Below are positions 1 through 37,946 of a DNA stretch of 37,946 nt, piece by piece; position 1 is the first letter of the stretch, and each line of letters starts with the position of its first letter. The stretch lies in IMG/VR virus record IMGVR_UViG_3300045733_000307, positions 1 to 37,946 of that record; one strand, 5' to 3'. Below the pieces are notes generated by a model. The model was not told the DNA's origin and searched no databases. It saw only the letters and a list, made by a program, of their open reading frames with translations. A program made the translations under genes and the position numbers. The DNA comes from a virus.

Positions 1-21
1 GTCTAACATTCTTGGAGCCAT
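1..21 (-). CDS. Possible 5' end of a gene crossing the window ends (circular genome)
   Basis: Reading leftward, an ATG at 21 opens MAPRMLD and runs off position 1. If position 1 is joined to 37946, this frame continues directly into the minus-strand ORF that ends at 37692. Two in-frame stops lie just upstream of the ATG. The ribosome site is poor. A better site (AAGGAT) lies before another ATG at 34, which opens MTRPYGSKNVR in a different frame; on a circular map that frame stops after about 17 codons, but it could be a real gene if the window is a fragment. Only the reading frames are seen; circularity is inferred. Confidence 0.35.
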
Positions 22-54
22 AAGGGCGGGTCATTTCGTTTATCCTTGTTTGAT

Positions 55-387
55 TTAGTAACCACGATCTGCCTTGATGCGGGCTTCTTCGATTTCGTTG
101 TATTCCGCGATCCGTGGCTTGAGTTCGTTCTTGGCGGTAATAATCATGTCTTCAATGCTATTTTTAAGTGATTCGGTGATGATGATAGCCGCGGGTTTGT
201 TGTTGATCGCAATGCTCAGTACTGGCTGACCTTTGTGCTCCTGGACCATGTAGACCTGGGCTTCAACGCCATTTATAGCCAGGCTATAAGTAACCGTCCA
301 GTCAAAATCGAATGTCTCTACATTGGCAGTAAATTCAATTTTGTTGCCAGATCCGGTGGTCCAATTGCTGCTGATTGATTGTTTCAT
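55..387 (-). CDS. Hypothetical protein, 110 aa
   Basis: I do not recognise a family. The protein is soluble and mixed alpha/beta, with no transmembrane segment: a beta-rich first half (TYSLAINGVEAQVYMVQE) and a charged helical C-terminus. The start is set by a strong ribosome site (AGGAGATAGGAA then ATG). It is the first gene after a good minus-strand promoter (419-447), and on a circular map it would be co-transcribed with the gene ending at 37692, 33 bp downstream. Such a short unit, outside the main early and late operons, could encode a regulator or host-takeover protein, but nothing in the sequence says which. Confidence 0.75.
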   Translation of the reverse strand: MKQSISSNWTTGSGNKIEFTANVETFDFDWTVTYSLAINGVEAQVYMVQEHKGQPVLSIAINNKPAAIIITESLKNSIEDMIITAKNELKPRIAEYNEIEEARIKADRGY

Positions 388-418
388 TTCCTATCTCCTG
401 TTTGTCTGATCTGTATAT

Positions 419-447
419 ATAGTAGCACAATCTATGATGATATGCAA
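419..447 (-). promoter_or_regulatory. Sigma-70-like promoter for the leftward unit
   Basis: On the minus strand TTGCAT (442-447) is separated by 17 bp from TACTAT (419-424), followed by the ribosome site and start of the gene at 387. Confidence 0.65.
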
Positions 448-499
448 TAGACAAATGTTCTATTTCCGTTCTAAATTCTAACTGCGAGCATCTTACCTG

Positions 500-534
500 T
501 TGATTTATCCCTCAATTAGTGTATGATGTACACT
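500..534 (+). promoter_or_regulatory. Late-region promoter with palindromic operator-like site
   Basis: TTGATT (500-505), 16-bp spacer, TATGAT (522-527), then AGAGGTG and the ATG at 549. The -10 box lies inside a perfect inverted repeat, AGTGTA-TGATG-TACACT (518-534). A protein bound there would block RNA polymerase, so this is a candidate operator. The binder is unknown; the ribbon-helix-helix proteins at 36.6 and 37.4 kb are candidates. Confidence 0.65.
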
Positions 535-548
535 AAGAGAGGTGAAGT

Positions 549-914
549 ATGATCGAAAAAATGCTGCTCGAACTGCCTGTTTTATCTGTGGTTATTTTCG
601 CTCTGGTCGCATGGCTCAAGCAATTGGGCATCAAAGATCAGGCCCTTACAATATCCTCATTCGTGTTCGGTCTGGTTCTGGGCGTCTGCTATCGGTACGC
701 ATCCGCGCCTATGGTCGACTTTGCGGGGTGGTTTTACGCCGTGTTGTTCGGTCTCCTGGCTGGGGTGGTTGCCTCTGGCGCGTATAAAGCAGGTCAGACC
801 ATTGCAGGCACAGATGATAAGAGCCTGGCGACTGCCAACGCCGCGCAGACCAAACAGACGGCTAAGATCATCGCGGCAGTTGACGCCGGGGCCGAAAAGC
901 AAACTCCGCAATGA
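549..914 (+). CDS. Putative holin (three-TM membrane protein)
   Basis: 121 aa with three hydrophobic segments (about residues 8-25, 32-52 and 58-80) and a hydrophilic, Lys/Gln-rich C-terminal tail. Size and topology fit class I holins, which form the membrane lesion that releases the endolysin. The endolysin itself lies about 22 kb away at 23040-23786. The start follows AGAGGTGAAGT directly after promoter 500-527. The gene ends in an ATGA overlap with the next membrane protein, a pairing common in lysis cassettes. Another small phage membrane protein is possible; family assignment rests on topology only. Confidence 0.6.
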   Translation: MIEKMLLELPVLSVVIFALVAWLKQLGIKDQALTISSFVFGLVLGVCYRYASAPMVDFAGWFYAVLFGLLAGVVASGAYKAGQTIAGTDDKSLATANAAQTKQTAKIIAAVDAGAEKQTPQ

Positions 915-1378
915 TGGTCCCCATCCCGGTATCTGCCGCGATTTATTTTCAGGTGCCGCTGCCCACCGGCGATGTGTGGGTGCAATTTCCTTTGGTCGCT
1001 GTCATCGTCGCGTGTTTCGCCCTGGCGTTCACCGGGATTTTTGTTATCACAAAGTGGATATGGAGCGAGTACAAAAAAGAGCGCGACAAGGATTTGGCCT
1101 GGCGGGAAACCCAGAATGAAAAACGCGAGGCGGCCCAGGATGCGAGAGATCAGCAATGGCGCGAAATGATTACGGCGCAATATGCGCAGTACAACGCCTA
1201 TGATCGAGAGCGGCAGTCTACCCTACTCAAGCTGGTCGATTCTATGGCTGGGATATCCGACAAGTTAGAGGAGCATGACGATCAAGCAAAGGCAATCATG
1301 CACACGATCAATCGGGTAGACGAAAATACAAGGCCTATGCCTGGCCAACCAGGGTATGAGCGGAGGCATGCCGAATGA
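911..1378 (+). CDS. Membrane-anchored coiled-coil protein, possible lysis accessory
   Basis: 155 aa. One strong transmembrane helix (about residues 26-48, ending FVITKWIW) is followed by a long charged helical region (WSEYKKERDKDLAWRETQ and onward) with coiled-coil character. The start overlaps the putative holin stop by 4 nt (ATGA), so translation is probably coupled. The layout resembles XhlA/BhlA-type holin-associated proteins of Gram-positive phages, but sequence similarity cannot be confirmed here. It ends in an ATGA overlap with the methyltransferase. Confidence 0.6.
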   Translation: MMVPIPVSAAIYFQVPLPTGDVWVQFPLVAVIVACFALAFTGIFVITKWIWSEYKKERDKDLAWRETQNEKREAAQDARDQQWREMITAQYAQYNAYDRERQSTLLKLVDSMAGISDKLEEHDDQAKAIMHTINRVDENTRPMPGQPGYERRHAE

Positions 1379-2637
1379 CCGATATAACCTGGACGCTGCG
1401 CACGTTTGACATTGCGTCCTTGACTGACTACGCCAAAAATCCGCGCAGCCTGAGCAAGGATCAATTCGCGCAGCTCAAAACATCCCTGGATAAATTCGGA
1501 ATGATCGACAAGCCGATTATCAACGCGGACCAGGCGCATACGGTTATTGGCGGCCATCAGCGGCTGCATGTGCTGCGGGCCGAGGGTGTCAAGGCGGTTG
1601 AATGTTGGTATCCATCCAGGGAGCTTGACGGGCGCGAAGTCGAGGAATTGAATATCAGGATGAACAAGGCCACCGGCGCATGGGATTTTGATATCCTGGC
1701 TAACCAGTGGGAGGTGGGGGATTTGTTGGAGTGGGGGTTCAGCGAGAAGGAATTGCAGTTAGGCGGGTTTGATATGGACCAGCCCGAAGGAGAAGACCCC
1801 GGCGCACAGGTCGACAAGGCCGAGGAATTGCGCGTCAAATGGGGCGTGGAATTGGGCCAGTTGTGGAAGCTTGGCGAGCATCGATTGATTTGCGGCGATT
1901 GCACAGATCGGGCGGTGGTTGATCGGGTGATGCAATTTGATAAAGCCGAGATGGTATGGACAGACCCGCCTTACGGTGTAGCTGTGGGCGATAAAAATAA
2001 ACTCCTCAATTCGATTGCTCGGAGCAATCGAATTGAGGAGAACTTAGAGAACGACACGCTGGACGAAACCGGCCTGATTGATATGCTGCGCAAGTCATTT
2101 GATAACGCGATTGCGGTATGCACCGCCGGGGCCGCGTGGTATGTAGCGGCCCCGCCGGGGCCGCTACATGTTATCTTTGGGCAGGTTCTCAAAGATCGCG
2201 GCATTTGGCGGCAAACAATCCAGTGGGTGAAAAATAATTCTACATTTTCGCCGATGGGCGTTTGCTACCATTGGCAGGCAGAACCAATATTCTTTGGCTG
2301 GTTGCCAAGCGCGGGCCATCGTTGGTATGGCGGAAGAACTCAAACTACCGTTTGGAATATCGACAGGCCGACAAAATCACCCGAGCACCCAACCATGAAG
2401 CCTGTTGAATTGGTGGTTCGTGCAATTCAGAACTCGTCCAAGAGCGGCGAGATTGTTTACGAACCTTTTAGTGGATCAGGAACGACGCTGCTGGCATCTG
2501 AACAATTGGGCCGCAAATGCCGCGCGGTTGAAATTGCGCCCGGTTATTGCGCCGTCACAATCCAACGCTGGGTCGACATGACCGGCGGCACGCCTGAATT
2601 GATGAAATCTGTTATACAGGAAAGCGTTAATGACTAA
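1375..2637 (+). CDS. ParB-like domain fused to DNA methyltransferase
   Basis: 420 aa. Residues 1-90 form a ParB/Srx-like N-terminal domain with the GGHQR motif at 59-63. The rest is a SAM-dependent DNA methyltransferase: TDPPYG (motif IV, DPPY at 197-200) comes before the SAM-binding FSGSGTT (motif I, 365-371), the beta-class order. DPPY suggests N6-adenine methylation, though N4-cytosine cannot be excluded. Phage-borne ParB-methylase fusions are usually orphan enzymes that modify phage DNA against host restriction. No cognate restriction enzyme is nearby, but an HNH gene follows with an 8-nt overlap. The gene holds two perfect long palindromes (2002-2040 and 2141-2169). Confidence 0.92.
   Translation: MTDITWTLRTFDIASLTDYAKNPRSLSKDQFAQLKTSLDKFGMIDKPIINADQAHTVIGGHQRLHVLRAEGVKAVECWYPSRELDGREVEELNIRMNKATGAWDFDILANQWEVGDLLEWGFSEKELQLGGFDMDQPEGEDPGAQVDKAEELRVKWGVELGQLWKLGEHRLICGDCTDRAVVDRVMQFDKAEMVWTDPPYGVAVGDKNKLLNSIARSNRIEENLENDTLDETGLIDMLRKSFDNAIAVCTAGAAWYVAAPPGPLHVIFGQVLKDRGIWRQTIQWVKNNSTFSPMGVCYHWQAEPIFFGWLPSAGHRWYGGRTQTTVWNIDRPTKSPEHPTMKPVELVVRAIQNSSKSGEIVYEPFSGSGTTLLASEQLGRKCRAVEIAPGYCAVTIQRWVDMTGGTPELMKSVIQESVND
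2002..2040. repeat. Perfect 19-bp inverted repeat with 1-nt centre
   Basis: Arms 2002-2020 and 2022-2040 are exact reverse complements around a single base at 2021. It lies inside the methyltransferase gene and encodes ordinary protein (LLNSIARSNRIEE), so it does not break the frame. It could extrude as a cruciform or be bound by a dimeric protein. Confidence 0.9.
2141..2169. repeat. Perfect 14-bp inverted repeat with 1-nt centre
   Basis: Arms 2141-2154 and 2156-2169 are exact reverse complements around one base at 2155. Very GC-rich (GCGGCCCCG core). It encodes the WYVAAPPGPLH segment, which is conserved in this methylase family as I recall it, so part of the symmetry may come from Pro/Gly codons. 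It lies about 100 bp from the first palindrome and has the same odd-length design. Confidence 0.9.
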
Positions 2638-3004
2638 AAAGAACAAGATTGACATACGGGAAAATCGGCAGATGGTCACATCAACCCATGCCGTTATTCC
2701 GTTATCTCTTTATGAGATCATATTGCGGGAAGGATCGGCGCGGGCTGTGAATGGCGATGCTGAATGCGCCCAGTGGTTTTTGAATGAATTGATAATCAGG
2801 GATAAAGAAGCGCGGCGGGCCGAATATAGTTCGTTGCGTTGCAACGGAAAACTAAAGCAATTCAAGGGCCAAAAATGCGTTACATGCGGTAAGCCTGCTG
2901 ACACTATAGATCATATTATTCCAATTGCGCGAGGTGGAACCAACGACCTTTCAAATCTTCAGCCGATGTGTTGGGAGTGCAATAAGAAAAAAGGCGCAAG
3001 GTAA
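2630..3004 (+). CDS. HNH endonuclease (terminase-adjacent)
   Basis: 124 aa. The C-terminal half has the HNH fold: a CVTCG zinc knuckle, DHIIPIARGG (catalytic His), an Asn in the N-D-L-S-N-L-Q stretch and CWECNKKKG. The first 70 residues are a helical extension of unknown role. It overlaps the methylase stop by 8 nt and sits directly before the small terminase gene. HNH proteins next to terminases (HK97 gp74 type) are required for cos cleavage and packaging in several phages; that role is inferred from position. Confidence 0.85.
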   Translation: MTKKNKIDIRENRQMVTSTHAVIPLSLYEIILREGSARAVNGDAECAQWFLNELIIRDKEARRAEYSSLRCNGKLKQFKGQKCVTCGKPADTIDHIIPIARGGTNDLSNLQPMCWECNKKKGAR

Positions 3005-3022
3005 CAGAGAGGTATCAGTGAG

Positions 3023-3379
3023 ATGGCAAACGCAGAGAATTTGAAACCTTTTAAGAAAGGTGACCCAAGAATAAACAGACGTGGGCGACCAACGGGTTTT
3101 AACGCGCTTCGAGAACTCGCGCAGCAGATCGCGCACGAGGAAGCGCGGAAGCCTGGCGCGAACGGGCAACCTGGAGAACAGATCATCATTGATGGACACG
3201 TTGCCACGGTTACCGAAATGATTATGAGGCAGTGGGCGACCAGCAAAGACCCGCGATTGGTGCAGGCGTTTATTAATTATGCCTACGGAAAGGTGCCTGA
3301 TGTCATCCAGGGTGACCAGGACGGCGGGCCGGTTATCCTAAAAGTCATCTACGACCGCAAGGACGCGCCCAATGCCTGA
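3023..3379 (+). CDS. Small terminase subunit candidate (DUF5681-like)
   Basis: 118 aa. The N-terminus (FKKGDPRINRRGRPTG) matches the DUF5681-type signature, a basic Gly/Arg/Pro-rich segment in proteins encoded immediately before large terminases. The middle is helical. It overlaps the large terminase by 8 nt. Its expected role is recognising phage DNA and passing it to the large subunit. The function call rests on signature plus position; no HTH is obvious by eye. Confidence 0.7.
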   Translation: MANAENLKPFKKGDPRINRRGRPTGFNALRELAQQIAHEEARKPGANGQPGEQIIIDGHVATVTEMIMRQWATSKDPRLVQAFINYAYGKVPDVIQGDQDGGPVILKVIYDRKDAPNA

Positions 3380-4631
3380 GTATGAAATTCATTTACCTGA
3401 GCCTCACGCCAAACAGCGGGAATTTATTGATTCACCCGCAAAACGTAAAATTATTCGGGCTGGAAGGCGCGGCGGTAAAACAGTTGGCATGGGGATATTC
3501 GCGGTCGAAAAGTTTCTATCCGGTCGCCGCGTGCTGTATGCCGTCCCAACATCTGAGCAGGTTGATCGCTTCTGGACGACCATAACGCGGGCGCTTTATG
3601 AGCCAATCAAAGCCGGTGTGTTCAAGAAAAATGAGACGGAACACACGATTGAACTGCCAGGCACAGAGCAGCGCATCAGGGCAAAGACTGCCTGGAACGC
3701 CGATACTTTGCGCGGCGATTATGGCGACGAACTTATTTTCGACGAATGGCAGCTCATGAACGAAGAAGCCTGGGGCGTTGTCGGAGCTCCTATGCTCCTG
3801 GACAACAACGGCAATGCGACATTTATTTACACCCCTCCCTCCATCCATTCGCGCAGTGCAAGCAAGGCTACCGACCCACAGCACGCCGCAAAACTATTCA
3901 AGCGGGCGCTGGCTGATCCTCGTCGATGGGAAACGTTCAACTTCACATCGATGGATAACCCGCACCTTTCCCGCGAGGCTCTGGACGAGATTACCAACGA
4001 TATGACAAGCCTGGCTTATCGCATGGAGATTTTAGCTGAGGACGTGGACGAGGCACCGGGGGCCCTGTGGAAACGCGATCAGATCGATAAATCTAGGGTG
4101 TTGTTTGCGCCCGTCCTTGATCGCGTTATTGTCGGCGTTGATCCATCCGCGACCAGCGGCGGCGATGAAGCTGGAATTATCACTGGCGGCCGCAGGGGTG
4201 ACGATTATTACACGCTCTCGGATGACAGTATCCAGGGCAGCCCATTGACTTGGGCCAAAGCTGCCGTGACCGCCTATCACAAATATAAAGCCGATCACAT
4301 CGTAGCCGAGGCTAACAACGGCGGCGAGATGGTGAGTACGACTATTGCGCAGGTTGACCCGCGAGTACCCGTCAAGCTTGTCCACGCATCCAGGGGCAAG
4401 GCGACGAGAGCCGAGCCAATCAGCGCCATTGCTGAAAAAGGACATGATCACCACGTGGGCACGTTCTTGGCGCTCGAAGACGAATTATGCTTGTGGATAC
4501 AGGGAGACAACTCCCCTAACCGCCTGGATGCTAAGGTATGGATGATGACTGAATTAACCGGGAATAGTGCTACATTTGACGACGTAAAAGATCTAGGCAC
4601 AGTCGAGGATTACGCCAGTCCCTGGCGATAG
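3372..4631 (+). CDS. Terminase large subunit
   Basis: 419 aa ATPase-nuclease that drives DNA into the prohead. Walker A is AGRRGGKT (residues 30-37). Walker B is LIFDEW (121-126), with the catalytic Glu after Asp. An adaptor/coupling segment follows (ATFIYTPPS). The C-terminal RNase H-like nuclease begins at VIVGVDPSAT with Asp257 as a likely metal ligand; a DDVKDLGTVEDY segment near the end is the likely third acidic position. Length is typical. Followed 9 bp later by the portal gene with a GGAGTAGACA ribosome site. Confidence 0.93.
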   Translation: MPEYEIHLPEPHAKQREFIDSPAKRKIIRAGRRGGKTVGMGIFAVEKFLSGRRVLYAVPTSEQVDRFWTTITRALYEPIKAGVFKKNETEHTIELPGTEQRIRAKTAWNADTLRGDYGDELIFDEWQLMNEEAWGVVGAPMLLDNNGNATFIYTPPSIHSRSASKATDPQHAAKLFKRALADPRRWETFNFTSMDNPHLSREALDEITNDMTSLAYRMEILAEDVDEAPGALWKRDQIDKSRVLFAPVLDRVIVGVDPSATSGGDEAGIITGGRRGDDYYTLSDDSIQGSPLTWAKAAVTAYHKYKADHIVAEANNGGEMVSTTIAQVDPRVPVKLVHASRGKATRAEPISAIAEKGHDHHVGTFLALEDELCLWIQGDNSPNRLDAKVWMMTELTGNSATFDDVKDLGTVEDYASPWR

Positions 4632-4640
4632 GAGTAGACA

Positions 4641-6044
4641 ATGGATTTTAGAGAGATTGGATCAACCGGCTTGCGGCAGGTTATGGGTTTTGTCGAAGAG
4701 GCGTATTCGCACGATCTTCGCTGGCCATCTGTGCAGCCGTTGTATTCCCGGATGCGGCGCAGTGACCCCGAAGTATCGATGGTCCGCTTCGTATTCTCAG
4801 CCCTGGCGCGTGGGTTGTCTTTCGAGGTGCAAGAGCCCGATAGCCCGAACGACGCCGATAAACGCGCATCCGAATTTATTGAGCAATGCCTTGACGACAT
4901 GGACGGCGGGACGACAACGTTTCTTGACACGCTGATAAATAACGTTCCGTTTTTTGGCTGGGGTCTTTGGGAGATCGTTCCCGGTATGCGCTCCCAAAAA
5001 TGGGCGGCGCCAGATGACGACGATTGGCGCAGCAGCTTTGACGATGGCAAGATTTGCATTCGTCGCCTGGGTTGGCGTGACAGCAGCAGCTTTTATAAGT
5101 GGGAGTTTTCTGACAATGGCAAGCCAACCGGGATGGTCCAGTATGTCTATCCAATGCCGATGCTAACTCTTCCGTTGGTTGACTGCCTACATCTGACATT
5201 TGGTGACAGCCATAACCCAGAGGGGCTGACCCCGCTTGAGGCGGTTTGGCGTATGGAGCGAATCAAGTACGGGCTTGAGATTGTTCAAGGTATCGGCTTC
5301 GAGCACAGCGCCGGATACCTTGACATCAAAGCAGAAAGGGAGCTAACACCTACCGATAAGATCGATGTACGCGCAGCGGCAAAGGCTGTCACCACTGCCC
5401 AAGAGGGTAATTATGCCGTGTGGCCTGCGGGCTTCACCGGCGAACTGAAAGACATCAACTACAGCGCCGCGCCCGCGATGCTGGCTGCCATCCAGTATTA
5501 CGGTATCGTAAAGCTACAGCTGTTTATGTCGCAGTGGATGACGCTATCGGCGACAACCGGGACCGGCTCCCAGGCCGCGATGACTGACAGCTCCTCTATG
5601 TTTATGACCGCTTTCAACGGCATGATGGAAGGGTTTTCGCATCAGATCGATAAAACGTTAGTACCAAAGTTGATGGCGTGGAACCCGTCAATGTTTTCAG
5701 GGATTAGCGCGCGTCCACAGATCACGATCAGCAGCCTGGGGAAGAAAGTATCGCTGGCTGAACTCGGGCAAATCCTGGGTCCGCTGAAGGCAACGCTAAG
5801 CCGCTGGGGAGATGATGATGACAAAGCCGTTCGCAAGTTGACTGACTTTCTCCCGGAGAACCTCCCGGAAACAGAAACGCCCGAACCCGCCGCGCCCGAT
5901 GCGCAGCCACAAGACAACCAGCCTGCCGCTGATAATATGCCGATGGATGACACAATACCCACCCCGGCAGAGGCACAAGCCGCGGCAAAGGCTCATTTTG
6001 TAAGACTGTTTTTGCAGCACCCTGAGCTGATGCAAAATGACTGA
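4641..6044 (+). CDS. Portal protein, Mu gp29-like (DUF935)
   Basis: 467 aa. It has the features of the DUF935/Mu gp29 portal family: an N-terminal segment with repeated sampling motifs (SVQPLYSRMRRSDPEVSMV), FFGWGLWEIVP near residue 105, and a long helical region (MERIKYGLEIVQGIGFE). The C-terminal 60 residues are a Pro/Gln/Asp-rich linker followed by a short helix. It forms the dodecameric DNA channel at the head vertex. It overlaps the gpF-like gene by 8 nt. The Mu-type portal here sits beside a non-Mu tail. Confidence 0.88.
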   Translation: MDFREIGSTGLRQVMGFVEEAYSHDLRWPSVQPLYSRMRRSDPEVSMVRFVFSALARGLSFEVQEPDSPNDADKRASEFIEQCLDDMDGGTTTFLDTLINNVPFFGWGLWEIVPGMRSQKWAAPDDDDWRSSFDDGKICIRRLGWRDSSSFYKWEFSDNGKPTGMVQYVYPMPMLTLPLVDCLHLTFGDSHNPEGLTPLEAVWRMERIKYGLEIVQGIGFEHSAGYLDIKAERELTPTDKIDVRAAAKAVTTAQEGNYAVWPAGFTGELKDINYSAAPAMLAAIQYYGIVKLQLFMSQWMTLSATTGTGSQAAMTDSSSMFMTAFNGMMEGFSHQIDKTLVPKLMAWNPSMFSGISARPQITISSLGKKVSLAELGQILGPLKATLSRWGDDDDKAVRKLTDFLPENLPETETPEPAAPDAQPQDNQPAADNMPMDDTIPTPAEAQAAAKAHFVRLFLQHPELMQND

Positions 6045-6693
6045 TATCCTCCCGGCAGTCGAGCACCTGGCAGAGCTGGCAGCAATCGCTCAGTTGTCGG
6101 TGGGAGATTACTACCCAATTCGATCAGGTTACAAAATGGAGGTAAAAGGTCACATTGACGAATACCTGTACTCGGATAACGTCAAGATCACCCGCTTCCG
6201 TAACTCGTTCAAACGGGCTATCCTTGAGGCGTTCTACCCGGCTTTCGAACAGGGACTAATGGACGGCGGCGGAGAAGCGCCTGCACAAGATGAGGATCTG
6301 GACTGGATAAATGCACGGGTTGATCGAGAACTTACATTCGTTGACGATCTTTTTGAATATCTCAAGGATCTTAAAAAGCAAGCCAAAGAAGAGGACAATA
6401 GTATTTTCGAAGGCGTAAGTGAATTGCGGAGCGAGGGATATGCGCGAACGCTTGACGGGATTTACTCGACCGGAAAGATCATGGCGAAGAAAAATATTAT
6501 GCTCACATTCGGCGGCCCTGATGGCGTAGAGAGTTGCGCGGAATGTAAGAAGCTAAAAGGTCAACGGCACCGCGCGTCATGGTGGATTGGGCACGGATTG
6601 TTATTGACGCGCGGTAACGAGAATTATACCTGTGGCGTGTATCACTGCGAGCATCATCTTTATGACGTCAAAGGCAACGTCTACACGGTTTAG
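6037..6693 (+). CDS. Minor head protein, Mu gpF-like
   Basis: 218 aa. Position immediately after the portal, and a C-terminal Cys/His cluster (SCAECKKLKGQ ... YTCGVYHCEHHLYD), match the Mu F-type 'head morphogenesis' family, which may bind metal at these Cys/His residues. The N-terminal two thirds are helical and charged. Family members are incorporated into the head in few copies and are needed for assembly. It is shorter than full Mu gpF, so this may be a divergent or reduced version. Confidence 0.75.
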   Translation: MTDILPAVEHLAELAAIAQLSVGDYYPIRSGYKMEVKGHIDEYLYSDNVKITRFRNSFKRAILEAFYPAFEQGLMDGGGEAPAQDEDLDWINARVDRELTFVDDLFEYLKDLKKQAKEEDNSIFEGVSELRSEGYARTLDGIYSTGKIMAKKNIMLTFGGPDGVESCAECKKLKGQRHRASWWIGHGLLLTRGNENYTCGVYHCEHHLYDVKGNVYTV

Positions 6694-6701
6694 GAGGAAC
6701 A

Positions 6702-6872
6702 ATGGCAAACACTAATGCGGATAACGAACGGCGTATCGACGCACTGGAAAAGGAAAGCGCAGAACTGAAACGGCGTATCGAGGGATTAGAGCGTGCGTTA
6801 AATTGTCTCCTCCCAAAAGGCGCGCAAATCGGACCGCCCGACCATATAATTGTAAATCTCAAGGGCGAATGA
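6702..6872 (+). CDS. Small coiled-coil protein, 56 aa
   Basis: Begins MANTNADNERRIDALEK after an ideal TAGGAGGAACA ribosome site. Residues 8-38 form a heptad coiled coil (RIDALEKESAELKRRIEGLE); the last 18 residues are non-helical. Function unknown. ATGA overlap with the next gene supports both starts. Confidence 0.75.
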   Translation: MANTNADNERRIDALEKESAELKRRIEGLERALNCLLPKGAQIGPPDHIIVNLKGE

Positions 6873-7054
6873 CCGATACCCCTCGTCCTATCTCGGATTT
6901 ATCTCCGCGTGTCGTAAGCCTGGCACGTGAGATTGACCGCCTGCCGCCTGGTGACTACGTCATTCGATTGACAAAATGCGATCTAAAGGCGCTACCGTGG
7001 CAAGCGGAGATAACGAGAGAGGAGCCAATCAGAGTTATGGAGCTGGGAAAATAA
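6869..7054 (+). CDS. Hypothetical protein, 61 aa
   Basis: Begins MTDTPRPISDL, overlapping the previous stop by 4 nt. It contains LPPGDYVIRLTKCDLKALPW. No family recognised. It overlaps the next start as TAATG. Confidence 0.65.
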   Translation: MTDTPRPISDLSPRVVSLAREIDRLPPGDYVIRLTKCDLKALPWQAEITREEPIRVMELGK

Positions 7055-7206
7055 TGAATGAGCTTATGAATTTCCTGATCGGTATTGTCGAGGGCGTTTT
7101 GTTATATACGTTTGTCATTGACCCCCTAATATCACTGATTAGAAAAAGGCAGCCGGTTATATGCATTTTTTGGGAATATTACAAAGAAAGGCACAATCAT
7201 GCCTGA
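7054..7206 (+). CDS. Small single-TM protein, 50 aa
   Basis: Begins MNELMNFLIGIVEGVL. A hydrophobic helix at residues 5-27 is followed by a basic C-terminal tail (RKRQP). Start taken at the TAATG junction with a GGAGCTGGG ribosome site. Function unknown. Confidence 0.6.
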   Translation: MNELMNFLIGIVEGVLLYTFVIDPLISLIRKRQPVICIFWEYYKERHNHA

Positions 7207-7273
7207 GACCAACGGCGGCGCTTATCAATCGGTGCGGTCAGATTACTACATGGAGGGCTATAAACATGGATGA
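7199..7273 (+). CDS. Possible 24-aa ORF
   Basis: MPETNGGAYQSVRSDYYMEG and four more residues. It bridges the neighbouring genes by overlaps on both sides and has a GAAAGG site upstream. Too short to be sure it is translated. Confidence 0.3.
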   Translation: MPETNGGAYQSVRSDYYMEGYKHG

Positions 7274-7502
7274 AACTGAATGGTTTTTGCAAGATATCTC
7301 CCCTACTCCGAGGAGATTTAAAATCACAATCGCCCCCGCAGACTGGAAGCCGATAATGGGTTGCGCATCGCTACCAAAAATGAACGCCCCACTTCTCTGG
7401 ATATTTCGCCAGCGCTGGCTATTCAACCTGCTACCGCGTACTATCAGGGCGGCTATTTTTCACCGCATATTTCTTGACCCTCCAACGCTAGAGGTTGATT
7501 GA
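7266..7502 (+). CDS. Hypothetical protein, 78 aa
   Basis: Begins MDETEWFLQDISPTPRRF after a GGAGGGC ribosome site. Rich in Arg/Trp/Phe with a hydrophobic amphipathic C-terminal half (LLWIFRQRWLFNLLPRTIR). Possibly membrane-associated. No family recognised. Confidence 0.6.
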   Translation: MDETEWFLQDISPTPRRFKITIAPADWKPIMGCASLPKMNAPLLWIFRQRWLFNLLPRTIRAAIFHRIFLDPPTLEVD

Positions 7503-7503
7503 A

Positions 7504-7785
7504 ATGATAAAACAATCCAATGCGAAATTGACAATCAACGGGAAAGAATTAAAGACATGTGGACCGGTTGAGGTTTCGCTTTCCGAAGAACACAACGAAA
7601 GACTGATCGCGAAATACTGTAATCTGGGCCCGCCCTCGCGTTCTGGGCTGATCGTAATTCATGGATGCGATCCGAATATCCCTTGCGAAATCGAGCCGGA
7701 TCTAGAAAGGTTTGTCAATTCGTTTGGTCCATTCGATATCAGGTTCGGAATTCGTCACCCGTGGAAAACCAGAGAGGTAGAATGA
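7504..7785 (+). CDS. Hypothetical protein, 93 aa
   Basis: Start taken at the ATG at 7504 (MIKQSNAKLTINGKELKTC) with an AGAGG site; an in-frame TTG at 7495 is less likely. Predicted mixed alpha/beta, soluble. Last gene before the promoter/leader at 7795, so it probably ends the first late transcription segment. No family recognised. Confidence 0.65.
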   Translation: MIKQSNAKLTINGKELKTCGPVEVSLSEEHNERLIAKYCNLGPPSRSGLIVIHGCDPNIPCEIEPDLERFVNSFGPFDIRFGIRHPWKTREVE

Positions 7786-7794
7786 GAGTGACGA

Positions 7795-7822
7795 TTGCAT
7801 AATTATGCAAGTGGCGTATAAT
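7795..7822 (+). promoter_or_regulatory. Strong promoter upstream of head genes, overlapping a 16-bp palindrome
   Basis: TTGCAT (7795-7800), 16 bp, perfect TATAAT (7817-7822). The -35 box is the left half of a perfect palindrome, TTGCATAATTATGCAA (7795-7810), a plausible operator or activator site. Confidence 0.75.
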
Positions 7823-7828
7823 GAATAT

Positions 7829-7976
7829 GGTCGTATAGACGAACAGCCTGGTCAATCTTAGCAATTGACGGCCTCCGGGTGAAATCACCGGGCCCCAACA
7901 ATTAAATAGCACTCGACCTCGTTCAACAACTGGCCGAACTGTTCTCGAAAGAGAGCGGTTCGGCCTTTTTTATTTT
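7829..7976 (+). ncRNA. Structured leader / short RNA ending in an intrinsic terminator
   Basis: About 148 nt between a consensus promoter and a strong terminator with no ORF of note. Local hairpins: TCGT-ATAG-ACGA; GTCAAT-CTTAGCA-ATTGAC; and a GC-rich hairpin around CCGGGTGAAATCACCGG. A six-base GAACAG near 7841 could pair with CTGTTC inside the 5' arm of the terminator. Head genes begin just after the terminator, so expression must read through it. The layout is like lambda pR'-tR', where a short RNA is made until an antiterminator acts; that function is inferred. Confidence 0.6.
7932..7976 (+). terminator. Intrinsic terminator, 15-bp stem with GAAA tetraloop
   Basis: Arms 7932-7946 and 7951-7965 pair over 15 positions (two G-U in RNA), closed by a GAAA tetraloop (7947-7950) and followed by T6 A T4. 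It lies between promoter 7795-7822 and the protease gene at 7993. Confidence 0.9.
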
Positions 7977-7992
7977 CCCGCAAGGGGAGCAT

Positions 7993-9102
7993 ATGAAAAA
8001 AGATTTTCTCTTCGTCAACTTACAGCAGCTTATGGACGCCAAAGCCATTGACGGCATGGCGTCGGGCAAATTCACGGATATGTGGGGCTACGAATTTGAG
8101 ATCAAGCCCGAAGAGCTGCCCGAGTTTGTCCTTAAAACCCGCATGGCCTTGCAATCGACCCGCGACGCTAACGGCGATGTTATCGGCTTTCCCATCGACG
8201 CGATGAATCATGATCACGGCGAGGCGGCCGGATGGATTACCGACGTTCAGCAGTTGGGCGGGGTTGTGCAGATCACGCCGCGCTGGACCGCGCTGGGACG
8301 CGAGCTTGTAGGCTCCGATCAGATGCGCTATTTCTCGCCGACCATCGATCTGATCGCAAAAGTCATCATGGGCGGCTCGCTCACCAATTGGCCTGCGACA
8401 CGAACGGCAGATCACCAGTTATTGCTTCGCCCAGTCGAACTGTCAAGCCAACTGGAAACCCTCCCAGAAATGGGAATGCTCCAACGGTTTGAGATGATTA
8501 TCACCAAAGCAATTTCCGGGATTATTCCCGGTGTAAATAAACCGGCAGAAACGCCGGTAATTTCAGAATTGGAGGTAGTTGATATGGATTTCGCAAACCT
8601 GACCGCCGAACAGAAAGAAACTTTCTTGGCTCAGGCCCGAACCGAACTCACCTCCGGCACTCTTCCCGTCGAGATGCAAGCCATTGTCAACCAGCGCGCC
8701 GTAGAACTTACCGCGCTAAAAGTTGCAGAGGCTGCCCGCGTCTCACACATCGCGGAATTATCCTCGCGGTTGACTGGCGGGACTGATGCTAACCCTCGCG
8801 GGTTGCCGATCCAAAGCGATGAGCTGGTGGAATTCCTTACCTCGCTCTCCCCGGAAATGCAAGCCAAAGCGGAGAGCATCTTCAGCCGGATTTCAGAGTC
8901 TGGGCTCGTTGACTTCAAGGAGCGCGGTTCTTCCCGCGTTCAAACGGGGACGGCAATTCTTCCCCCGGAAATGGCCGAACCACTGAGCAAGTGGATTGAA
9001 GAAGGCCTGAAAATTGATGAGTTTTTCAAGGCCAATGCCGCCGAATTGGGCGTACAGGCCGACTATAACCTGACCGAGTTCCTCGGCAAGGAGAAAAAAT
9101 AA
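7993..9102 (+). CDS. Prohead protease with C-terminal scaffold, Mu I-like
   Basis: 369 aa. Residues 1-160 carry the Mu gpI-type maturation protease pattern: IDAMNHDHGEAAGWI (69-82, likely catalytic His), WTALGRELV, RYFSPTID (Ser115) and GGSLTNWPATR. After a linker at about 170-195, the C-terminal 172 residues are helical and charged, as in a scaffold. An internal start with a perfect ribosome site (8584) would make the scaffold alone, as in Mu I/Z. The start follows CAAGGGGAGCAT. It overlaps the next start by 1 nt (TAATG). Confidence 0.88.
   Translation: MKKDFLFVNLQQLMDAKAIDGMASGKFTDMWGYEFEIKPEELPEFVLKTRMALQSTRDANGDVIGFPIDAMNHDHGEAAGWITDVQQLGGVVQITPRWTALGRELVGSDQMRYFSPTIDLIAKVIMGGSLTNWPATRTADHQLLLRPVELSSQLETLPEMGMLQRFEMIITKAISGIIPGVNKPAETPVISELEVVDMDFANLTAEQKETFLAQARTELTSGTLPVEMQAIVNQRAVELTALKVAEAARVSHIAELSSRLTGGTDANPRGLPIQSDELVEFLTSLSPEMQAKAESIFSRISESGLVDFKERGSSRVQTGTAILPPEMAEPLSKWIEEGLKIDEFFKANAAELGVQADYNLTEFLGKEKK
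8584..9102 (+). CDS. Nested in-frame scaffold protein (internal start), Mu Z-like
   Basis: 172 aa, beginning MDFANLTAEQKETFLAQART. A GGAGGT site (8571-8576) lies 7 nt before an ATG inside the protease gene, in the same frame. In Mu and relatives the scaffold is translated from inside the protease gene and fills the prohead before being degraded. Region 198-369 of the parent has the expected helical, acidic composition. The nested start is seen in the sequence; its use is inferred. Confidence 0.7.
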   Translation: MDFANLTAEQKETFLAQARTELTSGTLPVEMQAIVNQRAVELTALKVAEAARVSHIAELSSRLTGGTDANPRGLPIQSDELVEFLTSLSPEMQAKAESIFSRISESGLVDFKERGSSRVQTGTAILPPEMAEPLSKWIEEGLKIDEFFKANAAELGVQADYNLTEFLGKEKK

Positions 9103-9575
9103 TGACCGCGATTACCGCAAATCAACCTCTTCGGACCTACGGCCTCCCGACCACGCACAAATTTATCCTGGATACCAGCGCCGCGCAGACCTGGTACAGT
9201 GGCGAGGCTCTGATTATCAATCAGGACGTTGACTCCGTGAACGTTTCCCCTGTTCATGACATCACTCACCCCGTTGTAGCATCGACCGATGTTTTTATGG
9301 GCATCGCGATGGAAGGCGGGACCCTGGCTATTTCGGTAGCTGAAACCGCCGCCGCCGCTGGCGTCGAAGCCTACACCGAGCCCACTTTTCTGGGTTTCAA
9401 AAATAACACCAGCCTCACCAATGCCTCGGCCGGTTTGGGTGTCTATCTGAGCGAAGGCAATCAGCTCGTGCTGGTCGCCAGCGTTGCAGACGTGCCCTAC
9501 ATCGGCATTCTGCAATTCATTGAAGACGGTTACGCCTACGTCAAGTTAGTTACCCAGGTTTGCACCGGGGCATAA
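9102..9575 (+). CDS. Head decoration/stabilising protein (DUF2190-like)
   Basis: 157 aa, beta-rich and Ala/Val/Thr-rich, with GEALIINQD near the N-terminus, an EPTFLGF segment and IGILQF near the end. Gene order protease/scaffold, this gene, major capsid matches the decoration-protein position in Mu-like and HK97-like heads. Family assignment is moderate; the position is strong. Confidence 0.7.
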   Translation: MTAITANQPLRTYGLPTTHKFILDTSAAQTWYSGEALIINQDVDSVNVSPVHDITHPVVASTDVFMGIAMEGGTLAISVAETAAAAGVEAYTEPTFLGFKNNTSLTNASAGLGVYLSEGNQLVLVASVADVPYIGILQFIEDGYAYVKLVTQVCTGA

Positions 9576-9587
9576 GGAGATTATCAC

Positions 9588-10490
9588 ATGACTATTTCAG
9601 GTAACGTTCCTTCCCATCTCATCGTTGGCGCCCGGACTGGTTTCCTGGCCGCCGTCAAAACTATCGTTATGCCCTGGCAGCAAGTCGCCGGGACTCTGAC
9701 GATGGATCGTAAATCGGTCGATCTTGTGGATTTGGGCGCAGCGCCCATGCCGCTGGAAGACAAAGACCGCGGCCCTATCCAAAAGTTCATCGAACGGTCA
9801 ATGACCGTCAAGCCGCAGAACTGGGATATCACCGTGGGGCTGAGTTACAACGCCGCCCAGGATGACCAGACCGGGACTCTCGAAACCAAAGTGCGCGGGG
9901 CTGGCGAGAACTTTCAGCGCCACATTAACAAGTTGGTTTTCACTGCTCTCGGCGTGGGAGATGCGTCCACTTATGGCCTGGCCTATGACGGCAATGAATT
10001 TTTCGACGCCGCACACGTTGACAAGGGAGCAAGCTACACCACCAATCAGAGCAACACCAACGCGCTGACGCTGAGCCTGGATAACTTCCAGACCGTTCTT
10101 AACACCGCGCGCGCGTTCGTCGATGACCAGGGCGAGATCGTCGATCACCAGTACAACACTCTGGTTGTCCCCCCTGCCCTTGAACGCATTGGGGCAAACA
10201 TCGTCGGCAACACCGAAGATTACGCTACTGGAAACCGCGCGATCAATCCGTATAGCGGCGCTTTCAAGCTGATCGTCTCCCCTTATCTGCCTTCGGGCAC
10301 GTGGTTGATCGCCGCGACCGGAGAGACTGCAAAGCCGATCTATGTGGCCATGCGCGAAACCCCCGGATTGCAGGACTCATGGTTTGATCCGATGGGGCCG
10401 GATGGTGGCATGTACTACTTCAAATTCTACGGGCGCTACACCCAATTCTTTGGGGATTGGCGTTTGGCCATTATGGGCGCGACTGCCTAG
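9588..10490 (+). CDS. Major capsid protein, Mu T-like
   Basis: 300 aa, HK97-fold type expected. Contains LTVKPQNWDIT-like strands, FDAAHVDKGASYTTNQSN, NALTLSLDNFQTVLNTARAFVDDQGE and NTLVVPPALERIGANIVG, typical of Mu gpT-family major capsid proteins. The start follows AAGGAGATTATCAC. Followed by a strong hairpin (10505-10528). Main shell protein. Confidence 0.9.
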   Translation: MTISGNVPSHLIVGARTGFLAAVKTIVMPWQQVAGTLTMDRKSVDLVDLGAAPMPLEDKDRGPIQKFIERSMTVKPQNWDITVGLSYNAAQDDQTGTLETKVRGAGENFQRHINKLVFTALGVGDASTYGLAYDGNEFFDAAHVDKGASYTTNQSNTNALTLSLDNFQTVLNTARAFVDDQGEIVDHQYNTLVVPPALERIGANIVGNTEDYATGNRAINPYSGAFKLIVSPYLPSGTWLIAATGETAKPIYVAMRETPGLQDSWFDPMGPDGGMYYFKFYGRYTQFFGDWRLAIMGATA

Positions 10491-10504
10491 CAGTTACCTG
10501 ATAC

Positions 10505-10528
10505 CGGGAGGGGACCGAAACCCTCCCG
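10505..10528 (+). other. Intercistronic hairpin after the capsid gene
   Basis: CGGGAGGG (10505-10512) and CCCTCCCG (10521-10528) pair perfectly around an 8-nt loop. There is no T-run, so it is more likely an mRNA-stabilising or processing hairpin than a terminator. The next gene's ribosome site (AAAGGA) follows directly. Confidence 0.7.
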
Positions 10529-10541
10529 AAAGGATCGTCTT

Positions 10542-10961
10542 ATGTCAACCACCAATTTTGACACCGTCACTGCCACAACCTTAACTGGCGCCGTAACTGG
10601 CGCAGTGACTGGTAATACCGCTGGTGTGCATACGGGGGGCGTAGTCCTCCCGACCGTCACCGCTTATACTGGCGCTGATGCCGCAACCAAAGCAATCAGC
10701 CCAACTCTGTATCTTGCCAGCCTGACAAAAGGCAGCGCCGGGAATGATTACACCCTGGCGGCTCCTGGTTCGGCGAACGTTGGGAAGATGCTCTATGTCT
10801 ACTCAACCGGCGCTTATGCTCACGTTGTCACCGTGGCCGGTTTATCTGGCGGAACTACTCTAACGTTCGCTACCGCTGTAGGAAACGGGTTCCTCGTTTT
10901 TGCCGTGAGCTCGACCGTTTGGAATCTGGTTTCTTCGGTTGGAATCACTCAGGGTGCTTAG
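10542..10961 (+). CDS. Virion-associated beta-rich protein, possible head fibre
   Basis: 139 aa. The N-terminus has short Thr/Val/Gly repeats (TATTLTGAVTGAVTGNTAG) typical of fibrous head or tail decorations. The rest is a beta-sandwich-like Ala/Gly/Thr-rich sequence. It follows the major capsid gene. No firm family. Flanked by hairpins on both sides, which may set its expression level. Confidence 0.65.
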   Translation: MSTTNFDTVTATTLTGAVTGAVTGNTAGVHTGGVVLPTVTAYTGADAATKAISPTLYLASLTKGSAGNDYTLAAPGSANVGKMLYVYSTGAYAHVVTVAGLSGGTTLTFATAVGNGFLVFAVSSTVWNLVSSVGITQGA

Positions 10962-10973
10962 TTTATTGGTATC

Positions 10974-11000
10974 GGGCGGGACGCGGTTACGCTCCCGCCC
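10974..11000 (+). other. Intercistronic hairpin
   Basis: GGGCGGGA (10974-10981) pairs with TCCCGCCC (10993-11000), with an inner GCG/CGC. No T-run follows. Similar in style to the hairpin at 10505. Confidence 0.65.
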
Positions 11001-11019
11001 ATCTCAAAAAGAGGCTCAA

Positions 11020-11397
11020 ATGGTAATTGGACCGATAAACTCGGGCGCGGCGGTTGGCGGTAATGGCGTTGCAACGGCAACCGGGACATCTTCTATTCCT
11101 GTAGATGGCCTGCTGTACGCCATCCAGGTTGTCTATAACGACAGCCCGCCTGCCGGAACAACCGACGTTACTGTAAAAACAAATGGAACTAACCCGCCGT
11201 CGATCACGCTATTGGTAAAAGCAGACAGCGCGACCGATGCTATGTACTTTCCGCGCCTGGACACTTACAAGGCATCTGATGGGTCTGCGCTATCGACAAA
11301 TGACGCGCTTATCCCTATCGCTGATTTTGTCCAGGTTATTATCGCACAAGCAAACGCCGCTGATAATGTTGACGTTTGGCTGTATGTTTTGGAGTAG
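11020..11397 (+). CDS. Hypothetical virion protein, 125 aa
   Basis: Start taken at the ATG at 11020 (MVIGPINSGAAVGGNG) with an AAAGAGG ribosome site. The protein is beta-rich and reads like a small virion decoration or fibre domain (GTTDVTVKTNGTNPPSITLLV; VDVWLYVLE at the end). No family recognised. It sits between the head-fibre-like gene and the connector genes. Confidence 0.7.
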   Translation: MVIGPINSGAAVGGNGVATATGTSSIPVDGLLYAIQVVYNDSPPAGTTDVTVKTNGTNPPSITLLVKADSATDAMYFPRLDTYKASDGSALSTNDALIPIADFVQVIIAQANAADNVDVWLYVLE

Positions 11398-11400
11398 CCC

Positions 11401-11883
11401 ATGTATGGATCAGCCAATGGAGTAGCCGCACTCTGCAAACGCTGGACAAACAGCGGAGTGTTTGACAATACCTCTAACCCCACGTTAGCGACTGTCAACG
11501 AGTGGTTAGAACAGGTGTCAAGCATGATTGATATCGCGCTATCAACATCCGGCTTTACGGCGCCTGTCACGAGCGCATCGATTACCCCAGCGCTAAACAG
11601 TTTTGTCAATGCGATGGTCACAGATCTGGCGGGCGCGGCTAATTCAAGCGGCCGCTTTTACAGCGACCGCATGATTGATAACGGGGTTAGCCCGCTCAAA
11701 GTCATCTCTAAAGATATTTTTGGGTGGATAGATGTAATGTCATCCGGTATCTTGGCACTCGGTGCGGGGCAGGTTATTTCCAATGCCGGGAGGATCGCCT
11801 TCCGCGACGGAGACGACGACGGAAACCAGATTGATCCTTTGTTTGGCCGCGATACCTTCGGGAAATGGAGTGTCAACAGATGA
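11401..11883 (+). CDS. Head-tail connector/adaptor candidate
   Basis: 160 aa. An N-terminal helical part (ATVNEWLEQVSSMIDIALSTSG) resembles gp6/gp15-type adaptors that bind the portal ring, then FVNAMVTDLAGAANS. An acidic loop (DGDDDGNQIDP) lies near the C-terminus. Position between capsid and tail genes fits. ATGA overlap with the next gene. Confidence 0.6.
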   Translation: MYGSANGVAALCKRWTNSGVFDNTSNPTLATVNEWLEQVSSMIDIALSTSGFTAPVTSASITPALNSFVNAMVTDLAGAANSSGRFYSDRMIDNGVSPLKVISKDIFGWIDVMSSGILALGAGQVISNAGRIAFRDGDDDGNQIDPLFGRDTFGKWSVNR

Positions 11884-12299
11884 CCCGCCTATCTGTAACC
11901 GTCCGGGGCGATCTGGTGCGGCAAGGCCTTGAGGATTTCAGCGCCGAATTGCCGCGCATCGGCAAGCGCAGAATTCGAACGATTATGAACCGCATCGTGC
12001 GCCGTGAGCAGGCTTATCCAGCCGAACGGCCTGGGCAAACCTACGTCAGAACTGGACGTTTGTTTAGCCACTGGGAAATAAAAGGGATTGACGCGGGCTA
12101 CATGATCGAAAACAGGGCCGCGTTTCGCGGGCGCGAATATGCCGGCTACGTTGTTGGCGATGCTTACGGCACAGGGCAAGCATGGATGCACAAAGGCCGA
12201 TGGGAAACGTTGCGCGATGTTTCAGAAGATGAATTGAAGGCCCTGTCAGAAGAAATAGAAGACGAAATTGTGATGGTCGCACGGAGAGTGGGACTATGA
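11880..12299 (+). CDS. Neck / minor tail protein (HK97 gp10-like candidate)
   Basis: 139 aa, basic N-terminal half (GKRRIRTIMNRIVRREQ) and a compact beta core (YVRTGRLFSHWEIK), resembling gp10-family head-tail joining proteins. Start chosen at the ATGA overlap (11880). Gene order adaptor, gp10-like, tail terminator, tail tube is canonical for siphoviruses. ATGA overlap with the next gene. Confidence 0.6.
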   Translation: MTRLSVTVRGDLVRQGLEDFSAELPRIGKRRIRTIMNRIVRREQAYPAERPGQTYVRTGRLFSHWEIKGIDAGYMIENRAAFRGREYAGYVVGDAYGTGQAWMHKGRWETLRDVSEDELKALSEEIEDEIVMVARRVGL

Positions 12300-12721
12300 G
12301 CGGATACATGCCAGCACAGGCGGCACTAAAAACGTTGCTGCTTACACTGACAGCCGACTTTCCCGCCGGAACAGTCACTGAGGGTGACCAGAGGGTACAC
12401 GATCTGGGCGTTGAAAAGTGCGCGATCTTGTTTCCTGGTGGCGTGCCCGCATTTGACACCGTGAGCATGGAGCGGCAACACGAATATGAGTGTCTGCTTG
12501 ATCTGTTCTTGCGGTACAAAGACCACACCAGCTACAACGATTTTGGCACGCTGCGCGACACGGTTATCACTCTGCTGGACGCTACAAAATACGTGACCAC
12601 CACGCACAAGATAACCCTGATAAACACAGACGGTGACCCCGCTGAGCTGCGCAACAAGACCGGCGGCGGGCCGTTTTGGATCTACCAAACTTTGCGCTTG
12701 ACGATAAGCGAGGATGTGTAA
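12296..12721 (+). CDS. Tail terminator/completion protein candidate
   Basis: 141 aa, immediately before the tail-tube genes. Alpha/beta composition (HEYECLLDLFLRY; TLRDTVITLLDATKYV) fits the tail terminator family that caps the tube. Assignment is by position and general character. Confidence 0.6.
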   Translation: MSGYMPAQAALKTLLLTLTADFPAGTVTEGDQRVHDLGVEKCAILFPGGVPAFDTVSMERQHEYECLLDLFLRYKDHTSYNDFGTLRDTVITLLDATKYVTTTHKITLINTDGDPAELRNKTGGGPFWIYQTLRLTISEDV

Positions 12722-13486
12722 ATGGGCAGAACAATAACTGACTTCGAAAGGGTCTACATCAACGGGTATCCCCTGTCTGCTTATTTCAGCAGCACCGGCG
12801 AACGCGGGGTGAGTTTTGAGCTGCATAAAGGCCAGCCCTGCCTACTGGACGCGATCGCGGGCGCGATCCTGGGTAAACCGAGTGTAACATTAGGGCCGTT
12901 TGTCGGGGTATTTGATAATACCGCCTCACTCGGCTCTCATGCGGTTTTGTCTGGCGCAACCGGGACGCGTAAAAATGTTACCGTTGAAATAGGCGACCAG
13001 GCCGCGCCCGTGATGGGCTGCGATACGTTCAACCTGCAAGCCGTCCAGGAGTTCTACAACGTGACCACCGGCGGAGAATTGGTTGGCGTCAATGTCGGTT
13101 TCTTTGGACCTGACTTTACCGCCAGCCTCAATTACTCAAAGTTTTGGGGCAAATTACTCCATCCCTACGGCGCTGAGACGGCCGCCAACACGGCAAATAC
13201 CAACGTTGACAATAACGCGGCGACCACGGCAGGCGGGTACATGATGTATCACGTTTACCCGGCAACGTTGGGCGGCGGGTCCATAGATATCAGCGTGGAC
13301 GATAGCGCCAACGGCACGACATGGGCGGCTCTATCGGGAGCGACCATCAGTATCGGGGGCACTCCCACTTCCGGGGTTATCCAATTGGCGACTACTGCCA
13401 CTGTCAGGCGGTATCTCCGCTGGCAGGCGACATTCAACGGCGGGGCTTCTTCCGCCACATTCTTACTTAGTTTCGTGAGAGGTTAA
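12722..13486 (+). CDS. Tail tube protein with C-terminal add-on domain (paralogue 1)
   Basis: 254 aa. Residues 1-160 are homologous to the next gene: both start with GRTI-DF---YI, share a LGKP/IGKP segment, a VFDNTASLG/VDNTATTG segment and a similar core. Residues about 165-254 add a beta-sandwich-like domain (SIDISVDDSANGTTWAALSG ... RRYLRWQATF), of the kind exposed on tail surfaces. Either this or the 13488 gene is the main tube protein. The extra domain may bind cell-surface sugars. Confidence 0.7.
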   Translation: MGRTITDFERVYINGYPLSAYFSSTGERGVSFELHKGQPCLLDAIAGAILGKPSVTLGPFVGVFDNTASLGSHAVLSGATGTRKNVTVEIGDQAAPVMGCDTFNLQAVQEFYNVTTGGELVGVNVGFFGPDFTASLNYSKFWGKLLHPYGAETAANTANTNVDNNAATTAGGYMMYHVYPATLGGGSIDISVDDSANGTTWAALSGATISIGGTPTSGVIQLATTATVRRYLRWQATFNGGASSATFLLSFVRG

Positions 13487-13487
13487 T

Positions 13488-13964
13488 ATGACTGCACAGA
13501 CCGGAAGAACGATTCCAGATTTTACTGAGCTTTATATTTCCAACGGCGCCGCAATGGTCGGGATGAAAATAAATAACCTGGGAGACATTGGCCTGCAATA
13601 TAACGGCCAGGACATGAGCGCGTGGGTAGACGCGGTCAAAGGAAAGATCATCGGGAAACCAGATTTCACCCTTGACTTTGGCGGCCCGGTTGACAACACC
13701 GCTACCACTGGCCCGAGTACCATTTTGCGGGCAAAAGTCGGAAGCAATACCGCGTCATCGTTTGATATCCGATTGGGTGTCAGACAAGACTGGGTATCTG
13801 GCGAACAGCAATTCGGCCTATCCGCCGTGGTAGCGACCAACAGCGGGATTATCATCTCGAACTATGTTGAGAGCGGCGGGAATTATAAGGCGACCATGTG
13901 CATGACTGCCGGTAGCGCGGTTATTCCGGCTTACGGAACTGCGGCCGAAGTCGTTCCCGCGTAA
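13488..13964 (+). CDS. Tail tube protein (paralogue 2)
   Basis: 158 aa, a single-domain version of the preceding protein: GRTIPDFTELYI near the start, GKIIGKPDFTLDF, PVDNTATTGPS. The single-domain size suits a major tail-tube subunit, with the longer paralogue as minor or decorated subunit. Followed by an intrinsic terminator at 13973-13996. Confidence 0.75.
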   Translation: MTAQTGRTIPDFTELYISNGAAMVGMKINNLGDIGLQYNGQDMSAWVDAVKGKIIGKPDFTLDFGGPVDNTATTGPSTILRAKVGSNTASSFDIRLGVRQDWVSGEQQFGLSAVVATNSGIIISNYVESGGNYKATMCMTAGSAVIPAYGTAAEVVPA

Positions 13965-13972
13965 GACATAAA

Positions 13973-13996
13973 CCCCCGGCGCGACCGGGGGCTTTT
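13973..13996 (+). terminator. Intrinsic terminator after tail tube gene
   Basis: CCCCCGG, 5-nt loop, CCGGGGG, then CTTTTC. Partial termination here would keep tail-tube mRNA abundant relative to tape-measure mRNA. Confidence 0.75.
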
Positions 13997-14007
13997 CAAA
14001 TTGAGGC

Positions 14008-15858
14008 ATGATGGCAGCTAAAGTAAGAGTTGAGGCCGAGTTCGAGGCTGGTGATGCGCAAAAGGGTTTATCAGATCTTGATAAAGCCGTAGTCAAACTG
14101 ATCGAGTCCGAGAAAAAATTAGCCACTCAAAAAGATGCAGAGGCTAAATTCAAATCGATGACCGACGCAGAAAAGGACGCGGCGGTAGCTGCGGCGAAGC
14201 TTTCTGAAGAAAACGCAAAATTAGCAAAGGAACAAGAAAAATTAGCAGAGCAGGCCCAAAAACTTGCAGACGCTTCAAAAAATTCCGGTATCGGGATGGC
14301 CGATCTCAAGGCCGGCTTCGACATGGCGTCAAAAGGCGCGGAATTCGTATACGACAAATTGAAGGCCGTCGTAGAAGAAACCGTTGCCTATGCCGAACAG
14401 GTGCGCGATCTTGGGCGTATTTCTGGCGCATCGGCTGACCAAACGTCGCGCCTCATCCAGGTTGCGGACGATCTGAAAGTAGAATATTCCACCCTGGAAC
14501 AGGCATCTAAGGCGCTGGCTAAAAACGGAATAGCACTAACGACAGAAGAACTTGCAAAAGCGTCCGACAAATATCTAGCCATTGCCGACGCTGGAGAGCG
14601 TGCCGAATACGCTACAAAAACATTTGGCCGTGCTGGATTAGAACTTACGAAAATCCTTGAGTCTGGCGGGGATGCGCTGCGCCAGATGGCAAAAGAGCAA
14701 AGCGGCGGCCTTGTGTTGACTGAGCAACAGGTTCAGGCCGCGCGGGAACTCGAAAAGGCAGAGGATGATTTAGGCGATAGCTTCGCGGCGGTCAAGACGA
14801 TGATTGGCAATGAGGTTATCCCCGTTCTGACCGATCTAATAAAATTCACGACAGAGTATGTATTCTGGGCGCAGAAAACCAAACAGGCACTTATCGATGA
14901 TAACGAACTCTACCCGGACTACCTGAAAAACGCTCGCGAGGAAATCAGGCTCCGTAACGATAACAATACCGCTCGCAAGGTTCTTTTAGGCATCTTTCCA
15001 ACGTTTACCTATTGGCTCGAGCAAGAAGAGGCGCGGAGCCTGAACCTAACCGAGATGCAATTCAAGCTTGCCAAAGGCTATTACGACATTGCAGACGAGG
15101 GCACGCGGGCAGCCGAAGCGCATAAAAACAATGTCGAGGCTATAAAGAACGCGATCCCGAATTACAGCCAGTTAGCAATCGAGGAAAGCAAAGTCGCTGA
15201 AGCCGCACGCCAAACAGCAGCCGGGTTTGACGAATTCGCGTCTTCCCTGGGTGCGGCGAGCCTTGTGCCGTCAAGTTTTGTGGGCGAACTTACGGCAAAA
15301 TACGGGGCTCTTTCTCAGGCGTTGATTTACAGTAAATTGGCGGCGGGAATGTCGAAAGAAGGCGCTATGGCATTGGGCATTGAGATGGGAATTTTCAACG
15401 CGACCACAATCACGGCGATTGACGCCCTTGACAGCCTAAACGCCCGTTATCCTGTTGGGACGCGGCTCACAAAAGAATATGCCGGGCAGGCGTCAGCCCT
15501 GGCGGCCGCAATCGCAAAACTGCAAGACAAATCCATCACGATTACGACCTATTACAAAAACAACGGGACGCCGTCGGATAATTCAGTCAACCCAAACGGT
15601 GCGGGCGGCCCTGGAGATGGATCAGTACCGGTGCCAGAGAGCCTACTACAGCAGCAGATCGCGGCGGAAGAAGCAGCCAGAAGAGCAGCGGAAGCCGAAA
15701 GGGAGAGATTACGAAGACTGAGCGGGCCGAGTTCCACGAATGGAACTGAACAACTGAGCGGAAATACCACCATCAACATAAACGGGTGGACAGGCGACGC
15801 CGCCAGCCTTGCGGCTGAAATCGAAAAGCAAAAGAAATGGAGTGAGCTTACCCAATGA
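14008..15858 (+). CDS. Tail tape measure protein
   Basis: 616 aa. The N-terminal third is a long Ala/Lys/Glu coiled coil (about 10-95), then DMASKGAEFVYDKLKAVVEE and further helices. The C-terminal end is low-complexity and Arg/Glu-rich (AAEEAARRAAEAERERLRRL) followed by a Thr/Asn-rich tail. Length and position after the tube genes define the tape measure. At about 0.15 nm per residue this predicts a tail near 90 nm. It starts at ATGATG after GAGG; either ATG may be used. It overlaps the next gene by 4 nt. Confidence 0.85.
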   Translation: MMAAKVRVEAEFEAGDAQKGLSDLDKAVVKLIESEKKLATQKDAEAKFKSMTDAEKDAAVAAAKLSEENAKLAKEQEKLAEQAQKLADASKNSGIGMADLKAGFDMASKGAEFVYDKLKAVVEETVAYAEQVRDLGRISGASADQTSRLIQVADDLKVEYSTLEQASKALAKNGIALTTEELAKASDKYLAIADAGERAEYATKTFGRAGLELTKILESGGDALRQMAKEQSGGLVLTEQQVQAARELEKAEDDLGDSFAAVKTMIGNEVIPVLTDLIKFTTEYVFWAQKTKQALIDDNELYPDYLKNAREEIRLRNDNNTARKVLLGIFPTFTYWLEQEEARSLNLTEMQFKLAKGYYDIADEGTRAAEAHKNNVEAIKNAIPNYSQLAIEESKVAEAARQTAAGFDEFASSLGAASLVPSSFVGELTAKYGALSQALIYSKLAAGMSKEGAMALGIEMGIFNATTITAIDALDSLNARYPVGTRLTKEYAGQASALAAAIAKLQDKSITITTYYKNNGTPSDNSVNPNGAGGPGDGSVPVPESLLQQQIAAEEAARRAAEAERERLRRLSGPSSTNGTEQLSGNTTININGWTGDAASLAAEIEKQKKWSELTQ

Positions 15859-18257
15859 CATACCGCACTTTTGACGCGAGCATAATCGTACCGGCGGCGA
15901 AGACAAATTATATTATCCATCCGACGCCAACGATCATATTGAGTTATTACACGGCGTCTAACAGCGCGATAAACCGGGTAACAACCCATACCCGGCGCGG
16001 AATCGCATCGGTAGAAGTTGCGCCAAACGCAAACCAGAACGCGGGATTTTTGGCAAGCGTGGCACTCACCACAGGGCAAGAATATTCTTTTTCTTGCGAT
16101 ACGCTGGACGTGCTAGGGCAGACATTCGGACTGTATATCTACAACGGCGCGACACTCAAATCCTCGACAACCTGGATTGGAACCGGCTACTGGAAACGAA
16201 AATATCTCACCTGGACGACAGATGCCAGCGCGACATTTGACTTTTATGTGCTGCGCACCGCTGTAAACTCGACCACTAAGTTTTATTCGGATGGCTGGCA
16301 AGTCGAGGACGGGGCTGTGTCCACTTACCTTGACGGCTCTATGTACGGCTACGTTCTCAATGATTATTCATACGGGTGGAACGGCACGCCTTACGCCTCC
16401 ACTTCCTGGCGCAGTGCCAAAACCCGCAGCGGAGGATATTTCTTGCACCTCTCAACTTACGCCCGCGTTTTATCCATCCTGGGATTAGGGATGGCCAGCA
16501 TCTCGAATATTGCCATCCCCTCAAGCCTGGGCGGCTCGTCTTATCAAACCACCGTCCTAAACGAGAGGCCATTTGTCGTCAACATCGGCATGAGCAGTGA
16601 TGTAATCAACGGTGACCGCGCGGTGATTGATCGCAAGCGGGCGGCGCTAATGAACGCGCTCAATCCGTTCTTGCTTGACCGCGAACAGCCGCTACAAATC
16701 CAGATCGATCAGCTTGACGAGACCGGCAGCCCAATCGCTGAGACCGTCCAGGTGCTGGCCCACTACGAAGGCGGGCTAGAGGGTGACGGCAACGGAGACG
16801 CGTACATCGAAAAGGCCGGGTTGAAATTCCGCATGTTTGCGCCGTTGATCCGGCAGGACGGGAATACGTCTGTGGCGCTGGGATATCAGACGGCGGTTGC
16901 GAATGCGAATTATATCTTGATGCGCACAGGTGAAGGCATCTGGCAAGCGATGGCAGGAGGGACAAACGCAACGGTGTATTCATTTGCGCTATCTTCTGAC
17001 GGAAAATTATACGTTGGAGGAAACTTTACAAATTTAGGTGATGCCAACGGTGATTATATTTCTAGCTGGAACGGCTCGGCGTGGGCTTCTCTTTCTACTG
17101 GTGCAAGTGATTACGTTTCTGCGTTGACGTTCGGCCCAGATGGTACGCTTTACGCTGGCGGGAACTTTGCAAACTTGGGAGGCGCCGACGGTGATTATCT
17201 CGCAAAGTGGACAGGCGCGGCATGGGCAAGCGTTGCGGCCGGTCTGAATGGATACGTTGATGCGCTTGCGGTTGGCAGTGATGGCGCTTTATATGTCGGC
17301 GGGGATTTTACCAACTGCGGAGACGCAAACGGTGACAGGATTGTAAAATATGCGGCAGGCTGGGTATCTTTGGGGACAGGCGCGGCAAGTGGACAGGTAA
17401 TAGATTTGGCAATTGGTCCTGACGGATCATTGTATGCTGGCGGCTCATTTTCAGGTATGGGTGGGGTCGCGGATACCGCGTATATCGCCAAATGGACGGG
17501 CTCGGCATGGGTATCTATTGGGGTTTTCAATGATTTTGTAAATTCCCTGGCGTTTGGCCCTGACGGGTCCTTATACGCCGGCGGTGTATTTACGACGATC
17601 AACGGCGTAACAGTAAACCGTATTGCCAGATACAACGGGACAAAATGGGAAGGGCTTTCAACGGGGGCAAGCGCTGCGATTAATGCGATAAAGTTTTCGC
17701 CTTCCGGCGTTTTGCATGTTGGCGGCTCATTCTCATCTATCGGCGGAGTTTCAACCCCTAGTTTTCTTGCATCCTGGACAGGTTCGGCGTGGATACCCCT
17801 TGACGTAAACTTTTTCAGTTCAGTAGTAACCGCTATCGAGTTTGATAAAGCGGGATCTTTGTACATTGGATTTTCAAACTCCGGCACCGCCTATTCTGCA
17901 ACGGTTGTATCTCCCCCTGTCGGCAGCGCCCCTGCTTACCCTAAGATCATCTTCACGGGGCCAGGCACGCTTTACCAGCTCAAAAACTACACCACGGGCA
18001 AGGCGATCTATTTCAATCTCACGCTCCTGGCAGGCGAGACCGCGACGCTCAACCTTGACCCAAAACGCCTATCTTTCGTGTCCTCATTCCGGGGCAGCAT
18101 TTGGAGCACGATCTTACCAGGCTCATCCCTGGATTGGCCTCTGCAACCTGGCGCCAATAGCGTGAGTACGTTTATGTACGGCTCTACTTCAGCGGCAACC
18201 TCGATCAGCATGATCTTGGCAGATCAGCATTTAGCTCTTGAGACGGCGGTGAGATGA
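15855..18257 (+). CDS. Distal tail protein (Dit-like) with inserted seven-bladed beta-propeller
   Basis: 800 aa. Residues 1-165 look like a jelly-roll carbohydrate-binding domain (LTTGQEYSFSCDTLDVLGQ; DGWQVEDGAVSTYLDGS). About 170-360 resembles a siphovirus Dit/tail-tip domain. About 360-675 is a repeat domain with blades marked GPDGSLYAGG at 42-46-residue spacing: six full units, with a seventh split between the start (WQAMAGG-TNATVYSFAL) and the end (DKAGSLYIGFSN), i.e. a closed propeller. About 690-800 returns to a Dit-like C-terminal beta domain (KIIFTGPGTLYQLKNYTTGK). The propeller probably contacts the host surface. Confidence 0.75.
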   Translation: MTYRTFDASIIVPAAKTNYIIHPTPTIILSYYTASNSAINRVTTHTRRGIASVEVAPNANQNAGFLASVALTTGQEYSFSCDTLDVLGQTFGLYIYNGATLKSSTTWIGTGYWKRKYLTWTTDASATFDFYVLRTAVNSTTKFYSDGWQVEDGAVSTYLDGSMYGYVLNDYSYGWNGTPYASTSWRSAKTRSGGYFLHLSTYARVLSILGLGMASISNIAIPSSLGGSSYQTTVLNERPFVVNIGMSSDVINGDRAVIDRKRAALMNALNPFLLDREQPLQIQIDQLDETGSPIAETVQVLAHYEGGLEGDGNGDAYIEKAGLKFRMFAPLIRQDGNTSVALGYQTAVANANYILMRTGEGIWQAMAGGTNATVYSFALSSDGKLYVGGNFTNLGDANGDYISSWNGSAWASLSTGASDYVSALTFGPDGTLYAGGNFANLGGADGDYLAKWTGAAWASVAAGLNGYVDALAVGSDGALYVGGDFTNCGDANGDRIVKYAAGWVSLGTGAASGQVIDLAIGPDGSLYAGGSFSGMGGVADTAYIAKWTGSAWVSIGVFNDFVNSLAFGPDGSLYAGGVFTTINGVTVNRIARYNGTKWEGLSTGASAAINAIKFSPSGVLHVGGSFSSIGGVSTPSFLASWTGSAWIPLDVNFFSSVVTAIEFDKAGSLYIGFSNSGTAYSATVVSPPVGSAPAYPKIIFTGPGTLYQLKNYTTGKAIYFNLTLLAGETATLNLDPKRLSFVSSFRGSIWSTILPGSSLDWPLQPGANSVSTFMYGSTSAATSISMILADQHLALETAVR

Positions 18258-19369
18258 CCACCGAACTAAAGTTCTATGATCCGGCTGGCCGCGCGCGCCC
18301 GTCGATTATGGCGTGGTCGCAGCTCGAATACGCGCGCGGTGAAGGCAAGGTGGGGTATATGTACCTTGACCTTGACCCGTACAGCGTGGACACGACGCTA
18401 TTTAAAAAGGATTGCTGGCTTGCACCGTGGAGATCGACGGGCACCGTTGCTCCGTATCTGGACGGGGAAACGATTTTCCTTGTTAGGCGGGTTGGGATCA
18501 CGACCAGCGCGCAGCGGCAGAAAGTGTTCCGCGTCAAGGCCGTCGATGCGAATTATCTGTGGTCGGGCGCGAATGTTGCGTACTTTTCAGGCGACGCCAA
18601 AGCCGAACAGACCGATTATGCCGACGACATGCTAAAGGCAATCGCATCTCAAAACAGGGGCAGCGCGGCAACCGATACCACTCGTAGCCTGGCGGCCTAT
18701 CTTACAATCCAGGCAGACGCAAGCGCGGCCCCTGCTATCACGCGCGCATTTCCGCGTGAGCAGGTGTTGCAGGTTATGCAGAACATCTGCTCAGATAGCC
18801 TCAGTCAAGGGGTGTATCTGGCATTTGACACCGTGTGGACGCCATCGGTCGCGCTTGATTTTCGCACTTACATTGGACAGCGTGGAAACAATCACGGCGG
18901 GGCCAGCTCAAGCCGGGTTGTATTTTCAGAGGGGCGCGGCAACCTGACGAACGCCGAGTGGTACACGGACTGGGAAAATGAGTACACCGTAGTTTCCGCG
19001 GGAAATCAGGGAGCGGCCGGCACTGCGGTCGTAGAGACGGCCATCAATACGGCGGCACTCGGCGAGAGCCCATTCTCACGGCGGGAATTATGGTACCCGG
19101 TCGACAACCGCGATACTACCACCAGCGCGGCGATACAATCAGCGGCAAACGGCGCCCTGCAGAAAAACAGGGTGCGACACGGCATGACCGGAACGATTGT
19201 CGATACGGACAGCTGCAAGGACGGTATCCATTTTCGATACGGAGACCTTGTGCGAGCAGAAAATGAACAAACTGGCTGGGGCTTCGATGCCCACATAGAC
19301 GCGCTGAAAGTGGTCATCAGTCGAGATGGCGGCGAAGTGCGAACGAACCAGATTAGAGCGGAGGCATAA
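18254..19369 (+). CDS. Siphovirus baseplate/tail protein, ReqiPepy6 Gp37-like
   Basis: 371 aa. The pattern VGYMYLDLDPYS, FLVRRVGITT, LQVMQNICSDSL and TYIGQRGNNHGG, followed by TDWENEYTVVSAGNQG and YGDLVRAE, fits the Gp37-like/tail-associated family encoded next to Dit proteins in siphoviruses. It likely forms the hub or tail-tip ring. ATGA overlap on the left and a 1-nt overlap on the right. Confidence 0.75.
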   Translation: MTTELKFYDPAGRARPSIMAWSQLEYARGEGKVGYMYLDLDPYSVDTTLFKKDCWLAPWRSTGTVAPYLDGETIFLVRRVGITTSAQRQKVFRVKAVDANYLWSGANVAYFSGDAKAEQTDYADDMLKAIASQNRGSAATDTTRSLAAYLTIQADASAAPAITRAFPREQVLQVMQNICSDSLSQGVYLAFDTVWTPSVALDFRTYIGQRGNNHGGASSSRVVFSEGRGNLTNAEWYTDWENEYTVVSAGNQGAAGTAVVETAINTAALGESPFSRRELWYPVDNRDTTTSAAIQSAANGALQKNRVRHGMTGTIVDTDSCKDGIHFRYGDLVRAENEQTGWGFDAHIDALKVVISRDGGEVRTNQIRAEA

Positions 19370-20565
19370 TGACATTAGCAACTAGACCCATAACGGGAAC
19401 GGTTTTACAGCTTGACGGGACAGCATACACAACGCCCGCAATCAGGTTCTCGCTGCTGGCTGAGATTTTATCCGGCGGAGTCTTGGTCCCAAAAACGACA
19501 TGGAGCAAAACGACATCTAGCACCGGGCATTTTGCGATTGATCTGCCTGTGCCTGACACCGGATCTGCTGTATACAGCGTTTCGACCATTGACAACGTTT
19601 CACAGACAGTTTATTTATCAGCGGGCGCCACCCTGGATATTTCCAGTCTGCTGACCGTGGCAACTTACGCGGCTCAGCCTGCGACCGTTTGGGTCAATGG
19701 GTTTACGCAATCCGCCATCAATGCGGCGGTTGCCCTGCTTCCGGCGACTGGCGGCGTGCTAAATTTCCCGCCTGGGTCTTACATCGTCACCTCAAATATC
19801 GACATCCCGACTAACACGGAGGTTAGAGGCTATGCCGCTACCCTTTCTGTTTCGTCTGCCATCACGGGCGGGGTTATCCGGGTAAAAGGCACGTCGGCAC
19901 TTGCCAGAAAAAAGCACGTTGTTATTCACGGTTTTAACATCTACTGCAATAATTATGCAACTTATGGGATCGAGGCAGACTACCTCGATAACTGTAAATT
20001 CGAGGACATGCTGATTCTGAGCGCGATAGACGCGGGGATCATGATTTCGAATGGCCACGGGTGGACAAATCGCATATCAGAGATCGAGATTTTATATTGT
20101 CTGCGCGGTATCCATCTCGGGTGGTCTGCGAACAGCACGATTATTGATGGATGCACCTTTAATCTAAATAAGGGAGCAGGCCTGTACATCAATGATTGCA
20201 CCGCCGTATCGGTTACAAATTGCGACTTTGAGTCTAACGGGCGCACGACTACGGGCGAAGAATACAATATCTTCGTTCAGGGCGCCCGCGCTCCGCATAT
20301 CAGCGGATCGTATTTCGAGGGTGAGGGAGTTGGCGCCGGGTGCGCGATCAGGATCGAGGCCAGCGTTTCGATTACGAAAGTCACGGGTCCGGTAATATCG
20401 GGTTGTTATTTCAACGGGACGACGCCAAGCCACGGCGAACACGCGGTGAGCCTGAAAGATACGGACGCCTGTCAGATCGTAGGAGGGGCGGCACTTGGCT
20501 ATTCCGGTACAACCATCTACGAGGAAAGCGGCGTTACAAACACCGTCAACACGATCAGCGATTAG
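19369..20565 (+). CDS. Tail spike with parallel beta-helix (pectate-lyase-like)
   Basis: 398 aa. Residues 1-95 form a small N-terminal beta domain that may attach to the tail. From about 115 (GGVLNFPPGSYIVTSNIDIP) it is a right-handed beta-helix: repeats such as NCKFEDMLILS, GCTFNLNKGAGLYINDC and NCDFESNGRTT. Such spikes degrade or bind surface polysaccharide. No catalytic triad can be assigned by eye. Confidence 0.8.
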   Translation: MTLATRPITGTVLQLDGTAYTTPAIRFSLLAEILSGGVLVPKTTWSKTTSSTGHFAIDLPVPDTGSAVYSVSTIDNVSQTVYLSAGATLDISSLLTVATYAAQPATVWVNGFTQSAINAAVALLPATGGVLNFPPGSYIVTSNIDIPTNTEVRGYAATLSVSSAITGGVIRVKGTSALARKKHVVIHGFNIYCNNYATYGIEADYLDNCKFEDMLILSAIDAGIMISNGHGWTNRISEIEILYCLRGIHLGWSANSTIIDGCTFNLNKGAGLYINDCTAVSVTNCDFESNGRTTTGEEYNIFVQGARAPHISGSYFEGEGVGAGCAIRIEASVSITKVTGPVISGCYFNGTTPSHGEHAVSLKDTDACQIVGGAALGYSGTTIYEESGVTNTVNTISD

Positions 20566-20589
20566 GTGCACTTGACAGAGGACACGCAC

Positions 20590-22287
20590 ATGAGCAATAC
20601 ACTATATCTTAAACCGAATATCGCTGTACCCCTGGGTTCCGGGGTTATAGATGGACCAGTGGAAATCCACGCGTCTCGGGAAAATACCGCCAGCGTAATT
20701 ATTGATGGCGGTTATCCGTTAGAGCCTGGCGCAACTCTCAAACTGGATTACCTGCATGATCTGAGCTTACTAACGGTTGTGTCTGAGGGTTGGGTAACTC
20801 TGTCCTGGATTGCTACGGAATTCCGTACCACCGTCACGCCGCCGCCAGTTATCCCCGCTTATTACGTGTCTAACACTGGGAGTGATTCCAACGATGGGCT
20901 GAGCAAAGATAAGCCCTGGAAAACGGCAGCTAAAGTAAATGGCGATCCGCTGGCGGCCGCAAATCTGATACTGCTGCAAGGCGGCGGGATTTGGCGGGAG
21001 ATGTTTGAGCCGCACAAGATCGGCATACAATTTGATCGTTACGGGGATGGCCCTGACCCCGAGGTGCGGGGGTCATACAAGCCGGCGGCATGGATCGCCA
21101 ACACCAACGGCGCAAACGTGTGGAAAGCCATCTGCGCTACGAAGCCCATCAATGGGCCTGTATGGTTCGGCCTTACGAATGGTAAGGTCAAATGGGGCGA
21201 TGAGGTTACTTCGGTTGCCGCCCTTACCGCCGAATACCAGTGGTTTTGGATAAACGGGACCCTGAACGTATACGCTGCAACCAACCCAGGTGTCCGCTAT
21301 TCATGGGTGGAAGTGGCCATTCGGCCAAATGGTTTCAAAGCCAAGAGCGGAGTGCAAAACGTCCACATCAATCACATAACCGTTGATTTTACAGGAGCTA
21401 ACGGATTTAACTTCGATAGATCCGATCATAACGGCATTGAAGTAGTGGGTTGTACCGCCCACCATATCGGCATCATTGCCTTCCACCTTGGGTATGCCGG
21501 CATGGCGTCCGGCATCTATTTCGAAGGCAGTGACTGCAAGGCTTTGAATAATACGATCTATCAGTGCGGGTCCCACGGGATCCACTGCTATGGACCAGTC
21601 AAGAGAGTAAAGATAATCGGTAACGGTGTCGGCGATTGTCCCCACACTGGAGTTGATGTGAAAATAGAGGTCGATGCTGACTACATGGAGGATATCGAGA
21701 TCGCTTACAACACGGTATTCAGCACCGCGGATTATCAGGATCCGAAGTTAGGGATGAACAGTATCTTCTGTCAGAGTTCGTATCCTGGGCGCATCTATGA
21801 TATCCGCATCCACCATAACAAGTTGTTATCCTCTTTTGGGTGTGGGGTGCAAGTTGGCCAGCATTGCAAGCAGGTCACGGTAGACCACAACACGGCGATT
21901 GGTGTAAATCCCATCTATCCGTACAGCGGGGATAAGACCAACTTTGCAATTGGTTACGATTTTGAAGGCGGCGTCAATCCAACTGAGGTGACATTTACCA
22001 ATAACATCGCGGCCGGTTTCCCAATGGGATGCCTATATTTCAACGACGCCGGTACATTTGTACTGGTCAACGGCAATTGCCTGTTTACAAGTGGCGTGTG
22101 TTCCAATCGCCAGGGCAGGCCTACAGAGATGTTCAAAATCGGAGATAAGGCCGCCTATCAAAAGGCATACGGCTGGGACGCCCGCGCGGTGTGGGCTGAT
22201 CCAAAACTTGACGGAAACTATAAACCGCTGCCGGGCAGCCCCTGTATCGGGACAGCCAGCGACAACGGGAACATAGGCGCATTATAG
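20590..22287 (+). CDS. Second beta-helix tail spike / polysaccharide-degrading protein
   Basis: 565 aa from the ATG at 20590 (AGAGGAC site upstream); an ATG at 20566 would add 8 residues. It contains YYVSNTGSDSNDGLSKDKPW, the common opening of secreted right-handed beta-helix (DUF1565-type) proteins, followed by helix turns (NHITVDF, ALNNTIYQCGSHGIHC, VDHNTAIG). Residues 1-80 are a separate beta domain. It probably acts on capsule or exopolysaccharide. Two spikes in tandem suggest a branched receptor apparatus. Confidence 0.8.
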   Translation: MSNTLYLKPNIAVPLGSGVIDGPVEIHASRENTASVIIDGGYPLEPGATLKLDYLHDLSLLTVVSEGWVTLSWIATEFRTTVTPPPVIPAYYVSNTGSDSNDGLSKDKPWKTAAKVNGDPLAAANLILLQGGGIWREMFEPHKIGIQFDRYGDGPDPEVRGSYKPAAWIANTNGANVWKAICATKPINGPVWFGLTNGKVKWGDEVTSVAALTAEYQWFWINGTLNVYAATNPGVRYSWVEVAIRPNGFKAKSGVQNVHINHITVDFTGANGFNFDRSDHNGIEVVGCTAHHIGIIAFHLGYAGMASGIYFEGSDCKALNNTIYQCGSHGIHCYGPVKRVKIIGNGVGDCPHTGVDVKIEVDADYMEDIEIAYNTVFSTADYQDPKLGMNSIFCQSSYPGRIYDIRIHHNKLLSSFGCGVQVGQHCKQVTVDHNTAIGVNPIYPYSGDKTNFAIGYDFEGGVNPTEVTFTNNIAAGFPMGCLYFNDAGTFVLVNGNCLFTSGVCSNRQGRPTEMFKIGDKAAYQKAYGWDARAVWADPKLDGNYKPLPGSPCIGTASDNGNIGAL

Positions 22288-22295
22288 AGGATGAT

Positions 22296-23003
22296 ATGAG
22301 AGCTATAGATTTAGTCAGACGAGGACTAATCAAAGGAAAGATTGCATCAATAGCATCGATAAATCTGCTGATCGAAGGCTTTGACACGAACGGGGGTGTT
22401 AATAGCGGATTCGACAATGCGGGGTGGACGGTAAACGCCGGGGCGGGTTGTTCGGTAGATCCAGATTTTACGGGACTGGCAAGGCCGGATGGATTGGCGC
22501 AGATGTGCAAGATTGTTAGCGCGACCACGGCTTTTGACGGCTATATACATTACCTGTTTGCGGAAAACAAGCCAATCGCCTATACCACGATGTACGTACG
22601 ATTTGACAGCGCAACCCCATTGACATCCGGCGATTACTTAGACTTTATAAAATATACGGACAGTACAGCCTGGACCAAGAGTTTGAGGGTTTTCTTGCAT
22701 CGGGCAGGGGCTTCCCTGACATTCGGCGCCTCTTTGTATTATGACGGGAGCGAGCATTATTATGCCGGGGCGGAACCCGCCGCGGCTTATGACACATGGT
22801 ATAAGGTGCAATTTGTTTACGACGCGACCGCAAAATCGGCGGCTGTTAAGATCGACGGAGTATCGTTTTACGAGGTTTCTGGATGGACCACTTCAACGGG
22901 AGGAATGGGTTATCTGACAATTCAATCCTCGAACGCAAGCTCACGTCCCTGGACGATTTACATCGATGGTGTAAAGGTTTCGGCCAACGTTTTTTTGGAC
23001 TAA
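22296..23003 (+). CDS. Concanavalin/LamG-like lectin-type tail protein
   Basis: 235 aa. Residues about 50-230 read as a jelly-roll: TTMYVRFDSATPL, SLRVFLHRAGASLTFG, DTWYKVQFVYDATAKSAAVK and WTIYIDGVKVSANVF, typical of concanavalin A-like lectin/glucanase folds. It probably binds or cuts a cell-surface glycan. It lies between the spikes and the endolysin. Confidence 0.7.
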   Translation: MRAIDLVRRGLIKGKIASIASINLLIEGFDTNGGVNSGFDNAGWTVNAGAGCSVDPDFTGLARPDGLAQMCKIVSATTAFDGYIHYLFAENKPIAYTTMYVRFDSATPLTSGDYLDFIKYTDSTAWTKSLRVFLHRAGASLTFGASLYYDGSEHYYAGAEPAAAYDTWYKVQFVYDATAKSAAVKIDGVSFYEVSGWTTSTGGMGYLTIQSSNASSRPWTIYIDGVKVSANVFLD

Positions 23004-23039
23004 CCCATGCAAACATTCATTCCAAGAATTGAGGTACCA

Positions 23040-23786
23040 ATGACCGAACAACCAAACGGAGAACTGATCGATATATCTCTATGGCAAGCCGTAACGTCAA
23101 TTGACTGGTCGAAGCTCGCCGAAAATAAAATAGCGGCGATCATTCGCGGCGGGCAGGGCGCTTACGATGACCCCCTGTTTAGGGTCCACTTCACCAACGC
23201 AAAAGCGGCGGGAGCGGCGGCCGGAATGTATTGGTTCTTCCAGCCAGACGCGGAAGTGTCATACCAGGTCAACGCCGCTATTGCCGCGTGGAAAACTGTT
23301 AAGCCGTCAGTATTCGCCCTAGACGTGGAAAACATCACCTACACCGACACGGATGGAACGCGGGTGAATATCTTCCCGCCGAGCGCAGAAATTCACACAA
23401 GGCGGCTGAAGCAATTCTTGTCCGAGTTTGAGACGGAGACGGGCGTTATTCCGGCGATCTACACCAGGGCAGATTATTGGAACGTTTGGACGCTGCGAGA
23501 TACGGCGTGGAAACATTACCCACTTTGGATTGCCTCGTGGACGCTGTACAGCTCCGATGTGAGGATGCCGCTGGATTGGGATGAGTGGAAAATTTGGCAG
23601 TACGAGGGAGGCACTGGGAGGATCGATGGGGTTATTGGGCCAGTTGATCGCAACAAATTTCGAGGAACATCCTCTGAAATGTTGGACTTTTTCGGCGTTG
23701 ACGAGATCGAGCCGCCGGTGGAATTGACGATTGAGGAACGGTTGACCGCGCTCGAAAAACGAGTAGCGGCGCTAGAAGGAAAATGA
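23040..23786 (+). CDS. Endolysin, GH25 muramidase
   Basis: 248 aa from the ATG at 23040, which has GAGGTACCA upstream; an in-frame ATG at 23007 lacks a ribosome site. The GH25 pattern is clear: GELIDISLWQ (Asp11), FALDVE (Asp95 and Glu97, catalytic pair), YPLWIASW and WKIWQYEGG with PVDRNKF. It cleaves the MurNAc-GlcNAc bond of peptidoglycan. The C-terminus (TIEERLTALEKRVAALEGK) is a short coiled coil that may oligomerise it or replace a wall-binding domain. No signal peptide, so it needs a holin. Confidence 0.92.
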   Translation: MTEQPNGELIDISLWQAVTSIDWSKLAENKIAAIIRGGQGAYDDPLFRVHFTNAKAAGAAAGMYWFFQPDAEVSYQVNAAIAAWKTVKPSVFALDVENITYTDTDGTRVNIFPPSAEIHTRRLKQFLSEFETETGVIPAIYTRADYWNVWTLRDTAWKHYPLWIASWTLYSSDVRMPLDWDEWKIWQYEGGTGRIDGVIGPVDRNKFRGTSSEMLDFFGVDEIEPPVELTIEERLTALEKRVAALEGK

Positions 23787-23787
23787 G

Positions 23788-23913
23788 ATGAAAGTTATCT
23801 TTTTGGTTATCGCGTGTGTGTGCTTTTTCGTGAAGGGAGCCGGGATAAACACCGGACAGATTGAATTAATGGATGTAGGTTTTGGATTTGTCGTGCTGAG
23901 CTTGCTGGTGTAA
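23788..23913 (+). CDS. Small membrane protein, 41 aa
   Basis: MKVIFLVIACVCFFVKG and onward: two hydrophobic segments separated by a short polar loop (GINTGQIELMD). It lies 1 nt after the endolysin stop and before a terminator, so it is the last late gene. It could be a small holin or lysis modulator. Start supported by close spacing only. Confidence 0.6.
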   Translation: MKVIFLVIACVCFFVKGAGINTGQIELMDVGFGFVVLSLLV

Positions 23914-23915
23914 AT

Positions 23916-23949
23916 AAAAAAAAGCCCTGGCGCGAATTTGCCAGGGCTT
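23916..23949. terminator. Bidirectional intrinsic terminator between late and early operons
   Basis: AAGCCCTGGC (23922-23931), 8-nt loop, GCCAGGGCTT (23940-23949). In the minus direction the stem is followed by T8; in the plus direction by TCTAGTTTT. It sits where the convergent transcription units meet. Confidence 0.9.
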
Positions 23950-24107
23950 CTAGTTTTCAGCTGGTCTACCTCCAAGACAAGCACCGGACTGATCAAATCC
24001 TTTCGCTCGTCTTAAGGGGCGGGTAAAGGCCAGTGCACATTTTATCCCGCGTTACTCACGGCCCCTCTCCAGATCAATGGATACTCACCGCGCATATTTC
24101 AATTATA
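23950..24107 (-). ncRNA. Structured non-coding region, possible small RNA before the terminator
   Basis: No ORF. On the minus strand a TATAAT-like -10 (24102-24107, no good -35) precedes about 150 nt that can fold: GGGGC/GCCCC, GCGGG/CCCGC (24019-24023 with 24046-24050) and a 9-bp stem (23974-23982 with 24005-24013, one G-U) enclosing GGATT/AGTCC. It runs straight into the T8 terminator. It could be an sRNA or simply the 3' UTR of the early operon. Confidence 0.35.
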
Positions 24108-24149
24108 CACCACAGACAAAACATCTCCGACTTTCGCCGGGGCTAAATG

Positions 24150-24281
24150 TCACTTATTTTGTATCTCGTATTTCTTTGCGATCAACGCGGCTGCCAGGAT
24201 CACGCCCATCACCAGGTACATGACGCCACCACCTAAGCACGCGACACAGGCGACACAGGTTAGGATTTCGGATGGGTTCAT
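24150..24281 (-). CDS. Small membrane protein, 43 aa
   Basis: MNPSEILTCVACVACLGGGV and onward. One hydrophobic stretch (residues 7-34) with three Cys in the first half, then a polar tail (KKYEIQNK). The start overlaps the previous stop as ATGA. Last gene of the early operon. Function unknown. Confidence 0.6.
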   Translation of the reverse strand: MNPSEILTCVACVACLGGGVMYLVMGVILAAALIAKKYEIQNK

Positions 24282-24481
24282 TTCTTCCTCGCTTGCGTCC
24301 CCTGAGTGCTTTGAGCGTATATTTCTTTCAACTCATCGACGGTGTAACCCGCGAAAATTGTTTTCAAATTTCCGATATCCATACAACCCGCATTCCCACA
24401 GTCAAACACCCACCGTATCGGTTTTCCGTTTTCGTCAAAGTCACCAACCTTGACAACCTTTGCTTTTTTATCTTTGCTCAT
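24278..24481 (-). CDS. Hypothetical protein, 67 aa
   Basis: Start taken at 24481 (MSKDKKAKVVKVGDFDENG), preceded by GGAGGGGAAGAA and overlapping the previous stop. It has a basic tail (STQGTQARKK). One Cys pair (CGNAGC). No family recognised. Confidence 0.65.
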   Translation of the reverse strand: MSKDKKAKVVKVGDFDENGKPIRWVFDCGNAGCMDIGNLKTIFAGYTVDELKEIYAQSTQGTQARKK

Positions 24482-24783
24482 TTCTTCCCCTCCGGGAGTT
24501 CTGGCATGGGTCTCCAGTGGGTAGGCTTCGCATAACACCAAATCCAGCAAGGTTTATATTCGACCACGGACACGCCTCTTCCTGGGATTACGACCTCAAC
24601 TTCTTCCCCTTCTGCGGGATGTCTCTCCCCCACCGGTATCCACGCGGCGGCGGCTTCGAGTTCGGCAATGCGGGCGCGGGCGTCGACCAACTCGGCGCGA
24701 AGGGAAATATTTTTCGCCCGTTCAATTGCTAGCAGTTCTTTGAGGTCGATGTTATCGATAAAATTTTGATCTTTGTCACACAT
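24478..24783 (-). CDS. DUF551-domain protein
   Basis: 101 aa from the ATG at 24783 (MCDKDQNF), inside the end of the upstream gene, with GAGGTGG just before it. An N-terminal coiled coil (KELLAIERAKNISLRAELVD) is followed by the DUF551 pattern: WIPVGERHPAEGEEVEVV ... THWRPMPELP. DUF551 proteins are common small phage early proteins of unknown function. Confidence 0.75.
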   Translation of the reverse strand: MCDKDQNFIDNIDLKELLAIERAKNISLRAELVDARARIAELEAAAAWIPVGERHPAEGEEVEVVIPGRGVSVVEYKPCWIWCYAKPTHWRPMPELPEGKK

Positions 24784-25342
24784 CCTCCACCTCATGAGCC
24801 TCAAGTGGCACTTCAATCAACTTTCTTCCGCACTTCGGGCAAAACGACACTTCGTTTTCAACGGGGCCGCCATCCGTAAACATCCATTCAGCGCCGCAAT
24901 CCCCGTTCCATTCGTTACGTTCGAAATCGCCTGTTCTCTTCCATGTGCAGGTTTCGGATTTGGCGGCTTCTAGTTCGGCGATCCTCCTGTTTTTCTCAGG
25001 ACAGACGTTCGCGTCATAATGCAAGTTTTTCGCTTCGAGTTCTTTTATCCAGGCGCGCAACGCTGGCACGCACGTGCAATGTTTTTCGTCCGGGGCGCAG
25101 TCCTCAGACATAACCCGGCGATACGACTCGTCATATTCGGCGATCTGGGCGCGTAACTTGCCAATCGTTTTTGACATTTGAGTGTTGACCGCTTGACACA
25201 TTTGGAGATACTCGCCACTTCTACCGGCTTTTACTTCAGCGATAGCAGTGGCAAGTTCGGCGCGCAGTTTGGCAAGTTCTTCTATTCCGATCGACGTAAA
25301 TTCGCGTGTTTCGTCGTTCATTTTGTCCCTATCCTTTGACAT
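24776..25342 (-). CDS. Coiled-coil protein with C-terminal zinc ribbon
   Basis: 188 aa. Residues 15-130 are mostly helical and charged with heptad character. The C-terminal 50 residues hold ETCTWKRT ... GDCGAEW ... SFCPKCGRKLIEV, a four-Cys zinc ribbon seen in many short phage early proteins. An alternative start at 25321 (MNDETREF) has AAAGGATAGGG upstream and would shorten it by 7 residues. Role unknown. Confidence 0.75.
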   Translation of the reverse strand: MSKDRDKMNDETREFTSIGIEELAKLRAELATAIAEVKAGRSGEYLQMCQAVNTQMSKTIGKLRAQIAEYDESYRRVMSEDCAPDEKHCTCVPALRAWIKELEAKNLHYDANVCPEKNRRIAELEAAKSETCTWKRTGDFERNEWNGDCGAEWMFTDGGPVENEVSFCPKCGRKLIEVPLEAHEVEDV

Positions 25343-25484
25343 AAAACAGCGTTAGGTTTGATTTGCACCAGTAGCCGCGTACCACCCCGGATACCTTGCG
25401 GGCATCTTCCAGGGACTTTACCCCGGAGAGACCGTGATACCAACCCATTGGGATTTCTTTTGGTGTTGAGACTTCGATGATCAT
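25329..25484 (-). CDS. Hypothetical protein, 51 aa
   Basis: MIIEVSTPKEIPMGWYHGLS and onward. Start at the ATGA overlap with the upstream gene, with CGGAGGCAGA before it. No family recognised. Confidence 0.6.
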   Translation of the reverse strand: MIIEVSTPKEIPMGWYHGLSGVKSLEDARKVSGVVRGYWCKSNLTLFYVKG

Positions 25485-26104
25485 TCTGCCTCCGAGTAAT
25501 ATCCGATTGACACCAGCGCCGCTTCTCTCGCTGCGGCACTTATCCACTTCGCAGCCTGATTGCCAGCCGATTTGACCGCGTATCCATCGTGTACGAAATA
25601 TAACGTCAGCGCGTCGGCCCACGTGTGGCGCTTACTTCCCTCCGACCATTGACGGCGTTCGGCAAGATATGCGCCTGTTGACCGCTCACTGAATTCTCCG
25701 ACGAAATCCCAATCGATATCTTCGCCTCCTGGTAGTCTCAGTGTTCGTACGGGGCCGGGCGTCCCTTGCCCGCCGCGAGGGACGTAGACCATCTCAGGGC
25801 GCAGCTTGCCCGCATAACTCAGGTGGTCGCTGTCCATCCCGGCGATCGAGTTGTTATACTCAATTGCCATCTCGAGCATCCGCGTTCGTCCGGCGCTGCC
25901 CGCTTCCTGAAAATCTTTCACCCGGCGGGCGACTGTAAACAGGATGTAATCCAGGCTCTCGAAAGACCCCCACCCGATTGACACAAACATTAGCAAGTAA
26001 ATAACCGATATAAGCCAGCGGACTTCCACGAAACCGGCGAAGATCCACAGCAGGCCGGCGAGCGTAAACAGTAGGGCACTTGTTCTAAGTTTGGGTCGGT
26101 TCAT
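25481..26104 (-). CDS. Two-TM membrane protein, 207 aa
   Basis: Two adjacent transmembrane helices (about residues 8-24 and 29-47) are followed by a 155-residue soluble domain (ARRVKDFQEAGSAGRTRMLE; RHTWADALTLYFVHDG). The start follows AGAGAGG. No family recognised. A membrane-anchored early protein could act in exclusion or remodelling of the replication site, but this is speculation. It lies 72 bp after the HNH gene. Confidence 0.7.
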   Translation of the reverse strand: MNRPKLRTSALLFTLAGLLWIFAGFVEVRWLISVIYLLMFVSIGWGSFESLDYILFTVARRVKDFQEAGSAGRTRMLEMAIEYNNSIAGMDSDHLSYAGKLRPEMVYVPRGGQGTPGPVRTLRLPGGEDIDWDFVGEFSERSTGAYLAERRQWSEGSKRHTWADALTLYFVHDGYAVKSAGNQAAKWISAAAREAALVSIGYYSEAE

Positions 26105-26176
26105 GGTTGTTTTACCTCTCTACACCCCCCACAACCCCCTACAACAAGGGTGCGGGAGGTGCAAAATTTGGAATTT

Positions 26177-26752
26177 CTATACCCCTCTCGATAGGGGAGG
26201 AGGGTTTAGCTGATGGGCCAGTGAATGGCAAACATGGCACAACCAGATAACAGTTAGCGGGTAATCATATCCCCGGTAATGATGACCTTCTAATATTCCC
26301 TCTGTCCCGCAACGTTCGCATTTTTTGGATTTAATTATTTCTCCGCGTTTTACCGCATTTCTAAGTTTTGCTCTTGCACTTTCTTTTACAGAATAAATAG
26401 GATCGGCCTCTTTTTTCCTTGCCCTAACCCCGGCGTAAGATTTTCCTTTACGCATTTCTCGCCCATGAGCAGCTTGACGCTTCCGGGTTTCCTCAATACT
26501 CATGGCCGTTGATTGTTTTGGTGCAGGTCGGCTAATTTCTGGTTTCTTTATGGATTTAACTTTTTCTAGTATCCACGGAATAAATTGCTTTTTATTTCTG
26601 TTTTCATCTTTGAGATGGTGCGTTCTTTCAGGATAACGTTCTCTGTATCTTGATATCTCGGCCGAATGTCGGCAACGCTCAGAACAATAAAGTTTTACCG
26701 AACCTGATCTTGGAGATGGTAGAAATTCTATTCCGCATTTTTTGCATAACAT
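26177..26752 (-). CDS. HNH homing-type endonuclease with N-terminal zinc finger
   Basis: 191 aa. Residues 3-27 form a CxxC...CSxxC treble-clef finger. Residues 86-115 (IEETRKRQAAHGREMRKGK) resemble the NUMOD-type DNA-binding helices of phage homing nucleases. The HNH domain is at 142-181: CERCG, EGHHYRGYDYP (His157/158), WLCHVCHSLAH. It is free-standing, with its own consensus promoter (26904-26932) and an elaborate 147-nt leader; it therefore looks like an inserted selfish cassette. Start at 26752 with AAAGGGGCG upstream, a site that can be hidden by base pairing. Confidence 0.85.
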   Translation of the reverse strand: MLCKKCGIEFLPSPRSGSVKLYCSERCRHSAEISRYRERYPERTHHLKDENRNKKQFIPWILEKVKSIKKPEISRPAPKQSTAMSIEETRKRQAAHGREMRKGKSYAGVRARKKEADPIYSVKESARAKLRNAVKRGEIIKSKKCERCGTEGILEGHHYRGYDYPLTVIWLCHVCHSLAHQLNPPPLSRGV

Positions 26753-26899
26753 ACAAAACGCCCCTTTCTTTATGCTGCCATTGTCTAGGTGAACAGCGGG
26801 ACGGATGTCCTAAAGAAAGGGGCGGTTTGTGCGCAATTACGATTGTGCAAATCGGCAGCGATAAAACAAAACCGCCCGCAAAATGTTCACCTAGACAAT
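26753..26899 (-). ncRNA. Switch-like structured leader of the HNH gene
   Basis: On the minus transcript, in order: O1 (26899-26884), C (26877-26866), B (26830-26811), O2 (26795-26780), A (26772-26753). O1:O2 is a perfect 16-bp stem. C:B pairs 9 bp plus 2 after a bulge, nested inside it. B:A pairs 19 of 20 positions and crosses O1:O2, so the two states exclude each other. A contains the HNH ribosome site (AAAGGGG), so B:A would hide it; its 14-bp core is also followed by TTTTGT, as in a terminator. A GGAC/GTCC hairpin and a GCTGCC/GGCAGC loop-tail pairing add detail. Pairings were read by eye. Confidence 0.65.
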
Positions 26900-26903
26900 C
26901 AAG

Positions 26904-26932
26904 AGTATACCACAATGCTTATTCTGTGTCAA
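26904..26932 (-). promoter_or_regulatory. Consensus promoter of the HNH cassette
   Basis: Minus strand TTGACA (26927-26932), 17 bp, TATACT (26904-26909). The expected start falls at 26899-26896, the first bases of the 16-bp leader stem. It lies between genes, 3 bp past the upstream stop. Confidence 0.88.
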
Positions 26933-26935
26933 TTC

Positions 26936-27376
26936 TCATCGATAATACTGCTTTAGGTTTTTGATCTCCTCCCTACTCATTTCAGGGGTCACCAGCGGCG
27001 GCATATTATCCGGGTCCGGGTCAGTGTAGCCGAACCTGGCGGTATGTTGCTCCACTCGTTCCGAGATTGTACGCGCCAAATCTTGCCGGGTGTATCCGTT
27101 GTGTTCATGGGCTGCCGGGTGTTCGTCGAACCATAATCCTTCTGACAGGTGCCAATCCAGCGAAGCGCGGAAATCTTTTTCCGTTTGCTCGATGGTTTGC
27201 GGCCCGTCATTGTCCCCTGGATACACACTGACTCGGGTATCGTCATCCCGGATAATGGTCACGTCGTAAATATGCGGCTTGCGTTTTCTTGTTTCCTTGC
27301 GTCCGGCAGCGACCAGGACGCAGATAACGATAATGCAGACAAAAACGATCAATGCGGCACTTAGCGGGTCAAGCAT
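26936..27376 (-). CDS. Single-TM early protein, 146 aa
   Basis: Start taken at 27376 (MLDPLSAALIVFVCIIVICV), preceded by AGAGGAAAAAG. A transmembrane helix covers residues 5-24; then a basic stop-transfer (RKETRKRKP) and an acidic soluble domain (IRDDDTRVSVYPGDNDG). No family recognised. It ends just before the HNH cassette promoter. Confidence 0.7.
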   Translation of the reverse strand: MLDPLSAALIVFVCIIVICVLVAAGRKETRKRKPHIYDVTIIRDDDTRVSVYPGDNDGPQTIEQTEKDFRASLDWHLSEGLWFDEHPAAHEHNGYTRQDLARTISERVEQHTARFGYTDPDPDNMPPLVTPEMSREEIKNLKQYYR

Positions 27377-27498
27377 TCTTTTTCCTCTTTGCCTTTCTTC
27401 GCCTTCTTCGGCGTCATGGTGTCCCAATAACAATTTAGGCACAGCGATGAGGGGTTATCAGCTTTGATCTTGCGACAGCGGCGGCATACGTTGCTCAT
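27361..27498 (-). CDS. Small zinc-finger protein, 45 aa
   Basis: MSNVCRRCRKIKADNPSSLC and onward: two Cys pairs (CRRC and CLNC) make a four-Cys zinc knuckle, followed by a Lys-rich tail. The start overlaps the upstream stop (ATGA) with GGAGCGG before it, and its end overlaps the next gene's start by 16 nt. It may bind nucleic acid. Confidence 0.7.
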   Translation of the reverse strand: MSNVCRRCRKIKADNPSSLCLNCYWDTMTPKKAKKGKEEKECLTR

Positions 27499-27731
27499 CC
27501 TTGCCGCTCCAATCTCTGCCCGTATCCGTACCATCCGCTTACGCGGTAAATCGTACCCTGCCTTTGCACCAGCAGCCCAGGCGGAAGCACACCCAAATCG
27601 AGGGATGCACGCATGTTCAGCGCGTCGAAGCTGAGATGCCGGAAATCGGCGTAATCCTCAATCGGGATACCTGGAGCCTGGGTAAACCCGGCAGGGTCGA
27701 ATGATAGGGCGGTGTAATTATGCGATGGCAT
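27495..27731 (-). CDS. Hypothetical protein, 78 aa
   Basis: MPSHNYTALSFDPAGFTQAP and onward; ribosome site GAGGCGG inside the upstream gene, 14-nt overlap. No family recognised; soluble and beta-rich at the end (GTIYRVSGWYGYG). Confidence 0.65.
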   Translation of the reverse strand: MPSHNYTALSFDPAGFTQAPGIPIEDYADFRHLSFDALNMRASLDLGVLPPGLLVQRQGTIYRVSGWYGYGQRLERQG

Positions 27732-27939
27732 TTTTCCGCCTCTTTAATTCTTCGTCAATCACTTTGATGATTCGCATGTTGCCGATAATGTGGTCGTTCG
27801 TTTCGCGCATCTGCTTCGCGGCATCGGGGTTGGTCATATCAATGCGGGCGTACCACAACTTATTTACCTCGATATCGGCTTCGTTGTCGGCGCGATCTGC
27901 GTGCAGTTCTGAGAGTGGGATTTTCGATAGGTCGTTCAT
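27718..27939 (-). CDS. Hypothetical helical protein, 73 aa
   Basis: Start taken at 27939 (MNDLSKIPLSELHADRADNE) because a full GGAGGTGAGA site precedes it. Entirely helical and charged. No family recognised. Confidence 0.7.
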   Translation of the reverse strand: MNDLSKIPLSELHADRADNEADIEVNKLWYARIDMTNPDAAKQMRETNDHIIGNMRIIKVIDEELKRRKNAIA

Positions 27940-27966
27940 TCTCACCTCCAAAAGTAAGGGCGGGGG

Positions 27967-28281
27967 TTAGCCCGCCTCAACATAATTTTTTACATCTTCC
28001 ACGCTGTAAGCGACAATGACCACGCCGCCCGCTTCCCTGATTTCCTCATGCGCGGCAAGTTGTGCCTTTGTCGGCTTGTTGTTCGGAAGCTTCGCTTCGA
28101 TCCCGACGAATTTACCGCAGATGCAAGCTAAAATGTCGGGAGTTCCTGCGGGCGCACCGCGAAAGACGCGGCGGCCAGTTTCGCTCTCGATCACCTTGAC
28201 ACCTGAGTTTATGCGGATTGCCCACATGCTGAGGTAGTGCAGATAGGCGAGGATGGCGTTTACGAGCTGCTGCTCAGACAT
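27967..28281 (-). CDS. VRR-NUC domain nuclease
   Basis: 104 aa. A stand-alone VRR-NUC (PD-(D/E)XK superfamily): INSGVKV near residue 25, GRRVFRGAPAGTPDIL with the catalytic Asp, GIEAKLP with Glu and Lys, and a SVEDV end. Stand-alone VRR-NUC proteins in phages act on branched or ssDNA in replication and recombination. Start overlaps the upstream stop, with GGAGGCGG before it. Confidence 0.9.
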   Translation of the reverse strand: MSEQQLVNAILAYLHYLSMWAIRINSGVKVIESETGRRVFRGAPAGTPDILACICGKFVGIEAKLPNNKPTKAQLAAHEEIREAGGVVIVAYSVEDVKNYVEAG

Positions 28282-28711
28282 TAGCCGCCTCCATCGCTTT
28301 CAGTTTTACGCCTGTCCACGGATATTGAAGCAATGTTATTTCAAGATCCGGGTCATGGCATAACTGGGTAAACATTCTCCCGTCCCTGTCGGTTTCAACT
28401 TCGAACACCGAAAATCTACCAGCCTCAATAACTGCGGCCTTTATATTCTCGTACGTTCGTCTCTTGCCGCGTAAATGCGAAACGGTGTCGAATCTGTCAA
28501 TAAAAATCATATTGCCGCCTCCATCGTTGCGAGATGTTTTTCGATCAGTTTGCCCCACTGCCGTCGTTGTCTGTGCGGCGTGTTCCTGATCCATCAGGTT
28601 TTTCAAAGTCAATTTAGTCTCAAACGAGATTGCGGCGCGGATCATGGCCTTGATTTCATGACAGGCGGGGCAGGATGATTGCGGGTTTGTGTGTGGAGTG
28701 GTCATTTTCAT
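28274..28711 (-). CDS. Hypothetical protein with internal start option, 145 aa
   Basis: Starts at 28711 (MKMTTPHTNPQSSCPACHE), 4-nt overlap with the HNH gene and AAGGAAG upstream. It has a CPAC motif at the N-terminus and a helical middle. A second good start, MIFIDRFDTV at 28510 with GGAGGCGGCAAT upstream, would make a 78-aa C-terminal protein. The strength of that site suggests two products or two fused genes. No family recognised. Confidence 0.6.
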   Translation of the reverse strand: MKMTTPHTNPQSSCPACHEIKAMIRAAISFETKLTLKNLMDQEHAAQTTTAVGQTDRKTSRNDGGGNMIFIDRFDTVSHLRGKRRTYENIKAAVIEAGRFSVFEVETDRDGRMFTQLCHDPDLEITLLQYPWTGVKLKAMEAANV

Positions 28712-29073
28712 ACGTGGGCTTCCTTGTGGCAATCATCACAGAGACAAACAAGGTCACTCATCTTTTCGCGCCCCAGGCGTTCATAGGTCAAATGGTGCGC
28801 CTGCAAGGTGTAACCGTTACCCTTCATTCCGCAATATTCACAGCGCATATGCGCCCTGGCCTTAACGAGTTTCGCTTTCTCTTTCCACTCACGGGATTGA
28901 ATATATTCGTGATAATTAACCCGGCGCTTATTTCTCGGTCTGGCGTCTTTGCGCCCTGTGAAAAACTCGATCATAAAAGAAAGTATTGATCCTGGTGACA
29001 AATCTGTGTCCTCCTCCAAAACAACCCAGCCCGGCTCGCCGTTTTCTTTTTCTACATAAATCATGCTAGGCAT
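28708..29073 (-). CDS. HNH endonuclease
   Basis: 121 aa. The C-terminal 65 residues are a canonical phage HNH: YIQSREWKEKAKLVKARA, CEYCG, LQAHHLTYERLG (catalytic His pair), DLVCLCDDCHKEAH. The N-terminal 50 residues are an unrelated extension. It overlaps the helicase by 8 nt and so is probably a settled member of the replication operon. Confidence 0.88.
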   Translation of the reverse strand: MPSMIYVEKENGEPGWVVLEEDTDLSPGSILSFMIEFFTGRKDARPRNKRRVNYHEYIQSREWKEKAKLVKARAHMRCEYCGMKGNGYTLQAHHLTYERLGREKMSDLVCLCDDCHKEAHV

Positions 29074-30088
29074 TTTTTATCACTCCCAACATTGACGGAT
29101 CGTGCGTGATAATGTTGCGGACAAAATCAACGCGGCAAGGGAAAACCCGCCCAGCAGGTAAACCGCCGCGCTGTTTTGCAACCTGGACAAATAGCATATT
29201 TTCCTCAACTTTCAACTGCTTTCCAGCCATGTTGAATGAGTCCCCTTTCAACTTTGTACGTGCTGGCATCCACAGGGTGATGATTCTATCCATCCGCTGC
29301 GCGATCGAACTGCTTTCTTCGCCGTCATAAATCCCCGGCATTTTGATTTCGTTCTTGCTGGTCAATTCCTGTTTAGCCTGCACAGCGACCACTACTGGAC
29401 ATTCAAAATGTGCGGCAGCCTGGCGCAATCTGAAAACGTCCTCGCGCACTTGGAGCCGTCTTTGTTGGTCGGCTGCGCCCATCTTTTTGATCTCATTGTC
29501 AAACGGGAAAGCCTGGAGGTAATCAAAGAAAATAGCGGCTGGCTTAATCTTCACCCCACCGGCGGCACCCTCAGTTATCGCCTGGATCGAGCGGATCATA
29601 TTCGACATGGTGAGGAACGGCATATCCTCGGCGCGGGCTATGCTGTCACCGATCCGGTAAACTGGAACCTGCCCGATGTGGACGGCTTTCTTTAGCATGA
29701 GATTCCAATCCTGGATCTCACCACGCGCAATGCTCCCGGCGTCCTGGTTCATCTCATGGGCCAATTCCTGAAATACCTGTTCCTCCACCCCTTCCTCAAC
29801 CGACACATGAAAAATTCCGTACCCGGTTCTCTTTTCAGTGTTGATCTGTCTTGCCAATTCGCGCTCCCAGAACCGCATGAAACCGCTTTTGTATTGGCTG
29901 GTTTGGGCGATCACCGCGCAAATCTGGCCGGGCAGCAGGGGGGCAAAGTATGAGCTTATGCCGTCAATGGGCATGGATGCGCCGCGGTTCTTATTCGCCC
30001 GGATGATTTCGATTGCCTGAACCGCGTAGGTGCTGGCCTCGTCGGGCGCGTATATTGCAGACTTTGGGTCAAACTCTTTTTGTGTCAT
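29066..30088 (-). CDS. DnaB-like replicative helicase / RecA-fold ATPase with atypical P-loop
   Basis: 340 aa. Similar to the C-terminal ATPase of DnaB: LLPGQICAVIAQTSQYKSG (P-loop region, residues 52-69), VSVEEG (95-100, equivalent to the SLEM motif), IFFDYLQAF (Walker B, 186-194), VVVAVQAKQELTSK, and IAQRMDRIITLW. It lacks the DnaB N-terminal domain. The P-loop reads AQTSQYKSG rather than GxxxxGK(T/S): Lys-Ser stay but Gly before Lys is Tyr. ATGA overlap with the DnaD-like initiator, its probable loader partner. Confidence 0.82.
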   Translation of the reverse strand: MTQKEFDPKSAIYAPDEASTYAVQAIEIIRANKNRGASMPIDGISSYFAPLLPGQICAVIAQTSQYKSGFMRFWERELARQINTEKRTGYGIFHVSVEEGVEEQVFQELAHEMNQDAGSIARGEIQDWNLMLKKAVHIGQVPVYRIGDSIARAEDMPFLTMSNMIRSIQAITEGAAGGVKIKPAAIFFDYLQAFPFDNEIKKMGAADQQRRLQVREDVFRLRQAAAHFECPVVVAVQAKQELTSKNEIKMPGIYDGEESSSIAQRMDRIITLWMPARTKLKGDSFNMAGKQLKVEENMLFVQVAKQRGGLPAGRVFPCRVDFVRNIITHDPSMLGVIKNA

Positions 30089-30846
30089 CCTATTGTTCCA
30101 TCCGCGTTGATTGTTGCGTGCGAGCCGTTGCCGTTTGAGCGCGTGTCATTCCTAAATCCATCACGCTTCCAACCCTTGAGTATCCCCTCAACATACGCCA
30201 GGCTTCTTTTTTCGTGGCGCACGGCCTCGCCAATCGCAGCCGTCACCCATTCGGGGGTGAAGTCTAGAATATCCCCGTCGAGTTTATCCATTGTGATTTT
30301 AGTAACCGCTCCGATATTGTTCTGATAGGCTGAGAAAACTTCGGCGGAATCGTCTGTATCTGTTTCTGTTTCTCTCTCTGTATCTGTTTCTGTGCGGATG
30401 AGTATCGGTAGGGTATCTATACCATTCTTTTTCTCACAAACGGGTATCGATAGTGTATCGATAGGGTATCGGTAGGGTATCTTGTAATACTCACAATACA
30501 TTTTCTTTAATTCCCCATCGGGCAGGCTCGCCAGGTCTTTCTTTATTCGGATTGCAACTTTTTCGGATCGCGATTCGTTATACTTTCTCAGGTTCACAAC
30601 CCACACCCAGCCGTTCCGGTAATAAACCTTTTTTGCATCCTCAAAATATGTAAGAAGTTTTGAAATTCTTTCTTGAGGGATACCCGCCTCAAAAGACATA
30701 TACTTGATGGGCAATTCATACACCCCGCCGACTTCTGCTTGCTCATTCGAAAACAGATAGACAAATAACAACTTAGCGTCAAGGTCAAGTTCTGAGAACC
30801 AGTCATCTTTCCAGATGCGTGTATGGATTTGCCTAAATTCAGCCAT
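30085..30846 (-). CDS. Replication initiator, DnaD-like
   Basis: 253 aa from the ATG at 30846 (TAATG junction). Residues 1-105 form a winged-helix DNA-binding domain (RQIHTRIWKDDWFSEL, LLFVYLFSNEQ, GVYELPIKYMSFE). Residues 120-165 are a variable linker ending in RTETDTERETETDTDD. Residues 168-232 are a DnaD/DnaB_2 domain: VFSAYQNNIGAVTK, LAYVEGILKGWKRDGF. It should bind the origin and recruit the helicase encoded next door. The linker DNA contains iteron-like 11-bp repeats, so origin and initiator probably overlap. Confidence 0.88.
   Translation of the reverse strand: MAEFRQIHTRIWKDDWFSELDLDAKLLFVYLFSNEQAEVGGVYELPIKYMSFEAGIPQERISKLLTYFEDAKKVYYRNGWVWVVNLRKYNESRSEKVAIRIKKDLASLPDGELKKMYCEYYKIPYRYPIDTLSIPVCEKKNGIDTLPILIRTETDTERETETDTDDSAEVFSAYQNNIGAVTKITMDKLDGDILDFTPEWVTAAIGEAVRHEKRSLAYVEGILKGWKRDGFRNDTRSNGNGSHATINADGTIG
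30401..30481. repeat. Iteron-like 11-bp direct repeats, candidate replication origin
   Basis: Units of GGTATCGATAG type: 30401-30411, 30412-30422, then a 20-bp gap, 30443-30453, 30454-30464, 30465-30475 and a partial unit 30476-30481. 11 is not a multiple of 3, so each unit is read in another frame and the protein does not repeat; the repetition is at the DNA level. A pyrimidine-rich tract (30345-30395) adjoins. The set lies inside the initiator gene, as lambda ori lies inside O. Confidence 0.7.
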
Positions 30847-31040
30847 TATGCACGCTCTTGTTTTATCGTAGACTGGATGAACCGAGTTACTTCGTCTTGG
30901 GTTATTTTTATAGACCGAGGGCCTAAATGTACTAAGCTGATACGTCCTTCTTTCTCCCACCTGACCAGCGTCACCGGGTGAACGTCAAGGATTTTTCCAG
31001 CCTCTTGTAAGGATAATAAAGGGGTGTGTATGTTTTCCAT
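30846..31040 (-). CDS. MerR/excisionase-type HTH protein, 64 aa
   Basis: MENIHTPLLSLQEAGKILDV and onward: HTH_17-type winged helix (LSLQEAGKILDVHPVTLVRWEKEGRI in residues 9-34, then ITQDEVTRFI). Such proteins are excisionases, or regulators of the operon they head. With no integrase present, regulation is likelier. The ATG coincides with the predicted transcription start, so the mRNA may be leaderless. Confidence 0.8.
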   Translation of the reverse strand: MENIHTPLLSLQEAGKILDVHPVTLVRWEKEGRISLVHLGPRSIKITQDEVTRFIQSTIKQERA

Positions 31041-31046
31041 GTATTT

Positions 31047-31074
31047 ATTATAGCCTATATTAGATATATTGCAA
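31047..31074 (-). promoter_or_regulatory. Promoter for the HTH-initiator-helicase operon
   Basis: Minus strand TTGCAA (31069-31074), 16 bp, TATAAT (31047-31052). The ATG at 31040 is 7 nt beyond the -10, so little or no 5' UTR is expected. It lies just past the primase stop. Confidence 0.72.
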
Positions 31075-31078
31075 GCGA

Positions 31079-32101
31079 TTATGAAAGCAAACCCACCAGA
31101 AACGCGCTATCAATCACGCCGTCCAGCAGCAGGTCGTCAATCTTTCCCGGCAGGCTGATAACCTTCGCCTGGCAAGATAGAGAGCCAGCTAACCTGTCGG
31201 CCTCTTTCCTTGCGTCTGGGTCAAGGCAGATAATCACTCGGTCGGCCTGGTTTAGTTCTGCGATCCATTCGGCCTTCCACGACTTTCCAGGCACGCCGAC
31301 AACAAAGGTGTTGGGCAACAAAGGTTCAGGATCGCCGGAAGGATCAATGCCCCAAAGGTGAGCATACGCGACCATCGCCTTTATTTCCCCCTCGACCACC
31401 AGCACCGTACCGAATAACCCCGCCATAGGTTGAGCATAAAACAGATGATTCCCCAGCCCTGCAATCTCAGGGCGATACTTTCCGGTTGAAGTGTCGCCCA
31501 GCAGCCGGTGACGTAGGCCGATCAGTTCATAAGCGCCCGTTTTCGCGTTGGTTCTCCAATAGGGTATGGTTAGGCTATCACGTTCAGGGCAGTATCCCAC
31601 TCCGTAGAATTCACACCATCCAGCAGGAAGGCCGCGTTCACTCCAAAGGTCCGCAGCATGAGGATAAGTTCTGAGGTTGTAGGCATAATCCTTTTGCGCA
31701 CTTGACGCCTGGAGAGCAGCCCGAGCCGCTAACATTTGCGCGTGTTCATCGGCCAACCTGGCGTCATCCAGGGCTTTCCGTTCGGCTACCCGGCGCTCTA
31801 ATTCTTCGCCAGTACAATTCAGTTTACCTCCATTCAGCCGCATGATACCCCGGCTGTAATCCAGATCATACAGCCAGCGCACAAAGTCAAGCTGATCACC
31901 CCAGTGACCGCCGCTATCCGGTGATCCTGTGCATTGGCGGCACCACCACCCCTTTGTTGGGTCAACCCGGAAACGGTCAGTGCCACCACATCGGGGGCAT
32001 GGGCCTGCATACTCGTGAGACGATACCTTTTTTAGCCTGGTGGTTGGTTCGATCAGGCCCATGAGGTCAATCTCTTTCGTGGCGGCGATATCAGCGTTCA
32101 T
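31079..32101 (-). CDS. DnaG-type primase (zinc finger plus TOPRIM)
   Basis: 340 aa from the ATG at 32101. N-terminal zinc-binding domain: CPRCGG at 35-40 and WWCRQC at 52-57. The middle is helical. TOPRIM: VLVVEGEIKA (Glu237/Glu239) and VIICLDPDA (Asp294, Asp296). It makes RNA primers and should work with the DnaB-like protein. The start overlaps the stop of the 35-aa ORF by 1 nt. Confidence 0.9.
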   Translation of the reverse strand: MNADIAATKEIDLMGLIEPTTRLKKVSSHEYAGPCPRCGGTDRFRVDPTKGWWCRQCTGSPDSGGHWGDQLDFVRWLYDLDYSRGIMRLNGGKLNCTGEELERRVAERKALDDARLADEHAQMLAARAALQASSAQKDYAYNLRTYPHAADLWSERGLPAGWCEFYGVGYCPERDSLTIPYWRTNAKTGAYELIGLRHRLLGDTSTGKYRPEIAGLGNHLFYAQPMAGLFGTVLVVEGEIKAMVAYAHLWGIDPSGDPEPLLPNTFVVGVPGKSWKAEWIAELNQADRVIICLDPDARKEADRLAGSLSCQAKVISLPGKIDDLLLDGVIDSAFLVGLLS

Positions 32102-32208
32102 CAATCCTCACCATAAAACCTAACCCGCCTGATGCGGTCTATCTTGCGATCAAGCCGTCTGATTTGCCAACGGTTGTAAATGTTATAGAGCCTGCGGAGC
32201 CAGTTCAT
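32101..32208 (-). CDS. Basic 35-aa leader-type protein
   Basis: MNWLRRLYNIYNRWQIRRLD and onward, ending VRFYGED. Very basic and Arg-rich (12 Arg/Lys of 35). A good GAGGTGG site lies just before it, and its stop overlaps the primase start, so it couples primase translation to the attenuator-like leader upstream. It could bind nucleic acid or just act as a translational lead-in. Confidence 0.7.
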   Translation of the reverse strand: MNWLRRLYNIYNRWQIRRLDRKIDRIRRVRFYGED

Positions 32209-32218
32209 AACCACCTCG

Positions 32219-32342
32219 TTAAATAAAAAAACTGCTTTCGGCTGGTGGTTGGTTGGCAGGGGCGTGAGTAGCCCGACCATCCACCATGCGAAAACAGTTT
32301 TTTCTCACTCACGCGGCGCTGCCAACGCCAGGCTTTCAACCT
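32219..32342 (-). ncRNA. Attenuator-like leader of the primase operon
   Basis: Promoter 32349-32377 should start RNA near 32342. State 1: GTTGGCAG (32326-32319) pairs with CTGCCAAC (32259-32252), and GCGTGAGT (32314-32307) with ACTCACGC (32269-32262). State 2: 32303-32289 pairs with 32240-32226 over 15 bp (one G-U), extended by TGGTGG/CCACCA, and runs into T7, a terminator. The arms alternate in order along the RNA, so the states cross and exclude each other. Either an attenuator or a pseudoknotted RNA of about 120 nt. Confidence 0.65.
32225..32303 (-). terminator. Terminator hairpin in the primase leader
   Basis: A-tract/T-tract stem of 15 bp plus a 6-bp extension, with a large loop (32249-32280) that contains the competing arms, ending in T7 (32231-32225) then ATTT on the minus strand. 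Confidence 0.7.
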
Positions 32343-32348
32343 GCTCTT

Positions 32349-32377
32349 ATTATACCCGATATCACCCCAATTTTCAA
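32349..32377 (-). promoter_or_regulatory. Near-consensus promoter of the primase operon
   Basis: Minus strand TTGAAA (32372-32377), 17 bp, perfect TATAAT (32349-32354). Confidence 0.88.
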
Positions 32378-32380
32378 GAT

Positions 32381-32413
32381 GCCCGCCGTCGTCGGATCGG
32401 GGCGGCGGCGGGC
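32381..32413 (-). terminator. GC-rich hairpin after the upstream gene, possible weak terminator
   Basis: GCCCGCCG (32381-32388) and CGGCGGGC (32406-32413) pair perfectly. On the minus strand it is followed by ATCTTG, with no true T-run. It separates the upstream operon from the primase promoter. Confidence 0.45.
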
Positions 32414-32437
32414 AGACGAACGCCCTATTGGGCGGTG

Positions 32438-32818
32438 TTACAAATCTTTCCAGGCGAGGACCTTTAAGCACTTATTGTAAAAAGTATTGCGCTTGCCATA
32501 ATTAAACCAATCGCTCGTATATTCTCCATGCCAGCCCTTGCGCTCCTTGCCGCTATTGAGCAGGATGCGCACATCGCGGCTAGAGGACGGCGGCACACTC
32601 GCGGGCGTCCAGCCTTCGGGGATGGTCGGCGCTTCGGGCTTCTCGGTCTGCGGCTCCGGGCGATTTATCAGGGCGGCGATAACTCCGCGGTCAAGCCAAA
32701 GTGTGAATGTGCCGGACAGGGTAATAAACTCCATTGCGTACTTAATATTTTCTGCGCCGGGATCAAATGCCGCGATTTTCGCGGCGACCAAAATCCTATC
32801 TCCAACTTTGTATTCCAT
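32438..32818 (-). CDS. Hypothetical early protein, DUF551-like end
   Basis: 126 aa. The N-terminal 55 residues are a small beta domain (VGDRILVAAKIAAFD). After a Pro-rich linker, GWTPASVPPSSSRDVRILL ... CLKVLAWKDL recalls the DUF551 pattern. The upstream stop lies 2 nt away. Function unknown. Confidence 0.7.
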   Translation of the reverse strand: MEYKVGDRILVAAKIAAFDPGAENIKYAMEFITLSGTFTLWLDRGVIAALINRPEPQTEKPEAPTIPEGWTPASVPPSSSRDVRILLNSGKERKGWHGEYTSDWFNYGKRNTFYNKCLKVLAWKDL

Positions 32819-32820
32819 GT

Positions 32821-33279
32821 CTAAAACTCCAATTCTTTCAATCTGTCATCGGTGTTTTCAGGACCGGGCTCGATCTTTCCCGGATCGGAGGCTTGATACT
32901 GCTCATCTTGCCAGATGTTGTAATCCTCAAACACAGACCGCGGGAAAACCATTTGCATCGTTTCCCGGTCTCTAATCGTCCACATCCAGGCTTCTCGTTC
33001 AGCGGTCAGAGCGTCCCGCCGCAATTCCTCAGCCGCCAGGTTGTGCTCAATCGTTTGGCGCTGGATTTCATAGCCATACAGTTGACCGTCGTTTCCTTTG
33101 GCGATCATTTCAGCGGCCTTGCGTTCGTCGGCGTTTTTCCCAGGCCAGCCCCCTTCAGGGACCATTTGCAACTCGTAGGCCTTGCGGTCGCGCTCAACCA
33201 TTTGCAACTTCTCGCGGTAATCCATGCGAGATACGGCCACATCATTCAATTCTTTTGCAATTTCGAATAGTCGGTTCAT
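32821..33279 (-). CDS. Helical early protein, 152 aa
   Basis: MNRLFEIAKELNDVAVSRMD and onward. Mostly charged helices with coiled-coil stretches (YEIQRQTIEHNLAAEELRRD), and a Pro/Glu-rich end. It shares 1 nt with its upstream neighbour's stop. No family recognised. Confidence 0.75.
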   Translation of the reverse strand: MNRLFEIAKELNDVAVSRMDYREKLQMVERDRKAYELQMVPEGGWPGKNADERKAAEMIAKGNDGQLYGYEIQRQTIEHNLAAEELRRDALTAEREAWMWTIRDRETMQMVFPRSVFEDYNIWQDEQYQASDPGKIEPGPENTDDRLKELEF

Positions 33280-33470
33280 TACTTCACTCCCTCCAACACG
33301 GTCGGCGCCTGCCCAATCGGGCGGCAGCCATCGGCAATCGTCCAGCGCGTTTCAGCGCCGGGGTAAACCTTGCGGCAAATGTCGCTCATGCCACTGGCGA
33401 ACACGAAGCCCAGTAGCGTCGTCAAGATGACGACAAGGAGCAAGATTATTAGCCGGTCGCGCGGGCTCAT
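33279..33470 (-). CDS. Small membrane or exported protein, 63 aa
   Basis: A basic N-terminus (MSPRDR), a hydrophobic helix (residues 7-26, IILLLVVILTTLLGFVFASG), then a soluble part with two Cys. N-in/C-out topology or a signal peptide are both possible. Function unknown. Starts inside a 22-bp repeat (33467-33488). Confidence 0.65.
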   Translation of the reverse strand: MSPRDRLIILLLVVILTTLLGFVFASGMSDICRKVYPGAETRWTIADGCRPIGQAPTVLEGVK

Positions 33471-33488
33471 TCGGCGGCCTCTGCTTTG
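33467..33488. repeat. 22-bp direct repeat, copy 1 (gene junction)
   Basis: Identical to 33727-33748. Encodes KAEAAE, the stop, the overlapping next start and a GAGG ribosome site. Confidence 0.85.
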
Positions 33489-33730
33489 TTGTTCAGCCTC
33501 ACGTATTTTGAGAACATGCGGGTGCTGATGACTTTCTCAATCGGCGAAGCGTGCCGCGGAAAGCGGTTATCCGAGAAGTCGACCGCGGCGGGCAAATGGG
33601 CGTCTGCCAGGTTGACAAGTTCTTCGGTGGTCGTTGCCGCGAACAGCACAGGGCCGATAGTTTGAATAGTGCTCAGGTACATAATTTTTCGACCGGCGGG
33701 GCTGGCAAAGAAGACGTAGATTGTTTTCAT
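33467..33730 (-). CDS. Hypothetical protein, 87 aa, ends KAEAAE
   Basis: MKTIYVFFASPAGRKIMYLS and onward, with TTTEELVNLADAHLPAA. The C-terminus is identical to that of the next upstream gene (KAEAAE) because of a 22-bp repeat spanning both gene junctions. ATGA overlaps on both sides. No family recognised. Confidence 0.7.
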   Translation of the reverse strand: MKTIYVFFASPAGRKIMYLSTIQTIGPVLFAATTTEELVNLADAHLPAAVDFSDNRFPRHASPIEKVISTRMFSKYVRLNNKAEAAE

Positions 33731-33748
33731 TCGGCGGCCTCTGCTTTG
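33727..33748. repeat. 22-bp direct repeat, copy 2 (gene junction)
   Basis: Identical to 33467-33488 and placed at the equivalent junction one gene upstream. Confidence 0.85.
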
Positions 33749-34014
33749 ACGATGGCGGCTTCGACAATTTCGCGGGTTAATTTCACGTGCTCGTTCAACG
33801 GATCGAGGTTTTGGATTGCCAGAAGCGCAGCCTGACAGGCAAACAGCAGATCATGTACGCTGGCGATAAGACAGGCGTTGGCTACATGTTCACTAATTTC
33901 CCGGTCACAGTTGTCAAATCCAGGCCACGAAACAATAGGGACGCTACCCGGTCCGTCTACCTGAATTACTTTATTTTTGTGAAATACCTTCCAGGGTCCT
34001 GGAGTTGCTCTCAT
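33727..34014 (-). CDS. Conserved small phage protein, ATPGPW type, ends KAEAAE
   Basis: 95 aa. ATPGPWKVF at the N-terminus and NACLIASVHDLLFACQAALLAI in the middle are the hallmarks of a common phage early-gene protein of unknown function. Start follows GGAAGGGAACT. A hairpin (34029-34050) lies just upstream of the ribosome site. Confidence 0.75.
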   Translation of the reverse strand: MRATPGPWKVFHKNKVIQVDGPGSVPIVSWPGFDNCDREISEHVANACLIASVHDLLFACQAALLAIQNLDPLNEHVKLTREIVEAAIVKAEAAE

Positions 34015-34028
34015 AGTTCCCTTCCTTT

Positions 34029-34050
34029 CCCCGGCCCTTACGAGCCGGGG
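34029..34050 (-). promoter_or_regulatory. Hairpin before the ribosome site of the 33727-34014 gene
   Basis: CCCCGGC (34029-34035) and GCCGGGG (34044-34050) form a 7-bp stem with an 8-nt loop in the 90-bp gap after the 34104-35174 gene. No T-run; it may protect or process the mRNA. Confidence 0.5.
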
Positions 34051-34103
34051 TGATTACCTGAATGTCCGCCGCGCTCTGACCACGCCAGGCGGGCGGGAGC
34101 TGA

Positions 34104-35174
34104 TTACTTCGGCGCGTTCGCGGGCGCCTGGATGACGTTGATTGCCGTCAGCTTGCGGATGTAGTCCGCTTTGACTTCGGGGGTCATGCCATTGGCGGTA
34201 ATTTTCGCTTCGATCGCTTGACGCATCTTTTCGAGACCGATAACGGGCATGTCGCCGTATTTCTGGTGCTGTGAGGTCTCGACCGCTTGGGCTTCGGCCA
34301 GGGTCATGGGAGCGGAAACGGGCGCTGGTTCAAATTCTCCCGGCGTGGTGGTGACTTCTGGATCTGTCGGGCGATGACTTTGCTTTGGGGCCTCATCAAC
34401 AATCGGGCGATCTGTGTAATCGTCAATGTCCTGGGTAAAATAATCACTGATGTTAGTAGCGATCAGGACCGCAGCCACAAGCGCCCGTTTTTGAGCCATC
34501 TTGAGGATGGTATTTACCTGCTCGGCCATATCGTCATTGGGGATGCAGTACAAGGTAGAGTCTATTTCTACCGCGTCCATCTCTTTTCCGTTCTTTGTCT
34601 TGCGTTTGACATTGGCAGCCGTACCATTCACAACCGCGTCTTTGAACTGCTGCCAGTAAGCGGCTGGCTTTCCGTATTGTCCGGTAGTTTCGGCCTTGTC
34701 AAGCGCAAATGAAAATTCGGAAACGCGCCCGCCGCGGATCTTCAGCTTTGATTTATCCAGATGTGTAGGGACATCATTTTCTTGTACCCACCGATAGCGG
34801 TATTTCTTTTCCCAGGAATTGCAAGAGCCATCCGCAGATCCAATTCTTTTTATTCCACGAAAGAGGATGCACCGTTGGCGGTAATAGAAAAACTGTTCCC
34901 CGCCGTGATTTGAGCCTGTCCAATCTTCAACCGTTTCAACGTCCTCGAAGATGGGAGCCAGGCCAAAGAAAGATGTCATTTTTTCGGCCCCTGCTTTAAA
35001 AAGGGCTGGCTTGTCGCCCGCGCCTGGGATCTTGCCAAAATCGACCCCCTCAGCTAAAACATGGGTGATGAAGTCTTTCTTGGCCTGATATGTGCCGATC
35101 ATCGTATTCAACGGTGCGGCCGGCACAAGAAAGTCATCACCGTAGCTCAACACAATTGCGTTTGTATCACTCAT
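34104..35174 (-). CDS. Conserved phage protein, possible ssDNA recombination/annealing role
   Basis: 356 aa. It has the pattern VLAEGVDFGKIPGAGDKPAL, FKAGAEKMTSFFGLAP, GSCNSWEKKYRYRW and VNTILKMAQKRALVAAVLIA with FTQDIDD, which I recognise as a widespread mobile-element/phage family of unknown function. The MAQKRALVAA-LIAT segment recalls Erf/RecT-like annealing proteins, but this is a weak resemblance. The zinc-finger insert I expect in relatives is absent. The C-terminal 90 residues are a Pro-rich linker plus a helical end. Start follows AAAAGGATG. Confidence 0.75.
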   Translation of the reverse strand: MSDTNAIVLSYGDDFLVPAAPLNTMIGTYQAKKDFITHVLAEGVDFGKIPGAGDKPALFKAGAEKMTSFFGLAPIFEDVETVEDWTGSNHGGEQFFYYRQRCILFRGIKRIGSADGSCNSWEKKYRYRWVQENDVPTHLDKSKLKIRGGRVSEFSFALDKAETTGQYGKPAAYWQQFKDAVVNGTAANVKRKTKNGKEMDAVEIDSTLYCIPNDDMAEQVNTILKMAQKRALVAAVLIATNISDYFTQDIDDYTDRPIVDEAPKQSHRPTDPEVTTTPGEFEPAPVSAPMTLAEAQAVETSQHQKYGDMPVIGLEKMRQAIEAKITANGMTPEVKADYIRKLTAINVIQAPANAPK

Positions 35175-35216
35175 AATGATTTCATCCTTTTCTGATAAAA
35201 TACAAATTCAGATTGA

Positions 35217-35747
35217 TTACGCCGGTACGTATCCGGTGATTGTCGAGAGGGCGGTGATAAACTCAGCCAATGCCTGGTCGCGCACCTTCTTGTACTCAGC
35301 CCATGCCTGGTCGCGCACCTTCTCGTACTCAGCCCATGCCTGGACGTGCACCTTCTTGTACTCAGCCAATGCCTGGTCGCGCACCTTCTTGTACTCAGCC
35401 AATGCCTGGTCGCGCACCTTCTTGTACTCAGCCAATGCCTGGTCGCGCACCTTATCGTACTCAGCCCATGCCGGGGAGATGCGAAGTAAAACCTTCTTTG
35501 CGCTCTCCTCGTGTTCTTCCGTTACCCATGCGGGGAGCGTATCTTCCTCGTCCCACTCGAAACTTTCTTCCGTCCATTCCGGAAACTGAAAGCGGATGAA
35601 TGGCCGGTTGAACTGGTCTTCGTTGTCTGCCATTTTTAGCCGCTCTAACAATTGCGAGTGGCTACAATCGCCATTTCTGTCAGGTTCGCAAAACAACCCC
35701 CGACCGTCTTTAGTTACTATTCCTCCAAATCCAGAGCACATATTCAT
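35217..35747 (-). CDS. Protein with hendecad coiled-coil repeats, 176 aa
   Basis: Start taken at the ATG at 35747 (MNMCSGFGG) with GGAAAGG upstream; a TTG at 35759 is less likely. Residues 1-85 form a globular, acidic domain with Cys residues. The C-terminal half is six 11-residue repeats of EYKKVRDQALA type, encoded by 33-bp tandem repeats, ending in a short tail (TTGYVPA-like). Eleven-residue periodicity predicts a straight coiled coil. Function unknown. Early gene near the start of the leftward operon. Confidence 0.75.
   Translation of the reverse strand: MNMCSGFGGIVTKDGRGLFCEPDRNGDCSHSQLLERLKMADNEDQFNRPFIRFQFPEWTEESFEWDEEDTLPAWVTEEHEESAKKVLLRISPAWAEYDKVRDQALAEYKKVRDQALAEYKKVRDQALAEYKKVHVQAWAEYEKVRDQAWAEYKKVRDQALAEFITALSTITGYVPA
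35263..35460. repeat. Six tandem 33-bp repeats
   Basis: Units begin at 35263, 35296, 35329, 35362, 35395 and 35428, with a partial seventh to 35472. Differences are few (AATGCC/CCATGCC, CTTCTTG/CTTCTCG), and the copies at 35362 and 35395 are identical. Repeat number probably varies by slippage. Confidence 0.9.
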
Positions 35748-35774
35748 TTTCCTTTCCAAAAAGTTATGATGACA

Positions 35775-35898
35775 AACTCCCCGGTTTTGGCTATCGCCTG
35801 GTGAGATAGACTAACGCGCCGCTTGGGAGGCTCGATCAGTAATATCTCGCAGGATTACTCCTTTCGTGTAGCTTGTACTCTCGTGGACCGGGGGAGTT
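35775..35898 (-). ncRNA. Structured non-coding stretch before the repeat protein gene
   Basis: No ORF. The ends pair: 35887-35898 with 35775-35785 (ACCGGGGGAGTT with AACTCCCCGGT, one bulged base). Inside, AGTAAT/ATTACT and CTATC/GATAG can form further stems. About 124 nt in size, like the other leaders. No clear promoter directly upstream. Confidence 0.35.
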
Positions 35899-35907
35899 GA
35901 GAGGAAT

Positions 35908-35928
35908 TGAGCGGTAGGGATTTGAACC
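35908..35928 (-). other. tRNA 3'-end-like segment (T-arm)
   Basis: On the minus strand GGGTTCAAATCCC followed by TACCGCTC looks like a tRNA T-arm and acceptor 3' strand. No matching acceptor 5' strand, D-arm or anticodon arm is found upstream, so it is not a complete tRNA gene. It could be a tRNA remnant or an attachment-site core copied from a host tRNA, or chance. Confidence 0.35.
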
Positions 35929-35943
35929 CAATTATGGCGACTG

Positions 35944-36060
35944 TTACGCTCGCTCGTGCCGGTCTTCTCTCCCGGCTGCCATCCCATTGCCGGTGGGATT
36001 GATCGCGTGGCAAATAGGCGGCAGCAGCGTGACCCGCGCCGCCTGAATGTTCGTTGTCAT
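35944..36060 (-). CDS. Possible 38-aa protein
   Basis: MTTNIQAARVTLLPPICHAI and onward, ending REDRHERA. Start follows GAGAGGTTT. No family; support is only the ribosome site and the open frame. Without it, 35748-36190 would be a 443-base stretch with no gene, holding the structured segment and tRNA-like element. Confidence 0.4.
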   Translation of the reverse strand: MTTNIQAARVTLLPPICHAINPTGNGMAAGREDRHERA

Positions 36061-36190
36061 AAACCTCTCACCGGATTGTGGAGGTTGATATTCTTTCGCC
36101 TACCATCGTTTCAGTTGTCCCGATTGGCCCTCGCGTCTTAGTTGCATACGCCGGCGATAGATTGTCAAAGTGCTGGTGTTTCTTAGAAAA

Positions 36191-36436
36191 CTACATCATC
36201 GACGGGTGAGCCAGTTCCCGCTGTTCCTGGTAATACTCAGCATAGGCGGCCATGTCGGCAAGATACGCCTTGCGATATGCGCGGCGTGCCTTTTGCATCT
36301 CGTGGCGAGTATCCAGTTCCGCCGCGATTATCGCGGGGTCCTGCTGCCAGTTGGTGCAGAGTTTCGAGTAAGCTGCAACGTAGGCAATTACTGCCGCATC
36401 CACTGCCTTTCCGAGTTCGTCGAGTTCTGAGTTCAT
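36191..36436 (-). CDS. First leftward early gene, helical protein of 81 aa
   Basis: MNSELDELGKAVDAAVIAYV and onward: all-helical, Ala/Tyr/Glu-rich (RRAYRKAYLADMAAYAEYY). It is first after the strong leftward promoter (36474-36502), with an AGGAGCAAAGAGAA-type site. It may act at takeover or regulation; no family recognised. Confidence 0.7.
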   Translation of the reverse strand: MNSELDELGKAVDAAVIAYVAAYSKLCTNWQQDPAIIAAELDTRHEMQKARRAYRKAYLADMAAYAEYYQEQRELAHPSMM

Positions 36437-36473
36437 TTCTCTTTGCTCCTGTCTGATTTCTGATTACCTACTC

Positions 36474-36502
36474 AGTATAACCGATATGCAAGCAAAATAC
36501 AA
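36474..36502 (-). promoter_or_regulatory. Leftward early promoter
   Basis: Minus strand TTGTAT (36497-36502), 17 bp, TATACT (36474-36479). The -35 lies in the left arm of the 18-bp inverted repeat. Confidence 0.82.
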
Positions 36503-36539
36503 GTAGCAGTTACGATAAATATAACTGCTACTTGTATTT
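36495..36539. promoter_or_regulatory. 18-bp perfect inverted repeat spanning divergent promoters (operator candidate)
   Basis: Arms 36495-36512 and 36522-36539 are exact reverse complements with a 9-nt AT-rich centre; AAGCA (36490-36494) and TGCTT (36541-36545) extend it with one bulged base. Each arm holds the TTGTAT -35 box of one of the two divergent promoters, so one symmetric complex could control both. Confidence 0.88.
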
Positions 36540-36560
36540 ATGCTTAATATATGGTAAACT
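36532..36560 (+). promoter_or_regulatory. Rightward promoter for the RHH operon
   Basis: TTGTAT (36532-36537), 17 bp, TAAACT (36555-36560), then CACGAGGTG and the ATG at 36579. The -10 is weaker than the leftward one. Confidence 0.6.
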
Positions 36561-36578
36561 GAAATCACGAGGTGAAAA

Positions 36579-36773
36579 ATGGAAAATGAAATCAAGTATG
36601 AACTAAAACAGATTTACGGTTTTTCGATGGAGAAAGAAACCATCCATCGTCTGGACGTGATTGCCAAAAAGAATCGGCGTAACCGTTCGGCTCAACTCTC
36701 TTTCATGATTGACCAGGCCTTCAAGATCATCGAGGAAGATAAAGATGCGGACTGGGTCAAGGGGGAGGAATGA
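36579..36773 (+). CDS. Ribbon-helix-helix transcription regulator, 64 aa
   Basis: Residues 12-52 fit an Arc/CopG-type RHH: a short strand (IYGFSMEKETIHRL), helix A (LDVIAKKNRRN), a turn, helix B (SAQLSFMIDQAFKII). RHH dimers bind inverted repeats, and a large one lies 40 bp upstream, so autoregulation and control of the leftward early promoter are likely (inferred). ATGA overlap with the next gene. Confidence 0.8.
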   Translation: MENEIKYELKQIYGFSMEKETIHRLDVIAKKNRRNRSAQLSFMIDQAFKIIEEDKDADWVKGEE

Positions 36774-37090
36774 GCGCAATCACAACGGTTGATGAAAAAG
36801 TGCTGAACGCCTGCCACCGCCTGAACGCCGAAGCCTACGAACAGCAGGTACTGACGAACGGAAAACAGTTGAAACATTTCGTTCCGTGTGCCAAAGCGGA
36901 AATGCTCATGGAGGTGATGCGCAAAGGAAAACACTTCGGCCAGGCCCATGCGAATGCTGGCGCTACTTTATGCGCGTGTCATTCATCCCTCACCGAGGCC
37001 GGGCTTATGGATTACGAATACGATCCGACGTTAAAACTGGCGAATTATGCCCACGATTACAAAACGCTCTATCCGAGGCTGTACAAATGA
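36770..37090 (+). CDS. Hypothetical protein, 106 aa
   Basis: MSAITTVDEKVLNACHRLNA and onward. Helical with scattered Cys (CAKAEM, CACHSS). Translationally coupled to the RHH gene. A winged-helix-like pattern may be present (GKHFGQAHANAGATLCACHS, LTEAGLMDYEYD), which would make it a second regulator, but this is weak. Confidence 0.65.
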   Translation: MSAITTVDEKVLNACHRLNAEAYEQQVLTNGKQLKHFVPCAKAEMLMEVMRKGKHFGQAHANAGATLCACHSSLTEAGLMDYEYDPTLKLANYAHDYKTLYPRLYK

Positions 37091-37296
37091 CGCCGACCGC
37101 AGAGCCAAAACCCATCTATCACATTTCCCCATCCGGCCCATCACTCGCTGATCTTATCGCGCTTGCATTGACCGCGCTGAAGGAGGTTGCGGTGATGGTT
37201 GACTACTGGAACGATCAGCTAATCGTGGTTGGCGAAATGTGCGAAAAGATAAAGGAAAATCCAAAAAACTCCGTTTCCGACATCGAACCTGATTGA
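37087..37296 (+). CDS. Hypothetical protein, 69 aa
   Basis: Start at the ATGA overlap at 37087 (MTPTAEPKPIYHISPSG). An amphipathic to hydrophobic helix (SLADLIALALTALKEVAVMV), then a polar tail. Perhaps membrane-associated. No family recognised. Confidence 0.6.
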   Translation: MTPTAEPKPIYHISPSGPSLADLIALALTALKEVAVMVDYWNDQLIVVGEMCEKIKENPKNSVSDIEPD

Positions 37297-37368
37297 AAGT
37301 CAAGCAGGCGAAAAAATAACCACGTATACATGGATAAATTCTGGCGCAATGCATCAAGGTGATAGGTT

Positions 37369-37617
37369 ATGAGCCTAATATCAAAAACGTCTCCACAGCC
37401 CATGAGCGGGCTTGAGACGAAAAAGTCAAAAAACGAAAAAACGGGGCGGTTTATGTCGTCCGAAGAACCCAGAACTACGGCGCTGACGCTGAGAGTGTCT
37501 GCATATGAGCGTGCTCTTATTGCGGAATGTGCCAAAAATGAATGGATGACTGTTAGCGAATTTATGAGGTGGGCAGCGCTGAGGTTCATCCGGCAAACAA
37601 ATGCAGATAGATCCTGA
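37369..37617 (+). CDS. RHH-like small protein, 82 aa
   Basis: Start follows AAGGTGATAGGTT. Residues about 35-75 (TALTLRVSAYERALIAECAK, WMTVSEFMRWAAL) match the ribbon-helix-helix pattern of MobC/Arc-like proteins. The N-terminal 30 residues are basic and unstructured. A second DNA-binding protein in the same short operon could pair with the operator at 518-534. It ends just before a minus-strand terminator. Confidence 0.7.
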   Translation: MSLISKTSPQPMSGLETKKSKNEKTGRFMSSEEPRTTALTLRVSAYERALIAECAKNEWMTVSEFMRWAALRFIRQTNADRS

Positions 37618-37647
37618 ATTCATCCGCCGCTCCGTGATGGAGCATAT

Positions 37648-37676
37648 AAAAACTCCCCGGTCGTGATGGCCGGGGA
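37648..37676 (-). terminator. Intrinsic terminator for the leftward unit ending at 37692
   Basis: Stem 37654-37662 with 37668-37676 (CCCCGGTC/GGCCGGGG plus T-A, one T-G), 5-nt loop, then AGTTTTT on the minus strand. It also separates the convergent plus-strand operon. Confidence 0.75.
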
Positions 37677-37691
37677 TTGGGAGAGGGGAGG

Positions 37692-37946
37692 CTATGAGTT
37701 TGCTTCGTTGTAGATGATCAGCGCGGCGTCTGTAATTTCTTCTTCGGTCATCTTCTCGCCCTGCACGCCATCCTGAACCTTGTGGATCAGGTCGGTGATC
37801 TCTGCCAGGGTCAATCCGGTTAATTCGTCAGGGCTAATGCCCAACGCTTCGAAGCTGGTTTTGCTAATTGTGTTCATTTCATCTCTCACAAGTCTTTCAA
37901 TGGTTCCGGCTGTGTCGCCGGTGGTTTCAAGATACGCGGCCACTTT
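37692..37946 (-). CDS. Hypothetical acidic helical protein, runs to the window edge
   Basis: Reading from the right edge: KVAAYLETTGDTAGTIERLV, then MNTISKTSFEALGISPDELT and an acidic C-terminus (EKMTEEEITDAALII). Internal ATG at 37877 has only a weak site, and a GTG at 37943 is possible. If the genome is circular, the frame continues to the ATG at 21. The segment 'FEALGISPDELTGLTLAEITDLIHKV' is split here into helices about 62-36 residues from the end. No family recognised. Confidence 0.6.
   Translation of the reverse strand, partial: KVAAYLETTGDTAGTIERLVRDEMNTISKTSFEALGISPDELTGLTLAEITDLIHKVQDGVQGEKMTEEEITDAALIIYNEANS

Follow-up and report, generated by a model that had tools for sequence, protein, structure and literature searches.

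Upstream of an HNH endonuclease gene on the minus strand of this virus record we found a leader in which two long inverted repeats cross each other, one of them covering the ribosome site of the gene. The repeats are real and not a product of chance, and the leader as a whole is genuine and non-random and is probably regulatory. We give about even chances to the reading that it is an elaborated form of the ribosome-site hairpin known from homing endonucleases, combining an own promoter with translation control by RNA folding. The window referred to below is the whole stretch of DNA that was analysed, i.e. the virus record of 37,946 bases, which carries Mu-like portal and head genes.

Promoter and repeat segments of the HNH leader

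Read along the minus strand, the promoter is followed by the segments A, B, C, A' and C' and then by the HNH start codon ATG at 26752 (Table 1). Its -35 box TTGACA (26932-26927) is separated by a 17-nt spacer from the -10 box TATACT (26909-26904), which is of the extended type (TGG-TATACT). Scored against a 12-base sigma-70-like consensus, promoters with at least 11/12 matches occurred twice in the 38-kb window versus a shuffle mean of 0.38. The A:A' stem encloses 88 nt and has a computed duplex energy of -24.3 kcal/mol, that of C:C' being -27.0 kcal/mol. The Shine-Dalgarno (SD) motif AAGGGG (26766-26761) lies within C', 8 nt from the ATG. The preliminary description of this DNA had named the TTGACA-17-TATACT promoter, the perfect 16-bp repeat (A:A'), the inner 9-bp stem (B:B') and a third segment (C') matching C, and all were recovered at the positions and with the match counts of Table 1. 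Its further claim that pairing of C with C' would bury the HNH ribosome site agrees with the SD being inside C' and with C being a near-perfect anti-SD.

Table 1. Coordinates of the HNH leader, its gene and the second leader in the window
Feature	Position	Strand	Match or basis
Sigma-70-type promoter TTGACA-17-TATACT, extended -10 (TGG)	26904-26932	-	11/12 match
Segment A, first 16 nt of the predicted transcript; partner A'	26884-26899	-	16/16 inverted repeat
Segment B; partner B' (26828-26820, inside C)	26869-26877	-	9/9 inverted repeat
Segment C, anti-SD; partners C' and partly B	26811-26830	-	19/20 inverted repeat
Segment A', between C and C'	26780-26795	-	16/16 inverted repeat
Segment C', ribosome site of the HNH gene	26753-26772	-	read from sequence; repeat match to C
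HNH endonuclease gene, 191 aa	26177-26752	-	PHROG 2340 endonuclease, E = 8.8e-18
Second promoter TTGAAA-17-TATAAT (at least 11/12), layout as first	32349-32377	-	promoter scan
Second leader, competing folds	32226-32343	-	upstream of 35-aa ORF and primase gene

The crossing pair (A-C-A'-C') had a minimum arm score of 16, while 200 dinucleotide shuffles of the whole window and 902,630 bases of viral DNA from elsewhere each reached 11 at best. The 160-nt leader folded at -55.2 kcal/mol (z = -3.9), and none of 200 shuffles was equally stable.

The downstream gene, which had been described as an HNH endonuclease, is genuine: in addition to the PHROG 2340 match, it can be aligned with HNH proteins of phages across the HNH motif and at the N terminus. 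The PHROG match and the motif assign it to a homing-type family (HNH or GIY-YIG), its homing activity being putative. A close-relative search in bacterial and archaeal genomes returned no HNH relatives. The related phage G019, whose portal is 71-75% identical to that of the window, carries a full-length homologue (39% identical) of the gene downstream of HNH, and a different, unrelated gene lies directly before it there. These gene orders are consistent with an inserted cassette made up of the HNH gene and its leader, a single relative being no proof of it. A group I intron with an internal HNH gene was rejected, as no intron model matched and the downstream gene is full length compared with the G019 homologue. 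The HNH stop is followed, ahead of the next gene, by a long G/C-rich hairpin (26111-26180, minus strand; region fold z = -3.28), the 3' arm of which extends into the likely ribosome site of that gene. The same region showed a weak Rfam match to archaeal sRNA41 that stayed below threshold (23 bits, cut-off 45).

Two predicted competing folds and their order of formation

Constrained folding, of the kind suggested in the preliminary description, of a 200-nt transcript gave near-equal ensemble energies of -64.3 kcal/mol when forced to A:A' versus -64.0 kcal/mol when forced to C:C'. In the model, the A- and C-states are equal in energy within its error. Altering the 5' end by 2 nt or choosing another 3' end reversed this balance, and the computed energies therefore speak for bistability and not for a direction. 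In prefix folding, A:A' and B:B' were complete at nucleotide 120 (-48 kcal/mol), ahead of C' synthesis, and the SD region was unpaired while C' was being transcribed. Along the nested paths that were found, the A-state has to cross a barrier of 28-31 kcal/mol to reach the C-state, and spontaneous refolding is therefore expected to be very slow. Temperature sensing is not argued here because the computed shifts varied with the position at which the RNA was cut, and a folding difference between read-through and own-promoter transcripts is not claimed because it was inconsistent with the 5' end chosen.

Two parts of the earlier reading need qualifying. Pairing of C with C' had been said to break the 16-bp stem, which is not required, since segments arranged as A-C-A'-C' can form a pseudoknot, for which the loops of 53, 15 and 7 nt would leave enough room. 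The full C:C' helix must disrupt B:B', but a 10-bp portion could form with A:A' and B:B' both intact. Because a pseudoknot is possible, mutual exclusion of the two states is too strong a claim. In the A-state, ten bases of C (CCUUUCUUUA) remain largely free; they are the complement of UAAAGAAAGG, which lies over the SD (-10.2 kcal/mol, any penalty not included), and the A-state may therefore not be open. The other part concerned an attenuator: transcription attenuation is disfavoured at the HNH leader, since no run of U comes after C:C'.

Proposed working of the leader

Computed support for regulation by folding comes from the promoter match, the repeats and their rarity, the overlap with the SD, the near-equal energies, the folding order and the high refolding barrier. 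We infer that the RNA is produced, pairs in the cell and switches, and a true two-state switch appears plausible from the folding models. Acting as anti-SD, segment C could form a 19-bp hairpin that shuts the ribosome site, in the manner of the T4/Aeh1 genes. Segment A, at the 5' end of the transcript, would pair with A' in the loop of C:C', and B would cover half of C. Since C' is the last of the five segments to be synthesised, a transcript from the own promoter is expected to adopt the A-state initially, and the SD would then lie outside the nested stems. Were the 5' end lost, captured or trimmed, C would become available to close the SD. The A-state would be the ON state, and the presumed purpose would be the rationing of a risky nuclease. 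The T4 logic, in which early RNA is off and own-promoter RNA is on, does not follow automatically, since read-through transcripts also contain A. If the proposal is true, the T4 solution of a promoter hidden in the RBS hairpin would here be replaced by a competitor at the mRNA 5' end, and a mobile gene bringing its own promoter could still ration its nuclease.

Comparison with known systems and with HNH relatives

RBS-sequestering hairpins have been documented for I-TevI, I-TevII, I-TevIII, segB and mobE (PMC2988022; PMC3014915). The T4 homing endonucleases had been cited as precedent for the leader, which is apt (T4/Aeh1, PMC2988022): in both cases a segment further upstream in the mRNA is the complement of the SD of the endonuclease gene, and a promoter lies near the gene. 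The stable SD-covering stem of the T4/Aeh1 type is found here in C:C' (19/20, -27.0 kcal/mol). In T4/Aeh1, however, the promoter is placed so that its RNA lacks the 5' arm (PMC2988022), whereas here the promoter lies upstream of all arms, and no site of at least 9/12 was found between C and C'. As this defining promoter position is absent, the leader is a variant and not a member of the T4/Aeh1 group. A second, crossing helix competes in this leader, unlike in the T4/Aeh1 hairpins (PMC2988022); the claim that the leader goes beyond a simple hairpin thus stands, the extra competing stem having no counterpart in the simple hairpins that have been published. Aeromonas phage 25 has, in its seg43(25) hairpin, a very stable stem just upstream of the RBS that does not cover it, comparable to A:A', but no anti-SD segment is described there, unlike in this leader (PMC2988022).

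The leader further resembles c4 of P1/P7 (RF01695) in that a start region is preceded, within one transcript, by a closed RNA domain complementary to it. It differs from c4 in its target gene and in lacking a sequence or structure match to the family model. In the kinetic folding of hok-type mRNAs the order of folding selects the structure, with early structures being off and 3' trimming leading to activation. Folding order would likewise decide between two structures in the HNH leader, but here, unlike in hok, the nested stems that form first are predicted not to include the SD.

We compared the start regions of HNH relatives in 80 viral loci with those of other genes on the same contigs. Start regions with a fold z < -2.5 made up 41% of 27 HNH relatives versus 10% of 143 other genes (Mann-Whitney p = 1e-4), and inverted repeats over the SD zone were present in 6/50 HNH relatives versus 4/267 other genes (p = 0.0015), both p values being optimistic because related HNH loci are not independent. 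At one locus (L094) a promoter TTGACA-17-TATAGT lies inside the 5' arm of an SD hairpin, which is the T4 arrangement, and promoter-initiated RNA would therefore escape the hairpin. Several HNH relatives look like this T4 arrangement. Their simple hairpins aligned too poorly for covarying base pairs to be counted. As SD-covering hairpins recur in this HNH family, only the 5'-end competitor of the leader is unusual.

No homologous leaders were found in phages, plasmids, terminase relatives or portal relatives, and the leader therefore has no support from conservation or covariation in the collections searched. The exact A arm occurred in 4 viral contigs, once each and without the partner arm, as chance would give. 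Rfam returned no match at gathering score in the window, only weak sub-threshold ones, in agreement with the earlier statement that no known riboswitch class is recognised.

Alternative explanations

The segments could also form a permanent lock, in which A:A' would be a 5'-terminal stabilising stem and the SD would always be held by C, either as pseudoknot or as full hairpin, with very low nuclease output. Both the complementarity of the ten unpaired C bases to the region over the SD and the loop lengths that would sterically allow the pseudoknot argue for this possibility, but a plain hairpin would suffice, as in most relatives, which would leave the perfect 16-bp competitor without a role unless it served to stabilise the mRNA. 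We consider a lock unlikely. A cut-out antisense RNA, comparable to c4 of P1/P7 and the P4 immunity RNA, would require that the 120-nt domain closed by A:A' is processed and that C acts in trans on the C' of other transcripts. Such a closed domain is present just upstream of its target, C is complementary to both the upstream B and the downstream C', and c4 is transcribed together with its target operon (PMC8198154), which counts for this explanation. Nevertheless it appears improbable, as the Rfam C4 model (RF01695) showed no match at E <= 10 and trans binding was barely favourable (cofold -57.5 vs parts -48.2 and -8.3).

A function at the DNA level or a mutational by-product, i.e. paired sites for protein binding at the promoter, the termini of a small mobile element or template-switch palindromes, would need no RNA function at all. 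One copy of A is positioned exactly at the predicted start site, and single-stranded DNA also folds well (z = -4.85). On the other hand, the A motif was found nowhere else in the window, mobile-element ends were rejected as the flanking target duplication is absent, and neither the exact position of C' over the SD nor the crossing with a second perfect repeat would be expected of a by-product; we thus assign a low probability to this explanation. The two-state architecture and the 88 nt inside the A:A' stem might suggest a ligand riboswitch with an undescribed aptamer within that domain. This is highly improbable given that Rfam showed no match, that no conserved core is available as no homologue was found and that the regulated gene is not metabolic.

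A second leader before the primase gene

Only two promoters of at least 11/12 are present in the record, and both lead into leaders with competing folds. In the second leader, 32326-32307 can pair with 32269-32252 (-25.3 kcal/mol). The alternative pairing of 32303-32273 with 32256-32226 (-36.3 kcal/mol) is followed by 7 T (32231-32225) and has the form of an intrinsic terminator. In prefix folding the first pairing formed and was later replaced by the terminator. This leader points to a preference of the phage for RNA folding decisions where its promoters are strongest. The same layout at both best promoters may be coincidence, with only two cases at hand. A common design, in which the two strongest promoters would start crossing-helix RNAs, one acting on translation of the nuclease and the other on transcription towards the primase, both set by the 5' end or a common factor, seems rather doubtful; if true, it would represent an undescribed class of 5'-end-dependent phage leaders. 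Homology between the two leaders was rejected because they share no sequence, and a mir-29 match on the second leader (score 38.8, below the cut-off of 46.7) was dismissed as reflecting a long hairpin.

Genome context and further features

The replication region on the minus strand encodes a primase, a DnaB-like helicase and a DnaD-domain protein. Judged from gene content and promoter sequences, the promoter matches in the right orientation together with DnaD and DnaB favour a bacterial host, while the terminase points otherwise. This terminase (3372-4631 in the window) is 65% identical to that of Methanosarcina virus MetMV, and its nearest relative is thus an archaeal-virus record, in contrast to the bacterial signs. 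It is also 56-79% identical to terminases of 18 viral contigs (loci L008-L025), whose other genes were without match to the window. By these comparisons the terminase seems to be travelling on its own. A host search through the portal gene gave no match, and neither did queries with the helicase, the upstream gene and the primase.

Several further features were observed. In G019, a promoter TTGAAA-16-TATAAT is followed by a strong intrinsic terminator within ~90 nt and then by a membrane-protein gene (locus L059, 17598-17484, minus strand), a candidate small RNA or attenuator. In the window, a promoter-like TTGCAA-16-TATAAT was seen at 31047-31074 (minus strand) with the ATG of a small HTH-type ORF a few bases past the -10 box, and its transcript is possibly a leaderless mRNA. 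An imperfect inverted repeat of 41 nt (76%, loop of 9 nt) lies at 36472-36562 in intergenic DNA ahead of the minus-strand ORF 36436-36191, and represents a candidate operator or terminator. A long intergenic region contains a tRNA-like 3' half (35890-35990, minus strand) with a GGGTTCAAATCCC T-arm and a short GAGCG/CGCTC stem; no tRNA was called there and the fold was not unusual. A hypothetical protein encoded on the minus strand contains in-frame tandem repeats of ~33 nt (GAGTACAAGAAGGTGCGCGACCAGGCATTGGCT) at 35246-35500.
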